The notes under the pieces were generated by a model that worked only from the letters and a program-made list of their open reading frames with translations, was not told the origin of the DNA and did not search any database. Below, piece by piece: positions 1-64,000 of a stretch of DNA of 64,000 nt. The DNA is taken from NCBI RefSeq assembly GCF_000304475.1, contig NC_018941.1:1364001-1428000 (forward strand), written 5' to 3'. The number at the start of each line of letters is the position of its first letter. The first letter of the stretch is position 1. Made by a program: the position numbers and the translations under genes. Source of the stretch: Kazachstania africana CBS 2517 (lineage: Eukaryota > Ascomycota > Saccharomycetes > Saccharomycetales > Saccharomycetaceae).

Positions 1-719
1 GCAGCTCTTAGATCTGGAGTCAGGGCGGAACCTGCATTGAACATTAACCAACCGAAATAAAGTATACCAGTTCCCAGAGTGACCATTGATACATTATGTG
101 GTCTAAAATTGATTAATAAATTTTCTCTTCTTCTACCAAGAAAATATGAATAAACAAAACCGCCCATTGCGCTGACAATTTCTAAGAAACCGCCCGCCCA
201 ATCTAGAACACCCCATTGATAAGCCCAACCTCCTGGAGACCAAATCCAATAACAGATTGGACAGTATACTAACGTAGCGAAAAGGAATATAAAGATCATA
301 TGAGGGAATAGAGTGCCTCTTTCAGCGGTTGCGCCCGATACAATACTTAAAGTAACGCACATGAACATCATTTGAAAGAAAGCGTATGCAATTTCAGGGT
401 ATGTTGAAGAGTCATTTGATTTACCGTAGACGTTTCTGAAACCGAAAGAATTTAAATCTCCAATGAATTTATTATTTGTTGCGGTCTTTGACAGAGCCAA
501 TGAATAACCCCAAAAATACCATTGTAGCATTCCTACTAGAGTTGACATTAGCACTACCCATATCAAAGATAACGCACTTTTACGTCTTGCTAGACCAGAA
601 TATAGTAAAGCGAGACCGATGACCATAAAATAGACCATACTTGCCGAGAGAATGATGAATCCTACGGTTGCTCCATCGTACGTTTCATTCCATAGGTAAC
701 CATCTTCTATACTACTCAT
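1..719 (-). CDS. MEP3: Ammonium permease, Mep1/Mep3 type (5' part; runs off the window)
   Basis: Only the N-terminal ~239 codons are inside the window; the gene continues past base 1. It encodes a plasma-membrane ammonium transporter of the Mep/Amt/Rh family. The translation from the ATG at 719 begins MSSIEDGYLWNETYDGATVG and contains several long hydrophobic segments and the conserved stretch SGATAERG around residues 125-135. By order (next to LOA1, TAZ1, KAR3) it matches YPR138C (MEP3); the sister copy MEP1 sits beside PPT1 in S. cerevisiae, and PPT1 is also in this window, so MEP1 or MEP3 cannot be separated by position alone. Five GATAAG boxes lie upstream, as expected for a gene under nitrogen catabolite control. 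Confidence 0.9.
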   Translation of the reverse strand, partial: MSSIEDGYLWNETYDGATVGFIILSASMVYFMVIGLALLYSGLARRKSALSLIWVVLMSTLVGMLQWYFWGYSLALSKTATNNKFIGDLNSFGFRNVYGKSNDSSTYPEIAYAFFQMMFMCVTLSIVSGATAERGTLFPHMIFIFLFATLVYCPICYWIWSPGGWAYQWGVLDWAGGFLEIVSAMGGFVYSYFLGRRRENLLINFRPHNVSMVTLGTGILYFGWLMFNAGSALTPDLRA

Positions 720-1583
720 AATTAATTATAAGATGTAGTATTTCATTTATTGAAAGATGGATGGTAATAAGGATTGGGTAATATGGGGTTAATGACTAAG
801 AAACAAGAAAATCCAAGATCAAGTAGCTATTATTGATATATATATATATATATATGAATCACCTTTCCAGAGAGATAAGCCTTGAAGGAAATAAATAGTG
901 GTATAAACAGGATGAATTAAACGCTGCGCAAAATATCGCAATTCTGGACTTTTGGAATGTGTACTCCATTTTACGAAAGAAGGCTCGAGGGATTGTCTGT
1001 TTCTCTCCTTCTACTGCTTCTCTTTATGCTGTGGTCCTTCCATAAGATAAGAAGAAGAAAAATTGTTAATCTCTGCGAATTGGCCAAACAGAGAAGAATT
1101 TGTTTTCGAAAATATTGATAAGATAAGCAAATAAAAGATAAGTGAAAAAAGGAAGAAGGCTCTTTTTTTTTTTCTTTTTTGCTCATTGTAGATTATTCCG
1201 GGTAACCTAAAGTGACAGTAAACGGTAGTTATCCACCGGGACTTCTCCGGCTGTTTCTCAGGGTTCTCTCATGAAAAGCAAGTCCGTTACCGGAGAAAGC
1301 ACAAGTGACCACTGGGATTCTAAGAAGATCCACAATGGCATGTTGTAAATGAGAGTACTCTAATGGGGGGGGGTAATAGACATCTCTTTTTTACTTGAAT
1401 GGTTCCCCCACTAATCTTGGTGATATATATATATATGTATATACATATATATATATATATTCACCATACTATGATGGCACGTGCTTCTTTTATATGTAGG
1501 CTGTCAAAAAAGTGCCGTGCTGCCCGAAAAGAGTCTCATTGAAAAAACGGTAAATATTTACATACAGAAAATTTATTAATATC
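720..1583. other. Intergenic region: permease promoter and LOA1 3' flank
   Basis: 864 bases with no supported gene. It holds (TA)n microsatellites near 835-855 and 1424-1463 and the GATAAG cluster listed separately. The small minus-strand ORF at 971-1186 lies in this promoter and has no family features. Confidence 0.7.
874..1142. promoter_or_regulatory. Cluster of GATAAG boxes (Gln3/Gat1-type nitrogen control)
   Basis: GATAAG occurs at 874-879, 1046-1051, 1117-1122, 1122-1127 (overlapping) and 1137-1142, i.e. 155-424 bases upstream of the permease start. In S. cerevisiae GATAAG boxes bind Gln3 and Gat1 and drive MEP genes when preferred nitrogen is scarce. Binding here is inferred from motif and position only. 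Confidence 0.6.
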
Positions 1584-2474
1584 CTACTTCCGGAAATACT
1601 CTTCGACAAATCTTCTTTTGGAGTCAATGTTTAAAGATTTTGACACCAATTTAAAACTGTCTTCGCCGTTCAACTGGACTCTTATTGTATCAAGACTAAC
1701 GCCATCTCTATCCAATATAACCACTTTATGAACGTTACATTTGACACTAATCTTCTTCGTAAATAAATTTTTGATCAAACTCCATAGAGACACTCTCAAT
1801 GGCGTCGTCAATGACTGATTAACTTTGATTCTAATACTAGAAACCTTGACTGGTTTCATCTCATCATCGCCATAGATAACTTCGTTTAAGTTTGCACTCG
1901 TTACCACAAATGGTAAGACACTCTTACCATTCGATGTGGTCCCCTCAGGGAACATAAACCATATGTATTTGTCTAATTCTTTTTCAATATTCGAAATTTC
2001 ATTACCGTATCTTTCAACGTCTAATGAACCATTCTTAGTAAATTTAACAAGTCCTATCAAACCCAATTGGAAAAACTTACCGTTTTCATTAGGTACCAAA
2101 ATTCTAAAATTTTGCCCACCACAAATCATTTTCAAAATCATAGCATCAATAATTGATGTAAAATTTACCATGTATATCACACCTTTACTTAAAATGTTAC
2201 CCTTCTGTTCATTCTGTCTCTTCAATTTTCTCCCATCTACCATCAAATCAATCTTACATCCACTTCCAAACAGAACACTCAGTATTATTTCCCACATGTA
2301 TATGGAATCTACAACAAGATTACCTAACACCAAGGGTAATAACAACACACTCTTAATTATCCCATACACTATGAACACATAATCCATCATTATGCTCCCA
2401 CCTTTCGGACTACGTGGTGGCAAAAATGGTCCAATTCCAGTCCCCTTGTCTCTCCAATTAGTAAACTTCTCCAT
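1584..2474 (-). CDS. LOA1: Lysophosphatidic acid acyltransferase Loa1/Vps66
   Basis: 296 residues, close to the ~300 of S. cerevisiae Loa1 (YPR139C), an ER/lipid-droplet acyltransferase acting in lipid and triacylglycerol metabolism. The protein starts MEKFTNWRDKGTGIGPFLP, the family's characteristic N-terminus, so the ATG at 2474 is chosen; the open frame extends upstream to 2504 but that codon is TTG. A hydrophobic segment follows at about residues 30-60 and the acyltransferase FPEGTTSNGKSVLPF block is in the middle. It is divergently arranged with TAZ1, another acyltransferase, as in S. cerevisiae. Confidence 0.92.
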   Translation of the reverse strand: MEKFTNWRDKGTGIGPFLPPRSPKGGSIMMDYVFIVYGIIKSVLLLPLVLGNLVVDSIYMWEIILSVLFGSGCKIDLMVDGRKLKRQNEQKGNILSKGVIYMVNFTSIIDAMILKMICGGQNFRILVPNENGKFFQLGLIGLVKFTKNGSLDVERYGNEISNIEKELDKYIWFMFPEGTTSNGKSVLPFVVTSANLNEVIYGDDEMKPVKVSSIRIKVNQSLTTPLRVSLWSLIKNLFTKKISVKCNVHKVVILDRDGVSLDTIRVQLNGEDSFKLVSKSLNIDSKRRFVEEYFRK

Positions 2475-2707
2475 GTGTCTACTGCTGTCTACGTTTCTTA
2501 CCAAAAATCACTTCCATCCATACTCTTATCACCACCACCCGCCTGCTTATTTCAAGCACTACCAAATTTTTTTTCCAGCATCTATAATCCGGGTAATAAG
2601 CACGTGACCACGCATTCTTCTTTTATCGTTTCCCCACGTTGCTTTTCGAGCTGACCGTTTCTTTCTTTATAGTGGTCGGATCAAAAATTTCACTAAAGCT
2701 ACTGCCG

Positions 2708-2743
<36 letters not shown>

Positions 2744-2814
2744 GGTGAAAAGTTAGTCAGTTACCATTGGATGTATTCATAAACAAACTGTCGCGATAGT
2801 AGCATCGAATCACA
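2475..2814. other. Divergent LOA1/TAZ1 promoter with (TA)n tract
   Basis: 340 bases between two divergent starts. A (TA)n run at about 2711-2741 could serve as an extended TATA region for TAZ1. No other element is clear. Confidence 0.6.
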
Positions 2815-4014
2815 ATGGTATTCACTGATGTGTACAAACGAGGAGATGACTTTCTAGCTGAGTACCCTAGAAGAAGTCCGTTTTGGCGATTTTTATCATT
2901 CAGCACTAATATATTGGTACTTTGTGTATCTAAAATGATATTAAAAACGTTTTATAACGTCAAGTTGAACGATTTTGATCATTTAGAAAATGCTATGAAG
3001 AGAGCGAAAGATGAAAATAGAGGAATCATCACTATAATGAATCACATGTCAACGTTAGACGACCCTTTACTATGGGCTTGTTTCCCCATGAAAACTTACT
3101 CAAATTTATCAAACATGAGATGGTGTCTCGGTGCAAATAATATTTGTTTTGCTAATAAAGCATTGTCAACTTTTTTCTCCCTGGGTCAGGTACTCTCCAC
3201 TGAACGGTTTGGTGTCGGACCATTTCAAGGTTCAATCGATGCTGCAATTAGATTATTATCTCCCGATGATACCATCTCCAAATTGTTTCAAGATGAAAAT
3301 TATAATCCCCCGATAATACGTAACAAACCATCATGGGTTCATATCTATCCTGAAGGCTTCGTCCTACAATTACATCCACCCTATGCAAATTCAATGAGAT
3401 ATTTCAAATGGGGCATGACAAGAATGATTCTTGAACCAACTAAACCACCAATTGTCGTACCAATTTTCACCACAGGATTCGAAAAATTAGCTCCAGAAGA
3501 TAAGGAAGATCAGTCTCTTTTAAAAAATCTTTATAATGCAATCGGTACAGAAATCAATATTACCGTTGGTAAACCAATAGATGATGAAGTTATAGACTCT
3601 TATAGAAGTAAATGGATGGATTTAATAATTGCAACTCATGCAGAACAAGAAACTGACTTAACTGACGAACTGAAAAATGGTACCGAGGCTAAGCTGTTAA
3701 GAAGTCGATTGGCTTCTGAATTGAGATTGCATGTCGCAAATATCCGTCATCATAAAAGATTTTTACCCATGGAAGACCTCAGGTTCGGTAGACCCGAGTG
3801 GTGGAAAATTTTTACAAAGACTGAAGGCAGCTCTGATCCTGACGTTGAATTCATTGGAGAAAATTGGGCCATTAGAAGGCTACAAAAATTTTTAAATGAA
3901 AATCAACTCAAGATTAATAATAGTGATGATGACGATATTGTTAATAGCGATGGTACGACTGAAAGTGACGGTAGTACCTACGTAACTGACTCTGACGATA
4001 AAAAGAATAATTAA
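2815..4014 (+). CDS. TAZ1: Tafazzin-type lysophospholipid acyltransferase
   Basis: 399 residues (S. cerevisiae Taz1, YPR140W, is 381). Tafazzin is a mitochondrial transacylase that remodels cardiolipin. The catalytic NHxxxxD motif is NHMSTLDD with H77 and D82, and the glycerol-phosphate binding block HIYPEGFV lies near residue 180. The tail after about residue 370 is rich in Asp, Ser and Thr and is the extra length. The start at 2815 is the first ATG of the frame. Position between LOA1 and KAR3 matches YPR139C-YPR141C. Confidence 0.95.
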   Translation: MVFTDVYKRGDDFLAEYPRRSPFWRFLSFSTNILVLCVSKMILKTFYNVKLNDFDHLENAMKRAKDENRGIITIMNHMSTLDDPLLWACFPMKTYSNLSNMRWCLGANNICFANKALSTFFSLGQVLSTERFGVGPFQGSIDAAIRLLSPDDTISKLFQDENYNPPIIRNKPSWVHIYPEGFVLQLHPPYANSMRYFKWGMTRMILEPTKPPIVVPIFTTGFEKLAPEDKEDQSLLKNLYNAIGTEINITVGKPIDDEVIDSYRSKWMDLIIATHAEQETDLTDELKNGTEAKLLRSRLASELRLHVANIRHHKRFLPMEDLRFGRPEWWKIFTKTEGSSDPDVEFIGENWAIRRLQKFLNENQLKINNSDDDDIVNSDGTTESDGSTYVTDSDDKKNN

Positions 4015-4105
4015 AAATATTTAAAATGCACAAAATTTAAAAATTGTATATATACGCATGTAACCAAAGACCTATTTTTTTGAAGCCTCTCTTGATTCTT
4101 GAACA

Positions 4106-6226
4106 TCAGGTTTTCATCATCTTTGTAGAATTTACCTTTGATGCAAATCTTAAGGAGTTAATAGTTTCGTTCACATGATTCAGGCTTGCCGAAATATTAA
4201 CAAACATTAACGTTTTGGAATTACCACTTAATGAGTATTTCAAAAGATGTGTTAATTTGGAGTTTCTGAAGGGAATATGTCTTTCTTTATGTTCAGAAGA
4301 GTTCAATGCATGAATAACGTCACCTAGACAACTTAATGATTTATTTATATGTTGTGTTTCTCTTAATCTTTCCCCAGAAACTTGTGAAGAATTAATTCTT
4401 TCAGAGCCTGCCAAGTCAACTAAATTCAAAATACCATATGAATCTTCATTCGTCTTGGAGTTTTTCCCATGTAAATGGATGATAAATATACTATGAGAAC
4501 GTGACGAATGTTCATTCGATTTGGTAGACGCTGTACTTCTTAATTTGGTTGCTCTATGCAGGACTTTTTCAACAGTTTCTTCGCGGTCCAATGTTACTGT
4601 CATAACGTTAGTAATTGATGTTGTTTGTGACTCGTCATCGTGTCTTATGTCGTGCTTTTGAGAAGTTTGTTTCTCACGTAAAAGATCAATAATATTTTCA
4701 TTATAAATTTCCACGAATTGGCAATTAATTTGATATTCCCATCCACGCTCTTTTAAATTATCAATCCAGGTAAAAATATGCCTTACTGTAGATGGAATTA
4801 TCCCATCACTTGGATTTAACATGGTAAATGTTTTACCGGAGCCAGTTTGACCATACGCAAAGATGCAAACGTTGTAACCATCCAGTGCACTTTGTACCAA
4901 TTGACCGACTTCTTTGAAGATTTCACTGTTACTTTCAAATTGATCGAATATTTTGTCAAATTTATATTTGTTGGTATTATTATTTTTAGTGATTTCCATT
5001 GTTTGAGTACCATGATCATTGTCAAGTGAATAGACTTTGATATGGCTTGTATTAGGATCCTCGATAGATTTTAGGGGCGGTCTCAATCTGCAGTAGACTC
5101 TTATATTGCCTCTTAATTCTTGTAATTTATTATGCAATTGACGTCTCACCGTTTCTTCGTGTGTTAAACATTCATTTATCTTGATTAACTCAGCGTTTGA
5201 AGTCTTAATGAATTCTACTAGTTCAGCTTTTTCAGCCTCAATATTTCTAATCTTTTCATTCGTTTCGATTGTCTTAGTCTTTAATGTTTCACTTTCCCTT
5301 TTTTTGTCAATCAACGTTGCATTCAATGTAGTTATTTCGTTCTCAAGGTTATTGACGGTATTATTTAATTTTTCGATCCTGGGTGTTAAATCGTTACCAA
5401 GTTTCAATTTGAAATCATTAATCTCGTTAGAATATCTTTCATTTTTCTCTATATTTTGTTTCCATTCATTTTGGTAGTCTATTAACCAAGTTTCTTTTAA
5501 TTTGTCGTATTTGATCTTCAAATCATTCAATAAATCATTCAAGATGGCATCATTAGAGTCGATTCTCCTCTCTAATTTAATTACTTCCTTTTGCAGATTG
5601 TCCCGTTCATCTTGAAATTTTTTCTCCTTCTGATGCTTCAATTGGTTTATCTTTATAAGATATTCGTTTTGTAATTTATTAATCTCACCTTGATTCTTAA
5701 TTTTTAATTGTTCCATATGCAATTCATGGCCTTTCTTTAATTGTTTGATCTTTTCATCATTTTTATCGTTTAAAACCTCAATTTCTTTCTTCTTTGTTGA
5801 TAACTGGTTCTGTTTATTTTGCTTCTCCAAATATAATTTATCCCATTTCAGTTTCTTTTCTTTATATGTAGAATTCAACATTTCATATTGGTCTTTCAGT
5901 GTATCCAATTTGGATTTCTTAACGTACAATTCCTCTTGCAACGAGTTTAACTCACGAATTTGCTGTTTGTAAAAAGAAGTCAAGTTAGAGCCAGTGGAGG
6001 ACTTCACATTCGTGTTCGCATTAGAAAATGGTATTCTCGACAACTTGCCATCTAGCGACAGTCTTGATCCGACGGTACCATTGCTATTATTATTATTATT
6101 ATTATTATTAGATGCTCTTGAAGATGGAGAAGTTGTAAAGCGTCTCTTGGAACCGTTTATCGATGAACACAAATTGACACTTCCCTGTCTCGAGGACTTA
6201 TTCGGAGTTGTAGGCAGCTCAGACAT
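4106..6226 (-). CDS. KAR3: Kinesin-14 motor Kar3
   Basis: 706 residues (S. cerevisiae Kar3, YPR141C, 729). A minus-end-directed kinesin needed for nuclear fusion in mating and for spindle function, working with Cik1 or Vik1. The order is a basic, Asn-rich head (1-70), a long coiled coil (about 85-370), then a C-terminal motor, the kinesin-14 arrangement. The motor shows P-loop GQTGSGKT at 459-466, switch I NEHSSRSH at 571-578 and switch II LVDLAGSE at 602-609. Two pheromone-response-like boxes lie upstream (separate entry), fitting the known mating induction of KAR3. Confidence 0.96.
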   Translation of the reverse strand: MSELPTTPNKSSRQGSVNLCSSINGSKRRFTTSPSSRASNNNNNNNNSNGTVGSRLSLDGKLSRIPFSNANTNVKSSTGSNLTSFYKQQIRELNSLQEELYVKKSKLDTLKDQYEMLNSTYKEKKLKWDKLYLEKQNKQNQLSTKKKEIEVLNDKNDEKIKQLKKGHELHMEQLKIKNQGEINKLQNEYLIKINQLKHQKEKKFQDERDNLQKEVIKLERRIDSNDAILNDLLNDLKIKYDKLKETWLIDYQNEWKQNIEKNERYSNEINDFKLKLGNDLTPRIEKLNNTVNNLENEITTLNATLIDKKRESETLKTKTIETNEKIRNIEAEKAELVEFIKTSNAELIKINECLTHEETVRRQLHNKLQELRGNIRVYCRLRPPLKSIEDPNTSHIKVYSLDNDHGTQTMEITKNNNTNKYKFDKIFDQFESNSEIFKEVGQLVQSALDGYNVCIFAYGQTGSGKTFTMLNPSDGIIPSTVRHIFTWIDNLKERGWEYQINCQFVEIYNENIIDLLREKQTSQKHDIRHDDESQTTSITNVMTVTLDREETVEKVLHRATKLRSTASTKSNEHSSRSHSIFIIHLHGKNSKTNEDSYGILNLVDLAGSERINSSQVSGERLRETQHINKSLSCLGDVIHALNSSEHKERHIPFRNSKLTHLLKYSLSGNSKTLMFVNISASLNHVNETINSLRFASKVNSTKMMKT

Positions 6227-6328
6227 CTAACTATATCACGATTCTTTTTGGGAAAAGAATATCACAAAGTGGAAAATAAACAGTGACAGAACGGTAATTT
6301 TTATATATACAAACACTCAGTTACCCCT

Positions 6329-6370
6329 TGAAACACTCGTACTCTTCATCCATGTTTACAAACTGTTTCA
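6329..6370. promoter_or_regulatory. Two Ste12-type pheromone response elements for KAR3
   Basis: TGAAACA at 6329-6335 and its reverse complement TGTTTCA at 6364-6370 lie 103-144 bases upstream of the KAR3 ATG. TGAAACA is the Ste12 consensus; KAR3 is pheromone-induced in S. cerevisiae. Function here is inferred. Confidence 0.5.
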
Positions 6371-6439
6371 AAGTTTAAATACGTGGATTCTTAAATTTAC
6401 GCGATGTTTATTTTTTTTTTTTGATTCATACCGGGTAAC

Positions 6440-6481
6440 GCGATGAGCCGTGTAAATTGATACCAAAATCTAAAATTTTTC
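6440..6481 (+). promoter_or_regulatory. PAC and RRPE ribosome-biogenesis motifs for RRP15
   Basis: PAC (GCGATGAG, 6440-6447) and an RRPE-like AAAATTTTTC (6472-6481) lie about 100-145 bases before the RRP15 ATG. This pair marks the ribosome-biogenesis regulon (Dot6/Tod6 and Stb3 sites in S. cerevisiae). Confidence 0.6.
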
Positions 6482-6582
6482 TCTTGGTGGAAAAAATTGA
6501 TAAATTTTGAGATGGCCAATTTCAAATCGAATAAGTTAGACTTGGTGGATTGTTGTTAGTGGAAGTAGCGTGTGGACCCAAA

Positions 6583-7263
6583 ATGAGTGTGAAAGGCAGA
6601 GTGAGTGTTACTCAGAGAAAGAGAATGAGAGACAATGTCGTTGAAAAGAGAGAGGAGGAAGATGTTGCCAGTATAAGTTCTGATGAAGCTGTTTCAAATG
6701 AAGAAGAAGTGGAATCTGCAGAAGACGAAGCTGATACTGCTGATGAAGAGAGTGACGATAATTTTCCTAGAAAGAAGAAATCAAAGATGAGTAAACATGA
6801 CGACGGTTCTGCTGATTTCTCCAGTGCAGTCAATGCTATTCTTTCATCACATTTAAAGGCTTACAATAGGAAAGATCCTATTATGGCAAGAAATAAGAAA
6901 GTGATAAAGGCCAGTGAAAATGACAAGTTGGAAGCGCAAGCAAAGAAGGCACTACAGGCTGAAAAGAAGAAGCGTTTAAATAAAGCAAGAAAAGTTGATA
7001 TTATCCCTACAGTATCGGATGAAACCAATTCTGGGGAACAAATTAGAGAAATCTTAGAGAAGGAAGCCAAATTGAGAAAAATCGCGCAGAAGGGTGTAGT
7101 AAAATTGTTCAATGCCATACTGTCAACTCAAGTTAAGACTGAAAAGGAAGTCAATGAGAACTTCCATGATATCAAGAATCAAAATGATAGAAAACAATTA
7201 GTCACTGAAGTTTCCAAAGAAAAGTTCTTAGATTTGGTGAAAGCTGCTGCTGAAGATGAATGA
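6583..7263 (+). CDS. RRP15: 60S pre-ribosome processing factor Rrp15
   Basis: 226 residues (S. cerevisiae Rrp15, YPR143W, 250). A nucleolar protein of pre-60S particles needed for 27S and 25S rRNA maturation. Start chosen at the ATG at 6583; the frame opens earlier but at a TTG. The N-terminal third is highly acidic, followed by a lysine-rich stretch and the conserved core with SSHLKAYNRKDPIMARNKK, GVVKLFNAILSTQVKT and TEVSKEKFLDLVKAAAEDE at the C-terminus. PAC and RRPE motifs sit upstream. Confidence 0.93.
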   Translation: MSVKGRVSVTQRKRMRDNVVEKREEEDVASISSDEAVSNEEEVESAEDEADTADEESDDNFPRKKKSKMSKHDDGSADFSSAVNAILSSHLKAYNRKDPIMARNKKVIKASENDKLEAQAKKALQAEKKKRLNKARKVDIIPTVSDETNSGEQIREILEKEAKLRKIAQKGVVKLFNAILSTQVKTEKEVNENFHDIKNQNDRKQLVTEVSKEKFLDLVKAAAEDE

Positions 7264-8433
7264 GCACATTTTCAGAGGCCAATGAAACAAATATAGCATG
7301 GATTATAAAAAATCATATTCAATTAGTGTACATATTTATGTAAATTTAAAATTATAATTGCATTTTAGCATTACAAGTTAAGAATCATTTTCACTTCATT
7401 GGTTCCTAGGACGAAATTTGTGGTTGTTAGCTTCCAAAAGATCATGGAATATATGAATGAACAAAAAATTCATTATAAATACAATTTTGGTAAACTTCCT
7501 GGGGCAAATATATCAACATTTGGTTCATAAAACAAGTGAAATTGCCCAGTACTGGATGCTAATATATCGGATTGTAGTACGTAGTAGTTTAGTGTACAAT
7601 TATTCAAATACACTAATTTTGTGAACATTTTATGAAATTATGTGCTCTGTTACAAGTCAGTACAACTGGTGAACTGGAAAAATTCGCAAAATAATGTCAA
7701 CATCAATTAATATGATCTCATTTGCTACTGTATTCAGAGAGTTCATTAATACATATTTATGTTTTGTTCTGTTGAAATAAGAATGTAATTTGTCGCACCC
7801 GTCAAGAAACGAGACGAAAAACAAATATAACCTCCAGATTGTTCAAAATTAGTTAAGTTTCAGGCCCTACACCCTACACAACTTTAAGAAAGCCAACTGT
7901 CATTGACTTCGAAATATCACCTGTATATGACCATTTCAAAAGATAACTACGGCTTTAGGACCGCAGCTGCTAAGAAAAAAAACTAAGCATAAAATGGTGA
8001 CCATATATTCTTCCAATAATGTCTGTGGTCCCTGCCCCCCCCCTGACTGTATAAATTAATTAATCCAATATGTTCTTGTCCATGGATACACTTCCTACGG
8101 CCAATGCCCCATCTGACAAACAATATTTTTTGCTTTCAGCAACGCTTCCAAGTTCATCAAAGCTCCAACCAACGCCTTTCCAAACAACAACAACAACAAC
8201 AACAAGAACTTCAATTGTACAATTTCCAGCTGGCCACATGTAAAATCCCTCTGAATTTGTCGGCTCTATTAATTACTGTCACTTTAATATTCTGATGTAA
8301 TGATCGTCTGACATCGTCCGACATTTCTGAATATGAAAAAAAAAATTTTTGATAAATAGAAGCATTTGATGCGAAGAGATCTCAGGGCATCTACCCATCT
8401 CACTAGAATTGTAAAGTACTTCCTTCGAGGATA
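7264..8433. other. 1.17-kb intergenic stretch without a supported gene
   Basis: No tRNA or conserved coding frame seen. Contains a CAA-repeat microsatellite at about 8186-8208 and a C-run near 8035-8042. In S. cerevisiae RRP15 is followed by NOC4, which here lies 11 kb further on, so this stretch and PPT1 form an altered junction. Confidence 0.6.
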
Positions 8434-9969
8434 ATGGCGGTATACGATACTGAGCTAGCAACTAGCTACAAGGATGAGGGGAATAAGTTTCTAAAGCAAC
8501 AGGATTTTCAGAGAGCTAATGAATTATACACTAAAGCAATCGAAACAGATCCAACCCAGTCCATTTTCTATTCAAACAGAGCTTTGGCTAATTTGAAATT
8601 AGATAATTTTATGAATGCATTAAATGACTGTACAAATGCTATAGAATTAAATTCCAGTAATTTGAAGGCGTACCACAGACGTGGACTGGCAAACATTGGT
8701 CTCCTAAATTTTAAAAGCGCTAGAAATGATTTCAACATTGTCCTCAAATATAAACCGAATGATATCATTGCAAAAAATGGGTTTGATACTTGTGAAAAAG
8801 TTATTAGAGAAGAACGTTTCAAGAAAGCTATTGGCGGAAGTGATGAAAAAACCGGTGGAGCCACTATTTGTCAAAGCACCAGCTTAAGTTCATTCGACGC
8901 AAATGCTGACTTATCCAAGTACGCTGGACCTGAATTGGAATTCAAACAATTGACAAACGAGAAGGGTGAAAATTCTGGGATCGAAGTTATAAATATGTCA
9001 CAATCCTTCATTTCATCTCTCGTCAATGATGTCTTTTTAAAAGGCAAGAATTTGCCAAAAAAGTATGCTGCTGCTATTATTTCGCATTGTGAAAGATTGT
9101 TTCGTAATGAGCCAACATTGGTAGAAATATCAAATGTTACAAATCCTAATACTAAAATATCCGTTTGTGGGGACACCCATGGTCAGTTTTATGACGTTTT
9201 GAATATCTTTAAAAGATTCGGTAAAGTTAGCGAGAATCATACCTACTTATTTAATGGTGATTTTGTTGATCGTGGTTCGTGGTCATGCGAGGTTGCTATC
9301 CTCTTTTACTGTTTGAAAATCCTATTTCCAAACAATCTTTTCATTAATAGAGGTAACCATGAAACGGATAATATGAACAAAGTATATGGATTTGAAGATG
9401 AGTGCAACTATAAATATTCCAAGCGCATATTCCAAATGTTTTCCCAATCTTTTGAAAGTTTACCATTAGCAACTTTAATTAACAACGATTATCTTGTAAT
9501 GCATGGTGGGTTACCTAGTGACACCTCCTTAACAGTAGAAGACATCAAGTCTATTGATAGATTCAAACAACCCCCAAGAGATGGCTTATTCATGGAATTG
9601 TTATGGTCTGATCCACAAGCTAAAGATGGCTTTGGTCCTTCCCAAAGAGGGCTAGGTTTCGCATTTGGTTCTGATATTACTGCTCAATTTATTGAAAAAA
9701 ATAATTTACGTAAAATTTTCAGATCACATGAAGTTAGAATGAATGGTTATGAATTCGAACATAACAAGAAGTTAATAACAGTTTTTAGTGCTCCAAATTA
9801 CTGTGACTCACAAGGTAATTTAGGTAGTATTATCCATGTTGTCCCAAATAATGGTGAAATAAACGTGAACGATAATGATGATGAAAACTTGATAATAGAA
9901 ACTTTTGATTCCGTCAGCCACCCTGATATCAAACCAATGGCTTATTCGAATGGTGGTTTCGGTTTCTAA
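8434..9969 (+). CDS. PPT1: Serine/threonine phosphatase Ppt1 (PP5 type, TPR domain)
   Basis: 511 residues (S. cerevisiae Ppt1, YGR123C, 513). A PP5-class phosphatase that binds Hsp90 through its TPRs and dephosphorylates it. Three TPR motifs span about residues 10-115, followed by a linker and the catalytic domain with metal-binding motifs GDTHGQ (246-251), GDFVDRG (275-281) and GNHE (307-310) and a later MHGG. YGR123C lies two genes from MEP1 (YGR121C), the sister of the permease here, so its presence beside RRP15 fits retention from a pre-duplication order. Confidence 0.96.
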   Translation: MAVYDTELATSYKDEGNKFLKQQDFQRANELYTKAIETDPTQSIFYSNRALANLKLDNFMNALNDCTNAIELNSSNLKAYHRRGLANIGLLNFKSARNDFNIVLKYKPNDIIAKNGFDTCEKVIREERFKKAIGGSDEKTGGATICQSTSLSSFDANADLSKYAGPELEFKQLTNEKGENSGIEVINMSQSFISSLVNDVFLKGKNLPKKYAAAIISHCERLFRNEPTLVEISNVTNPNTKISVCGDTHGQFYDVLNIFKRFGKVSENHTYLFNGDFVDRGSWSCEVAILFYCLKILFPNNLFINRGNHETDNMNKVYGFEDECNYKYSKRIFQMFSQSFESLPLATLINNDYLVMHGGLPSDTSLTVEDIKSIDRFKQPPRDGLFMELLWSDPQAKDGFGPSQRGLGFAFGSDITAQFIEKNNLRKIFRSHEVRMNGYEFEHNKKLITVFSAPNYCDSQGNLGSIIHVVPNNGEINVNDNDDENLIIETFDSVSHPDIKPMAYSNGGFGF

Positions 9970-10270
9970 GTAGGTCGTCTATGAACAGAAATCGAAAAAA
10001 ATGGCGAAATGGCATATCAGCATTAATATGGAACCAAGAAATAGAGAAGTACAAAAACAAAATACTAATTTTTCCTGGTAGTGTTGTAATATATACAAAA
10101 TGAGTAAATAAAAATATATACACGTAAAATACTAATTTTTTCTAGCCAAGGTCAGCTTTCGATACTTGCAATGTCTAACTCTGTTATTTACAATGGAAGG
10201 CTCTAAACTTCTCTCATCTGCCCTCGTAAACTCTTGTGCCAGGCATCAAAAAACTGGAAAAAAAATAAAT
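9970..10270. other. PPT1 3' flank and tRNA-Asp terminator
   Basis: 301 bases with no gene. ACTAATTTTT repeats twice (about 10063 and 10131). An A-run at 10258-10265 is the Pol III T8 terminator of the tRNA-Asp transcript when read on the minus strand. Confidence 0.6.
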
Positions 10271-10342
10271 CTCCGCGACGGGGAATTGAACCCCGATCTG
10301 GCACGCGACAAGCGCCCATTCTCACCATTAAACTATCGCGGA
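10271..10342 (-). tRNA. tRNA-Asp (GTC)
   Basis: 72-nt cloverleaf read on the minus strand with acceptor arms TCCGCGA/TCGCGGA, anticodon GTC in CTTGTCGC and the TpsiC loop GGTTCAATTCC. It differs from the S. cerevisiae tRNA-Asp only slightly. It is the downstream half of a pair with tRNA-Arg: the 17-base spacer has no T-run, while a T8 run follows this gene, so both are probably one Pol III transcript. Confidence 0.95.
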
Positions 10343-10359
10343 TTTAAGAAGAAAGAGAG

Positions 10360-10431
10360 CACTCACGCTGGGGGTCGAACCCAGAATCTTCTGATTAGAA
10401 GTCAGACGCGTTGCCATTACGCCACGCGAGC
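10360..10431 (-). tRNA. tRNA-Arg (TCT)
   Basis: 72 nt on the minus strand: GCTCGCGTGGCGTAATGG at the 5' end, anticodon TCT in ACTTCTAAT, TpsiC loop GGTTCGACCCC. The upstream member of the tRNA-Arg/tRNA-Asp dimeric unit known from S. cerevisiae. Ty1-type LTRs begin 101 bases upstream of its 5' end, the usual Ty1 target zone. Confidence 0.95.
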
Positions 10432-10531
10432 TCAATTTCTGAAATTTTCAGAATCGGAGAACTACTTCACAACCATACGTAGCACACATAGTCACGTGCT
10501 TTACAGTCCTAGCGCCAGCGGCCGGCATTAG

Positions 10532-10676
10532 TGCTGGAAATGGCAACATACTGACATTTCAATGTTTTGATAGTTAGAATGACAAATTTAGAATGTTATA
10601 GAAGATATGAACAATAATTATGGTGTGATAAACACGACAATGTATTGACACGAACCATATATGGCGTGATAAACAC
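10532..10676 (+). repeat. Ty1/copia LTR, family alpha, truncated copy 1
   Basis: Starts TGCTGGAAATGGCAACATAC and matches the first ~145 bases of the full alpha LTR at 15716. It stops at ...GATAAACAC, where a family-beta LTR begins at once. No alpha remainder is seen beyond, so it is truncated rather than merely interrupted. Confidence 0.8.
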
Positions 10677-11114
10677 TGTTGGAATGAGAGTTTGATGGGT
10701 CTATAATACTATAGCACATATTTGTAGACGAGAATATTATGGATTGGTAAATAACTACGAAGAATGTAACCACAACGGTTTACCATAACAAGAAGATTCG
10801 CTGCTTGTATAGATACGAAGAAGCTATACGACGTCGTACAGGTAACAAGTGAAAAATTTTCATCATGTCGTCGACGAGAATGTTGCGATTTATGAGGTAC
10901 AAATAGACGTCATCTAGTATCGAGAGAACATCTTTTCCTCTCTTATTGAAGATACTTTTTATATAGAATATGATCAGGATGAATATTGGTTTTTAATATA
11001 TAGTTTAATTCTGATTTCATACTTTATTTTGTTTGGTATACTATAACTCTTATTTATTACTGCAATGTCATCGATTAGCAACACCCCAAGAGAGGAAAAG
11101 ACTTCTATCGGTCA
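10677..11114 (+). repeat. Ty1/copia LTR, family beta, full copy 1
   Basis: 438 bases, starting TGTTGGAATGAG and ending ...TCGGTCA. As in Ty1, the gag ATG (11065) lies inside the LTR: the last 50 bases encode MSSISNTPREEKTSIGH, matching the start of the Gag-Pol ORF at 15645, where the LTR end is followed by the primer-binding site. Here the base after the LTR is not a primer-binding site, so this is a solo or rearranged LTR. A TATA-like TTTTTATATAGAA lies near 10958. Confidence 0.8.
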
Positions 11115-11439
11115 TTGATTTCTTCCATTCTCTAGTTACTGAGAATAATCATCTACTTCGGGGCTCATACCCAATGAGTCACGTGATTAAAAATTTCTGC
11201 AGTTCTATGAAAAATTTGCAATGTTAAAATAACACCATTTTCTCGTGTAAACATAAGACAATTGATGTGTCATTAGCTCTCAAGAAAATACTACGCAAGG
11301 AGAGCCTTACATAGTAAGGGGAATATCGAAGTAGCCCTCAAAATTTCCACTAAGACCATCGAAAATATTCCAGCACATGACAACTATTCAAATGGTTTTG
11401 CAAGACCTTTTCAATGGTTGGATATCGTCCTGCTGTGCA
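11115..11439. other. Unassigned segment between Ty fragments
   Basis: 325 bases. I see no LTR, tRNA or coding similarity. It may be host DNA caught between elements or an older, decayed insertion. Confidence 0.4.
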
Positions 11440-11830
11440 TGATTCTCATTTATCATTTCAATGAGAGGCAGTGACATGTTACTGGTCTCATGTTCTTTTA
11501 GAATTTCAGTGATACCCGTAATTTCCTGCACGGATATATTTTCTACCTCGTCGCTGGAACCCTATGAAGAGATAGATTACCCATCTAAACTTTCATCAAT
11601 GGATCGCAAATCCTCGGTGCTACCACTCGATGAGGGCACACCTTCCTATGCTGGGGTTTTCTGGTCAACTTTATGATTGTCAGCATCGTTAGAATTATTT
11701 GTTTCAGGAACAAGCTTATTGTAATTTCTGGGTACGGAATCTAATACAGTAACAATCAGGTTGTTTTACTGGCGCAGCGGGGTACTTGACAATGGCATAA
11801 TTCGCAGTGTCGATCTCCCTGTACTTTGAA
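11440..11830 (-). pseudogene. Decayed Ty1/copia pol fragment (post-integrase spacer), family beta
   Basis: Diverged copy of the region at about 12640-13015 of the larger element: shared landmarks include TTTCAGTGATACCCGTAATT (compare 12687) and ACTGGCGCAGCGGGGTACTT (compare 12954). The frame is broken. It ends against a beta LTR at 11833. Confidence 0.7.
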
Positions 11831-11832
11831 GG

Positions 11833-12085
11833 TATTGGAACGAGAGTTTGATGGGTCTATAACACTGTAGCACATATCGTTAGACGAGAATATTATGGAT
11901 TGATAATAGGATCGAAGGATGTGAACACAACGGTTTACCATAACAAGAAGATTCACTGCTTGTACACACACACAAAACATGTACGACGTCGTCCAAGTAA
12001 TAAGTCAAAATTTTTTCATCATGTCTTCAACGAGAGTGTCATGAATTATAAGGTTAAACTAGACAACGTCTAGTATCGAAAAGAC
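11833..12085 (+). repeat. Ty1/copia LTR, family beta, partial copy 2
   Basis: Matches the first ~250 bases of the LTR at 10677 (shared GAGAGTTTGATGGGTCTATAA, then GTTTACCATAACAAGAAGAT) and stops near CTAGTATCGA. It lies in the opposite orientation to the Gag-Pol ORF that abuts it, so it is not that element's own 3' LTR in normal arrangement. Confidence 0.75.
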
Positions 12086-12087
12086 AA

Positions 12088-15000
12088 CTAAAGGTCAGGA
12101 GATACATACTTCGGGTATCTAAACGATTTATTACGTGGATACAGGGCAAATCTGACCAATATTTGTCCAATCTCCTTTCCATAGGCGTTAAGGTACAACT
12201 TTCTGTCATCTTCATTTTCATTATCTGAAATAGCTTCCCAAAAATTTAGTGAAGGTTTATTTGTGGGAGGTCTTTTGTATCTAGCCGCCTTAATAGCATG
12301 TACTAAATGTACTCCACGTCTCGTAGTGGGACGATGCTCTTCATCATGGCTAAATTCAATTTTTCTCTTAATCCTCCTCTTATTAGAATGAATAGCCAAA
12401 GAAGATAATGGTTTATCTTCAGCTAATATTTCAATCTTATTCGTACCACCTAAATTGGATTTAACAGGAATATCAACTAAATCATCGATAATATTGTCCG
12501 GAACAATTTGAGTAGTTTTTTTGTTATCTGAAAAACCTTCACCGGAATCTGTTGGTTCACCTACTTCGTGAATCTCCGGTTCTATATCGCTTGGCTCGTG
12601 TCCGTTTGGAAAATCTTCCACCAGATCATTTGCTTCACCCTCACCTAAATGATCTGAGTAAGGTTTATTCGGTGCTTGGTTGTCCAGAATTTCAGCGATA
12701 TCCGTAATTTCCTGTACAGATATATTTTCCACACCGTCGCTGGAATCCTGTGATGGGGTTGAGTCCTCATCTGTCTGGTCATCCCCGGAAGCAAAACCCT
12801 CGGTGATACCACCCAATGAGGATACGTCTTCCCGTCCGAGACTTGTATGGTCAAGCTCATGATCGTCAGCATCTGCAAATGTATGTGATTCAGAAACAAA
12901 CTCATTGTAATCACTGAGTAGGGAGTCAAACACGGTAGCGACCTGATTATTTACTGGCGCAGCAGAGTACTTGACGATGGCATAATTTGTAGTGTCGATC
13001 ACCTTGTGCTTCGAAGGCACGTAGATAAGGTATCCGAAAGATTCCTTAGATGGACACAGAGCAAATCCGAGGTCACCCCTCGGCTTAAGTTTGCTATCTG
13101 TGTCATGGTTGTGAACAACAACTTCTTGACCAAATGGAAGAATAGTTTTTATATCGAGCCCTTCCAAACCAGCCTTGGCTCGTGGTGAATCATTGATACT
13201 TGAATTTATCATCGTATTTCTGATGAGAGTAGCAAATTCAACCGCGTGATACCACATATTATTGGGTAAATTTGTGGCCTTGAGTAGTGTACGGCAGTCG
13301 TTCAAGAACAACAAGTTTGTACGTTCGGCCACACCATTTGAAGCGGAGTCAGCGGCGGTATTGTAAATGGATTTAATACCTTTATCAATGAAAAAGTCAT
13401 CTAATAATTCATTTCTGTATTCAGATCCACGGTCCATTTGAAAGGCTTTCACCTTAGTTGAGAACTGTGTTCTGATAAAATTCACCAGCTTGCGGAACAC
13501 TAACAATATGTGTTCCGCACTTTTAGATCGTAGCGGATATACCCACCGAAAACGGGTATTCTCATCTACGAAACTAATAAAATAAGTGGGAGTAGTGGCT
13601 GATACATCGGACATTGGACCAAACAAATCAGTATGAATGTACTGAAATGGCTCAAAAAATTGTTGATATTTCAACCTTGATCCAACGGTGTGTTTGTGGC
13701 GACGCATCTTACCAGCGAGACATTCCTTGCATTGGAATTTATCAATGCCTCTCCAATCAATCTTATCGGCAGTGATATTCTGAATCATGCCTTTTTCAAC
13801 CGACTTGCGAATGTCCTTGACATTTACGTGCCCAAAAAAACGATGTAAAAATTCTACAGGAATTTTTTCACTTACATTGTGAACTCTGCTTGTAGAAATT
13901 TTGCCTTTACTCTTCTTCTGCGTGCTGCCAAGAGGAAGCAGCAGGTGATTTATATGAATGCACATATACGGGCCAATCATTTCTAATGGAGCTAAGACCT
14001 CATCTGATTTGTTGATGAGACGGCTTCTCCTGGTGTCAATGATCACACCCGCTTTTATTAAAGCATTCCAGCTGACCAGGTTGTAAGTTGCGGCTTTAGA
14101 GGCAAGCACTCGAATAGAATGTGATTGCTTGTTAAGCCACTTGAAGGCCATAGTACCGGAAGCTTCAACAGGTAGTTCCTCGTTCCCAGCGCCGAATAAT
14201 TTGTCAATCGGATTCATGTTTTTACAAAATATATATTTTGGATCCTTTACGACTGACACTTCTTCCCCGGAATCGAGAATTACATAATCATCTAGAGATG
14301 GCTCTAGCTCTGAATTATGCCGGAGACACTGTGCATCATCAGGAGTCTTCGTTTGAATATGGTGAACCCTCTTTTTCGATGTGGTAGAGGTCTTACTAGT
14401 TGACTTACCGGCCGTTTTACTAGAAGCCTTACTCGATGTTTCAGAGAATTCTTTCAAAGCTTTGATGTCAGGACACCTTTTGGTAGTATGTCCTGCCTTG
14501 TCACAATACCCACAGTTCACGCTTTGTGATGAAGTGGTTGGAGTAGGTTTGTTGATGACCTCTGTAGCTAGGTAATTAATCCTAACTAAAACATCATCCA
14601 GTGAAACTTTCCCCATGCGAGAATGATAGAAATCATTTACATTTTTGAACTGATTTTTCAAGTTGTCAACGATTCGTTTGGTGATAATCCACTCTGGGAT
14701 AATAATATCATATTCAGCAGCCTTTTTCACCAAGCTTTGAAGTTTTCTTTTGAAAACAAAAACGTCCATTTTTCCATCATAAGAGATATTCATCAATTCA
14801 TCATGAATATCTTGTCCCGATGCACTCTTCTCTGCCTTACTGAGGGCACTCATAATCGCGTCGGATAGTTCCAAGTGGTGGACATATAACAAGTCTTTGA
14901 ACCACTTGGCATAATGTTTAGCAGGTACAAAATAATTGAAAGTTTGTTCTATGTACGCTCTTTCATGGTCCAATACCTCAGTGGTATAACCACTTTTGTC

Positions 15001-15645
15001 TGGGATAGCATGACCTAAATTTCGTTCTTTCAGGAAGCGACAAAATTTTTTCAACCATGTGTCAAACTCATCAGTGGTTGTGACCATGGTAAGATTTACC
15101 GCATTTGCACTGTAACTGCTATGATTTGCAAATGAGGTTTCTGTAGCGGTTCCCGCATTTGACGGCGGGATGGAGGTGGAATGAAAACTTGTTTCAGACC
15201 CTGCATCAGGTGCCAACTCGGTATCTGATGTTTGATTTGAAGGACTCTCTTTAGCTCCCACTGGCACTTGTTTGCCTGGAATCTGGAAACCATATTGGTA
15301 TTGTGCCCACCTTGGATCAACTTGCAGAAATTGATTTCCAAAAGCAAACGGGGCGCCATATGATGGCATATCCGGATGAGGATTACAATACATCTGATAT
15401 CCTGGAATAGGCATCATAAGTGGTTGCATGAATGGCATATTTGAGTCCATCTGAAAATATGGATACTCCATTTGGGGCATTTTCGAAATATGCTCCTTCT
15501 TTCCCTTAGAAATGTCCTCGATATTAGCCTCGAAGGGAGCTTGTTTAGAGCTCTTCGTTTCATTAAAAATGAAAGAATCATCCGCGGCGCTACCATGACC
15601 GATAGAAGTCTTTTCCTCTCTTGGAGTGTTGCTAATCGATGACAT
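12088..15645 (-). CDS. Ty1/copia Gag-Pol, truncated before reverse transcriptase
   Basis: 1185 codons in one frame. Gag covers about 1-440, with a zinc knuckle at C378-C391 (CGYCDKAGHTTKRC). Protease follows (LDSGEE, D458). Integrase has its HHCC finger at H601, H606, C639, C642 and catalytic D673, D738 and E774. A variable acidic region and a basic KRRIKRK patch come next, then a few residues resembling the start of reverse transcriptase before a stop at 12088, where a beta LTR abuts. Reverse transcriptase and RNase H are missing, so the element cannot be autonomous. The ATG at 15645 lies inside the LTR as in Ty1. No +1 frameshift is needed between Gag and protease, unlike the neighbouring family-alpha element. 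Confidence 0.9.
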   Translation of the reverse strand: MSSISNTPREEKTSIGHGSAADDSFIFNETKSSKQAPFEANIEDISKGKKEHISKMPQMEYPYFQMDSNMPFMQPLMMPIPGYQMYCNPHPDMPSYGAPFAFGNQFLQVDPRWAQYQYGFQIPGKQVPVGAKESPSNQTSDTELAPDAGSETSFHSTSIPPSNAGTATETSFANHSSYSANAVNLTMVTTTDEFDTWLKKFCRFLKERNLGHAIPDKSGYTTEVLDHERAYIEQTFNYFVPAKHYAKWFKDLLYVHHLELSDAIMSALSKAEKSASGQDIHDELMNISYDGKMDVFVFKRKLQSLVKKAAEYDIIIPEWIITKRIVDNLKNQFKNVNDFYHSRMGKVSLDDVLVRINYLATEVINKPTPTTSSQSVNCGYCDKAGHTTKRCPDIKALKEFSETSSKASSKTAGKSTSKTSTTSKKRVHHIQTKTPDDAQCLRHNSELEPSLDDYVILDSGEEVSVVKDPKYIFCKNMNPIDKLFGAGNEELPVEASGTMAFKWLNKQSHSIRVLASKAATYNLVSWNALIKAGVIIDTRRSRLINKSDEVLAPLEMIGPYMCIHINHLLLPLGSTQKKSKGKISTSRVHNVSEKIPVEFLHRFFGHVNVKDIRKSVEKGMIQNITADKIDWRGIDKFQCKECLAGKMRRHKHTVGSRLKYQQFFEPFQYIHTDLFGPMSDVSATTPTYFISFVDENTRFRWVYPLRSKSAEHILLVFRKLVNFIRTQFSTKVKAFQMDRGSEYRNELLDDFFIDKGIKSIYNTAADSASNGVAERTNLLFLNDCRTLLKATNLPNNMWYHAVEFATLIRNTMINSSINDSPRAKAGLEGLDIKTILPFGQEVVVHNHDTDSKLKPRGDLGFALCPSKESFGYLIYVPSKHKVIDTTNYAIVKYSAAPVNNQVATVFDSLLSDYNEFVSESHTFADADDHELDHTSLGREDVSSLGGITEGFASGDDQTDEDSTPSQDSSDGVENISVQEITDIAEILDNQAPNKPYSDHLGEGEANDLVEDFPNGHEPSDIEPEIHEVGEPTDSGEGFSDNKKTTQIVPDNIIDDLVDIPVKSNLGGTNKIEILAEDKPLSSLAIHSNKRRIKRKIEFSHDEEHRPTTRRGVHLVHAIKAARYKRPPTNKPSLNFWEAISDNENEDDRKLYLNAYGKEIGQILVRFALYPRNKSFRYPKYVSPDL
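15582..15595 (-). promoter_or_regulatory. Primer-binding site (initiator tRNA-Met) of the beta element
   Basis: TGGTAGCGCCGCGG directly follows the LTR end TCGGTCA on the minus strand. The first 12 bases are complementary to the 3' end of yeast initiator tRNA-Met, the Ty1 primer. Confidence 0.8.
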
Positions 15646-15663
15646 TGTATTAATAAATAAGAT
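15596..15663 (-). repeat. Ty1/copia LTR, family beta, 3' remnant (copy 3)
   Basis: The last ~68 bases of a beta LTR, immediately before the primer-binding site, including the gag ATG and the CTTATTTATTA leader shared with 11048-11058. The rest is replaced by alpha LTR sequence. Confidence 0.75.
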
Positions 15664-15668
15664 CTAAG

Positions 15669-15706
15669 TGCTGGAAATGACATTGTATTCACATTTCAAT
15701 ATTTTG
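15669..15706 (+). repeat. 38-base scrap of alpha LTR flanked by CTAAG
   Basis: TGCTGGAAATGACATTGTAT resembles the alpha LTR start but ends after ~38 bases. CTAAG occurs on both sides (15664-15668 and 15707-15711), like a target-site duplication. Confidence 0.5.
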
Positions 15707-15715
15707 CTAAGATCC

Positions 15716-16078
15716 TGCTGGAAATGGCAATATACTGCCATTTCAATGTTTTGATAGTTAGAATGACAAATTTAGAATGTTGGAGAAGATATGAACAATA
15801 ATTATGGTGTGATAAACACGATCATGTGTTGTCACAAACCATATATGGCGTGATAAACACGAATACTTATTATCATGCAATAATTATCGTACGATAATTA
15901 TGACAACGTATTGACTCATAAATCCAGAACATGATAATTGGCATAAATCAAAATGTGTTGGAAAAGGTATAAATACTCAGGTGAACACTGAAGTTTATCA
16001 AAGTTTGTATCACTTTATATTATTTTATATTAACGAAAATAATATAAAGGGATCATCCTCTGATCTTCCTTCACGTCA
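15716..16078 (+). repeat. Ty1/copia LTR, family alpha, 5' LTR
   Basis: 363 bases from TGCTGGAAATGG to ...CACGTCA, followed at once by TGGTAGCGCT, a primer-binding site for initiator tRNA-Met (16079-16088). A TATA-like GGTATAAATAC lies near 15966. This LTR belongs to the gag gene that follows. Confidence 0.88.
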
Positions 16079-16088
16079 TGGTAGCGCT
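16079..16088 (+). promoter_or_regulatory. Primer-binding site of the alpha element
   Basis: TGGTAGCGCT directly abuts the LTR end. It is complementary to the 3' end of initiator tRNA-Met apart from the last base, as in Ty1. Confidence 0.75.
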
Positions 16089-16124
16089 TTGCAAGACCCG
16101 GTCAAACCAGTTGACTCAGGGAGT

Positions 16125-17234
16125 ATGCCAACGACTCCGGTCGAGAGCATCAGGCACTCAGTCGCAAACAATTCTGGAGACATCAGACAGCCAAGTAATC
16201 CTCCATACACCACTGGAGACCCATTCGTCAGGACTACTCTTCACGGCTCTCCTATGTATGTCAATCCCACAATGTTTGCTAATCAGTTTCAACAATATGA
16301 TATGAATTTTCAACCTTACCCCCAAGGATTTGTCTATCCTCCTCACCATATAAACGTTCAACATGGTGTAGCCTCATCGTCATCCGATCATACTCTACAC
16401 GACATCATAAGCAACAACGGCATCGATCGCCCATCACATGCTAACTCGAACCACGGCACTATGTTATATAAACTTGCCGACGCCTCTGAATTTCAGGACT
16501 GGATCAAAGTCTTTTCTGCCTTTATTAAGGAACACGGCATGGAACATGTCCTCCCAGACGCACAAGGTGACCCTACTACGGAACCCACAGAGTCAGAAGA
16601 GAGATTTCTCACTCAAGTGTTTCAATACTTTGTTCCAACTACGACTTACCCACAATGGTTCAAAACGGAGTTACGTAATAATCTTACCTCAACGTACGAT
16701 GTCATTGAAATTGCACTATCCAAATATGATGTATATATGCGCGACTATGAGATTGCGAAGAAACTCAACAATATCCATTACGACGGTAAAGAAAATCCAA
16801 AATTATTCAAGAAACGTGTAGCGAAATTACGTAAAATAGGTGAAAAAATCGGCATCACTACCACTGATCGTGCTATATGTGACCAATTGATCACTACTTT
16901 ACCCACTGCTTACAAGCCAATTGTAGACGATTACCGTATCCATTATCGATCTACAACTTTAAACGATATTCTCAATAGTATTCAACAATTCAAAATATCG
17001 CGACCGGATACATCCTCTTACTCTCCCAAAAACACTAGACAACAGATTTCTACTAGTGCTCCTACTAAAAATGTTCCTTCCAAGACACAAACAACCGGCA
17101 ATACAACTAAGGCCAACAACCCTACTAACAGTAACACTAAAGCACCTAGGCGTCGCAATGTGAACTACATCACTCATGATGAGCCCATTGAACAACTTGA
17201 AGTGCTTAGGCAACGAGGATCAAATCCATCCTGA
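16125..17234 (+). CDS. Ty1/copia Gag, family alpha
   Basis: 369 residues from the first in-frame ATG (16125); the frame is open back to 15981, inside the LTR, but that codon is GTG, so an original LTR start may have been lost. The capsid core (about residues 115-290 in this numbering) resembles the Gag half of the beta element, including FQDWIKVFSAFIKEHG and QYFVPTTTYPQWFK. The C-terminal part is basic and rich in Thr, Asn and Lys. Gag ends at 17234, and the +1 site at 17205 leads into protease. Confidence 0.85.
   Translation: MPTTPVESIRHSVANNSGDIRQPSNPPYTTGDPFVRTTLHGSPMYVNPTMFANQFQQYDMNFQPYPQGFVYPPHHINVQHGVASSSSDHTLHDIISNNGIDRPSHANSNHGTMLYKLADASEFQDWIKVFSAFIKEHGMEHVLPDAQGDPTTEPTESEERFLTQVFQYFVPTTTYPQWFKTELRNNLTSTYDVIEIALSKYDVYMRDYEIAKKLNNIHYDGKENPKLFKKRVAKLRKIGEKIGITTTDRAICDQLITTLPTAYKPIVDDYRIHYRSTTLNDILNSIQQFKISRPDTSSYSPKNTRQQISTSAPTKNVPSKTQTTGNTTKANNPTNSNTKAPRRRNVNYITHDEPIEQLEVLRQRGSNPS
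17205..17211 (+). promoter_or_regulatory. Ty1-type +1 ribosomal frameshift heptamer CTTAGGC
   Basis: CTT AGG C is in the Gag frame and is the exact slip sequence used by Ty1 and Ty2: peptidyl-tRNA-Leu slips at CTT while the rare AGG codon is slow. Slipping to GGC continues as GNEDQIHPEELLIIDSG, into the protease. Seen directly; the mechanism is known from Ty1. Confidence 0.9.
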
Positions 17235-17694
17235 AGAGTTATTGATAATTGACTCTGGCGCGGAAATTTCTGTCGTTCAATCCAGTTCTATGTTAAATAA
17301 CACATTCAACCCAACCCGTGACATTTTATATGATGCGGGCTCCAAGGAATTAACCGTTGAATCTGGTGGCTACTTATGTCTTTCTTTTGATACTGCTTCA
17401 TATCGTATCAAAGCTCTCGCTTCACCTGAGATCTCTTGTAACATTCTATCGCTTCACGCACTAGAACGAGCAAGCATCTCAGTGGATCTGATTAATCGTG
17501 TACTCATTGACAAGAAGGGTAACATCCTAACCAAACTAATAGACTACGGACGTTATGTCTGCATTCCGCTATCAGTCATTTGCACGACTCAGGTGGTTAA
17601 TAATGTTCGAACAAAATTCGCTATGAATTTCTTTCACAAGCTCTTCGGTCACATCAATATACGCGATATCAAAAAACTATCAATAAGGATCTGA
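17212..17694 (+). pseudogene. Ty1/copia Pol fragment (protease and start of integrase), family alpha
   Basis: Reached only by the +1 shift. It contains protease motif IIDSGAEISVV and the beginning of the integrase zinc finger (FHKLFGHINIRDIKKL), then ends at a TGA formed where an inverted LTR starts at 17692. More than 80% of Pol is missing. Confidence 0.85.
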
Positions 17695-18095
17695 CGTGAA
17701 GGAAGATCAGAGGATGATCCCTTTATATTATTTTCGTTAATGTAAAATAATATAAAGTGATACAAACTTTGATAAACTTCAGTGTTCACCTGAGTATTTA
17801 TACCTTTTCCAATACATTTTGAATTATGCCAATTATCATGTTATAGATTTATGAGTCAATACATTATCGTGTTTATCACACCATAAATATTTCGTGTCAA
17901 CAAATGATCGTGTTTATCACACCATAAATATTTCATGTCAACAAACAATCGTGTTTATCACACCATAATTATTTCGTGTCAACAAACAATCGTGTTTATC
18001 ACACCATAATTATTGTTCATATCTTCTATAACATTCTAAATTAGTCATGCTAACTATCAAAACATTGAAATGTCGGTATATTGCCATTTCCAGCA
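17692..18095 (-). repeat. Ty1/copia LTR, family alpha, inverted copy with 41-bp repeats
   Basis: 404 bases, the reverse complement of the 15716 LTR, from TGACGTGAAG to ...CATTTCCAGCA. It is longer than the 5' copy because of a tandem repeat at 17866-18014. Its orientation is opposite to that expected for a 3' LTR. It ends 87 bases upstream of the tRNA-Ile gene. Confidence 0.88.
17866..18014. repeat. 41-bp tandem repeat within the alpha LTR
   Basis: ATCGTGTTTATCACACCATA begins at 17866, 17907, 17948 and 17989: an exact 41-base period, with the last unit incomplete. Units differ at a few bases. The other alpha LTR has fewer copies. Confidence 0.85.
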
Positions 18096-18181
18096 CAAGC
18101 ATCATTGGGCGAAAAGCAGGTTCAAGAACCACTTTTTGATTGAACCAGACATTGCACTAAAATTTCGGTAAGTAAATTTCT

Positions 18182-18255
18182 GGTCTCTTGGCCCAGTTGG
18201 TTAAGGCACCGTGCTAATAACGCGGGGATCAGCGGTTCGATCCCGCTAGAGACCA
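18182..18255 (+). tRNA. tRNA-Ile (AAT)
   Basis: 74 nt, GGTCTCTTGGCCCAGTTGG at the 5' end, anticodon AAT within GTGCTAATAACGC, TpsiC loop GGTTCGATCCC, closing acceptor GAGACC with discriminator A. A T6 terminator follows at 18257-18262. It is identical to the gene at 37362-37435. It points away from the tRNA-Arg/Asp pair, so the Ty cluster lies upstream of both. Confidence 0.96.
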
Positions 18256-18262
18256 CTTTTTT

Positions 18263-18700
18263 GTAACTTTTATCTCATGACAGCGAACTCAGTGTAGCTA
18301 ACATAGAATATGGTAGAGACTGGTTCAGTTGTAAAGACGTCAAAGTGTTACCGGTGTATACTTCTTTATTTTTTGAAGTAAATGATTAAGACATTTATCA
18401 TAGTTAGACGTCTTATCTTTGATAGATACTGATATATAGACTGTAATAAGAGTTCTATTTCAATAATACAACATAGGTGAGATTTAATAAATGACTACTA
18501 TGTTTCGGATATTCCTGATCATACAATAGATTCATAGAGGCGGTGCGTATGAGATACTTGTTCAATCATTTTTAATATTCAGGGAGATACTAACATAAAA
18601 TTTTATAAAATTGACTGCAATGCATGTCTATCCATAGTCTATAATACATTTTTAGCTTTACATATTATATCAATCTTCATGTCAGGCCCTATATGCCTAC
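18263..18700. other. Intergenic stretch between tRNA-Ile and the NOC4 3' end
   Basis: About 440 AT-rich bases; no gene or clear LTR seen. Confidence 0.5.
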
Positions 18701-20347
18701 TCACCATGCAATATTATCCAAGAAGACGGATTTATTATCCTTCCCATGTTCTCCGCTATTTATACCATTGACAAGGGCTAAATCCCACTTTTCATACTCT
18801 AAACTTGGTAGAACCTTCAACTTTCTCGTTTGTTCGGCAGTCAGTAAAGAATCATAGCTCCAATCTAAGAAATCCTCCATATTATAATTCAGTTTTCTGA
18901 ATGGCTGACCAAATATTTTTGCTAAAGTTGACACGTTTGGATGGTAATGATCCATCAAAGCTTCTAATTCCCAAAGTGATGAGTTGATTGCATTTGTGAT
19001 TTCAGGGTTTTCTTCGTCCATATTAAATGGGTCGGTATATTCCTGTTTTAGTTTGGTCAGTTCCTGAGAATCTGTCCTGAATGGATCATTAATGAATTTG
19101 GGGTTATGTATCATAATCATACAATTTGGATGCTTCTTCAATAAGTTGTAAATAAATGGAATGATACTCACTATGGCACCAGGTGGCGCTGTTAACGATA
19201 GTCGTGCTAGTTTCTTTATGAAGGAGGCGACCAAATTGATAGAAAGATGGGTAGATGAAAGAAAGAGATCCATTAATCTAAAAAATCTTGCTCTGTATTT
19301 CACATGCATCAAATCATTATTGATTAATTTGTACAATTTTAGGAAGAAATTTGGATACTCTAAGTTGAATTTTCTCATCAATTCGAAAAGACCATTTAAT
19401 GCTAGAAGTGGAATGACCTCACTATTTTCAATTGATTGCAAATCATAAGAATCAGTAAGGAAATCCATTAATTTAGTAGGAGTATGAAAATGTGGTATGA
19501 TTCTTTTATGAAGGACTAATAGAATAGTCTTGTACTGTGATATAGAGAGATCACCGTTCAAGACAGCTAGCCAATTTTTTTCCATAGTTGACTTGAATTT
19601 AGAGATATTTTCAATAGCTTGAGGAGGATTTGCAACAAATACTTCGAAATCAGCGGTATCCAAAGAACAATGTGTGTCATGATTCGCTATGGTGAGCCAT
19701 TTCGAGATACTCTTTTGAGACTTGTAATAATCATTTTCTGACAACAGTTCCCCTAACTCTAATTGAAAATAGTACTGAATGTCAGCATAAGCTTTATAAT
19801 ATTTTTTCAAAAATTCTACTAGAATGTAATTATTTGACTCACCATTATTATTAATGGAATTTGGCACATCAGAATTCCATAGAGCCACGATCAATTTTCT
19901 TAAAGTCTTATTTGGAAAAAAAGGTGCATCCTTCTGGGATGCAAAATATGTCGATTCTAATTCTAACAGTTGCAAATATAAATCCTGGGCATCTAAACTC
20001 AAGGATGTTTCTATGGTTAACTCGGAAATTATATAAGCTAGTTTTGTCTTAAAATTTTCGTAAATCTTCTTACACCATTGATTAAATTTTAATATTTCCG
20101 GACTTGGTGATTTCTGATTCGTTAGATCACCACGATCAAACAACTTTTTGAAAATTTGGAACAATGATACAATCAAAAATCTGAATTTGGCTTCGTAAGT
20201 ATCGTCTTCTTGAAACCTACTTTGATTTTCAATTGAAATTTCATTCAATACATTCATCAACGTGATAATCGAATTATAATGCGTCTTTTCACCGGAAGTA
20301 GTTATCTTCTTGGCGGCAGTTTTTATTTCTTCCATTGATAAACTCAT
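18701..20347 (-). CDS. NOC4: Nucleolar complex protein Noc4 (40S biogenesis)
   Basis: 548 residues from the ATG at 20347 (S. cerevisiae Noc4, YPR144C, 552). It forms a complex with Nop14 and is needed for 18S rRNA maturation and small-subunit export. The frame is open to 20503, but the upstream part shows no family similarity and overlaps RRPE and PAC promoter motifs, so the internal start is preferred. Conserved blocks include KRIIPHFHTPTKLMDFLTDS, MHVKYRARFFRLMDLFLSST and MEHYHPNV-like MDHYHPNVSTLAKIFGQPF (CBF/Mak21 region). In S. cerevisiae it is the next gene after RRP15; here 11 kb with PPT1, tRNAs and Ty elements separate them. Confidence 0.94.
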   Translation of the reverse strand: MSLSMEEIKTAAKKITTSGEKTHYNSIITLMNVLNEISIENQSRFQEDDTYEAKFRFLIVSLFQIFKKLFDRGDLTNQKSPSPEILKFNQWCKKIYENFKTKLAYIISELTIETSLSLDAQDLYLQLLELESTYFASQKDAPFFPNKTLRKLIVALWNSDVPNSINNNGESNNYILVEFLKKYYKAYADIQYYFQLELGELLSENDYYKSQKSISKWLTIANHDTHCSLDTADFEVFVANPPQAIENISKFKSTMEKNWLAVLNGDLSISQYKTILLVLHKRIIPHFHTPTKLMDFLTDSYDLQSIENSEVIPLLALNGLFELMRKFNLEYPNFFLKLYKLINNDLMHVKYRARFFRLMDLFLSSTHLSINLVASFIKKLARLSLTAPPGAIVSIIPFIYNLLKKHPNCMIMIHNPKFINDPFRTDSQELTKLKQEYTDPFNMDEENPEITNAINSSLWELEALMDHYHPNVSTLAKIFGQPFRKLNYNMEDFLDWSYDSLLTAEQTRKLKVLPSLEYEKWDLALVNGINSGEHGKDNKSVFLDNIAW

Positions 20348-20686
20348 CTCGAACCCAGTGATGCTAGCCTGAGTGCTTCTATGAATCGCTGTCACTTTGG
20401 GATTAATTAACCATCTCATCAAGCAAATCCAAAAATTTTTCATCTCATCGACAAAGAAAAAAAAAACTGAAAAATTCAGAAAAACAAAAGGATACCCGGA
20501 CATATGTAATCAAGTTGCCTCATTCGGTAATATATCCTATTTAGGCACTAATAGCTCCAAAAAGGAAATCTTGATTTTTTTCGTTTTCCAAGTATTAAGC
20601 TAAAAACTATCAGGGCAGAGTTGCTTTTAGGTTATTGATAGTGACAACAGTTGAGCATAGACATTCAGATAAGTACTAATACTGTC
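20348..20686. other. Divergent NOC4/CTI6 promoter
   Basis: 339 bases between divergent starts, with the RRPE/PAC pair listed separately on the NOC4 side. Confidence 0.65.
20431..20450 (-). promoter_or_regulatory. RRPE next to PAC, NOC4 promoter
   Basis: AAAAATTTTTCA (RRPE, 20431-20442) is followed by CTCATCG (20444-20450), the reverse complement of the PAC core CGATGAG. They lie 84-103 bases upstream of the chosen NOC4 ATG, the usual spacing in ribosome-biogenesis promoters. Confidence 0.65.
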
Positions 20687-22018
20687 ATGTCACAAGGAGA
20701 AGGAGAATCTGCTGTAGATATTACTGAAACAGTAAGCATGAAAGAGGAAAATGCACCTCCTGTGGTAGGGAAGGATGTAGGAACAAGCGATGCAGATGCT
20801 CTCATTCCAGAAGAGATAGAAGAAGAAGAGGAGCAGGAGGAGGAGGAGGAAGGTGAGACTAGATGTGTCTGCGGTGAAATTGACCCACCTGATGAGTCTG
20901 GGCTGTATATTCAATGTGAATCTTGTAGCGTATGGCAGCATGGATTTTGCGTTGGTATAGTTGGTGGTAGTAAAGATGCTCCCGATAAATATTGGTGTGA
21001 ATTATGCAAGCCGACGTTACATCATCTATATTTGAATGATCTAGGAGAGAAAAGATCTATTTACAAACCAGTACAGGAAAAGAAGAGACAGAATAGACGG
21101 ACTGCAAGAAGTGGGAAGAATGGTGGTGGTAGCGTTGGAGGTGAAAGTAGCAGTGAAAGTAATGGCAGTGGCAGCAGCAGCAGCAGCACTGGTAGCAGTA
21201 AAGATACCAATAATATCACCAATGTAGTCAAGGGAGAAGAAGAAGAAAAACGTTTACAAGATAGGAAAAGAGCAACTTTTTTGGCAAGGGAGGAGAAACA
21301 GTATCAAAGAATGTTAGAAAAGGCAATTAAGGAAAGTAGAAGGACGTCTAAACAAGAGGATTTCCCACTCACTGAGGACGCAGAAGCCGATTCTCCTGAT
21401 ACATTGACAGACCCTGTGCACGAGTTACTTGATTCTGAAAAACGTGAAGTTAACGAAAATACCAACCACGAAGACATGGAAGACATTAACGAGGAGGAGG
21501 ACGAAGTAGAAGAAGATCAAGATCAAAAATCTTCCATTAATGAAACTTCAACCAACGCCTCTTCTGACAATTTAGCCTCGGCAAAGAAACCTTCTCCTAA
21601 TGCTAAAATTACTAAGCCGGCAAGAAGATCGAACAGATCGCACGCCGGCATTTTAGATAGTAGAGCAAGTAGTAGGAGCAGGAGGGGTACAAGGAAAATG
21701 GACAATAAAAATAGTTCCATTGCTGACAACGAAATTGATGTAAATAAACCTGTTAAGCCAAGAATTCCTTCTGAGAGGACATCTATAAATGAAATGAAGA
21801 GAAGAACAAAAGCCATTTTGGAGTTCATATCTAGAACTCAGTTGGAAATTAATGACGATATTCAAAACAAAAATAAACTGACTAAATTTGTAGAAAATGA
21901 TGATTTTTTGAAGAAGCTCGATGTCATATATATCAACTACAGCGAGCATTTAGTACTAATGGATGAAATCACACAAAAATTAATTAGTTGGGAAGACAAA
22001 TATTCAAATTTTATATGA
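20687..22018 (+). CDS. CTI6: PHD-finger protein Cti6 (Rpd3L complex)
   Basis: 443 residues (S. cerevisiae Cti6, YPL181W, 506). A subunit of the Rpd3L histone deacetylase complex that also contacts Cyc8-Tup1. An acidic run (about 41-57) precedes one C4HC3 PHD finger: C60, C62, C77, C80, H85, C88, C104, C107. The rest is low-complexity, with Ser/Gly, acidic and basic blocks, and a conserved C-terminal segment near ERTSINEMKRRTKAILEFIS. Start set at the ATG at 20687; the frame opens at a TTG at 20651. It converges on VPS45 with 47 bases between stops. Confidence 0.92.
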   Translation: MSQGEGESAVDITETVSMKEENAPPVVGKDVGTSDADALIPEEIEEEEEQEEEEEGETRCVCGEIDPPDESGLYIQCESCSVWQHGFCVGIVGGSKDAPDKYWCELCKPTLHHLYLNDLGEKRSIYKPVQEKKRQNRRTARSGKNGGGSVGGESSSESNGSGSSSSSTGSSKDTNNITNVVKGEEEEKRLQDRKRATFLAREEKQYQRMLEKAIKESRRTSKQEDFPLTEDAEADSPDTLTDPVHELLDSEKREVNENTNHEDMEDINEEEDEVEEDQDQKSSINETSTNASSDNLASAKKPSPNAKITKPARRSNRSHAGILDSRASSRSRRGTRKMDNKNSSIADNEIDVNKPVKPRIPSERTSINEMKRRTKAILEFISRTQLEINDDIQNKNKLTKFVENDDFLKKLDVIYINYSEHLVLMDEITQKLISWEDKYSNFI

Positions 22019-22065
22019 TATATATAAATCATGTTACATATCTTTCAATCTCAAATAAATATGTT

Positions 22066-23784
22066 TTATCGAAGAGAATTTAAAAAATTTTCAGTTGTTA
22101 AAATGGATGTGCCCCCAATAACTATCCTAATCTTATCATCTTTCATTGTCGAATTAAAATCGTTAACTAATCTCAATTCTTCAAGCGTAATCCCTCCGAT
22201 AATAAAAATTATAACATCTTGTATTTGAGCAGTTGCCTGTTTGTTTAAAAATGGAAATTCTTCAGTTGACAGTTTATTATTTGATAGATCAGTCAATATG
22301 TTTGATAACTTTGGAATATGTTGCATATATACGTTGTTGGATACATTCGTTTTCTTATATGCATCCATCCTTGTATTGAATTTCTTTGCCAATTCACTAA
22401 GCAAATCATCTTTATTAGAACTTGTTGAGGATTCTACTCTTGTCGATCTCTTGTCGTAAAATGATCTAATTTTATGTAAATAATTAATATCCTCAATTGG
22501 TAAAAAGTTCTTCAAAATTTCGAAAACCTCATTTATCTTTTCCACCTTGTTGTTTGCACCATGAACCTCATCATGTCTGAGTAAATAAATGCATGCAAGT
22601 TTCAATTTATAGAAGCGTTCGATAGTTACGTCATTTATCAATTTGACAAATGCTTGATAGTCTTCATTATTGTCTGGATGCATCATTAGATTTTGTTCCA
22701 ATTCACTGATATCCCAAATTTTTTTTTCATTTAATTGCTTGTCCAGTTCAGTAACGATCGAAATATGCTTTGTGACGTTATTTGATAGTTTTTTGAATTC
22801 AGGTAAATGTTCAATATATTTTTTAATGTCGTCTATGGTATTGATGGCACTAGTGGATTCAGTTTTCGATTTATAAGAATTTACATAATCTTTTATTCTA
22901 TCACTCAATTCACCAAAATTCAAATACATCGTTTCATTGAAAAAGGTGTCCTGTTTAGAAGATAATGTCACCTTATTTAGATTTGAATCGAATGATGATA
23001 AGTCCACAATATTTGCCTTAATTCCAATATATTCCATTATCATTGATTGGTAAGTCCAAGGCTGCAACAATGGTGTATATGGATCATAATCTCTGTCTAA
23101 AATTAGTAAAAGTGGATCAATATCACTAGGTGGGAAATCAAATAAAGCTTTATGATTTGCCTTTATTTGGGAATCTAATGATTTCACTAAAGTTAGACTT
23201 TTTTTACTATTGCTATCGTATCTTATAAGGGGAGTTTTCTTTAGAGACAATAAAACTGAAAGTAAACTGTTAGTACATTGAGAAAGTTCAGTTTCGCTCC
23301 ATATGGCTTCATTTATGAAAAGATTCCTGTTTGGGATTTCGAAAGAGAATAAATATTGATTTATTGTTTGATAATCCTGGAAAATCTCCTCAACTTTCAC
23401 TACAGTTTCAAAACTGTCATACTCTGCAATTCTTTCCAATTGTGATTTATTTATTATATTATTGAAGAAGATGTGATATTCATAATATTTGGGATTCTCT
23501 AATTCTTTACAAAGAAACTCGATACTTTCTTCCGTAGGTTTTATGAAAACCAAGCACTTCAAATGCCTCATTGTATCACGTTGTACATTCTCCACCGTAT
23601 CTACAAGATAAATCTCATTTTGTAGTAATTTTGATTGCGTAGAAATCATCGATATTATTGATTTTGTGTACTTATCCAATAAAAGGACCTTTATCTTAGG
23701 AGAAGCATCATTATTGCTGGTGGTTCTGGACTGAGAATTGATTATCCTGTCAATGTAATAGTCACCTACCTCGTATAAATTCAT
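22066..23784 (-). CDS. VPS45: Sec1/Munc18 protein Vps45
   Basis: 572 residues (S. cerevisiae Vps45, YGL095C, 577). It binds the syntaxin Tlg2 and controls SNARE assembly in Golgi-endosome-vacuole traffic. It begins MNLYEVGDYYIDRI, with RHLKCLVFIKPTEESIEFL and LILDRDYDPYTPLLQPWTYQ, hallmark Sec1-family blocks. The ATG is at 23784; the frame runs two codons further to a GTG. In S. cerevisiae it lies in a chromosome VII block; its place between CTI6 (YPL181W) and TCO89 (YPL180W) is best explained by different gene loss after genome duplication. Confidence 0.95.
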   Translation of the reverse strand: MNLYEVGDYYIDRIINSQSRTTSNNDASPKIKVLLLDKYTKSIISMISTQSKLLQNEIYLVDTVENVQRDTMRHLKCLVFIKPTEESIEFLCKELENPKYYEYHIFFNNIINKSQLERIAEYDSFETVVKVEEIFQDYQTINQYLFSFEIPNRNLFINEAIWSETELSQCTNSLLSVLLSLKKTPLIRYDSNSKKSLTLVKSLDSQIKANHKALFDFPPSDIDPLLLILDRDYDPYTPLLQPWTYQSMIMEYIGIKANIVDLSSFDSNLNKVTLSSKQDTFFNETMYLNFGELSDRIKDYVNSYKSKTESTSAINTIDDIKKYIEHLPEFKKLSNNVTKHISIVTELDKQLNEKKIWDISELEQNLMMHPDNNEDYQAFVKLINDVTIERFYKLKLACIYLLRHDEVHGANNKVEKINEVFEILKNFLPIEDINYLHKIRSFYDKRSTRVESSTSSNKDDLLSELAKKFNTRMDAYKKTNVSNNVYMQHIPKLSNILTDLSNNKLSTEEFPFLNKQATAQIQDVIIFIIGGITLEELRLVNDFNSTMKDDKIRIVIGGTSILTTENFLNSLR

Positions 23785-24277
23785 CTTTGCCACTTGTCTC
23801 TATCAGGAGTTGATATTGCGCAACTGTTTTCAATATCAAGTGGTTTTTTTAATACCTACCGAGAATTCCAATATTACATATATGTAGTTCGATAATCGTC
23901 TTAAACCACCGTGATAACTCAGTTACTAACACAACTCATAAGAGGTCTCAACATCAATTGTAAGAGTTGGCTGGTCACTATTGGAGGACTGAATGGCATC
24001 AAGAGCCCTTCTACTTGTCGTCAATCTCTTGATATACATCTTTTTTTTCTTAGGTTGCTTAATATCTTATATAACTCAGCATATATCAACGTAATACTGG
24101 CAGATCCTTGTGTTTTGGGTATTAGGTGTCAATTGATTGGCTTGGTTGGATAATTAGTGGTTGACATGTCCAACCTTTTATTGAGCGTCGATATTTTTCA
24201 TATGTGAAATTTTAACTTCAACTGATAACACTAGAATGTACTATACTGCTGGAAGTTGAGAAACATCTACAGGAAGA
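23785..24277. other. Divergent VPS45/TCO89 promoter
   Basis: 493 bases without a supported gene; no clear motif recognised. Confidence 0.5.
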
Positions 24278-25930
24278 ATGGTGCAAAGAGGAAGATCTAT
24301 GGACACTTCTACGGCCACAAGTATCCCACCAAGACGCCAGTTTACAACAAGTTCTCGTACTAAGAGTACTGCAAGTTTCAAAGGATTGCGAAAAGTATTG
24401 ACCCATGAAAGTTCGACTCTTATGGATTCTCACAGGGCAAAATCAATGGATACTCTCGTAATGAGGAAACTGAACATGAGTGGGTTGAACATGACTTCTC
24501 TGGCCAAGGTGAAATCTAATCCTAATACCACTCATAGCATTCTCAGTCCAAAATTGAAGCCTCGAAGAACAAAGAGTACGCATTCTGTGGTCAGTTTGAG
24601 AGATAGTAATGATCATGGTGACCTTTACAAGTCTGACAGCTCGACTGATGAAGAGGTGGAATATTTCACGGAGGATGAAGATATTCAAAAGGAGGAACCA
24701 GAACAAAAAGGTGAAGGGAAGCAAGTTGCAAGTCAGAATAAAAGCGTAGAACCACTGAGTTACAAGCCTCCTTCAGAACTAATATCGCATGATGCAGAAA
24801 ATGGTGACAGAAGTACTACTCAGATCGATCAGACAGTTGGGCATGAACAAGAAGACGATAAGATAAATCACTCAAACATAATGCACGATGATAGTCCGCA
24901 TAAGTTAACGAGACAGGACAATAATCGAATTAGTGCCACTGTAGCAAGTAATATCTCAAATGGCAGTGATCAGTACATCCCTGATGTAATATTATCTCAA
25001 TCCACTGGGATCGAAAAGAAATTTGAAAATCCATCATCTATTCAAAATTCTTTATCGAACGAATTGCACACCAATAATAAGAAGACTCAGAGTAGTTACA
25101 ATCCTGTGGAATTAAATAATGAACCTGCTGGCAGTACTGATAAGAGTAACAAAAATAAAGGTACAGTCTTCTCAAAGTCTCATTCAAGCTTAAGCAACTT
25201 TCTACAAAAGAACAACTTGCACCAATCAACGAATCACAATGTTGCGCCAAAGGAAACAAACATCTCTAACACATCACATTTAAATAGCTTATTTCATAGT
25301 AGGAAAGCTTTTGATTCAAGGGCTAGTAGAGCGCAAGGGGACATTAATAATTTTACAACATTTTTGAAAAGTAACAATAATAACATAGTTAGTGATGATA
25401 GAGACTCAAGGACACAGAAAAAGTTGTGGTTACAGAGAGAAAACTCCTTATTGGATTTAAATCTCAGTAACGATTATGATCTTATCAGTAATACTAGCAT
25501 CGAGTCTAAAAGAATATTCGAAAAAATATCGCATGAATACACAAATGTTAGAAGGTTCTACAATCCTATAGAGAGTTCTTTGCTACGGTTCAACAAATCT
25601 GAAGGAAACCACATACAGCCAAGTTCATTTAGTAGTTCTGCGTTCAAAATAAAGGAGTTTCTTCCGACTAACAACAGCAAGAATAATTTACAGAGAGTTC
25701 TTTCTTCGATATGGAAAAATGAATTAGATGCCTTCAATATGGACTTAGCAAGACAACCACAACAACAGCAACAGCAATCACAGCAGCAACAGCAGCAGCA
25801 AGCGCAACAGCAACAACGACAGGAACAGCAGCAACAGCAACAAAGACATCAATCAAAATTTGGTAAACCCAATTCCTCTATACAACCAACCACTAGAGCT
25901 GTTAACAAACGTTTTGAAAACCAAAGATAA
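24278..25930 (+). CDS. TCO89: TORC1 subunit Tco89
   Basis: 550 residues, clearly shorter than S. cerevisiae Tco89 (YPL180W, 799). A TORC1-specific subunit at the vacuole. The N-terminus MVQRGRSMDTSTATS, FKGLRKVLTHESSTL, SGLNMTSLAKVKSN and LKPRRTKSTHSVVSLRD followed by STDEEVEYFTEDE keep the family's order. Most of the remainder is Ser/Asn-rich and unstructured, with a Gln-rich run at about residues 490-530. Identification rests on the N-terminal blocks and on position next to CTI6 and RTT10. Confidence 0.88.
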   Translation: MVQRGRSMDTSTATSIPPRRQFTTSSRTKSTASFKGLRKVLTHESSTLMDSHRAKSMDTLVMRKLNMSGLNMTSLAKVKSNPNTTHSILSPKLKPRRTKSTHSVVSLRDSNDHGDLYKSDSSTDEEVEYFTEDEDIQKEEPEQKGEGKQVASQNKSVEPLSYKPPSELISHDAENGDRSTTQIDQTVGHEQEDDKINHSNIMHDDSPHKLTRQDNNRISATVASNISNGSDQYIPDVILSQSTGIEKKFENPSSIQNSLSNELHTNNKKTQSSYNPVELNNEPAGSTDKSNKNKGTVFSKSHSSLSNFLQKNNLHQSTNHNVAPKETNISNTSHLNSLFHSRKAFDSRASRAQGDINNFTTFLKSNNNNIVSDDRDSRTQKKLWLQRENSLLDLNLSNDYDLISNTSIESKRIFEKISHEYTNVRRFYNPIESSLLRFNKSEGNHIQPSSFSSSAFKIKEFLPTNNSKNNLQRVLSSIWKNELDAFNMDLARQPQQQQQQSQQQQQQQAQQQQRQEQQQQQQRHQSKFGKPNSSIQPTTRAVNKRFENQR

Positions 25931-26186
25931 GCTGTCGATAGTTTCGAGTGTGGGTCAAGCCAAAACGGTTAGCTATGGACGGTAGTTATTATTGTAGGAG
26001 GCTATATATTAGCAAGGAGCAAATCCTGCCAATAGAAATGGCAGGAAAGACTTTATCAAAGAGAGGATGGACCTTTGCGTAAAGTTGCGTTACATAAGCG
26101 GTGTCTATTTAGATGGAGTCCGTCACTTCAGTCACACCTTGTAGCATTTTATTTATGTATTGGCTTTAGAAAGTTATATAAATCCG

Positions 26187-29100
26187 ATGCTCATCGAAAA
26201 ACTGAAAAAATTTTCACATACAAATGAGGCCATTCACATGTCAAATTTTAAGCAATTATCACACATTGGGCCATCACTTTGCGTGAAATTTTACAATGAT
26301 ACCATACTGCTTGCCGCAGTAGGCCCTTTCATCCATGTTTATGAGTTTAGGTCGGATAAGTTAATCAACAAGTGCCGCATATTTCATAATAATAAAATTC
26401 ATGGTTTCGACATTAGCCAAGAAAAATGCGTACTCTACGGTGGTAAATCCGTCTCTATTATTTCTATTTCTGATCTTCTCAATCAGATTGATTTGAAACA
26501 TACGGAGCTGTATGTTCCTGAATGGGTTGTCGCATGTACTTTAGCAAATGATAATGAAAATTGTTACGTTTTGACGTGCTACAATCAAGTACTTATTCTT
26601 AACCCAAATGGTGTTGTACTGCACACTAAAAAATTACTGAATGAACGTTCCATCTTATATTCTGGTTCAATTAAGGTTTTGGATGATCGCGTAGTTGTAA
26701 ATGCCGGGACCGTCATGGGAGGTATACTAATTTGGGACTTATTCAGTGAACAAAAGATCCACAATTTGAAAGGTCATGTAGGTTCAATCTTCTACGTCAC
26801 GGTTAGCGATGACGGTAAGTATGTTGCAAGTTGTTCAGATGATAGATCCATCAGACTATGGAATTTAGAAAACGGTCAAGAAGTTTCCATTGGCTGGGGT
26901 CATACTGCTAGAATATGGAATTTGAAATTTTTCAACAACAATATGAACTTGATTTCTGTTGGTGAAGATTGTACATGTCGTACTTGGGATATTTCTTCTG
27001 AAAGTGAATTAATTACGAAAAATGTTTACGAAGTACATTTAACAAAAAATTGTTGGAGTTGCGATGTTCAAGAGGAGCTCATGATTGCAGCTACCGCTGG
27101 TAATGACGGAAGAATAAAATTGATTGATATGAACAAAGCATCGAGATACGGCAACGAATTACAGTCATTTACTTTACAAAGCATTGGAGAAACATTAGAG
27201 ATTAAGTTTGAGAAGAACGAAATAATTAAGGGCTTTCATTGGTTTAGTTTTGGGCTTATTGCTATAACATCATTAGGAAAAATAATAAAATATGTTGAAT
27301 GTACCCAATCCTGGAATCTAATTGTCGTCAATGAAGATCTTGCGTCGTATTCAAATACTATTGGTATAGATAATACCATTATTTTTTCTAACAATAAGGG
27401 TTATGTATTGTTATTGGCGTTCAGTGATGATGGAAGATCGATTATTATGCAAAAGGAGCTTCATACTGATTATTTATCTAAAGTCACCAATTGTATGTGT
27501 GTGAAATTTGATGAGAATTATTTGATAACATTGGAATCACCAAATCCAAATGATAATTTCATTGCCTTAGAGATTGAACCAGTATCCTTGGAAATTAAAA
27601 GAACTTTCAAGTTCAATAAACCTGGAAATTTTGTTTCATCCTGTTTGGAAGTTGTTAATCAAAATTATCTGCTGGTGGGTTCAAGATTTAGCACAGTTGC
27701 TATTTTTAACTTAAGTGATTGCGAGAGGGATGCATTTATGATTAAAAAATTAAACCCTGGTGATACAGTCACCTCAATTAAGTTTGTCGAATCCAAGGAT
27801 GATTCGAATTTATTTTCCATAACCAATAGAGATGGGTTCTACAATATTGTGAACATTAATTTCGATAATGAAACCTACGAAGTAATTCACTCAAATAAAA
27901 TTGTAAAGGGCTTTTTAGAGGGTGCCTTTTATAATAAGGATAACGAATACATTACTTATGGTTTTAAATCTACTCTCTTTTATATGTACAATGAACAGCA
28001 TGGCTATGAAATCTTGAGCCAATTGTGTGGTGGTGCTCACAGACAATGGAAGCTATGTTCATTAGATGGTACTAATTCTAATGAAGAGTTTATGTTAGTT
28101 TATATTAAAGCATCTGAATTGTATTTAAGAAGAATTTATAAGCCTATTGTACCAGAGACATTGGTGAATGGGTTACATGGTAGGGAAATAAGAGATATAA
28201 GCATTCTGCCTCAGCCATTTAACAAGGAAGAATATTTGTTTGCCACAGCCTCTGAAGATACAACTATAAGATTGAATAAATTTAATTTGGTTACCGGAGA
28301 TATTAAAAGTTATTGGGCAGAAAGAAAACATGTTTCCGGATTGCAAAGATTGAAATTTATCAGTAACAAATTTTTGATTTCTTCTAGTGCCAGAGAGGAA
28401 TTATTCCTGTGGGCAATTAATACTAGCTTCAGTTCCAATCCATATATTACAGTAAGAGCTACGTTACCAACGTCAGCACATAGTCCAGATCTGAGAATCA
28501 TGGATTTTGATACACTTTTTATCAATGAGGATAGGACAGATTTTATTGTTTCCACCATTTATTCAGATTCAACAATGAAAATATGGTATTACGATTCAAC
28601 AGATAATCAATTTAAACTATTGTGGACTAGTCGTTACAAGACGTGTTGTTTATTGAATGTTAAGTTAATAATATTGGAAGATGAGTTATACTTATTGGTA
28701 GCTCCTACAGATGGCCATTTGGTCGTTTACAATATTACGAATGAATTAGAAACTGCTAGGATTTCTGATAATAAACTTGTGAATATTAAAGTACCAATGG
28801 TACCGGTAACTCTCTCCAATTTAAAACCTGAAATCGAACTAGCTGTTCATCAATCTGGTATTAAGTGTATGGACGTGGAATTTTCAAAGGACACCTTCAA
28901 AGTGTATACCGGTGGTGACGATAATGCATTATCCATCAGCAAATTCTACAAGAATGGCGGACGGATATGTGGTGAGTTCGTGTACTCAAATCCAAAAGCG
29001 GCATCATCTACTATCACATCATGTCAGTTGTTCAAGAACGGTACGAGATTGTTAAGTACTTCTGTGGACCAAATTGTTCGTGTTTGGAAAGTGGAAGAGG

Positions 29101-29234
29101 ATAAACTTGTGTCTATGGCCAGTAGATACACTACTGTAGCAGATACTGGATCGAGTGATATTATAAAAGATTCGTCCCTACTAATCGGTGGTGTTGGTTT
29201 GTCAGTATGGGAGTACGATGAGAATAGTAATTAA
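26187..29234 (+). CDS. RTT10: WD-repeat protein Rtt10/Trm734 (WDR6 family)
   Basis: 1015 residues from the ATG at 26187 (S. cerevisiae Rtt10, YPL183C, 1013); the frame opens slightly earlier at a TTG. Partner of the methyltransferase Trm7 for 2'-O-methylation of the tRNA wobble position, also linked to endosomal recycling. Clear WD repeats include GHVGSIFYVTVSDDGKYVAS...RLWNL (about 197-235), GHTARIWNLKFF...RTWDI, the ASEDTTIRL block near 695 and the C-terminal STSVDQIVRVWKVEEDKL. NAGTVMGGILIWDL at about 173-186 is typical of the family. Confidence 0.94.
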   Translation: MLIEKLKKFSHTNEAIHMSNFKQLSHIGPSLCVKFYNDTILLAAVGPFIHVYEFRSDKLINKCRIFHNNKIHGFDISQEKCVLYGGKSVSIISISDLLNQIDLKHTELYVPEWVVACTLANDNENCYVLTCYNQVLILNPNGVVLHTKKLLNERSILYSGSIKVLDDRVVVNAGTVMGGILIWDLFSEQKIHNLKGHVGSIFYVTVSDDGKYVASCSDDRSIRLWNLENGQEVSIGWGHTARIWNLKFFNNNMNLISVGEDCTCRTWDISSESELITKNVYEVHLTKNCWSCDVQEELMIAATAGNDGRIKLIDMNKASRYGNELQSFTLQSIGETLEIKFEKNEIIKGFHWFSFGLIAITSLGKIIKYVECTQSWNLIVVNEDLASYSNTIGIDNTIIFSNNKGYVLLLAFSDDGRSIIMQKELHTDYLSKVTNCMCVKFDENYLITLESPNPNDNFIALEIEPVSLEIKRTFKFNKPGNFVSSCLEVVNQNYLLVGSRFSTVAIFNLSDCERDAFMIKKLNPGDTVTSIKFVESKDDSNLFSITNRDGFYNIVNINFDNETYEVIHSNKIVKGFLEGAFYNKDNEYITYGFKSTLFYMYNEQHGYEILSQLCGGAHRQWKLCSLDGTNSNEEFMLVYIKASELYLRRIYKPIVPETLVNGLHGREIRDISILPQPFNKEEYLFATASEDTTIRLNKFNLVTGDIKSYWAERKHVSGLQRLKFISNKFLISSSAREELFLWAINTSFSSNPYITVRATLPTSAHSPDLRIMDFDTLFINEDRTDFIVSTIYSDSTMKIWYYDSTDNQFKLLWTSRYKTCCLLNVKLIILEDELYLLVAPTDGHLVVYNITNELETARISDNKLVNIKVPMVPVTLSNLKPEIELAVHQSGIKCMDVEFSKDTFKVYTGGDDNALSISKFYKNGGRICGEFVYSNPKAASSTITSCQLFKNGTRLLSTSVDQIVRVWKVEEDKLVSMASRYTTVADTGSSDIIKDSSLLIGGVGLSVWEYDENSN

Positions 29235-29291
29235 TGACTTTTGAGAAATGTACACAGAATATATGTATGTATTTACATGAGGATATCTGTA

Positions 29292-29332
<41 letters not shown>

Positions 29333-29338
29333 CCGATA

Positions 29339-29608
29339 CTAACCTTGACGTTGCTTATGTCTCTTGTTAGATTTGCAATAAACGTAGACTCTACCTTTCC
29401 TTCTAACTATATAACAATCTTTACAGAATTTTTTCAAAGAGCTGCGCACTTTGAAACCTCTTGTTGGTTGGAGTAAATAAAGAGAAGGTTTCCATAAAGA
29501 TGTCAGTAGCCTAATTGGCGGAGTTGTACAAGTAAACGTACTGAATGAACGGAAAGTCACGGTTCTCAGTACCGAAGCCCTCGAGACTAATGAACGACAG
29601 AACATCAT
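29339..29608 (-). CDS. RTC6: Mitochondrial ribosomal protein bL36m (Rtc6)
   Basis: 89 residues (S. cerevisiae Rtc6, YPL183W-A, 93). Large-subunit protein of the mitochondrial ribosome. A basic, Ser/Arg-rich leader (about 1-45) resembles a mitochondrial targeting signal. The C-terminal 40 residues are the bL36 fold: [20 protein letters not shown] then [15 protein letters not shown], with the zinc-binding Cys/Cys/Cys/His pattern. It converges on RTT10 across a (TA)n tract at about 29298-29330. Confidence 0.93.
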
Positions 29609-30828
29609 TCATCAACTTTGTGTTCTTGAAAGGGATGTACTAATTGGCCTTGTTCTGTAAGTTTGATGCGTCTTCTTCTCTGTGAATCCGTCCTTTTTTC
29701 AGTTTACTGCGATAGTTAACTTGCGCTTGCTGTTCCAAAACGTTTCTGAGATCTTAGCATTTCCCGATTGGTTTCCAGTCGCGAACTTTTCTGTTAAGTT
29801 TACCCAACCACAAGAGTAATATAATATAATAAATAATAAATAATAGATGATTTAGTAAAGCCAGTGGTGGTGGTGGTGGCACAAGAGGAGAGAGAGGGTA
29901 GATGTGCTGTTTGTTACTCGCAGCAGATCACGTATATGTATATATGTATATATGTATATATAAATATATATAATTGCGCTGCATGCTCTGATTTAGGCTG
30001 AAGCTCACAGCAACAAGACCCATCCATACCATAAGTCTACATGCATAGCACATTGTATACACAACTACAGTGGCTTACGCTACCATGACAGTAAGCTGAG
30101 TGATGGACACACTCGTCATCAACTTACTGGATCGATTGGCGTGGAAATGACAACCACTTGCTATACAGCGTTACGTCCCTGAGCAAAGGTTTCCACAACG
30201 AATAGTAGTGAGTGCATGGTACGGGTTCAATTGCATCGAGAACACTCACTTCTGCTTGAATCGGCCTGTTGGGTTTCTGATCTCTTGCTGCCAAATCGTC
30301 AATTGCATTGGATGCGCTGCTAGCTGAAATTTATCACGTGATGGTTGCAAATCCAGTTACCCTGAAGACGCAAGTCAAAATGATCGAGAAAGATGTTAGA
30401 GAGAGGCGTAACATATTTCTGTGAGAGGAAAAAGTTGGATTAAAATGTAAAATACTTGTGCAAGTTATTAAAAGATAAAAATACCAAGAAATAGGTTCTG
30501 GTTCTTTTGTGTGTATTATTACGTGGACGATACAGAGTTTATCCAATACTTTGGACATTGTTTTTTAGTCGTTTCCTTAAAGATCACTTTTAGGTTAAAC
30601 TGAGCAGTCAAATCAGCTCTTTTTAGTAACGGTCTTTTTTCCTATATTCTTTGAAGTTTTTTATCTCTCATTTCTATTAAAGCATTTCTATTCATATTTT
30701 ATTATCGGACTCTTCTTCTACCTTTTTTTGTTTTAATCCAAGTTTTAATTGCATTTTCTAGCCTCTATTTTTTCAGTTCCCAAATAACAGTGTATTTCTA
30801 ATCTTTTAAAGCAATATAAATCATAATA
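29609..30828. other. 1.2-kb divergent RTC6/MRN1 promoter region
   Basis: No gene recognised. Contains a GGT microsatellite (about 29863-29880), alternating TATA/GTATA runs at 29935-29972 and a CACGTG box near 30336. The pyrimidine-rich stretch 30580-30780 is probably the long MRN1 leader. Confidence 0.55.
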
Positions 30829-32430
30829 ATGTCTGCTACTTTCACTGATAAGGATAACTTATTCATAGCAGGAAATAATACTTCTGATTTATCTTCTTCA
30901 ATTTCCTCTCCCGTTTATGAAACATCTTTAAATGGTACCAATAACGAAATTATAACTTTCCCAATTTTAGATCAACAATATAGATTTTTCGATCAAAATA
31001 ATGACAGTAACAATCAAAATGATGTCAATAATCAAATTGATAACAACGTGATGTCTTCTTCAATTTCATCTCCTTATTCAAATGCAAGTCTCCATATGCT
31101 ATCTACACAAACTACAAATCCTATGTTGCCAATGAATCATGAACCAAATCCTATCACTATGCAACCTTTTATGGCTAATGATCCATTAAACTTTACAAAC
31201 GCGCCAAGTCGTACGGTATATCTAGGAAATATTCCGCAGGGTTTAACCATCAAAGAATTATTAGATCATGTACGTAGTGGGGTTGTAGAGTCCGTTAAAA
31301 TATTACCCACTAAATTATGCGCCTTTATTTCCTTTATTGATGAACGTGGTGCTCTTTTGTTCCATTCTGATGCTATATTGAAAAGATTAAATATTCGTGG
31401 TAAAGATATCAAGATCGGTTGGGGTAAATCAAATCATATTGACTCAATAGTTGCAGCAAGAATAACAAATGATGGTGCAACTAGAAATGTTTATATAGGT
31501 CAACTAAATGATGATCCAACGATCACCACAGAGCAAGAACTTGAAAAAGATATGCAAAAATTCGGTGAAATTGATTGCATAAAATTTTTGAGTAATAAAG
31601 GTATTGCATTCGTTCATTTTGCATCGATTTCTGTAGCCATTTACGTCGTACAAAATTTGTCAAAATTAAATGAAAAGTATAAAAATAAAAGAATATTTTA
31701 TGGCAAAGATAGATGCGCATTCATAACAAAGACTCAACAACATAATGCAGCTCAATTTTTAGGCCTTCAACCAAATATGGCTAAATTAGTAAAGTTTACC
31801 GACCACGAATTCATTTCAAATGCATTACTGCAACAATCTGCGGCAGCCGCTGCCATTGCAACTAGTGCTGGAGGTCCAAACAATTTAGGTAACAGAACAA
31901 TATATTTAGGAAATTTACCAAAGGGCGTTAAAATCGAAGAAATTTGTAACGTGGTCCGTGGTGGGCTCTTACAAAATATCAAATTGTTATCTGATCGTTT
32001 CGCTTGTTTTATAACTTTCATCGATCCCACCGCTGCTGCTCAATTTTATGCAATGAGTTCCTTACACGGACTAACCATACAAAAGAATCGTTGTAAAGTC
32101 GGCTGGGGTAAACACTCTGGTCCATTGTCTAACGCTTTAGCGTTAGCAATTAGTAATGGTGCTTCAAGAAATATTTACATTGGTAATGTAGATTTTGAAA
32201 AAAAAAATGAATATTTTAATGAAGAACATCTAAGAGAAATTTTTGAAGAATTTGGTGAAGTTGAACAAATAAATTTTTTGCGAGAAAAGGGCTGTTGTTT
32301 TGTTAATTTTACAAATATTAATCATGCTATCCTAGCCTTAGACAAAATCAAATCATTACCAGAGTTTGAAGATTTGAAGATCAATTTTGGTAAAGATCGT
32401 TGTGGCAATATCCCACATCAGACACGTTAA
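30829..32430 (+). CDS. MRN1: RNA-binding protein Mrn1 (four RRMs)
   Basis: 533 residues (S. cerevisiae Mrn1, YPL184C, 612). It binds mRNAs, many for nuclear-encoded mitochondrial proteins. After an Asn/Ser-rich leader there are four RRMs, each opening with a typical RNP2: RTVYLGNIP (about 126), RNVYIGQLND (about 220), RTIYLGNLPKG (about 354) and RNIYIGNVDFEKK (about 443). RRMs 1 and 3, and 2 and 4, resemble each other, including repeated KIGWGKSNH/KVGWGKHSG and FYGKDRC/NFGKDRC ends, suggesting duplication of an RRM pair. Confidence 0.94.
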   Translation: MSATFTDKDNLFIAGNNTSDLSSSISSPVYETSLNGTNNEIITFPILDQQYRFFDQNNDSNNQNDVNNQIDNNVMSSSISSPYSNASLHMLSTQTTNPMLPMNHEPNPITMQPFMANDPLNFTNAPSRTVYLGNIPQGLTIKELLDHVRSGVVESVKILPTKLCAFISFIDERGALLFHSDAILKRLNIRGKDIKIGWGKSNHIDSIVAARITNDGATRNVYIGQLNDDPTITTEQELEKDMQKFGEIDCIKFLSNKGIAFVHFASISVAIYVVQNLSKLNEKYKNKRIFYGKDRCAFITKTQQHNAAQFLGLQPNMAKLVKFTDHEFISNALLQQSAAAAAIATSAGGPNNLGNRTIYLGNLPKGVKIEEICNVVRGGLLQNIKLLSDRFACFITFIDPTAAAQFYAMSSLHGLTIQKNRCKVGWGKHSGPLSNALALAISNGASRNIYIGNVDFEKKNEYFNEEHLREIFEEFGEVEQINFLREKGCCFVNFTNINHAILALDKIKSLPEFEDLKINFGKDRCGNIPHQTR

Positions 32431-32586
32431 ACTTCATATAATCATTAATGTATTTATACATACAAATTTATGTGTTATTACTACTACTATTACGAATTAA
32501 ATTGAAAATGGTATACTTTGCCTTCAAAAAATTTTTTTTTTCGCAAACAATTAATGAAAAAGTAAAATGGTTGTCTAAATTAATAA

Positions 32587-34182
32587 TTATATGAAGATAT
32601 TACAAAGGTAAACTAAAGTAATTATAACAGAACCGAACATAGAAGATGTTTTGAAACTTTGGCCTGCAAAGTTGGCGGAACTGATATTTTCGATAGAAAC
32701 TGTAGCTGATGAAGAATATGAAGACGTGACAACTGACGTTGAATGACTTTTCCAGTTTACAGAGCTTGATGTATTGGCAGCTTGCGTTGTCTCTTGAGGG
32801 GATAAGGTTGTCGTGGAGATTATCGATTCGGGGGATGATGGTTGAGTTACATTGGAGGCTCTGTTTTCGGCTCTTTTAACGTTACCACTAGTAGAATTTT
32901 TTGCAGAAGCAGACCAAATGTCACTGTAACCAGCAGCTTTGATGGCACCTGGAATAGAACTGGAAATAATTTCAATCTCTTCTTCATCAGTATATTGCGC
33001 TTGTGCTAATGAAAGACTCTCTATTGTCCAAGTCGAAGAGGCGTAGACATTTTCTAAGAAAGTGTCACCTAATTGACCGAATTCGGAACCACTTGGAGCA
33101 ATCATCAATATACAAGTATTAGAATCGTCACCTAATTCAGTGACTGAACCAGATAATGGTGTGTCGATGTTGAAACCACCGAAATTGTAGGAGATAACGG
33201 TGTCATCATCTTCACTTGGACAAGTCAAAACGTAACCAACGTATTCGTTAGAATAAGTAGCTCCTATTTGAGACGCAATCTGTTGAAGTAAATTATCTGG
33301 TAAATATGAGAAAGTATTTCCTGAATCAACTAGGACTGGAAATTTAGATGTCGTCAACGTCGTTTGACCATCATTTGTAGAGAGATCCATACCATCAAGG
33401 GTGACATGGAATTCGATAACGGAATTGTAGCCTAGGGATTCCAAAGTGTTAACGAATGGAATTGTATGTAACGTACCAGTGTATTTGGCGTGATCAACAG
33501 CGCCAAATAAAACATTACCTGAAGAAGCGTCAGCCTTATTTAAATATAGAGAATAAGCATTAGCTTGGATGAGACCTTGACGGACCAATTTTACCGGAAA
33601 GTTGTCGTATTGGTATGGAGATGATAATGCATTAGTGTAGGTAGCTTCTAATCCAGTTAGACCAAGACCTAAAACACCAAAGTTAGAGTCGGTGTCATTG
33701 ACGACAGCGAATGTGACATTAGAGACAGTTGTGTCTCCTAAGGCGACAGTGTCGTAACACCATTCACCGTATGCGGTGGTACCATCAGCGTACTGTGTTG
33801 AAAATTCAGTACCGTTAAATTTTAATGAAGTCGAATCCTTTGGACTGAAAACTCCATATGATGCAGAAGAGTCTGGACCTGGAACCCATAGATCAGAGGA
33901 ACCAGTGTCGACTAATACGGTAACGTTTTGATGGTTACTACCAATAGCGAGGTCCATTGAGTAGAAACAAGCTTCATTTTTAAGTCGTACTTGTTCGTAA
34001 TTTTCGGACCTTTTAATGTGCGACATGCTTCTTTTCGAAACGGCTGTATCTGGACTGGCGCCATACAGTCTGTTGAAATTCATGCTAACGAAGCCAGAAG
34101 ATGACTCTTCGGCTCCTAAATGTGCATATACATGTTGTATAGCAGATAAAAGGGCGACGGATGAAATAGTTTGGAATCTCAT
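32587..34182 (-). CDS. GPI-anchored aspartyl protease, yapsin type
   Basis: 531 residues. Signal peptide at 1-20, then a pro-region with Kex2-type KR at 50-51 and 57-58. The pepsin fold has catalytic motifs DTGSSDLWVPG (D92) and VDSGNTFS (D286). A Ser/Thr-rich stalk and a hydrophobic C-terminus (about 510-531) indicate a GPI anchor. Yapsins process cell-wall and secreted proteins. BAR1, the alpha-factor-degrading relative, is similar in the catalytic part, but the GPI signal argues for a yapsin. I cannot assign one of YPS1-YPS7. It is not in this place in S. cerevisiae (MRN1 there is followed by UIP4). Confidence 0.85.
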   Translation of the reverse strand: MRFQTISSVALLSAIQHVYAHLGAEESSSGFVSMNFNRLYGASPDTAVSKRSMSHIKRSENYEQVRLKNEACFYSMDLAIGSNHQNVTVLVDTGSSDLWVPGPDSSASYGVFSPKDSTSLKFNGTEFSTQYADGTTAYGEWCYDTVALGDTTVSNVTFAVVNDTDSNFGVLGLGLTGLEATYTNALSSPYQYDNFPVKLVRQGLIQANAYSLYLNKADASSGNVLFGAVDHAKYTGTLHTIPFVNTLESLGYNSVIEFHVTLDGMDLSTNDGQTTLTTSKFPVLVDSGNTFSYLPDNLLQQIASQIGATYSNEYVGYVLTCPSEDDDTVISYNFGGFNIDTPLSGSVTELGDDSNTCILMIAPSGSEFGQLGDTFLENVYASSTWTIESLSLAQAQYTDEEEIEIISSSIPGAIKAAGYSDIWSASAKNSTSGNVKRAENRASNVTQPSSPESIISTTTLSPQETTQAANTSSSVNWKSHSTSVVTSSYSSSATVSIENISSANFAGQSFKTSSMFGSVIITLVYLCNIFI

Positions 34183-35277
34183 CTGTGTAGGCCTATTTTA
34201 AGTGTGTAAATGAGCGATTGATGTAATAACGTTTGTTTTCGCTATTGATAAATTATCAAGGGTATACAGATTGAAATAAGGGAGGACACAGGGAAGGTCA
34301 AGATAGCTAGATATATATAATTGCCAGGAACTAGTTCCTTCCATTAACTAGTGAATATGAACTATATCGCATTCATCGCCTATTCATCCATCCTGACGCT
34401 AGTTGGAAAGTTAACTATGCGAAAATCTTAAACCTTTCACGTGTAACATGCTTTTGTAGGGCAGTTGAGTGCGCTTCGCAACATCCTTTCAATTAATGTT
34501 TAAGATTTTCTCGACCGGAGACAGCCCCGTAGAGAAGATCGAGATCCAACAAACTTTAAATATTTGCTTTGGTGACGTTGACAATCATCATTATTATCAA
34601 AATTGCAGTGAGCTACTTCGAATTTTTTTTCTCAGCTTGCATTTTCTTACTTTGCAGTTGACAGTAGGCATTTCACAAGGAGTACGGCGATGAAGAAATC
34701 CTATCGGTAGTAATTAATCTGTTATTCGATATTTTGCTTGGCATCTTTGTAATTATGAGCTAATAAGGGGGGAAGATTTTCTTCCAGTGTATTAGTTACT
34801 ACAAGACGAACTAGGGCCATCTTGCCAAGAGCAACTCGTTAAGGTGTCCTCAACTAAGAAAAAAAGCAATACTCTTCTGACCCTAATGTGTGTTCATCGC
34901 TTACTGAATTGTGATACAAAACAAGAATAAATCACATGCATGCGTTTTTAATAGTAGGTTCAATAGCGAAGTTTTGTTGAGGTTTTCTTGGTGTAATAAT
35001 AATGGTCACGATTATCGCAACAACAACAAAAAAATAATAGTAAACAATGTACTACTGTACAAGGGGTCCTCATCAAATATAGCATCAATGCATGTAACCG
35101 TTAGTTGCATATTTCTCACAATAAGCTTGTCTGAACAATTTTTCAGGCAAAAAACTCCCTACTTCTCACTTGGTTTCAAAAAGAAAACAAAACATATACA
35201 ACAACTAGATTTTCCTAAACCAGTACTCAGTCGTAGAAGATTATGTTGGAATATTACAACATTCATGTAGAAATGCA

Positions 35278-35305
35278 TTATGCATACGTATAAACGTATG
35301 CATAA
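35278..35305. repeat. Perfect 12-bp inverted repeat with 4-base spacer
   Basis: TTATGCATACGT at 35278-35289 and its exact reverse complement at 35294-35305, separated by ATAA. It could be a cruciform or a binding site for a dimeric protein; function unknown. Confidence 0.8.
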
Positions 35306-37176
35306 GCAAATAAGTAAGCAGAGTCATGTATTTACGTAACATTTTCCTCGACGAGGGTAAAGTTTTTCATTATTCTTGATGCCATAACAAAGTCTCATCC
35401 AACAAATCCCTGTTAGGCAATTTTTAGCGAACTTTACTCTCGACGCCAACAAATTTCTAATTATTTAAGTAAGAAAATACGCTCCTTTATCGCTTTATGC
35501 GAAAGTGCTTTACATCTCTATGGATTCTCTTCCTGTTCCTAAGAAGTGAAATGAAAGTACACAACTGCGCTGCCGATTGCCTAAAAGGGTAACCAGAGTT
35601 TCTTCTCTAGTACTCTCTTTCTCCCCTGTGTTTTTTTCTCCTGTGAATTTCAACATAGCTAAGATACAACCATACAGCAGTGCCAAGAACTTCTATTCTT
35701 TTCCAGATGAGTAGAGAAGCTTGTACTAATTTGGACACGTCGTCAGGGGAAAAGAATTCCTCTCTCGATTTATATTTTAACTTCCTGCACTCATTTCTTC
35801 ACCTCAATTATTTTGGTCTTGGCTTACTTTAAGAACTTTTCATATCTTTTTTTCCTCATTTGGAAAGAGCCGATAAGATTGCCGGTGTAAATTGCTGGCA
35901 ATTGTTTCTGAATATTGCGCTGAAGGCATCAGGGGGTGAACATTGAGCAGATTTTTGTATCTTATTGTTACTTGATGAACATGCATTTAAAATTGGAAGA
36001 AGGTATAATGTATGATGTGACTTTTAGAAAATTAAACCTTGTCAACAAAATAGTAACCCATACGAGTGTTTATCATTTTGTAATAAGCGCATTGTCATAA
36101 TTTTTGCTCTCCTACGTCTCTGACAGATTACTAAATTCTTACGTACTCGCAGGAATAGACACCCATAACCCGCATACTATCCATTTTTCATGCATCAAGA
36201 TTTTTGAATTGCACCTACAGAGAAATCTAGTAGAATTGTTTCAAAATTAAATATTCAACGAAGACGTAATAGTGTAATAGAAATGTTTCAAAGAATAAGC
36301 AAATGACGTGAAAGATCCAATTAGGAAGTTTCAAGTTCAATCAGCTTCCTTATGTCATCCCCTTAACACTAATTCTTTATGGGAAGTTCTCAGAGATGAT
36401 TACCCATGCAGCAAGTGGTCTTTGCCGTCCCAAAAAAGAAATTCAGAAACTAAATACCAGGTTGCAGTTACCGAACTTTTTCGATTTTACTTGCTTCTTA
36501 TTTTTCCTCATGTGGTTACGGTCTCGTTACACGAACCGATATATAATTATTTCGTATGCACTTTTCCATAGTCATCACTCCCTAAACCTCATTCATCGAG
36601 AAGTGCATATGGTAAGAAATTGTTGATGCAGGGTTAACAATGTCAACAATAATAGATAATCTCGAAGAAGTTGTTTAATTCAGCAGTTTTTTGGTAATTA
36701 CCATGTCGCAATGAAAAAAAAAATAATACCAAGTGACCAATTGATGTTGTGCATATACAATGATTCGCTCATCATCAGCATGTGAAAAAGTTTCAATCTT
36801 GTGAGAGACGAATTTTCCTAGAGTGCGCTTCTCGTTTCCCTTTCGGTTTGGATATCCGTAAAGAGTAGTTGTGTTTCCTCCTTTAACATCCACGTCATCA
36901 AAAGATCATCTTTGCTCCATATAGCAATTGGCATCGGTATTCCAATTCCATGATCTCATAAAGATACCGAGCAGACTAAAGTACATAAGAGTAGAAGCGG
37001 TCAAGGATAAAGATCAAGTAGATACCGAATCTAATCGAACATTTCATTATGTCAAATCGTATTGTCTTTTGGGATAACTATTAAGGTGCCCTAAAAGAAA
37101 GCTAGAAGTAGCCATTAATAGTATGATATTAGGACATAACCGCTACTGTCTCTTTATATAAATGCTGGGACGCAGC

Positions 37177-37320
37177 AGGGTAACGAATGAGATTCCCTGG
37201 TCACCTTAGTTAGGGCTGGCTTCAGACCAGCTATGGCACAGATGGCTCGTTACATTGCTAGCCTAGACAGACGGATGCCTTGAGATGAGGGAGTTTAACA
37301 AAACTCTCTTACTGCATCTT
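37177..37320 (+). ncRNA. Candidate structured RNA (two stems), unidentified
   Basis: GTAACGA (37180-37186) pairs with TCGTTAC (37247-37253), enclosing a hairpin GCTGG/CCAGC (37215-37219 with 37227-37231). Then GATGC (37274-37278) pairs with GCATC (37314-37318), enclosing GGGAGTTT/AAACTCTC (37289-37296 with 37301-37308; one G-U) with a 4-base loop. GC content exceeds that of the flanks and a TATATAAA lies just upstream (about 37156). It recalls an H/ACA layout but no clear H or ACA box was found. The strand is a guess. Confidence 0.3.
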
Positions 37321-37361
37321 GTTTCATGATGTCTTACTAAAAAACATGAGTAAAAAATAAA

Positions 37362-37435
37362 TGGTCTCTAGCGGGATCGAACCGCTGATCCCCGCGTTAT
37401 TAGCACGGTGCCTTAACCAACTGGGCCAAGAGACC
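37362..37435 (-). tRNA. tRNA-Ile (AAT), second copy
   Basis: 74 nt on the minus strand, identical over its full length to the gene at 18182-18255, with anticodon AAT. The T6 terminator is at 37357-37352. The Ty3-type element begins 15 bases upstream of its 5' end (first target-duplication base at 37446), the position where Ty3 integrates. Confidence 0.96.
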
Positions 37436-37445
37436 GGGGGTTTCT

Positions 37446-37450
37446 GGTTT
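37446..37450. other. Target-site duplication GGTTT (left)
   Basis: GGTTT here and at 39475-39479 bracket the chimeric Ty3-type element exactly at its LTR ends. Ty3 makes 5-bp duplications. The site is 11-15 bases upstream of the mature tRNA-Ile 5' end. Confidence 0.8.
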
Positions 37451-37850
37451 TATTGTAAGTTCAAGACGGTAACAAGACAGATAACACAGGGGGAATATGA
37501 CACGGCTGGTGTATATTCTAATTCAGGGACAGAGAGCGTGGAAATCTATCTGATCGTATAACTATAGCTAAAAGCGTATCAAATGGCTTGTCTCTTTTTT
37601 ATATATAATTATAAAGTAAGATAAAAGATTAAGAACAAATATGACGAAGAATTCCTTTTTATAGTGTGGAATTCTTCAAGATGACAAAAGTCGCGTCCGC
37701 AAAAAGTTTTCACTAATATTCAATCAAAATCAATAATGTGAAATATTTAATTTAATAGATTGGACAGCGGGTGTCTAGTTTTTGATTCTGGGAAAACAGT
37801 CACACGAATTTAGAGCTTAATATTGTAGTTTCCCAGTCTATGTTACAACA
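37451..37850 (-). repeat. Ty3-type LTR, complete 3' copy
   Basis: 400 bases, minus orientation: starts TGTTGTAACA at 37850 and ends ...CTTACAATA at 37451. The termini form an imperfect inverted repeat (TGTTGTAA against TATTGTAA). Bases 37569-37850 match 39190-39474 with about six substitutions and 3 bases of indel (~2%). Bases 37451-37568 (distal R/U5) have no counterpart in the other copy. Confidence 0.85.
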
Positions 37851-38131
37851 TCTTCCTCCCTCTCTGGGTTAGATCCTGTTTCCAGGAGTTGCCGGAAATT
37901 GGCTAATATAGAAATTCGGATCCAGTTCGGGACATTTTTAAATTCTTCTTCGGAATATTCGACAGTCAGTATCGGATCGACATCTTGCATTTGACATATG
38001 TAACTTTTGTTTGATGTGTCTCTGCCGACAACGGCGGTGACTTCCTTGGCTCTTGATATTCTTTCAACCGATGTTCTTGGGGGTTGCTTTGGGTAGGCAT
38101 CTGGCCTTCTTAGATGATTACCAATAGCGCT
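37838..38131 (-). pseudogene. Ty3-type POL3 C-terminal remnant (integrase end)
   Basis: 97 codons open from just after a TGA (38134-38132) to a TAG at 37840-37838. It reads ...SYICQMQDVDPILTVEYSEE... and ...RISILANFRQLLETGSNPER..., the C-terminal end of Ty3 integrase. The frame runs across the LTR start in the same register as in Ty3 (GA-TGT-TGT-A read as GAT GTT GTA), ending a few codons inside the LTR. This match of sequence and register makes the family assignment firm. Confidence 0.85.
37851..37864 (-). promoter_or_regulatory. Ty3-type polypurine tract
   Basis: GAGAGGGAGGAAGA lies immediately before the LTR on the minus strand. Ty3 has a closely similar purine tract at this place, which primes plus-strand DNA synthesis. 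Confidence 0.8.
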
Positions 38132-38192
38132 TCAACCTATCAGCCCGTGGCAGCACTGATGGTGCAGTGTTGCGGGCCCCTGCCACTCCAGA

Positions 38193-39182
38193 CTACTCCT
38201 CGGACGAACACACGGTATTGCTGTAGGTTTCACAAAAGCCCATATCCGCAAAGTCCTCAACCGGGAAGTACCCCGTCTCTGGCTTAGTCCAGGCAACCCA
38301 GCAGCCGTTATCGTGTACAGTTTGCGGTGTATGTTCGTACAGACATGTTTCTGCCACCGCTGATATCATGCCCGCCCTTGAATTCACCGTTAACTGTAGC
38401 AAGAGGGCATCCCTGTCACCATTTTGCATCCAGTTGACCACGTCGTCCCACTTAGCAACTGCACCGTAACTTTGGGTTTCAACAAATATCTCATGTCCTG
38501 AAGTACCTTGGTAACCGTTAAATCCATTACGTTTTACTAGTGTTGATACATCCGCCATGGCTACTGAGGACAGCGTAAGGTTGGTACGCACTATGTGCGC
38601 GAAAGTCATGTTCCCCACCTCCTGATGTATCGACATCTTGATGGGCATGAACGGTGTATCCGCTCCCGAGCTAATAGCTTGCGGCGTCATAACTACGCTA
38701 ACGTTGTGGCCTAAATCATGCGTATTCAACCCCATTTCTTCTGCCCATGCCGCGTCAACATCCACTGACATGACGCCGGTGCTGTGCGATAAGGCATTCA
38801 GATATGCTGCTGCTACAGGCATAGCGCCAGTGCCGTCTGTCGACCTCTTCCACCATGAGCCCGTGTCATGTTTAGTAGCCAAGGTAAAGCCTACTGCCGC
38901 CACTGATGTTAGTATCGACCTGGTACATTCAACCCTGTCAACTTTCTTGCCGTCGGCGGTAGTACAGTCCTCTATTATGTCTAATATTTGATACGCTCCA
39001 TTTGTGGCCAACGCCCAAGTGACACGAGCCCTTCCGCCGGCTCTGTCTCCCAATAGAGTAATCCCGGCCCACGTGGCAAGCTTTATGAACCTCTTAAATC
39101 CTAACGCTACCGCCGTAATGGCCACCAGTACCATTAATGCTCTAAGGTTACTCCGAATGAGGCAGCCGCGTGTGTTTTCCAT
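38193..39182 (-). CDS. Killer-preprotoxin-like protein (M-satellite derived), intact ORF
   Basis: 329 residues from an ATG six bases after a GAAAAA leader. A hydrophobic segment at about 12-43 could be a signal or membrane anchor. Residues 52-110 are a hydrophobic pair around a Cys-containing loop (C73, C86), reminiscent of the alpha region of K1-type toxins. Kex2-type KR sites lie at 112-113 and 217-218, three N-glycosylation sequons at 160, 191 and 201 between them, and a C-terminal domain holds C280, C294, C317 and C325. This alpha-gamma-beta-like layout matches K1-like killer precursors. Base composition (~50% GC) is far above the neighbouring host genes. A secreted pore-forming toxin is an inference; no activity is shown. 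No frameshift or stop breaks the frame, and an LTR TATA box lies ~100 bases upstream. Confidence 0.65.
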   Translation of the reverse strand: MENTRGCLIRSNLRALMVLVAITAVALGFKRFIKLATWAGITLLGDRAGGRARVTWALATNGAYQILDIIEDCTTADGKKVDRVECTRSILTSVAAVGFTLATKHDTGSWWKRSTDGTGAMPVAAAYLNALSHSTGVMSVDVDAAWAEEMGLNTHDLGHNVSVVMTPQAISSGADTPFMPIKMSIHQEVGNMTFAHIVRTNLTLSSVAMADVSTLVKRNGFNGYQGTSGHEIFVETQSYGAVAKWDDVVNWMQNGDRDALLLQLTVNSRAGMISAVAETCLYEHTPQTVHDNGCWVAWTKPETGYFPVEDFADMGFCETYSNTVCSSEE

Positions 39183-39189
39183 TTTTTCT

Positions 39190-39474
39190 TAAAAGCGTAT
39201 CAAATGGCTTGTCTCTTTTTTTATATATAAAATTATAAAGTAAGATAAAAGATTAAGAACAAATATGACGAAGAATTCCTTTTTATAGTGTGGAATTCTT
39301 CAAGATGACAAAAGTCGCGTCCGCGAAAAGTTTTCACTAATATTCAACCAAATTCAATAATGTGAAATATTTAATTTAATAGATTGGACAGCGGGTGTCT
39401 AGTTTTTGATTTTGGGAAAACAGTCACACGAATTTAGAGCTTAATGTTGTAGTTTCCCAGTCTATGTTACAACA
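39190..39474 (-). repeat. Ty3-type LTR, truncated 5' copy
   Basis: 285 bases from TGTTGTAACA (39474) to ...GATACGCTTTTA (39190), then straight into the killer cDNA. It contains U3 and presumably the start of R but lacks the last ~118 bases and the primer-binding site. Confidence 0.85.
39279..39287 (-). promoter_or_regulatory. LTR TATA box upstream of the killer-like ORF
   Basis: TATAAAAAG on the minus strand, about 97-105 bases before the ATG at 39182. In a normal Ty3-type element this would drive the genomic transcript; here it points into the killer-like gene. Confidence 0.6.
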
Positions 39475-39479
39475 GGTTT
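39475..39479. other. Target-site duplication GGTTT (right)
   Basis: Second copy of the 5-bp duplication; the pre-insertion tRNA-Ile flank resumes here. Confidence 0.8.
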
Positions 39480-39599
39480 AAAGTTATGATTTCACCCACT
39501 CAATTTATACAGAACTGTAAATATATATCCCGCTCATACCCAAAACCTAATAATGGCTTGTGGTACCTTGCTGTATGTTCATTCGACCACTAATGCAAT

Positions 39600-40275
39600 C
39601 CCTCTGTCACATAGTCCTGCGCAGCGATGCAGCGTTACACGTTGTAAGTAACTTCTGTACTGCAATCACGCTCGCTACGTCTGCAAGCGTCCGAGGTCAT
39701 ATTAGCCATATCATCGTGGCCCAGTATCCTAGCGTGCCGTTAGGAGAGACGGCACCCTGAGGACTGATGCTCTAAACGTGTTGGGGTGTATTTACGCCAA
39801 CGGGTATCCAGGAATACTAGCGTCGGTGTGGACGGCATGGGAGCACTGGCATTCTTACCTTACATTCAAGAGACATTTAATACAGCCTATGTCAGGGTAG
39901 CAAGTTACTGTAACTCTAGGTATAGCCATAAAATTATTACTTCTGTCCACAGCGGACTCAACTTTGAAGATGACGAAGTTATCGGTGCGTTACAAGACGT
40001 CGTACTTACCAGGCCATCGTTCCCAGGCCTGGTAGGCAGCAGAACTATCTCAGCCGCCCACAAGACGGAGACCCAGGCTAATGGCACTACCTGGTCAAGC
40101 GCTCGAACTCCTATAACTATGCTTATATGGCAGATGACTTGGCTTGAAGCATTTGTGACGTCGTTATAAATACAACAGACGTATGGCAGGATTTTAGTCA
40201 ACAGGTTTGCGCTGCGTACCATGTCGAGAACGCAAACTTCAAATATTCTACAATCTTCAAACCCTTGTAAGACCG
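39600..40275 (+). pseudogene. Totivirus coat-protein-like (Gag) pseudogene, C-terminal half
   Basis: No single long frame, but pieces in all three plus frames recall, in order, the second half of the major coat protein of L-A-type yeast totiviruses: a Trp-containing piece near 39700, ALNVLG (39769) continuing after a frame change as VYLRQRVSRNTSVG (39787), then near 40180-40270 VINTTDVWQDFSQQVCAAYH followed by NANFKYS...KP. GC content is raised as in the killer-like ORF. The match was made by eye from knowledge of the family, so an alignment is needed. Several frameshifts and stops show it is not functional. Before the Ty3 insertion it would have started roughly 0.15 kb upstream of tRNA-Ile. 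Confidence 0.5.
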
Positions 40276-40441
40276 CATCTACTACATTTCGATTCTGTTT
40301 CTCTGCAATGCTGAGCGTATTTCTTGTGAGGTACATTCTGGAACAAATTATATCTCTTGTACAAAAAAATCTGCTAAGATGAAAAAAATAAAGAACAATG
40401 GATGGTATAGACCATTAAATCAGGATTAAAGAAATTGAATC
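40276..40441. other. YML079W promoter
   Basis: AT-rich flank between the capsid-like pseudogene and YML079W; no motif recognised. Confidence 0.5.
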
Positions 40442-41044
40442 ATGCCTAAAGACTCATTCAAGTCGGAAACGATTGACAATACTGAAGATGTTCAAATACT
40501 CCCCCCAAGTTTCGTATCTTTTCCAGCAATTGAACCTCCCACAACTTTGCAAAACATAATCAAGGATTGGCAATTGATCAAGCATAGAGAAGGCGGATAT
40601 TTCAAAGAAACTGACAGATCTCCATTTACATTATCCTTAACCGACGGTGACACCCCTATGGAAAGAAACTACTCGACTTTGATCTATTACTTATTAACAC
40701 CAGATTCGCCAGTTGGAAAATTTCATAAAAATAAGAATCGTATCATTCACATTCTACAACGTGGTAAAGGTCAGTATGTTTTGATCTATCCAAATGGTAA
40801 AATCAAATCTTTCAAAGTCGGATTTGACTATGCTAATGGTGAAATCTCTCAATGGGTTGTCCCAGGTGGTGTATACAAGGCAAGTTTCTTGATTCCAAAT
40901 GAGGAATTTGATAATAGTATACTCATCAGCGAAGTGGTAGTTCCTGGATTTGAATATGAGGACCACTTATTTATGAGTGGGCTTGAGGAGCTTGATAAAC
41001 TGGTGGGCGAGAAGAAGGCCGAAGAACTTAAGTTTTTACTATAA
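40442..41044 (+). CDS. YML079W: Cupin-fold protein, YML079W family (DUF985)
   Basis: 200 residues (YML079W, 201). A small cupin of unknown biochemical function, structurally related to plant seed storage proteins and sugar epimerases. Recognised by WQLIKHREGGYFKETDRSP, YYLLTPDSPVGKFHKNKNRI and the C-terminal SEVVVPGFEYEDHLFMS. It is followed by CPR3 in the same direction, as the neighbours YML079W and YML078W are in S. cerevisiae. Confidence 0.92.
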   Translation: MPKDSFKSETIDNTEDVQILPPSFVSFPAIEPPTTLQNIIKDWQLIKHREGGYFKETDRSPFTLSLTDGDTPMERNYSTLIYYLLTPDSPVGKFHKNKNRIIHILQRGKGQYVLIYPNGKIKSFKVGFDYANGEISQWVVPGGVYKASFLIPNEEFDNSILISEVVVPGFEYEDHLFMSGLEELDKLVGEKKAEELKFLL

Positions 41045-41200
41045 CCAACCATATAATGTATATTGTGACTCTAAAATATGAAGCATTCTGAATCGTTCAT
41101 TTCTGCGAGTATTAAAAAAAAAACAGATCGTGATTAGAGAAAACAAGAAGGTTTTATAGCACAATTTAGTACAGCATTCATTGAGCAAGGAGTGGTTATT

Positions 41201-41757
41201 ATGTTGAGGTCTTCAATGCTTAAGCAGAGTAGATTGTTCTCTACCACAATGGGAAAATTTGGTTCCAAAGTTTTTTTGAACCAGCAATGAATGGACAAAA
41301 AATGGGTAGAATTGAATTCGAATTATACGATGAAGTAGTCCCAAAGACCGCAGCAAATTTCAAGGCACTATGTACTGGTGAAAAAGGCTTTGGTTATAAA
41401 GGCGTTCCATTCCATAGAATCATTCCAGATTTCATGCTCCAAGGTGGAGATACCGATTTGTTGAATGGGTTTGGTGGTAAGTCAATATATGGGAACAGAT
41501 TCAACGACGAGAATTTTGATAAGAAGCATGATAAAGAAGGTTTACTATCTATGGCTAATGCTGGTCCAAATACTAATGGGTCTCAATTTTTCATCACAAC
41601 AGTTCCTTGTCCATGGTTAGATGGTAAGCATGTTGTTTTCGGTGAAGTCACAAAGGGTATGGAGTTAGTGAAGAAGATAGAATCCATGGGATCCCAATCT
41701 GGTGCACCAAAGGAGAAAATTGTGATTGAAGAGTGTGGTGAAGTCAAGAATGATTAG
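41201..41757 (+). CDS. CPR3: Mitochondrial cyclophilin Cpr3, with a -1 frameshift after the leader
   Basis: A peptidyl-prolyl isomerase of the mitochondrial matrix. The cyclophilin core is intact in the frame from 41287 (156 codons): [34 protein letters not shown] and [13 protein letters not shown] carry the active-site residues. The expected targeting leader starts at 41201 ([17 protein letters not shown]) but is in another frame and stops at 41288-41290. The frames meet at a run of seven T (41271-41277); eight T would join them. This is either a sequencing slip in a homopolymer or a real mutation that removes mitochondrial targeting and the first core strand. The adjacent ENT3 fits the ancestral order. 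Confidence 0.85.
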
Positions 41758-42074
41758 GGTTGTTAGCTTGTAAATAGTCTTCATATAAAAGAATTAGAAT
41801 TCTCTTTACCTCTCGATGACGAGAGATACTGAATCTCCAATAACCATCGCATTGTGCATAGATAGCGATACTACATTAAGTTTTATTAGTAGGAACAGCC
41901 AAGTTTTGGTTCATCTTGAGGATTTCTGAGAAAAAAAAATTCAATTTCGAATTTTTCTTTTTCTTGAAGAGAGTCATAGGAGAAGAAGAGAGAGGGAGAT
42001 CAAAACTATACGTATCTGGTAGAAGAAGCATAGGATTGATATACAGTAATAAGCATAGAAAGATAGTATTGAAG
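41758..42074. other. CPR3-ENT3 intergenic region
   Basis: 317 bases. The ENT3 frame is open upstream to 41916, but conservation starts at 42075, so this is promoter and leader. Confidence 0.6.
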
Positions 42075-43060
42075 ATGAGTTTGGAGGATAAGCTAGCTAA
42101 TATGACGTTGTATGATGCTAAGAAGTATTTTAGAAAAGCTCAGAATGTCGTTTTTAATTACACTGAAATGGAAGGTAAGGTTCGTGAAGCAACGAATAAT
42201 GAGCCCTGGGGGGCATCTTCTACTCTAATGGAACAGATTGCACAGGGTACGTATAATTTACGGGAACGTGAGGAGATTCTTGGGATGATCTTCAGAAGGT
42301 TTACTGAAAAGGCAGGATCTGAATGGAGACAAATTTATAAATCTTTACAACTTTTAGACTATCTGATCAGACGTGGATCAGAAAGGTTTATTGACGATGT
42401 CAGAAGTAGTATAAGACTTATTGAGTTGTTAGAAACGTTCCATTACATTGACTCCCAAGGCAGAGATCAAGGGATTAATGTCAGAAACAGAGCTAAAGCC
42501 TTAGGCGAGTTACTGAGTGATGACACAAAGATACGTCAAGAACGTAAGAAAGCCAGGGAAACAGCTAAGAAATATAAAGGTCTTGCGGGAGGCTCTGCCA
42601 ATCCGAGGGCAGGTTTTTCAGCATCTACTTCTCACGGCATCAGTGTAAGTGCAGATTTTGATAGTGATGAAGAAGAAGTAACGAGACATGAGGGCTCCGG
42701 ATTCCACGACAACGTACAGTCTACCTCAGAAGAGAACGGACAGTGCAATGATTTGCTTTTCACGGAAGCCGATCAGCAAGAAGTAGCAGAACAGGATGAT
42801 GAAGATGACGAATTCTCAGAATTTCAAAGTGCTGCTCCTGTTACGGAAAAAACAACAATTACACAGTCATTATTTGATTTAGCATCACCAACAGTAGCTA
42901 CCACTAGTACTACCACCAGTACTTTTGCGCCAGCTGTCACACACACCGTGAATGTTGTTCCAGCAATCGTCACAGAGTCCTCAACTAAAAAGGACGACCC
43001 ATTTAGTTCATTATTTACAAGTGCCAAGACTTTGAAATCAGAACCACAAAAGCCAGTTTC

Positions 43061-43129
<69 letters not shown>

Positions 43130-43274
43130 GCAGCAGCAGCAGCAGCAGCCAAAAACCATCCCACAGCAATCAACAACCCTGGATGAGGAAGACGATATCT
43201 TTGGAGAATTGACATCATCTTCAGCGAAACAAAATGGAACTCAAAATGAAGAAATTGACTTGTTAAGCTTTTGA
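42075..43274 (+). CDS. ENT3: Epsin-like clathrin adaptor Ent3
   Basis: 399 residues from the ATG at 42075 (S. cerevisiae Ent3, YJR125C, 408). Adaptor for Golgi-endosome traffic that binds phosphoinositides, GGA proteins and AP-1. The ENTH domain fills about 1-165 (MSLEDKLANMTLYDAKKYFR to KKARETAKKYKGLAGG) and is very conserved. The C-terminal half is disordered, with acidic Phe motifs DDEFSEFQSAAPV and EEDDIFGELTSS that are likely GGA/AP-1 ear ligands. A run of 29 Gln codons (43062-43148), mostly CAA then CAG, lies between them. Confidence 0.95.
43062..43148 (+). repeat. CAA/CAG microsatellite (29 Gln codons) in ENT3
   Basis: A pure run of CAA codons ends in a block of CAG codons. Long hydrophobic frames on both strands here are shadows of the repeat. 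Confidence 0.95.
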
Positions 43275-43347
43275 AGAATAAAAAAAAATTCACAGAATAT
43301 ATGTACACAAAATAAATAATTATATCTAAACAAATTACATGTAATCT

Positions 43348-43512
43348 CTAGACGTTTTCGACTTTCTCATTATCAGTTTTTTTCTTTGTATCAGAACTAA
43401 CTTTATGAGCAGGACACGGTAGCAATGAGGCTATCGCTACAGAAGAAAATGCTACCAGGAAAGTGCTCAGATACAAATTATTGATAAATCTGTTCCTTGC
43501 GGCTGCCTTCAT
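43348..43512 (-). CDS. COA2: Small mitochondrial inner-membrane protein, probable Coa2
   Basis: 54 residues from the ATG at 43512; the frame opens upstream only at a TTG. It has a basic N-terminus (MKAAARNRFINN), one hydrophobic helix (about 13-32) and the motif LLPCPAH. Size, topology and position, on the opposite strand directly before the GUP gene, match S. cerevisiae COA2 (YPL189C-A, beside GUP2), a cytochrome c oxidase assembly factor. The similarity is short, so synteny carries much of the call. Confidence 0.65.
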   Translation of the reverse strand: MKAAARNRFINNLYLSTFLVAFSSVAIASLLPCPAHKVSSDTKKKTDNEKVENV

Positions 43513-44416
43513 AATCCTATGGCAATCTTTCTTGGATGTGCTTTGCAATATCCTTTAATGAAGTTCTTTTAAAGATTTCTTATTGAAGGAGAGACCACAA
43601 CTCCGAGAAATAAAGAATTTCTTCCAAGCTGCCGGGGGTCTTCTTACAGCAATATAAAAACGGAAGTTGGGTTGGATTTATGAGGCAAATTGCATAAGCA
43701 AAGGTTGTCTCTGTATGGATGAAGAGTTCGCTGCAGTTGAATTCAATTTGAGGAACTCGCAATTTCGATTTCTACTTGTGAAACATACAATTTACTTTCC
43801 CAAGAGTTCTCATCCAGTAGGAGTGTCCTCGAGGTGGCAGTCGGTTTGTCAACACTGGATGTAGTTTATTCGGGATCCAAGAATCAGAAGACACATTAGT
43901 GCTATTACAATCCCACTTGTAGCGTAGAATTACTTCATCAATATATTGATAGATAAAGTGAATGTAGATGGAGATGAAAGTATACATGGTAATATCAACT
44001 CGCTACACTATTACAACTGGGTATTCTGATAAGAGTAAATAGCAATGCCGTAAGTCTTTATATACAGTGGCGATTTAAACTTACAGCACTGGTTGTACTT
44101 GCACAAAACTCGTCAGTGCGATACAACGTGCAAGTAGTGAAACGTCACTACAGCCATAACGAAAGGGCTCCTCATTACACACAGTGGTGTACACCTGAAG
44201 ATATGCTGATATGCCTCGATACTGCGTCTGAGACATCGCTCGTTCATGCGTCAATGGCTTCTTATATTAGGTGATAATGCAACCAACAATACTGGGTAAC
44301 CCTTGTGATTTTTCTTTAGAATTTTCAGTATATATCCCATACGACATATGATAAATCAATTTAAAGATATAGAGAAAGCTTAGTGAATGTACCATCCATA
44401 AAGTGTCAATTGTAAG
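43513..44416. other. COA2-GUP divergent intergenic region
   Basis: 904 bases with no supported gene or RNA; small ORFs here have no family features. Confidence 0.55.
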
Positions 44417-46213
44417 ATGCTGTCGGATGCTATTCGTAAAGTCAGATATTTCTTTTCAGCAGAAGCTTTGGATGCTCGTATTTCACCCGATCCTGAATTG
44501 AAGAAACGTTATAAACTGTTAGCAAATGGTAATAATAGTAACGGTGTATCTCGGCCCTTATGGAATACCCTAGAATTCAAGTTCTACTATTTAGCGTTCA
44601 TCACTGTGATACCTATGATGTTCATAACCGCTATGAGTGCAAGCAATGAAACAAATGAAGCTAATTACTACAAATTCGAGAGATTATTGTCTCAAGGTTG
44701 GTTATTCGGCAGGAAAGTCGATAATAGCGACGCTCAATACAGATTTTTTAGAGATAATTTCTTCTTATTATTACAATTGATGTCTGCTCATTTGATCATC
44801 AAAAAAGTAACATTATCTGTAAATAAAACATTATCAAAGTTAAGATTTGATTTTATCTTCGGATTAATTTTCCTATTTGCTGCACATGGTGTTAATGCCG
44901 TTAGAATCATTATTCACATACTGATCATGCATTCAATCTCCCATTTCTTCAAGAAAAATAAGACTGTAGCTGCCTCTTTGACTTGGTTATACGGTATTTC
45001 CACTCTTTTCATTAATGACAAATACAGAGAGTACCCTTTCGGTAACATTCTATCTATTTTATCACCATTAGATCATTCTTTCAAAGGTATCATCGAAAGA
45101 TGGGATGTCTTTTTTAATTTTACTCTGCTAAGATTGTTGAGTTACAACCTTGATTATTTGGAACGATGGAATAGTCAATTCATGAAAGATACTCCAGTAG
45201 AAACTCAGATTGATAGTGATATTGGTTTGAAAAATTCACGTCCTGAATTTAAAAGAACGTCTTCCACTTTGAAAACGATACAAGAATCTGGTAAAGAAGA
45301 GCTTTTGAATGATAGAGCAAGATTGGTAGCTCCTTTGCATATACAGGAATACGATATCTTCAATTTCATCGCTTACGTTACTTACACACCATTGTTTATT
45401 GCCGGACCCATCATTACTTTCAATGACTACATTTATCAATCTTACCACACATTGCCATCAATTAACAGCAAAAGAATTCAAATATACGCCATTAGATTTA
45501 TTTTAACGGTACTTTCAATGGAATTTATGCTACATTACACGTACGTAGTTGCAGTTTCTAAGACAAAAGCGTGGCAAGGTGACACACCATTTCAAATTTC
45601 CATGATTGGCTTGTTCAATTTGAATATAATTTGGTTGAAATTATTGATACCATGGAGATTATTCCGTTTATGGGGTTTGTTGGATGGAATTGATACTCCA
45701 GAAAACATGATTCGTTTAGTTGACAACAATTACAGTGCCATGGCATTCTGGAGAGGCTGGCATCGTTCCTACAATAAATGGATTGTCCGTTATATATACA
45801 TTCCATTAGGTGGTTCGAATAATAGAATAATGACATCCCTGGCAGTTTTCTCCTTTGTAGCAATTTGGCATGATATTCAGCTAAAACTGTTATTCTGGGG
45901 GTGGCTAATTGTCCTCTTTTTATTACCTGAGATTTTCCTAACTCAATATTTCATGCAGTATAAAACTAAATGGTGGTATAGGCATATTTGCGCACTCGGT
46001 GGTGCAGCTAACATTTGGATGATGATGATAGCAAATTTATTTGGGTTCTGTCTCGGCTCAGATGGTACTATGGAACTATTACGCGATATGTTTAGTACTG
46101 TCGCTGGTTTCGCATTCTTTATCATTGCAACCGGTTGCATCTTCATTGGAGTTCAAGTCATGTTTGAATTAAGAGAAGAAGAAAAGAGAAATGGTATAAA
46201 CTTGAAGTGTTGA
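44417..46213 (+). CDS. GUP1: MBOAT acyltransferase Gup1/Gup2
   Basis: 598 residues (S. cerevisiae Gup1 560, Gup2 609). An ER multi-pass O-acyltransferase that remodels GPI-anchor lipids (Gup1) and affects glycerol uptake and wall integrity. About ten membrane segments; strong blocks are QGWLFGRKVDNSDAQYRFFR, AFWRGWHRSYNKWIVRYIYI and FVAIWHDIQLKLLFWGW, which hold the conserved MBOAT His residues. By position next to COA2 and POS5 it corresponds to YPL189W (GUP2); by sequence it looks nearer Gup1, so the symbol is provisional. Confidence 0.9.
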   Translation: MLSDAIRKVRYFFSAEALDARISPDPELKKRYKLLANGNNSNGVSRPLWNTLEFKFYYLAFITVIPMMFITAMSASNETNEANYYKFERLLSQGWLFGRKVDNSDAQYRFFRDNFFLLLQLMSAHLIIKKVTLSVNKTLSKLRFDFIFGLIFLFAAHGVNAVRIIIHILIMHSISHFFKKNKTVAASLTWLYGISTLFINDKYREYPFGNILSILSPLDHSFKGIIERWDVFFNFTLLRLLSYNLDYLERWNSQFMKDTPVETQIDSDIGLKNSRPEFKRTSSTLKTIQESGKEELLNDRARLVAPLHIQEYDIFNFIAYVTYTPLFIAGPIITFNDYIYQSYHTLPSINSKRIQIYAIRFILTVLSMEFMLHYTYVVAVSKTKAWQGDTPFQISMIGLFNLNIIWLKLLIPWRLFRLWGLLDGIDTPENMIRLVDNNYSAMAFWRGWHRSYNKWIVRYIYIPLGGSNNRIMTSLAVFSFVAIWHDIQLKLLFWGWLIVLFLLPEIFLTQYFMQYKTKWWYRHICALGGAANIWMMMIANLFGFCLGSDGTMELLRDMFSTVAGFAFFIIATGCIFIGVQVMFELREEEKRNGINLKC

Positions 46214-46429
46214 AATTTCCTAGCAACTTTTGAAGAAGTTACATAAGCTTTTTAAGTTATTTAGTATTTATATCTGTTAGTCATTTATCTAAATAGTTCC
46301 GAGCACTAACTTAAAGTTATTTTTCTTTCAAGAAAAATCAAAGAGTTATTCCATTAAAGGAACAATGAATAATAAATTTCGATCTGTACATGGGAAAAGT
46401 GACAAATTCAAATCATACTTAAACATCAC

Positions 46430-47701
46430 ATGAACATACTATACTGCTTTGAAGCATGTCAACGAGGAAGAGTTATATCAATTGTCCCAAGATTAGCCCG
46501 TAGAAGTTTACAAACTGCGGAATATCCCTCTACTCTCTTCAAAGAAACTTCAAAATTTGTTAAAATCAAGCCCGTAAGGGACTTGAAGCTGAGTAATGCC
46601 CCAGATTACATATCTTCTCCAAATTCTAAACTACACGCTTTGTTATGGCCAGGTTCTCTACAGAATGTTTTAGTCACCAAGAAACCTTGGTCCTGCGCTA
46701 CGAAAGATGCGATGATAACCTTTATCAACCATCTACATACGACATACCCAGAGATAAATGTAATTTTGCAGCCAGATGTGGCTGAGGAAGTTTATCAGGA
46801 TTTTTTGACAACAGCAAATAATGACCCAAACAGGCCTCATATGTTATACTCAGGAACCACAGATGAAATTACGAGTAAGGCCGATCTATTGGTTACTTTA
46901 GGTGGAGATGGCACAATATTGCATGGTGTCTCTATGTTCAAGTCTCAAGTGCCCCCTGTATTAGCATTTTCTTTAGGAACGCTAGGATTTCTTTTACCTT
47001 TTGATTTTAAAGAGCATAAAGAGATCTTCAATAAAGTTTTAAATTCAAGGGCAAAATGTTTACACAGAACAAGATTAGAATGTCATGTAATTAAAAAAAA
47101 TGATGGCGAATCTTCAGTTATCCATGCAATGAATGATATCTTTCTACATAGAGGAAGTTCGCCTCATTTGACAAATCTGGATATTTTTGTTGATGGTGAA
47201 TTCCTGACAAGGACAATTGCAGACGGTGTTGTTTTCTCCAGCCCAACTGGTTCTACAGCATACTCACTTTCAGCAGGTGGATCTATAGTGTCCCCATTGA
47301 TTCCATCCATCCTTTTGACCCCTATTTGTCCTCGTTCTCTTTCATTTAGACCATTGATATTACCTCACTCGTCGCATATTAAAATTAGAGTTTGTTCGAA
47401 AATGAATGAGAAGACCGGTAATAATTCTGTAAATATATCTGTGGATGGAGTAGCCCAGAACGACCTAGAAGTAGGTGACGAAATCCATATCGTTAATGAA
47501 GTGGGTACAATTTATATTGATGGTACACAAGTTCCTCCCAGTAAAAAGTTAGCAGATGAAACTCTGCCGAACAGTACGAGTAAGCAAAGAGCAGGAATAT
47601 ATTGCATAGCCAAGTCAGAAAATGACTGGATAAAGGGAATCAATGATTTATTAGGATTCAATTCAGGCTTTCGTTTTACACGTAGAAAACAAGATAACTA
47701 A
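46430..47701 (+). CDS. POS5: Mitochondrial NADH/NAD kinase Pos5
   Basis: 423 residues (S. cerevisiae Pos5, YPL188W, 414). It phosphorylates NADH to supply matrix NADPH for antioxidant defence and iron-sulfur protein function. A basic leader (about 1-30) suggests mitochondrial import. Kinase motifs are LVTLGGDGTILHG (GGDGT 158-162), AMNDIFLHRGSSPHL and VVFSSPTGSTAYSLSAGGS. It lies downstream of the GUP gene in the same direction, as in S. cerevisiae. Confidence 0.95.
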   Translation: MNILYCFEACQRGRVISIVPRLARRSLQTAEYPSTLFKETSKFVKIKPVRDLKLSNAPDYISSPNSKLHALLWPGSLQNVLVTKKPWSCATKDAMITFINHLHTTYPEINVILQPDVAEEVYQDFLTTANNDPNRPHMLYSGTTDEITSKADLLVTLGGDGTILHGVSMFKSQVPPVLAFSLGTLGFLLPFDFKEHKEIFNKVLNSRAKCLHRTRLECHVIKKNDGESSVIHAMNDIFLHRGSSPHLTNLDIFVDGEFLTRTIADGVVFSSPTGSTAYSLSAGGSIVSPLIPSILLTPICPRSLSFRPLILPHSSHIKIRVCSKMNEKTGNNSVNISVDGVAQNDLEVGDEIHIVNEVGTIYIDGTQVPPSKKLADETLPNSTSKQRAGIYCIAKSENDWIKGINDLLGFNSGFRFTRRKQDN

Positions 47702-48988
47702 ATACTAATTAAGATAAAACAAAAATGTATTAATGATCCTTGCAACCATTCCCATACGGGGTACACGAAGGTATTCCCTTAGATCTATGAAAATAGACGA
47801 CACATGAACAATTGCACCCAAGATCAGTAAATGTTATTCTCCAGTCCAAGCCGGCTAATGACAATAGACAATACAAGATCATCTAATTGTACAGCACACA
47901 TCCACATATGTCCTGGGTCAAGAACGCCCCGGAGGGGTTCAACCTCAATGGGATACTGTATGTGCTGCGAATGGCTGTGAAATTTGCGTTACTATTTTGG
48001 AAGTAACAGCTGAAAGTTTTTTTCATTTCGGAAAAATTTGTTGCTTATATACTTTATCAAGGACTACCCGGCTGTAAATTTTATTTGGAAATCAAAGCCC
48101 AGCTAGGGCTTGAAAGCTCACAAACTGAGTAAATCCTCCAATGGCAGCTGAACATTATGTAAGATGTCTGCCACTAGACACTAATAATTACTGTTAAAAG
48201 CAAGACAGATATTGGCAATTCATAATATTTCCATAAGCTGCAAACTGAAAAACGAAATTTTAATGCGCTTTCGCAATGTTCCTGTCTAGATATGATATTA
48301 CCTGTCTTCTCTTTCGCTATCATCTATATATGGCACAGGTAGAGATTGACTGTTGAGGCTTAATATTTCGGATTAGATTTTATTTTGAGCTACTTTCAAA
48401 TAAAAACTTCGTCTCTGAAAGTGGAAGCTCTTTTCATCCAATGGAATCCAACTACGGGCTATATCTCTATTTTCTTTACTTCATTAATGAGAATCAGGCA
48501 ACATTGTTGCCTTACTTCATAAAGAATTAAAAGGCTAAGCGCTAAGTACTTTCCTTTTTAATAGATACCGTTTCGGGCTCATAAGCCATTGTGACACCAA
48601 AAGGGTAAGTGCATCAAAAGTGAGTAGATCAAGCTGCTTTTTGCACCAATAACTTTAATTTTTCGGAGGCAATGTACATCGGACTCTCATTTGCAAATAT
48701 TGCCTTTTGCCTTGTCTTTCACTCAGCACTTTCCTTTTTCGTCGATCAATGGCCATGAAAATCTGACATTTTAAAACAAATTAAAGTGACCTTACAATGC
48801 ATACATTTTTGTAGATAGTAATCACTAGTGGTTAATACTTACAACAAAAGGTCAGATAAAAAAGTATTTAAATGCTATGTTTTCTCATAGTTTCAGTATT
48901 GCTTTGTCTTGACTTATTATGAAATAAAAACTACAAGAGCTTCACATCCAACGTTCGACACTAACGATACTAATACTATAATTATAGA
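47702..48988. other. 1.3-kb alpha-factor upstream region
   Basis: No gene recognised. A near-palindrome GGCAACATTGTTGCC lies at 48497-48511 and a TATA-like GTATTTAAATG at about 48866. I could not identify convincing Mcm1/alpha1 sites by eye. The long promoter fits a cell-type-regulated gene. Confidence 0.5.
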
Positions 48989-49456
48989 ATGAAATTCACC
49001 GGTGTTTTATCTGCTTTATCCTTACTATCTTCTGCAGTCTTAGCTGAAACCGAAAGTCAATCCACTGAGGCCATAAGCGTCCCATCCGAAGCCATTATTG
49101 GTTACTTAGATTTAGACGGTGCCAATGACGTTGCAATCATTCCTCTAGTCAACACTACTGACAGTGGTTTATTGTTTGTCAACACAACTATCTATGAACA
49201 AGCTTCTAATGAAGACAACGTCTCTTTAAAGAAAAGAGAAGCTGATGCCGATGCTTGGCACTGGTTGAGCATTGCTCCTGGTCAACCTATGTACATCAAA
49301 AGAGATGCCAATGCTGATGCTGATGCCGAAGCTTGGCACTGGTTGAGCATCTCTCCTGGTCAACCTATGTACATCAAAAGAGATGCCAATGCTGATGCTG
49401 ACGCCGAAGCTTGGCACTGGTTAAGCATTGCACCAGGCCAACCAATGTACATTTAA
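48989..49456 (+). CDS. MF(ALPHA)1: Alpha-factor mating pheromone precursor (three repeats)
   Basis: 155 residues. Signal peptide at 1-19 (MKFTGVLSALSLLSSAVLA), pro-region with two NTT sequons, then Kex2 site KKR and three pheromone units. Repeats 1 and 3 read WHWLSIAPGQPMYI and repeat 2 WHWLSISPGQPMYI; each later unit is preceded by KR and a DANADADAEA-type spacer, trimmed as X-Ala dipeptides by a Ste13-like peptidase. The mature peptide keeps the WHWL...PGQPMY frame of S. cerevisiae alpha-factor but has an extra C-terminal Ile. Position between POS5 and UIP4 equals MF(ALPHA)1 (YPL187W). Confidence 0.96.
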   Translation: MKFTGVLSALSLLSSAVLAETESQSTEAISVPSEAIIGYLDLDGANDVAIIPLVNTTDSGLLFVNTTIYEQASNEDNVSLKKREADADAWHWLSIAPGQPMYIKRDANADADAEAWHWLSISPGQPMYIKRDANADADAEAWHWLSIAPGQPMYI

Positions 49457-49621
49457 TTAATATTTTAATATTTCTAAACAAGGTTTATGGACAGTCAGTA
49501 TATAAAGGTAAATAAATATCCAAATAGATCAAAAAAAAAATGACATAATTTCTCAATCTTCTCTTAAAATGATAAATAGAAAAATACTTGTAGTTTTGCA
49601 AATACATACTCCACCGTCCTT

Positions 49622-50593
49622 TCAACTAGTTTCATTTTCTTCAGCGTTACTGGCGAAGAGACCAAACCAAGAGGTGAAAATTCCGGAGAATATTCCTAGA
49701 ATTCTTTCTAACAAGGTCTTATAATGTTCTGGCTCATAGTTATTGGTGTTTGCAACCGCTGTAACATCATTACCTTGTGGGACTTGTATATTCATTTCCT
49801 CGTCATTCACAATGATAGAGGACTCCCTTGACGAGAAAGAATGATTGTTACTTTTGTTTGGACTGTTATTATTTAAGCTCATTGCCTTTGGGGACAATAT
49901 GGTGTTACTTGTGCCATATTGTTTCTTCAATCCCATTGGGGAATAAAAGATCATATTTTCATGGTCGCTGTCTGATCCCTCAGTGGCCTCAGTACCACTG
50001 TGAATGCTTCCAGGTGCAGGAATGTTCAGTTGTGTCGTAATGTCATTATCGATGACTGGATCAAATGCTGTCAAATCGTGATCAAGATCATCCTCATTAA
50101 TCTTTTCTTCACTCTTTGAATCAAAATTTTTCCTAAACTCCTCTTTCAAAGATGGCACTGGAGTTATTGGAGCTTCAGTGCTCATATTTCTAGCGAATGA
50201 GTTGTTTTCTTGATTTTCAGAAATATGCTTGATCTGAGGAGATGGAATGGTTTCTTCGAGATGCTTCTTTATGCTCTCCTCAGCTATTTCGTCGAGATCA
50301 ATTGTCTTTACGTTATTGACATTATTATGTTCATCCCGATCCTTTTCAAACGCATCAACAGTGAACCAATTACCATTATCATCGATGAATTTGAAACAGA
50401 TTGGAATTTTCTGTTTGTCATCGTGACTCTTCGATTTTAAAAATGATTCTTCAATCGGGTACACCCAAGTGTCAGTATCGACATCACCATCTGACCTCTT
50501 CTCCATGGATTTGATCTCCCAATTTGTGAAATCACCTGCGATTCTCAAATTTGCAAAACTTGATTCCTTCTGTGAATATACAATTTCAGACAT
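49622..50593 (-). CDS. UIP4: Nuclear-envelope protein Uip4
   Basis: 323 residues from the ATG at 50593; the frame is open to 50767, but the upstream part is hydrophobic and not conserved, while MSEIVYSQKESSFANLRIAGDFTNWEIKSME is the expected start. Uip4 (YPL186C) interacts with the SUMO protease Ulp1 and lies at the nuclear envelope/ER. The N-terminal ~100 residues look like an AMPK-type glycogen-binding (CBM48) fold: FTNW... and WVYPIEESF... and FKFIDDNGNWFTVD. The middle is acidic and disordered, with a short hydrophobic C-terminal segment near GIFSGIFTSWFGLF. Confidence 0.88.
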   Translation of the reverse strand: MSEIVYSQKESSFANLRIAGDFTNWEIKSMEKRSDGDVDTDTWVYPIEESFLKSKSHDDKQKIPICFKFIDDNGNWFTVDAFEKDRDEHNNVNNVKTIDLDEIAEESIKKHLEETIPSPQIKHISENQENNSFARNMSTEAPITPVPSLKEEFRKNFDSKSEEKINEDDLDHDLTAFDPVIDNDITTQLNIPAPGSIHSGTEATEGSDSDHENMIFYSPMGLKKQYGTSNTILSPKAMSLNNNSPNKSNNHSFSSRESSIIVNDEEMNIQVPQGNDVTAVANTNNYEPEHYKTLLERILGIFSGIFTSWFGLFASNAEENETS

Positions 50594-51394
50594 CTTTGGA
50601 ATTATGGAAGCAATAAGACAACTGAAAGTTATAAAAAAAAAATATTCAAAATCAGTATAGAAAACTAAACTAACTATTGAATCTATATAAGTGTTAGATG
50701 CTTTGTTTATCATCCAAGGATAGATTAAAATTTTAGATCCTTGAGTATGATTACTCCTGCTTTCCATACGATGCTGTATCTGGAAAAACTCCGAAACCTC
50801 GTGGGATCATAAGACACGCTTTTTCTCTTTTGGCGCGAGTGAATAATTCTCCCGCAACTAATGCGTTGCAATGCCTGGCTGCATGGGGGACGGGGGAGGT
50901 GGGGTTGGGAAACGCGTCCCGCCGGTGGCCGGAAGAGTCCCGGGCTGAGCTCTAGGCTGACTGCTAGGCTGGGCTGCGGTGTGGGAAGAGAGATGGTAAA
51001 AGAGGCGTGTCAATCTATCCTTACCAAACTAGGTACCTCGTGGATCTGTGTGCTGCTTCTGGGGAACTTCTGCCAGCTGTTCTTGTCAAATACACGAAAA
51101 CTGAAGGGCCTTTTGTAGTGTGGAAACACTATTCTGGTAAATAAGGTTTGAAACTTATTGTTCTTGTGATGGCGGAAGAGTCACTTACCGTGTGCAAGAG
51201 TTGAGGATATAATCTGCGTGCGTGCCAAATGTCGAAATGGACGATAGAAGATTTAATTCTGGCTATCCTTTATACGATTCGATAGGCGATCAAGAGAGAC
51301 TGTTTTCCGAGTCGCTCAACTTGAAGAGATGCGACACTCCGTTCCATTCAGAATGCTTGTACCTTTAAATACATGTTACATGTTGTTATATCAA
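50594..51394. other. UIP4-DUS1 intergenic region with a GC-rich island
   Basis: 801 bases between the UIP4 start and the DUS1 stop. The part at about 50862-51000 is strikingly GC-rich, G-rich on the plus strand (GGGGGACGGGGGAGG; CCCGCCGGTGGCCGG), in an otherwise AT-rich genome. No CDS is supported. It could be an unrecognised RNA gene. The region must contain one endpoint of the inferred inversion. Confidence 0.5.
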
Positions 51395-52678
51395 TCACAA
51401 TTTTGTTTTACCATCCTTGTTCGCAGTCTTCTCAAGGACAGTTTCTGCCTTTCTCTTCTTTATATCGTCCTTGTCCTCTATATTAGCTTTGAGTGCTTCC
51501 ACTGCCCTTTTATCACCAGTAACACCGTCGACAGGCCTGAAGTAGGGTTGGCACCTCCAGTATGGAATACTCTTGTATGCGCCTCCCCAAAGTTCTTGGC
51601 CACCAACAGTAATCACATCTTTCTCTTCAATATCGTCCTGAGCAAAGATCGTAGCAACCGTCTTTTCAACAGGCACCACAATCTTCTCCTCCCATTCTTC
51701 AAGCGAAGATTTGGCACTCATCGACGCCAATTCAGATCTAATGTCAGTGTGATTAGCTAAGAAAGGTCGCAGTATCTTGAAAAAGTGAGATTTCATTGCT
51801 GACCGTGAAGCATTCGACTCTCTACACTCTTTAACAATCTCAAAATACTCTCTAACTATTTTATCTACACGTGGGAAAGTCTTATCCTTTTCTTCAACGT
51901 GATCAACATTAAAGAGACCGGGGTTATACAAATTCCCCTCTGCACTCATTACAGCATCACATTCAATGGTCCCCATACATCTCGAAATATCTTCAGGATA
52001 TAAAATATTACCATTAGCGAAAAAGACTGTTTCACTGGGAAGATTGTCCCTTAGGTATTTTATAATATTCCAATTCGCCAACCCTGTCTTTTGTCCCTTC
52101 TGCTCTCTTAATCTACCATGAACAGTCAAAAACTGCGCACCTGCATCTAAAACCATCTTAGCATACTCTAACGTCTTTTCACGTTCTGGAAACACACGTA
52201 TCTTGGCAGTAACAGGCACATCAAGATTGTCATGCAGCGTTCTAATCAATTTATGTATCAAATCCCACTCTTCCATCAAGAAAGAACCGTAATGACCCTT
52301 CTTTGCAATACCTTGAGGACATCCTAAGTTCAAATCTACTGCATCACATTTATCCTGTACCAATTTTGCAGCTGCCAACAAGTATTCCGGATCGTTAGCA
52401 CAGAACTGAACAATCAGTGGTCTATCAATATCTGAATTACCGTCCAATTCACACCACATGTCTCTCCTATATTTTTCAGACGTGGCAAATAACTTCGCAT
52501 GGAACATTGGTGTATAACACAACGTAGCACCGTATCTTCTCGACAGAATCCTCCATGCTAATTCGGATTGATCCACCATAGGCGCCAGGATCCTGGATGG
52601 ACAACCGATCCTCTCAAATAACTCTCTACCTGTCGTTTTACCCTTGGTCATTATTGAGCTTAGTATCTTTATGGTCAT
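51395..52678 (-). CDS. DUS1: tRNA-dihydrouridine synthase Dus1
   Basis: 427 residues from the ATG at 52678 (S. cerevisiae Dus1, YML080W, 423); the frame opens two codons earlier at a TTG. A flavoenzyme that reduces uridines 16 and 17 in the tRNA D-loop. TIM-barrel motifs are ILAPMVDQSELAWRILSRRY, the catalytic-Cys block DAVDLNLGCPQGIAKKGHYG, FLTVHGRLREQKGQKTGLA and FFANGNILYPEDISRCM. The C-terminus is Lys-rich. It precedes TDA9 in the order of S. cerevisiae YML080W-YML081W. Confidence 0.96.
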   Translation of the reverse strand: MTIKILSSIMTKGKTTGRELFERIGCPSRILAPMVDQSELAWRILSRRYGATLCYTPMFHAKLFATSEKYRRDMWCELDGNSDIDRPLIVQFCANDPEYLLAAAKLVQDKCDAVDLNLGCPQGIAKKGHYGSFLMEEWDLIHKLIRTLHDNLDVPVTAKIRVFPEREKTLEYAKMVLDAGAQFLTVHGRLREQKGQKTGLANWNIIKYLRDNLPSETVFFANGNILYPEDISRCMGTIECDAVMSAEGNLYNPGLFNVDHVEEKDKTFPRVDKIVREYFEIVKECRESNASRSAMKSHFFKILRPFLANHTDIRSELASMSAKSSLEEWEEKIVVPVEKTVATIFAQDDIEEKDVITVGGQELWGGAYKSIPYWRCQPYFRPVDGVTGDKRAVEALKANIEDKDDIKKRKAETVLEKTANKDGKTKL

Positions 52679-52865
52679 GGACAAGATTTTGATACTTCCA
52701 AACTTTATAAGCTTTCGTTGAAATTTTTTTCTTTTTTTGATATCGCACTATTCCAATCGAAAAGAAAAATCGATGAGCATCGGAGACATATATGGAAAAA
52801 GGAATGTACATGTTATAAGGTGTGATTTATATGAGATTCTATAAGTAATTATCAAGTGTATATAA

Positions 52866-55800
52866 TTATTGGTGTGATTGACCATAACGGGCGCCTGATT
52901 GAAGTGCCTGGGCGAAAAGAGAGCTCACTGTCCAGACAGGAGTGGCACTTAAAATCCCAATTCCCAGAAACAAACTACGTTGCGACAATTTGATAGTATT
53001 AATGACAGCAACAGTTTCTGCAATGTCCGTTTCAGGTTTTAGCGCTTCCATGGCACGTTCGTCATCAATCAAGTCAGACTCTGACGATGTGATGTGGTAA
53101 CTGCTATTTGAAATGAATTGCGTTTCAATTTTTTTTAATACTTTAACAATCTTTAACCATAGAATTCTATCAGAAACATTCAATGCTGCATTTATCTTAC
53201 CCTTTTTATATCTTTCAGTCCATTCTTCCAGAATTTTCAAATATTCAAAAATGATTAGGATGGATGACAAAATACATGTTACTGATAGAATTGGTATTGT
53301 TACAATGCCAAATGAATCTGAATTTGATATCATATCATGCCAGAATTCAATTATTTCTAAAGAGTATTCAGTTGCCTCATGCAATGATTCCCAATCGTGA
53401 TAAAATTTTTTCAAGCCTTTATTCATACCATCCCAATCTTGTAACCAAATCTTGTTCATAAGATCTGATAGGTTAACGCACTTTCTAATCTTGGCAAATA
53501 AGTATAATGGAATAATTAGTTTAATCGAAGGGTTTGAAATTATGGTCTTTATATTCTCGTCATTCTGTTTTAATATCCCACCGTTCTTGATATATAATGC
53601 TTCCCAATGTTTCATGACGCTTGAAATAATTGGTCTTGAATTCATTCTCCATTTAGCTTCTTTTACTTGACCACCATATTCTGTCTGTTGATTGTTAGCA
53701 TGCCTTTCAATGGATATTTTCTCATGGACTGTGATCAAATAAGACAGTAACGTTCTGAAGGATAATTTTGAATTTTCGAAGAAATACTGACTTCCTGTAG
53801 ATAAATAAGCAAGTCCATCCTCGAAATTCCCATTACCCTTTGATAATTCAATTAAAGAAAATTTCGAATCCAAGTTGATACCTAATTCTGAAAGACGGTT
53901 GGCCCAGATCTGTGGTTTACCAATATGGAATAATATTTCATTATAACATGATACCCCACATTTCAAGTCGACGGAATGGAAATTACAATCGAGACCAACC
54001 AAGGATGAGAAGAAATTGGTTATAAGCAGAACAGTGTGACACGTTCTAATTCTTGATTGAGCCAAGATGAAATATTGAAAATTCTTTTCAACTTGTTCAG
54101 ATGTCTTATAACGGTCGTTGAGTTGTTTCAATATTTGTGGATTATCTTGAAATTCCATAAAATGGTCACTTTCAATCGGAGGGGTGACAAAATTTTCTAG
54201 AGGTAGATTTATTTTTGTTACCTTTATTAATTGTACCAGAGTCATTAAATGCGCTTGAACGTTCTTGGTTGCTCTTACGTCATTGTTGAACGTGTTATTG
54301 ATAGTTAACAATACTATAGTTTGAATGACCCACAGAGGGGTGTTTTCATAATTATCTTTTTGTTTCTCCAAAATTTTCTTAACGTGAACAAGTGTAATAC
54401 TTGAAAGAATTGCAGCATGCTTCGATTTGAAAGCGTAAAATGCACCAATGGTAGCTATTGATAATAGTAAAGGATAATTGTCCTTAGTTATTTTCAGAGT
54501 CTGTATATGAATGAATGGGAAGATTTTATGAAAATTTTCTTTGTATAAATTGACATGACGGTTTAGTTCTTCAACAGTAGGGAAAACATCAGAAGTTAAA
54601 TTGTTGGAAGATATTATCCAATCACGTATACTACTATTGAAAGGTGATAACTCTTCGTTATCATTAAGGGACTCTTGTGACAAACGAGGAGGAAATGATG
54701 ATGAAGGGTTTGGAAGAATTGAATCGGGTTTGAGAAAGTCGTTATTTTCCTTGAAAAGATCAAATTGTCTCGAAGTGAATAAATCTGGAATGTTACAATC
54801 AATAGAGTTGAAATTGAATTCATTATTTAGTGAGAATTGTGTTGCACCCTTATTGTTGAAAGAACTGCTGCTCGATGAGTAAAAATTTGAACCTGAATTT
54901 TCGTTTGGTGATGGTGTCGGAAGTATATTTTGAGCAAAATGTTCAAAATCGATGGTATTTGCAGTAGAAGAAGTCGTATTTGGTTGATTTTCACTTTTAG
55001 AAAGAAATTTGTTGAACCATTGCTTGTCCATATCCAAACCTAAATCGTTGGTCAAATTTTCCAAATGAGAAGCTGATAAGTCTAAAATTGATGATGGTTT
55101 ATCTAAAGAGGATTTGATCTTTGTAGGATGATTTAGAGCTTGAGAAATTGACGCTGATCCGCTGAATGAGTGGTCATTTATGGCTTGTTTAGTAGCAGTA
55201 GCAGTAGTGGTAATGTCTGATTTTGTCGGGGATATCGATTGAAAATTGAAAAGATCTAAAGTTGAATTTGATGGATGGAAATTGGCGAAACCACCAGACC
55301 CACCGAATGAAGATCCCATCGTTAGGAAATCAGTTAAGAAAGGGACATTATCATAGTAAGGATTTTTCCAATCAATTTGATTTGTTTGGTTATGATGGCT
55401 GTTTGGAATATTGTGTTGAATATCAATTGATTGTAAATTCGATTGATCATCTAACGATAAGAAAGTTGGTACATCAATTGAATTTAAATCTACACCAGAT
55501 TCTGCAGCTTTTTCAATTAATTTTTGTGCCGTTAATTGTGGGGTAGAAAATCCGACTTGATGAGGGAAATCTGAGTCTTGTTCAATGACAGGCTGATTAT
55601 TTGTTGGTACGTAAGTGAATGCTGTGGAAGCAGAGAAGGATGCATGCCTTTTATTTCTTTGCTTAAGAATGGGTTCATGATCATAATTTTGTGAAGTCAA
55701 ATCATTTTTATCCTTAGTTTCAATTTTAGTTACTACATTTTTATTATTTTTCAATTTTTTATTATTTGCCTCTCTTTCAGCTAATTTTGCAGCGTCTCTT

Positions 55801-56333
55801 GCAGCTTTTTTCATCTGTGCAGCGGTTTGAGCCAATGGATTTGTTAAGGTTGGTAATATAGTTTTTTTATTCCCATCCACTTTAATAATATGTTTATCCG
55901 GGTCTGTATTTCTTTTTCTTATAGTTGATGGCATCGCTCCATTTAAATCTAAATTTTTGTTATTTTCCATTAGTTTTTCAAAAGTGTTATCATTATTTGA
56001 TTTTGAAATTAATGAAGAATGTAATTTATGTTGATGTCTTAAAACTAGATCTCTTCTTGCGAAACATCTTCCACAGAAAGTACAAAGAAATGGTTTTTCA
56101 CTTGTATGGGCCCTTTGATGTCTTTTTAGATGCTCTTGTCTAACGAAACCTCTCGTACAGATACTGCATAGGAAAGGTCTTGGCTTGTCAGTCTTGATTA
56201 TTCTTGATTTTTTGGGAATTGGCAATAAATTTGCAGCAGATGGAGTGACATTATTTGAGTTTGTTGGAGTTGGCAAAGCCGACACGTTATTATTTTCTAG
56301 ATCTTTGGGGACATAACCAGGTGGAGAGAACAT
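52866..56333 (-). CDS. TDA9: C2H2 zinc-finger transcription factor Tda9/Rsf2
   Basis: 1155 residues (Tda9 1251, Rsf2 1379). Two adjacent C2H2 fingers at about 53-105 (FLCSICTRGFVRQEHLKRH and FLCTFCGRCFARRDLVLRH), of the Adr1/Msn2-like type, are followed by a basic region, a long Ser/Asn-rich segment and a C-terminal fungal transcription-factor-like region (about 590-1100). S. cerevisiae Tda9 (YML081W) and Rsf2 (YJR127C) are sister genes from the genome duplication; position next to DUS1 and ATP18 favours TDA9. Rsf2 is linked to respiratory growth on glycerol. Confidence 0.9.
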   Translation of the reverse strand: MFSPPGYVPKDLENNNVSALPTPTNSNNVTPSAANLLPIPKKSRIIKTDKPRPFLCSICTRGFVRQEHLKRHQRAHTSEKPFLCTFCGRCFARRDLVLRHQHKLHSSLISKSNNDNTFEKLMENNKNLDLNGAMPSTIRKRNTDPDKHIIKVDGNKKTILPTLTNPLAQTAAQMKKAARDAAKLAEREANNKKLKNNKNVVTKIETKDKNDLTSQNYDHEPILKQRNKRHASFSASTAFTYVPTNNQPVIEQDSDFPHQVGFSTPQLTAQKLIEKAAESGVDLNSIDVPTFLSLDDQSNLQSIDIQHNIPNSHHNQTNQIDWKNPYYDNVPFLTDFLTMGSSFGGSGGFANFHPSNSTLDLFNFQSISPTKSDITTTATATKQAINDHSFSGSASISQALNHPTKIKSSLDKPSSILDLSASHLENLTNDLGLDMDKQWFNKFLSKSENQPNTTSSTANTIDFEHFAQNILPTPSPNENSGSNFYSSSSSSFNNKGATQFSLNNEFNFNSIDCNIPDLFTSRQFDLFKENNDFLKPDSILPNPSSSFPPRLSQESLNDNEELSPFNSSIRDWIISSNNLTSDVFPTVEELNRHVNLYKENFHKIFPFIHIQTLKITKDNYPLLLSIATIGAFYAFKSKHAAILSSITLVHVKKILEKQKDNYENTPLWVIQTIVLLTINNTFNNDVRATKNVQAHLMTLVQLIKVTKINLPLENFVTPPIESDHFMEFQDNPQILKQLNDRYKTSEQVEKNFQYFILAQSRIRTCHTVLLITNFFSSLVGLDCNFHSVDLKCGVSCYNEILFHIGKPQIWANRLSELGINLDSKFSLIELSKGNGNFEDGLAYLSTGSQYFFENSKLSFRTLLSYLITVHEKISIERHANNQQTEYGGQVKEAKWRMNSRPIISSVMKHWEALYIKNGGILKQNDENIKTIISNPSIKLIIPLYLFAKIRKCVNLSDLMNKIWLQDWDGMNKGLKKFYHDWESLHEATEYSLEIIEFWHDMISNSDSFGIVTIPILSVTCILSSILIIFEYLKILEEWTERYKKGKINAALNVSDRILWLKIVKVLKKIETQFISNSSYHITSSESDLIDDERAMEALKPETDIAETVAVINTIKLSQRSLFLGIGILSATPVWTVSSLFAQALQSGARYGQSHQ

Positions 56334-57542
56334 ATTCTTGTTTGATATATGTGAGTCTGTTTATATGGTATAAGTTTGAGTAGATGTGTGAAGGTTAATG
56401 AACTACTGAACTTACAAGATATATTTCCAGATTTGTAAGAGAACGAAAAAAAAAAACCAATACGAGAGGTGTCGAGACAACGGAATAACATTTTTGGGCC
56501 ATGTGACGAGGAGGAAGAAAAATGACGTCGGCGGGAAGTAGCGAGATGTTGCTTTTTTTTTTTGCTGTGGTGCCATGTTTCTTTTTCTTCGTACAAAGCG
56601 ATGATGAACGGAGAACGTTGAACATTGTGTGTCACGTGTCAAAATGTGCGACTATCCTTGCATCGTGTCCAGTATAATTAGCCGCCATGGTGAACATCAT
56701 CATCAAAAACAAATCAAATAAGCCAGTTTCATGACTAAAATTTTGTGGTGCAAATTATGGTGCGAACAGACAGTAAGCCTTACATGTAGATCTTCCCTGG
56801 GCTCATGTCACAATGACGGCCCAAGTTCAACCGCTGACTTCTGATAGCGTTGCATCTTGGTGAAAAGAGATCAGAGTATTGTACCCCTCCACGTCTCTTT
56901 CTAGTCGTATACTGCCCATGCTCTAACCTTGAGTAGCAGTTGACACAATTATAGCCTTCGACGCTGTTTTAATGAATGTGTTCCAATTTCTTGCTCTGAA
57001 AACCACGAAAAACGAATAGCGCTTCGGCACGGCGGCTAGTATGATATATAGTCACATTTACGATATGCAAAGTGCAAGACACAGCGAGACAACGCCGCCA
57101 GAATCTATGATTCGTCCATAAACAAAGATGCATAAACATCATACGTACAATTAGGAAGTACCCAGTTGCTCACCCAGTTCTTTTGTGAATACAGTACACC
57201 TTCACACCGTGATAAACACCAATCTCTCATACAAGAAATTGAGAGACTTTTTTCACCTTACGAAACAAGCCAAGAAGGCATTGAACTCATTCAAAGATAG
57301 GTTCTTCAAATCTGGTACGCTCATTCTCACAGTTTCCTATTGACTACTTACATATAATCTTATAATATCTTTAATAAAGTCACTTCTATAAGACTCTCGC
57401 TCTTGTCTCGCCTTCGGAGAGCCAATTAAAGATCTATAAAATAGTATTCGAGGGATTTCAATGGAAATATAAATGTGAATGAAACTCATTCTCACATTGA
57501 GACACAACTGAGACGTCTCTATCGGAGGATTTTACGGATACA
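56334..57542. other. 1.2-kb divergent TDA9/ATP18 promoter region
   Basis: No gene recognised; overlapping minus-strand ORFs at 56297-56642 arise from the TDA9 leader. CACGTG occurs near 56633. No RNA gene seen. Confidence 0.55.
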
Positions 57543-57737
57543 ATGTTGAGAAGATACAGTACTCCAATCTTAAAGCCATATTGGCCATTCTTCCTCGGTG
57601 GTGCCATAGTATACTATGGGATGAGTAAGTTCACAACGAAAGTTATGGACTCCGATGAGTATATCAATGACCCAAGACATCCCAGATTCAACAAAGGCGG
57701 CAAACTTGTAGATTTGAATGCCAAATCAAATCCATAA
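57543..57737 (+). CDS. ATP18: ATP synthase subunit i/j (Atp18)
   Basis: 64 residues (S. cerevisiae Atp18, YML081C-A, 59). A small single-pass subunit of the mitochondrial F1Fo ATP synthase near the dimer interface. The N-terminal helix LKPYWPFFLGGAIVYYGMSK and C-terminal NDPRHPRFNKGGKLVDL match the family. Opposite strand to TDA9, as in S. cerevisiae. Confidence 0.94.
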   Translation: MLRRYSTPILKPYWPFFLGGAIVYYGMSKFTTKVMDSDEYINDPRHPRFNKGGKLVDLNAKSNP

Positions 57738-57909
57738 GTGCCCTATGCATGTCTATATTATATCCAGGTTTCATCAATTTTTTAAGATAGGTGAAAATAA
57801 TAACCATTTCTAATTAGATAATATTACAATAGCGTTCATAATACGAGAAGGAAAAAAAAATACACAATTACATATGGGTATATGTACATGTATATATGCA
57901 AATAATAGA

Positions 57910-59913
57910 TCATTTCAATATTTTCATTGCTTCATCAATTGCAGCTTGGAACAATTGACATAACTGTTTCCTATTTTCTAATCCTACGCTAACCCTTATC
58001 AAACTTTCACTAAGGCCATATTTAGACACTTTTTCAATATCAGCATAATGATACAATATCGTGTAAGGACATGCCAATGTCATTGTAGTACCTAAGGAAG
58101 GACCCTTAGCAACATTCAAACAGTTGTAAAACAGTTTCGCTTGCTCTAAATTATTGAAATCTATTGAAAAGACACCGCCATAACCACCATCTGATTTACA
58201 TTTAATTTTCTCATAATTTTGTTTTGTTTCATTTGAAGTTAATCTTGGGTGATAAATTTTCTTGAAAAGATTATGCTCTCCAATATGCGGTATTAAAACT
58301 TTATCTAACAAGTAATCTGTAGTATAATTGATCTTTAACATTTTGGCAATAAAATCCCTAGAATTTCTCTCCATAATAATCGCATCTTCACACCATAAAT
58401 TATCCTCAAATTCATTATTATCAATCAAGAAATCTTTGGCAAAATTGTAAATTGTACTATTAGAATTGAGTGCCATTGCCCCAGCCATGACATTACCTAC
58501 ATCACCACTGAAAATTTTAGTTAATGAAGTACAGACAACGTCCGCATGAACAAGAGCATCGACATTGAAAAACCCCCCCACAGTCTCATCCACTATAATA
58601 ATAAAACCGAAAAGATTTGATAATTCTTTTAATTCCAATAAATTCCCCATTTTCAACAGTGGAGTTGATGGTGCTTCAATCAGAACCGCCAATATTTGCT
58701 CTCCTGAATGTAAAATATTTTTCAGTTTATTCATACAGTCAATTTCACTCACGTACGGTAAGCAATAAACGTTATTTAAAGTCTTTAGCATCTTGTAAGT
58801 ATCTGGATATGAAAACCCGAAGACTACTGTTTTCTTGTGCAATATGTTACTTTCACCAGAAATCGAATTATTCATGATTGATCTTGATCGTTCAATTCTC
58901 TCTGAATCATACTTCAGAAGTAATCGATGGACAGTGAATAACGCAGCCATACCAGTTGGGAAAAGGAATATATCTGTTTCGCAATTAACTTCCACTGAAG
59001 TTTCTTCATTTCCCTCATCTGATCCACCATCAATGTCATTTTGAAATTCACTATCATTCTCCTCATTTTCTAAAAATTCAATATTTGATCCCATTTCGAT
59101 AGGCTCTGCAGGTACCATTGAATCAAAAACTTGATCACTGTCGCTGTCATTATCGGTGCTATTAACAACAGTATTATCGTCATTTACATCATACAGATGG
59201 ATACTATTTACAGAATTGTTGTCTTCATCACGGTTGCTATTACTACGGCCGTTCTCATCTTCCTCATCATCTTTAAAATGATAGTTTTCATCCTCATTTT
59301 CGGTATTTAGATTAGCTATATTTATAGTAATACGTTTTTTTAATAATGTCTTGGCCCTCTCATTCATGGAAAGCTTTATTGTAGATGGAGAATTATTCCG
59401 TATTAGTTCTTGTTGTGTGACATTCTTTTCTGCCATAAAAAGTTCATTTTGCACATACTGTGCCAATCTACTTGAAACAATCTCACCACTCAACTCCCAA
59501 TATTCTCTAGCCAGATCATAGTAATTTTTTAACATGAATACAACAGCGATTTTAGACTCCATTTTAAATTGACGCTCGCCCTCATTGAGAGGCTTTGAAG
59601 TAGCTAGCTGTAAAATACGAACTTTCACATTAGAGTCATTGGATCCATGGCGAATGTATTCCCTGCATCTCTTTGCTACATTATAAGAAGGAAAACAAAG
59701 ACATAACTCATTATCCTTAGCATATTTATCATTCAAAATGTCACACAATCTAGCTACAGATTTGTTTAGCTTCATTCGAGGATATCCATTTTCAAAGACA
59801 CTCGGATTCTTGGCATATTCGATAGCTGAATCCCAAGTTGGTAAATTTACAGATATGGGATGATCATCCTTTGAAGGTATTGGATCGTCAATTTTACCAA
59901 ACATTCTGGCCAT
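57910..59913 (-). CDS. YML082W: PLP-dependent cystathionine gamma-synthase-like protein (YML082W/Str2)
   Basis: 667 residues (YML082W 649; Str2, YJR130C, 639). Cys/Met-metabolism PLP enzyme family; Str2 makes cystathionine from O-acetylhomoserine and cysteine, while YML082W is uncharacterised. An N-terminal extension (1-210) precedes a strongly acidic insert (about 215-300, rich in Asp, Glu, Asn), then the catalytic domain with TDIFLFPTGMAALFTVHRLL, DETVGGFFN and the PLP-lysine block CTSLTKIFSGDVGNVMAGAM. Position after ATP18 favours YML082W over STR2. Confidence 0.88.
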   Translation of the reverse strand: MARMFGKIDDPIPSKDDHPISVNLPTWDSAIEYAKNPSVFENGYPRMKLNKSVARLCDILNDKYAKDNELCLCFPSYNVAKRCREYIRHGSNDSNVKVRILQLATSKPLNEGERQFKMESKIAVVFMLKNYYDLAREYWELSGEIVSSRLAQYVQNELFMAEKNVTQQELIRNNSPSTIKLSMNERAKTLLKKRITINIANLNTENEDENYHFKDDEEDENGRSNSNRDEDNNSVNSIHLYDVNDDNTVVNSTDNDSDSDQVFDSMVPAEPIEMGSNIEFLENEENDSEFQNDIDGGSDEGNEETSVEVNCETDIFLFPTGMAALFTVHRLLLKYDSERIERSRSIMNNSISGESNILHKKTVVFGFSYPDTYKMLKTLNNVYCLPYVSEIDCMNKLKNILHSGEQILAVLIEAPSTPLLKMGNLLELKELSNLFGFIIIVDETVGGFFNVDALVHADVVCTSLTKIFSGDVGNVMAGAMALNSNSTIYNFAKDFLIDNNEFEDNLWCEDAIIMERNSRDFIAKMLKINYTTDYLLDKVLIPHIGEHNLFKKIYHPRLTSNETKQNYEKIKCKSDGGYGGVFSIDFNNLEQAKLFYNCLNVAKGPSLGTTMTLACPYTILYHYADIEKVSKYGLSESLIRVSVGLENRKQLCQLFQAAIDEAMKILK

Positions 59914-60788
59914 CGCTATAGATTAAGATATGTTTAATTGACTTTAGTGTGTCTGAGATTCAATTTGAGATGCTCTTGGCCTTCTTATACTTTTACACAG
60001 ACCTTTCTGGCTTTCTTATAGTTTTCAACACAGCTTGCTAGTACACAATTTTTTTTTTCACACTTCCCTCTTACTGTGTGAAAATGAATCATCATACAAG
60101 ATATATGTTATCGATAAGTCAATAAAGCCTGTAGCAGCCGCTACCAGTGGTGGTGTTGCATACAGTGTTAGAGAGAGAGACTGTAATGCCTGCATACACG
60201 ACTTTCGATGTATTCTTGACAGATAAGTGCATTTGCTTGAGACCTTTCAGGAACCAAATTTGTATCTCAAGTCTTCGAGATGAGCAGTAGGTACATCTTT
60301 AATGAGCTTGAAGTTGAAATATGATGTCGTTGTATATATTTATGGGGCGGCCCCTCTGTTTGACTTGTCATCCTGGCATTGACCATGAATATACGGAGAT
60401 TACCTAGCTTACTCGTAGTTATATTGCATTTTTTGGAAATGGATAGCAGCAGAGAACAGCTAGCTAGTCCAACATGTTGGAATTTTGTATTACGGTGAAC
60501 GAGACATACTGAGGTAGCATGAAAGCTCATTCGTTCTTGTTTACACAATTATTTATGGTCGTTATATAACATGAGGTTAACACTTCACACACGCCACTGC
60601 AGTGCATTTTAATATTATCTCTCTTAAATGACCTGAGCCTGTTTTCAACAAGTGAAACTTAATAAGACTTGCAGATCATCATAATGGCTAAAAGGAGCCC
60701 AATGGAACGCTAATACTTACACGAATCTCCATCGCATTCGCCAACATATATGCAAATTTGGAACCTTGCGAACATACGCTGCCCAACT
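59914..60788. other. Gene-free stretch between YML082W and CTF8
   Basis: 875 bases without a supported gene. It marks the junction between the YML block and the YHR191-194 block, so it is an evolutionary breakpoint relative to S. cerevisiae. Confidence 0.55.
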
Positions 60789-61175
60789 TCACATGATAGG
60801 CAACGGTCTATCTTTGAAATAAATCTTATATTCGATGATGTCCACCATTTCAACCTTTTGCTCCTCATGATGGAATTGTAGTATACCTAGAGGCGGATCC
60901 AAAGCCACTATATTTCCCAATAATCTTTGTTTCTTACCAATAAACAGAGTAGCAGTCTTCTTTTCGTCATCGATTGACAGTAAACCAAACCTTACAGTAT
61001 CATTATCCTTGTATCTATCGAATCTATCGTCTGTATCGTTCACGACATGTGGCAATTCAAGATCTCCTTGTATTTCCAGTAGCGTATTACCCAGCGGCGT
61101 TATAATACTCGTTTGTCTATTCTCATTCTGCAATAATTTAGTTATCTGCAACGTCGATATTGGCACATTTGGCAT
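60789..61175 (-). CDS. CTF8: Ctf8, subunit of the alternative clamp loader
   Basis: 128 residues (S. cerevisiae Ctf8, YHR191C, 133). With Ctf18 and Dcc1 it forms the RFC-like complex that loads PCNA for sister-chromatid cohesion and replication checkpoint signalling. Landmarks are SIITPLGNTLLEIQGDLELP, ATLFIGKKQRLLGNIVALDP and the C-terminal YKIYFKDRPLPIM. Divergent from LNP1 across 147 bases, as in S. cerevisiae. Confidence 0.94.
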   Translation of the reverse strand: MPNVPISTLQITKLLQNENRQTSIITPLGNTLLEIQGDLELPHVVNDTDDRFDRYKDNDTVRFGLLSIDDEKKTATLFIGKKQRLLGNIVALDPPLGILQFHHEEQKVEMVDIIEYKIYFKDRPLPIM

Positions 61176-61322
61176 CTTGTTGGTGTTGTTTTTTGTTATT
61201 GAGTTTCTTTACTTAGATATACCATTTATTAGTAGTAGTAAGTCAAAAAAAAAGAGACATATATAGCTCATCATCGCTATTTTCAAATAGATCAAGGATA
61301 TAAAGGAAACTCACACACAATA

Positions 61323-62051
61323 ATGCTAGCTAGGATAGTAAACTTGGTTTCTCGCAAGTCAAATAAGAATATTGTTGAAAAATATACAGAAGATTTATCC
61401 CAGATAACTGCAGAGATTCATAATTTGGACAAAGTTTTACAGAGGAGAGAGAAAAATTTAGCAAGTTTACAATCTAAGATAAACTACTATGGATTAGCAA
61501 TTGGAATTTTCATTCTTTCATACGTGCACTGGTACAGTTTTGGAAACATATTGTACGTTAGCTTGGCTGCTTTAATTTATGTTGGTTTTCTAGTGTTTAT
61601 CAAATGGATAACTTATAGGATTTGGCACCTATTGACTACACAGAAGACAAAGAAACTAAGTAAACTGAAGGCAATTCATGCCAAGAAATTAAATCAATTG
61701 AAAACTGAGACGAGATTTAACGAGACGAATTCGATTATCAAGAGATTTACTTCAGGTAACGATGAAAATGACGATCAAATGTTACTATTAGATGAAGAGT
61801 TAGTTAATAAACAAAATCAATTAACTTTGTTAAAAGAAGAACTATCAAAGCTTCAAAATTCTAATAAAGTGGAAAAAGATGCGTGGTTTGATAAAGTTCT
61901 TAATGTCATTGCAGGTGGTAACGAACAAAACAATGTGATAAAACCTATTATTTGTGAAAAATGCCAAAAACATACTGGAGCTTACAAATTAGCTAATAAA
62001 TCACTAACCTATATATGTCCCCAATGCAATTGGAAATATGAAAGTAAATAA
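61323..62051 (+). CDS. LNP1: Lunapark family ER protein Lnp1
   Basis: 242 residues (S. cerevisiae Lnp1, YHR192W, 278). Stabilises three-way junctions of the tubular ER, counteracting Sey1. Two close hydrophobic segments at about 56-75 and 79-102 form the hairpin, flanked by coiled coils. A zinc finger near the C-terminus has two CxxC pairs (ICEKCQKH and YICPQCNW). Confidence 0.92.
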   Translation: MLARIVNLVSRKSNKNIVEKYTEDLSQITAEIHNLDKVLQRREKNLASLQSKINYYGLAIGIFILSYVHWYSFGNILYVSLAALIYVGFLVFIKWITYRIWHLLTTQKTKKLSKLKAIHAKKLNQLKTETRFNETNSIIKRFTSGNDENDDQMLLLDEELVNKQNQLTLLKEELSKLQNSNKVEKDAWFDKVLNVIAGGNEQNNVIKPIICEKCQKHTGAYKLANKSLTYICPQCNWKYESK

Positions 62052-62065
62052 ATCTACGTACATTT

Positions 62066-62590
62066 TTACTTAGACAAAGACATGATAGCATTGACGATGT
62101 CACCATTGTGTTCTTTTAAAGCTTTAACAGCCTTGTTTTTAGTGACGTTAGCTTGTTGCATAACTAAATCGATATCTTCCTTGGCTAAATCACCAGCATC
62201 GACTTCTTCATCATCGTTGTCGTTAGCAGCGGTAGCATTGTCGTTAGCGGCAGCAGCAGCTTGCATATCAGCTTGAATATCTTCTGGAGATTTAGTAGCA
62301 ATGTCCTTTTCGCTTGGTAGGATACCACTGGCTTGAGCTTGTTGTTGAGCAGCAGCTAATTTTTGAGTGAAATCGTCAATCTTTGGTTCACCAAAGACGA
62401 CATAGTTACCACCAGCAGATCTGAAGACTTCTGGGTTGTCAATGGCAACAATTTCGTTGTTCTTTCTTCTGAAAGTAACTCTGATGATACCAGCAACCTT
62501 CTTTAAACCTAATTTTAAGATAGCTTCTCTGGCTTTCTTTTCGTTTTTGGATAAAATAGTGACGTTGGCGTTTTGTGGGATAGCAGACAT
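62066..62590 (-). CDS. EGD2: Nascent polypeptide-associated complex alpha subunit Egd2
   Basis: 174 residues, the same length as S. cerevisiae Egd2 (YHR193C). With Egd1 it forms NAC at the ribosome exit tunnel. The NAC domain covers about 15-75 (SKNEKKAREAILKLGLKKV... and NYVVFGEPKIDDF), then an Ala/Asp-rich linker, then a C-terminal UBA domain (DLAKEDIDLVMQQANVTKN to IVNAIMSLSK). Convergent with LNP1 across only 14 bases. Confidence 0.96.
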   Translation of the reverse strand: MSAIPQNANVTILSKNEKKAREAILKLGLKKVAGIIRVTFRRKNNEIVAIDNPEVFRSAGGNYVVFGEPKIDDFTQKLAAAQQQAQASGILPSEKDIATKSPEDIQADMQAAAAANDNATAANDNDDEEVDAGDLAKEDIDLVMQQANVTKNKAVKALKEHNGDIVNAIMSLSK

Positions 62591-63124
62591 TGTGTGGATT
62601 CTATTAAATTGATTAATATGCTGTCCTTAAAAGTGAACCTGTTAATTGAGAAAACTCGACGTTGGAAAATTTTTCTCGTAACGGTTGTCCTCTTAAGAGA
62701 AAAAAACAGCATACACGACAAAAAGCACAACGGAAAGTAGCATAAACACGATCTCTGTAAGCATAACACACTGTTCAGTATCCAGCCATTGGCTGTTGGG
62801 ACACATGTTTGCTCATCGAGGACATTCACCGGTGTAATTTGTTGAGATGCTTCTGCACTTGATTCTCGTGTATTTCTGGGATGCAGAGGCGATGACCTCT
62901 TGGTAATACACTCAATTGAAAAGGAGCTACACGGGACAATCGATGCCACTTATACGTCACTTCTTGGTAGAGTCTCCATTCCACGGCGTTTCCAGTATCC
63001 GTAGTCCTTATTATGTAGTCATGTCAGCCTTATTGCATTTAATCTTCGCCAATATAAAAAAACAGTTTCTTAACAATCCATATTTGGTATGGAGGAGGAC
63101 CCTTTCTGCAAATAGAATAGGCTA
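62591..63124. other. Divergent EGD2/MDM31 promoter
   Basis: 534 bases; the ORFs at 62515-62949 and 62916-63125 show no family features. No clear motif assigned. Confidence 0.55.
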
Positions 63125-64000
63125 ATGTTTCAAACATGCAGAAGGCTGTTGCCATCTGGAGCAACAAATATACGATCAGCTGCTACTCCTTGTATACGAT
63201 ACAGAAGTTATAATGTAAGGGCATCTTCGCTATTGAGACCCCACAATACAAGATCACACCTTTTTGAAAGGGCAAGATGCTACTCTACCTGGGGTGATGG
63301 CAAGAGACCAGATCAAATACATTTCTCTAATGGCGGGATGAATCGTTTCACCAGGTTTAAAACGGGTATACGAATGATATTAAAGAAATCAACAAAACCC
63401 TTCAATACTGATGATATCAGTGCATTCATATCATGGATTGTAGTGAGTCACGTCATCTTATTCATAATATCAACAACCACATTTTTCTCAGTGATCATTT
63501 ACTTATTAAATACGGTCTCTGCTCAGGAATATTTAGCCAAGAAAATAGGTAAATTACTCACTAGGAACAACCCTGAACTCTCAGTAATATTTGAAAATGC
63601 CATAGTGCCGAATTGGTCTTCTTCAAAGATCAGGTTCAACAAAGTATTCGTGTCTCGAAGGCCAAATCTATCTAATACAAGTGAATTTGTTAAAGGGTCA
63701 CAAAAAGACGCAATGCAAAGGGCAACATTAGCCCTAAGTGAAAATGTACTAGTTAATAACAATGACTTTAATGACGGTAATTATACACAATTGGATTTGA
63801 CCATCGATCAAATAGAAATATCATTGAGCTTCACCAAGTGGTTGAACGGAAGAGGTATCCTGGACGAAGTTGTAGTAAGCGGGATTAGAGGTGTTATTGA
63901 TAGAACTCATATAAAATGGGATCCCGCTTTAGATCCAGCACTGTATAAGAATGTTCACAAGCCTGGGGATTTTGAAATTTCTCAGTTCATAATGAATGAT
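63125..64000 (+). CDS. MDM31: Mitochondrial inner-membrane protein Mdm31 (5' part; runs off the window)
   Basis: The frame from the ATG at 63125 stays open to the window edge (292 codons). Mdm31 (YHR194W) is an inner-membrane protein needed for mitochondrial shape and phospholipid balance, with partner Mdm32. An Arg/Ser-rich leader of ~70 residues suggests import; a hydrophobic segment follows (about 107-130, ISWIVVSHVILFIIST...) and then the conserved NAIVPNWSSSKIRFNKVFVS. Order CTF8-LNP1-EGD2-MDM31 equals YHR191C-YHR194W. Confidence 0.93.
   Translation, partial: MFQTCRRLLPSGATNIRSAATPCIRYRSYNVRASSLLRPHNTRSHLFERARCYSTWGDGKRPDQIHFSNGGMNRFTRFKTGIRMILKKSTKPFNTDDISAFISWIVVSHVILFIISTTTFFSVIIYLLNTVSAQEYLAKKIGKLLTRNNPELSVIFENAIVPNWSSSKIRFNKVFVSRRPNLSNTSEFVKGSQKDAMQRATLALSENVLVNNNDFNDGNYTQLDLTIDQIEISLSFTKWLNGRGILDEVVVSGIRGVIDRTHIKWDPALDPALYKNVHKPGDFEISQFIMND

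Follow-up and report, generated by a model that had tools for sequence, protein, structure and literature searches.

A Ty3-type retrotransposon copy in the genome of Kazachstania africana carries an intact killer-preprotoxin-like gene in place of gag-pol, and we consider it probable that this element is a chimera formed when a killer-type RNA was captured by reverse transcription. The window, which is the whole stretch of DNA that was analysed, comprises 64,000 nt of strain CBS 2517 (GCF_000304475.1, NC_018941.1, forward strand, 1,364,001-1,428,000), and the element spans positions 37451-39474 on the minus strand. The confidence expressed here covers reverse-transcription capture from a killer-type RNA; the alternative of a nuclear mRNA overlaps with it and differs in the donor alone. 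The features are as follows, with the basis of each in parentheses.

37362..37435, minus strand: tRNA-Ile (AAT) (ARAGORN, Rfam)
37446..37450, no strand: GGTTT target-site duplication, left copy (sequence)
37451..37850, minus strand: complete 3′ LTR, 400 bp (repeat comparison)
37838..38113, minus strand: Ty3-type integrase C-terminus, stop codon within the LTR (phmmer to Ty3 Gag-Pol)
37851..37864, minus strand: polypurine tract GAGAGGGAGGAAGA, abutting the 3′ LTR (sequence)
38114..38192, minus strand: zone in which the 3′ untranslated end of the toxin meets pol (GC-rich, no A-rich tract)
38193..39182, minus strand: killer-preprotoxin-like ORF, intact, 329 codons (ORF list, genome comparison)
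39183..39188, minus strand: GAAAAA directly upstream of the toxin ATG (sequence)
39189..39189, minus strand: single extra A between LTR and GAAAAA (sequence)
39190..39474, minus strand: 5′ LTR copy, cut at position 282 (sequence alignment)
39475..39479, no strand: GGTTT target-site duplication, right copy (sequence)
39682..40258, plus strand: decayed relative of family C, a second secreted-toxin-like family, adjoining the element (tblastn)

Structure of the element and its target site

Ty3 makes a 5-bp target duplication on insertion. The window element has such a duplication at a polymerase III start, the site at which Ty3 integrates (PMC11381356): GGTTT stands at both outer ends, and the 5′ end of the tRNA-Ile gene is 16 bp away. 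Among 18 other full-length LTR copies examined, the tRNA 5′ end lies at a distance of 15-18 bp in 13, and the 5-bp duplication is exact in 11, agrees at four of five bases in 4 and at fewer in 3. Given these counts, chance is an unfair account of the element. The adjoining relative of family C was matched by three of the six family C queries, with a best E value of 2e-25.

LTR sequence of a family that matches the genome at 46 or more places is present at both ends of the element, the 5′ copy being represented by positions 1-282 alone. The 3′ LTR is complete (TGTTGTAA.../...TTACAATA), and the 5′ LTR keeps the promoter side and lacks the last 118 bp and R-U5. Over 285 columns, the 5′ copy differs from LTR positions 1-282 by six substitutions and one 3-nt gap. 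In the LTR tree, the partner of the 3′ LTR of the window element is a 5′ arm from a different capture (support 0.89) and not its own 5′ LTR. Because the two LTRs are approximately 2% apart and are not clearly each other's closest relatives in the tree, their identity is no proof of a simultaneous origin. In four other capture elements the arms diverge by 9-28%, so that each must have been copied from a separate template RNA or been exchanged afterwards. The use of the LTR tree as a clock was dropped, since the arms of several elements stem from different LTR lineages.

The polypurine tract is followed on its inner side by pol sequence of Ty3 type. The frame 37838-38131 comprises 97 codons, the final ones inside the LTR, and its codons 7-96 correspond to residues 1445-1534 of Ty3 Gag-Pol (PDB 7q5b; phmmer E 4.4e-34). 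A search of the window element for gag and a full pol found the integrase C-terminus alone, as opposed to what an autonomous Ty3 carries. At the joint between pol and the toxin 3′ end, no homology is visible.

The initial annotation, which was based on the letters of the window, had already described the GGTTT duplication, LTR copies about 98% alike over about 282 bases, the polypurine tract, some 97 codons of Ty3-type pol running into the LTR and an intact 329-codon ORF replacing gag-pol, and each of these is borne out by the coordinates and alignments given here. The 118-bp loss in the 5′ LTR was not mentioned there. The same annotation had proposed a genome-wide search for the intact parental Ty3 family. 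Two Ty3-type Pfam searches recovered one pol relic, on contig 6, and no intact Ty3 parent. A second PF17921 match, on contig 7, was discarded because its frame resembles a host gene. When the pol fragment of the window element was itself searched for kin, the sole match was itself.

The toxin-like gene and its joint with the LTR

The toxin ORF has a GC content of 50.7% and a GC3 of 54%, compared with a GC3 of 30-34% in six host genes, and this foreign composition counts towards capture. The ORF shares 36% identity across 232 aa (E 2e-45) with a subtelomeric gene, C6:3832, which we take to be a KKT (K1-like killer toxin) gene of K. africana; KR (dibasic) sites at 112 and 217 of the window toxin align with this relative. 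Through C6:3832, and judging by sequence, the window toxin would be K1-like. The toxin had no significant match by sequence in Pfam, NCBIfam or PDB, and a comparison with 5.8 billion proteins, in which a word filter narrows the reach, returned its own gene as the sole match. Structure prediction without an alignment gave a mean pLDDT of 33.6. The gene lies approximately 82 kb from the contig end.

The left joint of the toxin gene is compact: LTR position 282 is followed by one A, by GAAAAA and by the ATG. GAAAAA forms the 5′ terminus of most L and M viral RNAs in yeasts (PMC5618225), and the start expected of an M-satellite RNA is thus found one base from the LTR piece. This joint had been overlooked in the initial annotation. 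The motif occurs in none of the 19 aligned full-length Ty3-like LTR copies, and we therefore consider that GAAAAA came with the toxin at the window. Furthermore, it is not found within 25 nt upstream of the ATG in any of 52 other ORFs (GAAAA, 2 of 52), these controls being the mechanical ORFs of at least 150 codons from the window and nine loci, with Ty ORFs counted in. From density alone, GAAAAA would be expected by chance with a frequency of 2.3% in 20 placements. The second character of M satellites, an A-rich tract after the ORF, is absent from the window element (best 60 nt, 25% A). The toxin ORF sits directly behind the retrotransposon promoter, from which the captured gene would be expressed.

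Similar structures elsewhere in the genome

U3 pieces of the same LTR family flank secreted-toxin-like ORFs at six further loci. Behind the LTR, an exact GAAAAA stands 0-12 nt before an ATG in five of the seven Ty3-type captures, and this ATG opens an intact toxin frame in four of the five and a broken frame in the fifth. The six other elements, which are of an inverted type, all have an A-rich 60-nt stretch (at least 60% A) between the ORF and the 3′ arm, a composition that 0.65% of 2,000 random 200-nt stretches reach. That the window element has no such tract speaks against capture, as do the divergence between its two LTRs and between the arms of four other elements, the failure to find an intact parent or a satellite with this toxin, and the lack of visible homology at the joint of pol and toxin. 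The inverted U3 arms are not separate solo insertions, because the 3′ arms end within U3 at the A-rich tract and are without U5. At C3:1150472, the LTR runs through position 351 and is followed by an A-rich run and then by GAAAAA, an order that looks, from its sequence, as if the template had been a retrotransposon RNA with a tail at its 3′ end. CTTTTA precedes three of the seven Ty3-type joints, at two places in the LTR.

Comparable LTR-toxin joints are present in the Ty1-like family of the genome. Four of nine distinct copies of the Ty1-like LTR have GAAAAA at the place where the class 2 toxins begin, so we rejected the motif as a viral diagnostic in this class: it is present in uninterrupted LTR copies, and behind a Ty1-like LTR the same letters before a toxin gene are no proof of viral origin. 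In total, one genome contains seven Ty3-type and several Ty1-type putative captures, which involve three toxin-like families with no detected kinship to one another. The chromosomal toxin-like loci number 3 for the family of the window toxin, 15 for family C (grouped from 18 matches) and 8 matches for family B. Protein searches, whose reach is narrowed by a word filter, returned three proteins for family C and two for family B, all from K. africana.

Proposed mechanism and alternative explanations

We observe how the element is built, its joint, its target site and the presence of similar structures elsewhere in the genome; the particle involved and the order of the template switches are inferred. 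In a Ty3-type particle, minus-strand synthesis would at first have taken its normal course, from U5 across R and U3 to the polypurine tract and some 90 codons at the end of pol. The enzyme would then have jumped onto a killer RNA, landing immediately 3′ of the toxin stop codon, and copied it up to the 5′-terminal GAAAAA, where run-off would have permitted a second jump, to U3 of a retrotransposon RNA, and the copying of U3. Priming of the plus strand at the polypurine tract adjoining that U3 would yield a linear DNA with correct ends, in the order U3-toxin-pol end-PPT-U3-R-U5, which the Ty3-type integrase would insert 16 bp from the tRNA gene with a 5-bp duplication. It had been suggested at the outset that a Ty3-type particle was where a killer RNA underwent reverse transcription, and that the copy entered the chromosome as a single unit bounded by LTRs. 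The features tested agree with that account, and the LTR-GAAAAA-ATG joint and the six like loci lend it further support.

A dsRNA satellite is the likely donor, in preference to the mRNA of a toxin gene in the nucleus. If the satellite carried a close relative of the ORF, its RNA is expected to start with 5′-GAAAAAAUG. A search for a dsRNA satellite with the window toxin returned the window gene only among proteins and four pattern matches among viral contigs, none of them confirmed. The L-A coat and RdRP_4 (totivirus) families gave no match, and because the controls were equally silent, no conclusion is drawn from them. Capture by reverse transcriptase of an ordinary nuclear mRNA, transcribed from a chromosomal toxin gene, is in our opinion unlikely. 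The genome has many chromosomal toxin-like genes, and LTR elements are documented to capture cellular mRNAs (PMC5408686); however, no source gene is apparent, as identity to the closest relatives found on the chromosomes is only 33-36%, and a nuclear transcript would need to start at the viral motif, since the captured RNA begins with GAAAAA.

A normal Ty3 could also have inserted first and had its interior swapped later for the toxin gene at the DNA level, by end joining or recombination. The same target duplication and near-identical LTRs would be expected in that case, but the left joint is a viral-type 5′ terminus behind a promoter, the 5′ LTR is without R-U5, and like joints recur at other loci with different toxins, which makes such a replacement improbable. 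The reverse direction, in which toxin genes were first put together in the nucleus, downstream of LTR promoters, and their transcripts gave rise to killer satellites, has been debated in the literature (PMC2805616), and the GAAAAA in four of nine distinct Ty1-like LTR copies means that LTR-driven transcripts could start like viral RNA; the Ty3-like LTR that flanks the toxin gene here is without the motif in all 19 aligned copies, and we regard this direction as highly improbable here. An assembly error that joined a toxin gene and a pol end to a pair of LTR fragments, for which repeats at both ends might give occasion, is hardly credible, as the outer 5-bp duplications match, the tRNA spacing is that of most other LTR copies and six comparable loci exist.

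Capture of a killer-type RNA by reverse transcription can be placed in a wider reading, to which we give slightly less than even credence: LTR retrotransposons would have brought killer-virus genes into this yeast repeatedly, with a mimicry-guided capture in the Ty1-like family. There, the start of R looks like two parts of a killer RNA, its 5′-GAAAAA and its A-rich tract, and such an RNA might enter the element's own first-strand transfer and so come to lie behind the promoter, between U3 and R.

The nuclear entry of genes from RNA viruses that have no reverse transcriptase is usually argued on distribution alone. At this locus the carrier is still attached: a single piece of DNA unites the ends of the retrotransposon and of pol with a target duplication and a 5′ terminus of viral type. 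Similar events recur in the genome, where they involve different toxins and LTRs of two families. The mechanism is therefore testable at base level in laboratory yeast. The captures point to a direction from RNA to DNA, and a captured toxin could gain a promoter at once. This anatomy suggests how RNA-virus genes can turn into yeast genes.

Comparison with known systems

Retrotransposon-mediated capture was proposed for the KKT genes of K. africana from the GAAAAA motif, which lies near the start of six KKT genes and pseudogenes of this species (PMC7888664, 2021). The capture route has thus been in print since 2021, without the present anatomy. Like those genes, the window gene has GAAAAA close to its start and would encode a K1-like toxin. 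That report places the only two KKT genes outside subtelomeres in Naumovozyma and mentions two KKT genes near tRNAs there, whereas the window gene is LTR-bounded and about 82 kb from the contig end; the terms Ty3 and LTR are absent from the main text of the report (PMC7888664). Integrated totivirus genes of fungi are likewise RNA-virus genes in yeast nuclear genomes, and the terms LTR and tRNA are absent from the main text of the work describing them (PMC2805616).

With Ty3 of Saccharomyces cerevisiae, the window element shares the Pol C-terminus, the polypurine tract and integration at a polymerase III start; unlike Ty3, it has no gag, remaining pol or 5′ R-U5 and cannot move autonomously. 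According to the model of LTR-mediated retroposition (Tan et al., 2016, cited in PMC5408686), the RNA of an LTR element and another RNA are joined by template switching and integrated between LTR ends, as we propose here, but the RNA captured here is a toxin message that opens with a 5′ motif of viral type. Recombination between an LTR retrotransposon and a non-retroviral RNA virus, with integration of the cDNA, is also shared with the LCMV-IAP case in mouse (Geuking et al., 2009, cited in PMC3205384). That case was seen in infected cells and mice, and the review that describes it knows of no endogenous LCMV element, whereas the K. africana products have become fixed in the genome of a yeast.

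Anatomy of the window element

The genome searched comprises 11.13 Mb in 12 contigs, and the window is positions 1364001-1428000 of contig 2. On the minus strand, reading from 39474 to 37451, the Ty3-type element carries on both flanks the GGTTT duplication reported in the initial annotation. Its 3′ LTR is full length (400 bp). Its 5′ LTR consists of positions 1-282, lacks the last 118 bp, and differs from the 3′ copy by 6 substitutions and one 3-nt gap. In sense order, the interior contains one extra A, GAAAAA, a 329-codon ORF whose ATG directly follows GAAAAA, a GC-rich segment no longer than 79 nt, a pol remnant of ~90 codons (the C-terminal part of a Ty3-type integrase) and, adjoining the 3′ LTR, a polypurine tract. 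The Ty3-type assignment of the pol fragment was borne out by a match to Ty3 Gag-Pol (PDB 7q5b; E 4.4e-34). The sole Ty3-type pol relic found in the genome is at C6:294380-296776 (locus L038, 1881-4277), followed by an LTR remnant that matches positions 268-400 of the element's LTR family at 78%.

The insertion lies 16 bp from the 5′ end of a tRNA-Ile gene. Among 18 other full-length LTR copies, the 5-bp duplication is exact in 11, agrees at four of five bases in 4 and at fewer in 3; the distance to the tRNA 5′ end is 15-18 bp in 13 copies, and the remaining five are 9, 27 or 725 bp from a tRNA or have a locus in which no tRNA was found. The chimera thus integrated like most members of its LTR family.

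Six further putative Ty3-type captures

A genome search with the element LTR, followed by reading of the truncated copies, identified six more loci at which U3 of this LTR family flanks a secreted-toxin-like ORF on both sides.

Putative Ty3-type captures, with the reading frame from the ATG at the GAAAAA place
C1:1653027-1654718 (locus L026, 1501-3192); intact, 298 codons
C3:1150472-1152075 (locus L023, 249-1852); intact, 291 codons
C5:508656-510294 (locus L029, 1498-3136); broken, 135 codons
C3:1048840-1050322 (locus L042, 2341-3823); intact, 278 codons
C8:144958-146479 (locus L045, 2459-3980; right end placed by eye); broken, 197 codons
C3:126645-128159 (locus L050, about 1146-2660; left end approximate); broken, 30 codons
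Window element; intact, 329 codons

The 3′ arm is inverted in all six, and therefore both outer ends are U3 starts. Between the ORF and the 3′ arm, each of the six has an A-rich 60-nt stretch (60-78% A), whereas 2000 random 200-nt stretches drawn from the window had one in 0.65% of cases. Four of the seven elements (window, C1, C3:1150472 and C3:1048840) are 16-18 bp away from the 5′ end of a tRNA gene. The outer duplication is exact in C8 (AAATT, with the right end placed by eye) and AAGTT/AAATT in C1; no clear outer duplication was present at C5 and the three C3 loci.

The GAAAAA joint

PMC5618225 describes GAAAAA as the sequence with which most yeast viral L and M genomes are generally accepted to begin, and adds that a central poly(A) is also present in these genomes. 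Exact GAAAAA occurs 0-12 nt upstream of an ATG in five of the seven putative Ty3-type captures (window, C1 and the three C3 loci), and C5 and C8 have GAAAAC and CAAAAAA at this place; the GAAAAA of C3:1150472, which lies in an A/G-rich context, is weaker evidence. The motif was found in none of 19 aligned full-length LTR copies of the family, which has at least 46 matches in the genome. Nor does it occur within 25 nt upstream of the ATG in any of 52 other ORFs of at least 150 codons (mechanical ORFs from the window and nine loci, Ty ORFs among them), two of which have GAAAA. Density alone gives an expectation of 2.3% for 20 placements.

In the window, GAAAAA and a single additional base fill the space between the LTR and the ATG. 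The promoter side, including a TATA-like stretch, is retained in the 5′ LTR piece, and the toxin RNA starts where this piece ends. We infer that R starts at LTR position 283; if so, the joint is the point where normal first-strand transfer resumes copying. The LTR joint is at position 229 in C1, ~282-283 in the window and C5, and ~297 in C8; it lies at ~233-251, followed by short AT-rich stretches, in C3:126645 and C3:1048840. In C3:1150472, it is at 351 with an A-rich run behind it, an arrangement that would fit copying from a retrotransposon RNA at its tailed 3′ end. CTTTTA precedes three of the seven 5′ joints (window, C1 and C5), at two different LTR positions.

Relationships of the LTR arms

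Over the first 217 positions, the two window LTRs agree at 97.7%. They group with the 5′ arm of C1 in a single clade (support 0.96), within which the window 3′ LTR pairs with the C1 5′ arm (98.2%, support 0.89) rather than with its own 5′ LTR. The arms are 98.6% alike in C5, 91% in C1, 89% in C3:1150472, and 73% in both C3:1048840 and C8; for C3:126645, an initial comparison gave 92% and a later search, over the part that it aligned, 98%. Unlike arms would be explained if one event used two different RNA templates or if sequence was exchanged later. That the arms of several elements differ argues against dating by LTR identity.

Toxin families

The window toxin has two relatives here. One, encoded 3.8 kb from the end of contig 6, shares 36% identity with it over 232 residues (E 2e-45); the other, a broken gene on contig 11, shares 30-33%. 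This family has three loci in the genome. K1-like killer toxin (KKT) genes of K. africana are described in PMC7888664, and by position and length we take the two relatives to be among them. By the account of that paper, the only non-subtelomeric KKT genes are two from Naumovozyma; the window gene, being ~82 kb from its contig end, falls outside the subtelomeric description given there. Its GC content is 50.7% and its GC3 54%; the GC3 of six host genes is 30-34%.

Family B (Pfam DUF6736) has eight matches, four of which were read in sequence, and family C, which has no Pfam match, comprises 15 loci by our grouping of 18 matches. Judged by eye, both families may be killer toxins: their N-termini are hydrophobic, and they have dibasic sites, leaders and A-rich tails. 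K. africana genes resembling the killer toxin Ksino, itself similar to Klus, are reported in PMC12875307. Two neighboring pairs of family C (C2:625450 with C2:626287, and C3:376732 with C3:378334) are apparently local duplicates and have no GAAAAA just upstream of the start. A decayed family C relative (window 39682-40258) directly adjoins the element, so genes of two different toxin-like families have left remains at this tRNA-Ile locus.

Toxin-like genes joined to a Ty1-like LTR

Other toxin-like genes stand behind a Ty1-like LTR, one copy of which extends from window position 10677 to about 11115. Between tRNA-Arg and a second tRNA-Ile, window 10532-18095 holds gag and gag-pol ORFs of the Ty1/copia type, accompanied by LTR pieces that are nested and inverted. 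At five loci (L064, L048, L046, L065 and L071), toxin-like ORFs are joined to this LTR at the probable U3/R boundary. L064 (C3:1213468-1214200), whose toxin-like sequence is broken, and L048 (near C7:621781) read U3, GAAAAA with toxin-like sequence, an A-rich run, and R-U5; because all parts run in one direction, the toxin occupies a single site within the LTR. In L064, L048 and L046, the A-rich run is immediately followed by the rest of the LTR, and in L048, where the long frame does not use the first ATG after GAAAAA, sixteen A lead straight into it. In L065 and L071, the joint coincides with this LTR place or is no more than about a dozen bases from it.

At this place, the two KKT-like genes carry GAACCA and GACCCA instead of GAAAAA. 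Among nine distinct copies of this LTR that are uninterrupted, four have GAAAAA at the toxin-start place, where it mimics the 5′ end of a yeast viral RNA (GAAAAA-bearing copies include those at loci L054, L063, L051 and L052), and thus the motif is no proof of viral origin in this class. This bears on PMC7888664, in which GAAAAA is taken to mark a dsRNA origin of K. africana KKT genes.

Mechanism and comparison with known systems

The window element is most simply explained if a Ty3-type reverse transcriptase switched template twice, which would yield a chimeric element. For the Ty1-like class, the sequences suggest that R is similar to killer RNAs in two respects, their 5′ end and their A-rich tract, and this likeness could guide two switches.

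The retrotransposon route as an idea is already published. Among the titles and passages surveyed from open-licence PMC papers, none describes LTR-bounded killer genes, which is not proof of absence; what appears to be new is the anatomy, together with its recurrence and the Ty1-like variant. Cellular mRNAs are known to be retroposed by LTR elements through template switching (PMC5408686), and in mouse cells an LTR element has been shown to capture a non-retroviral RNA virus (PMC3205384).
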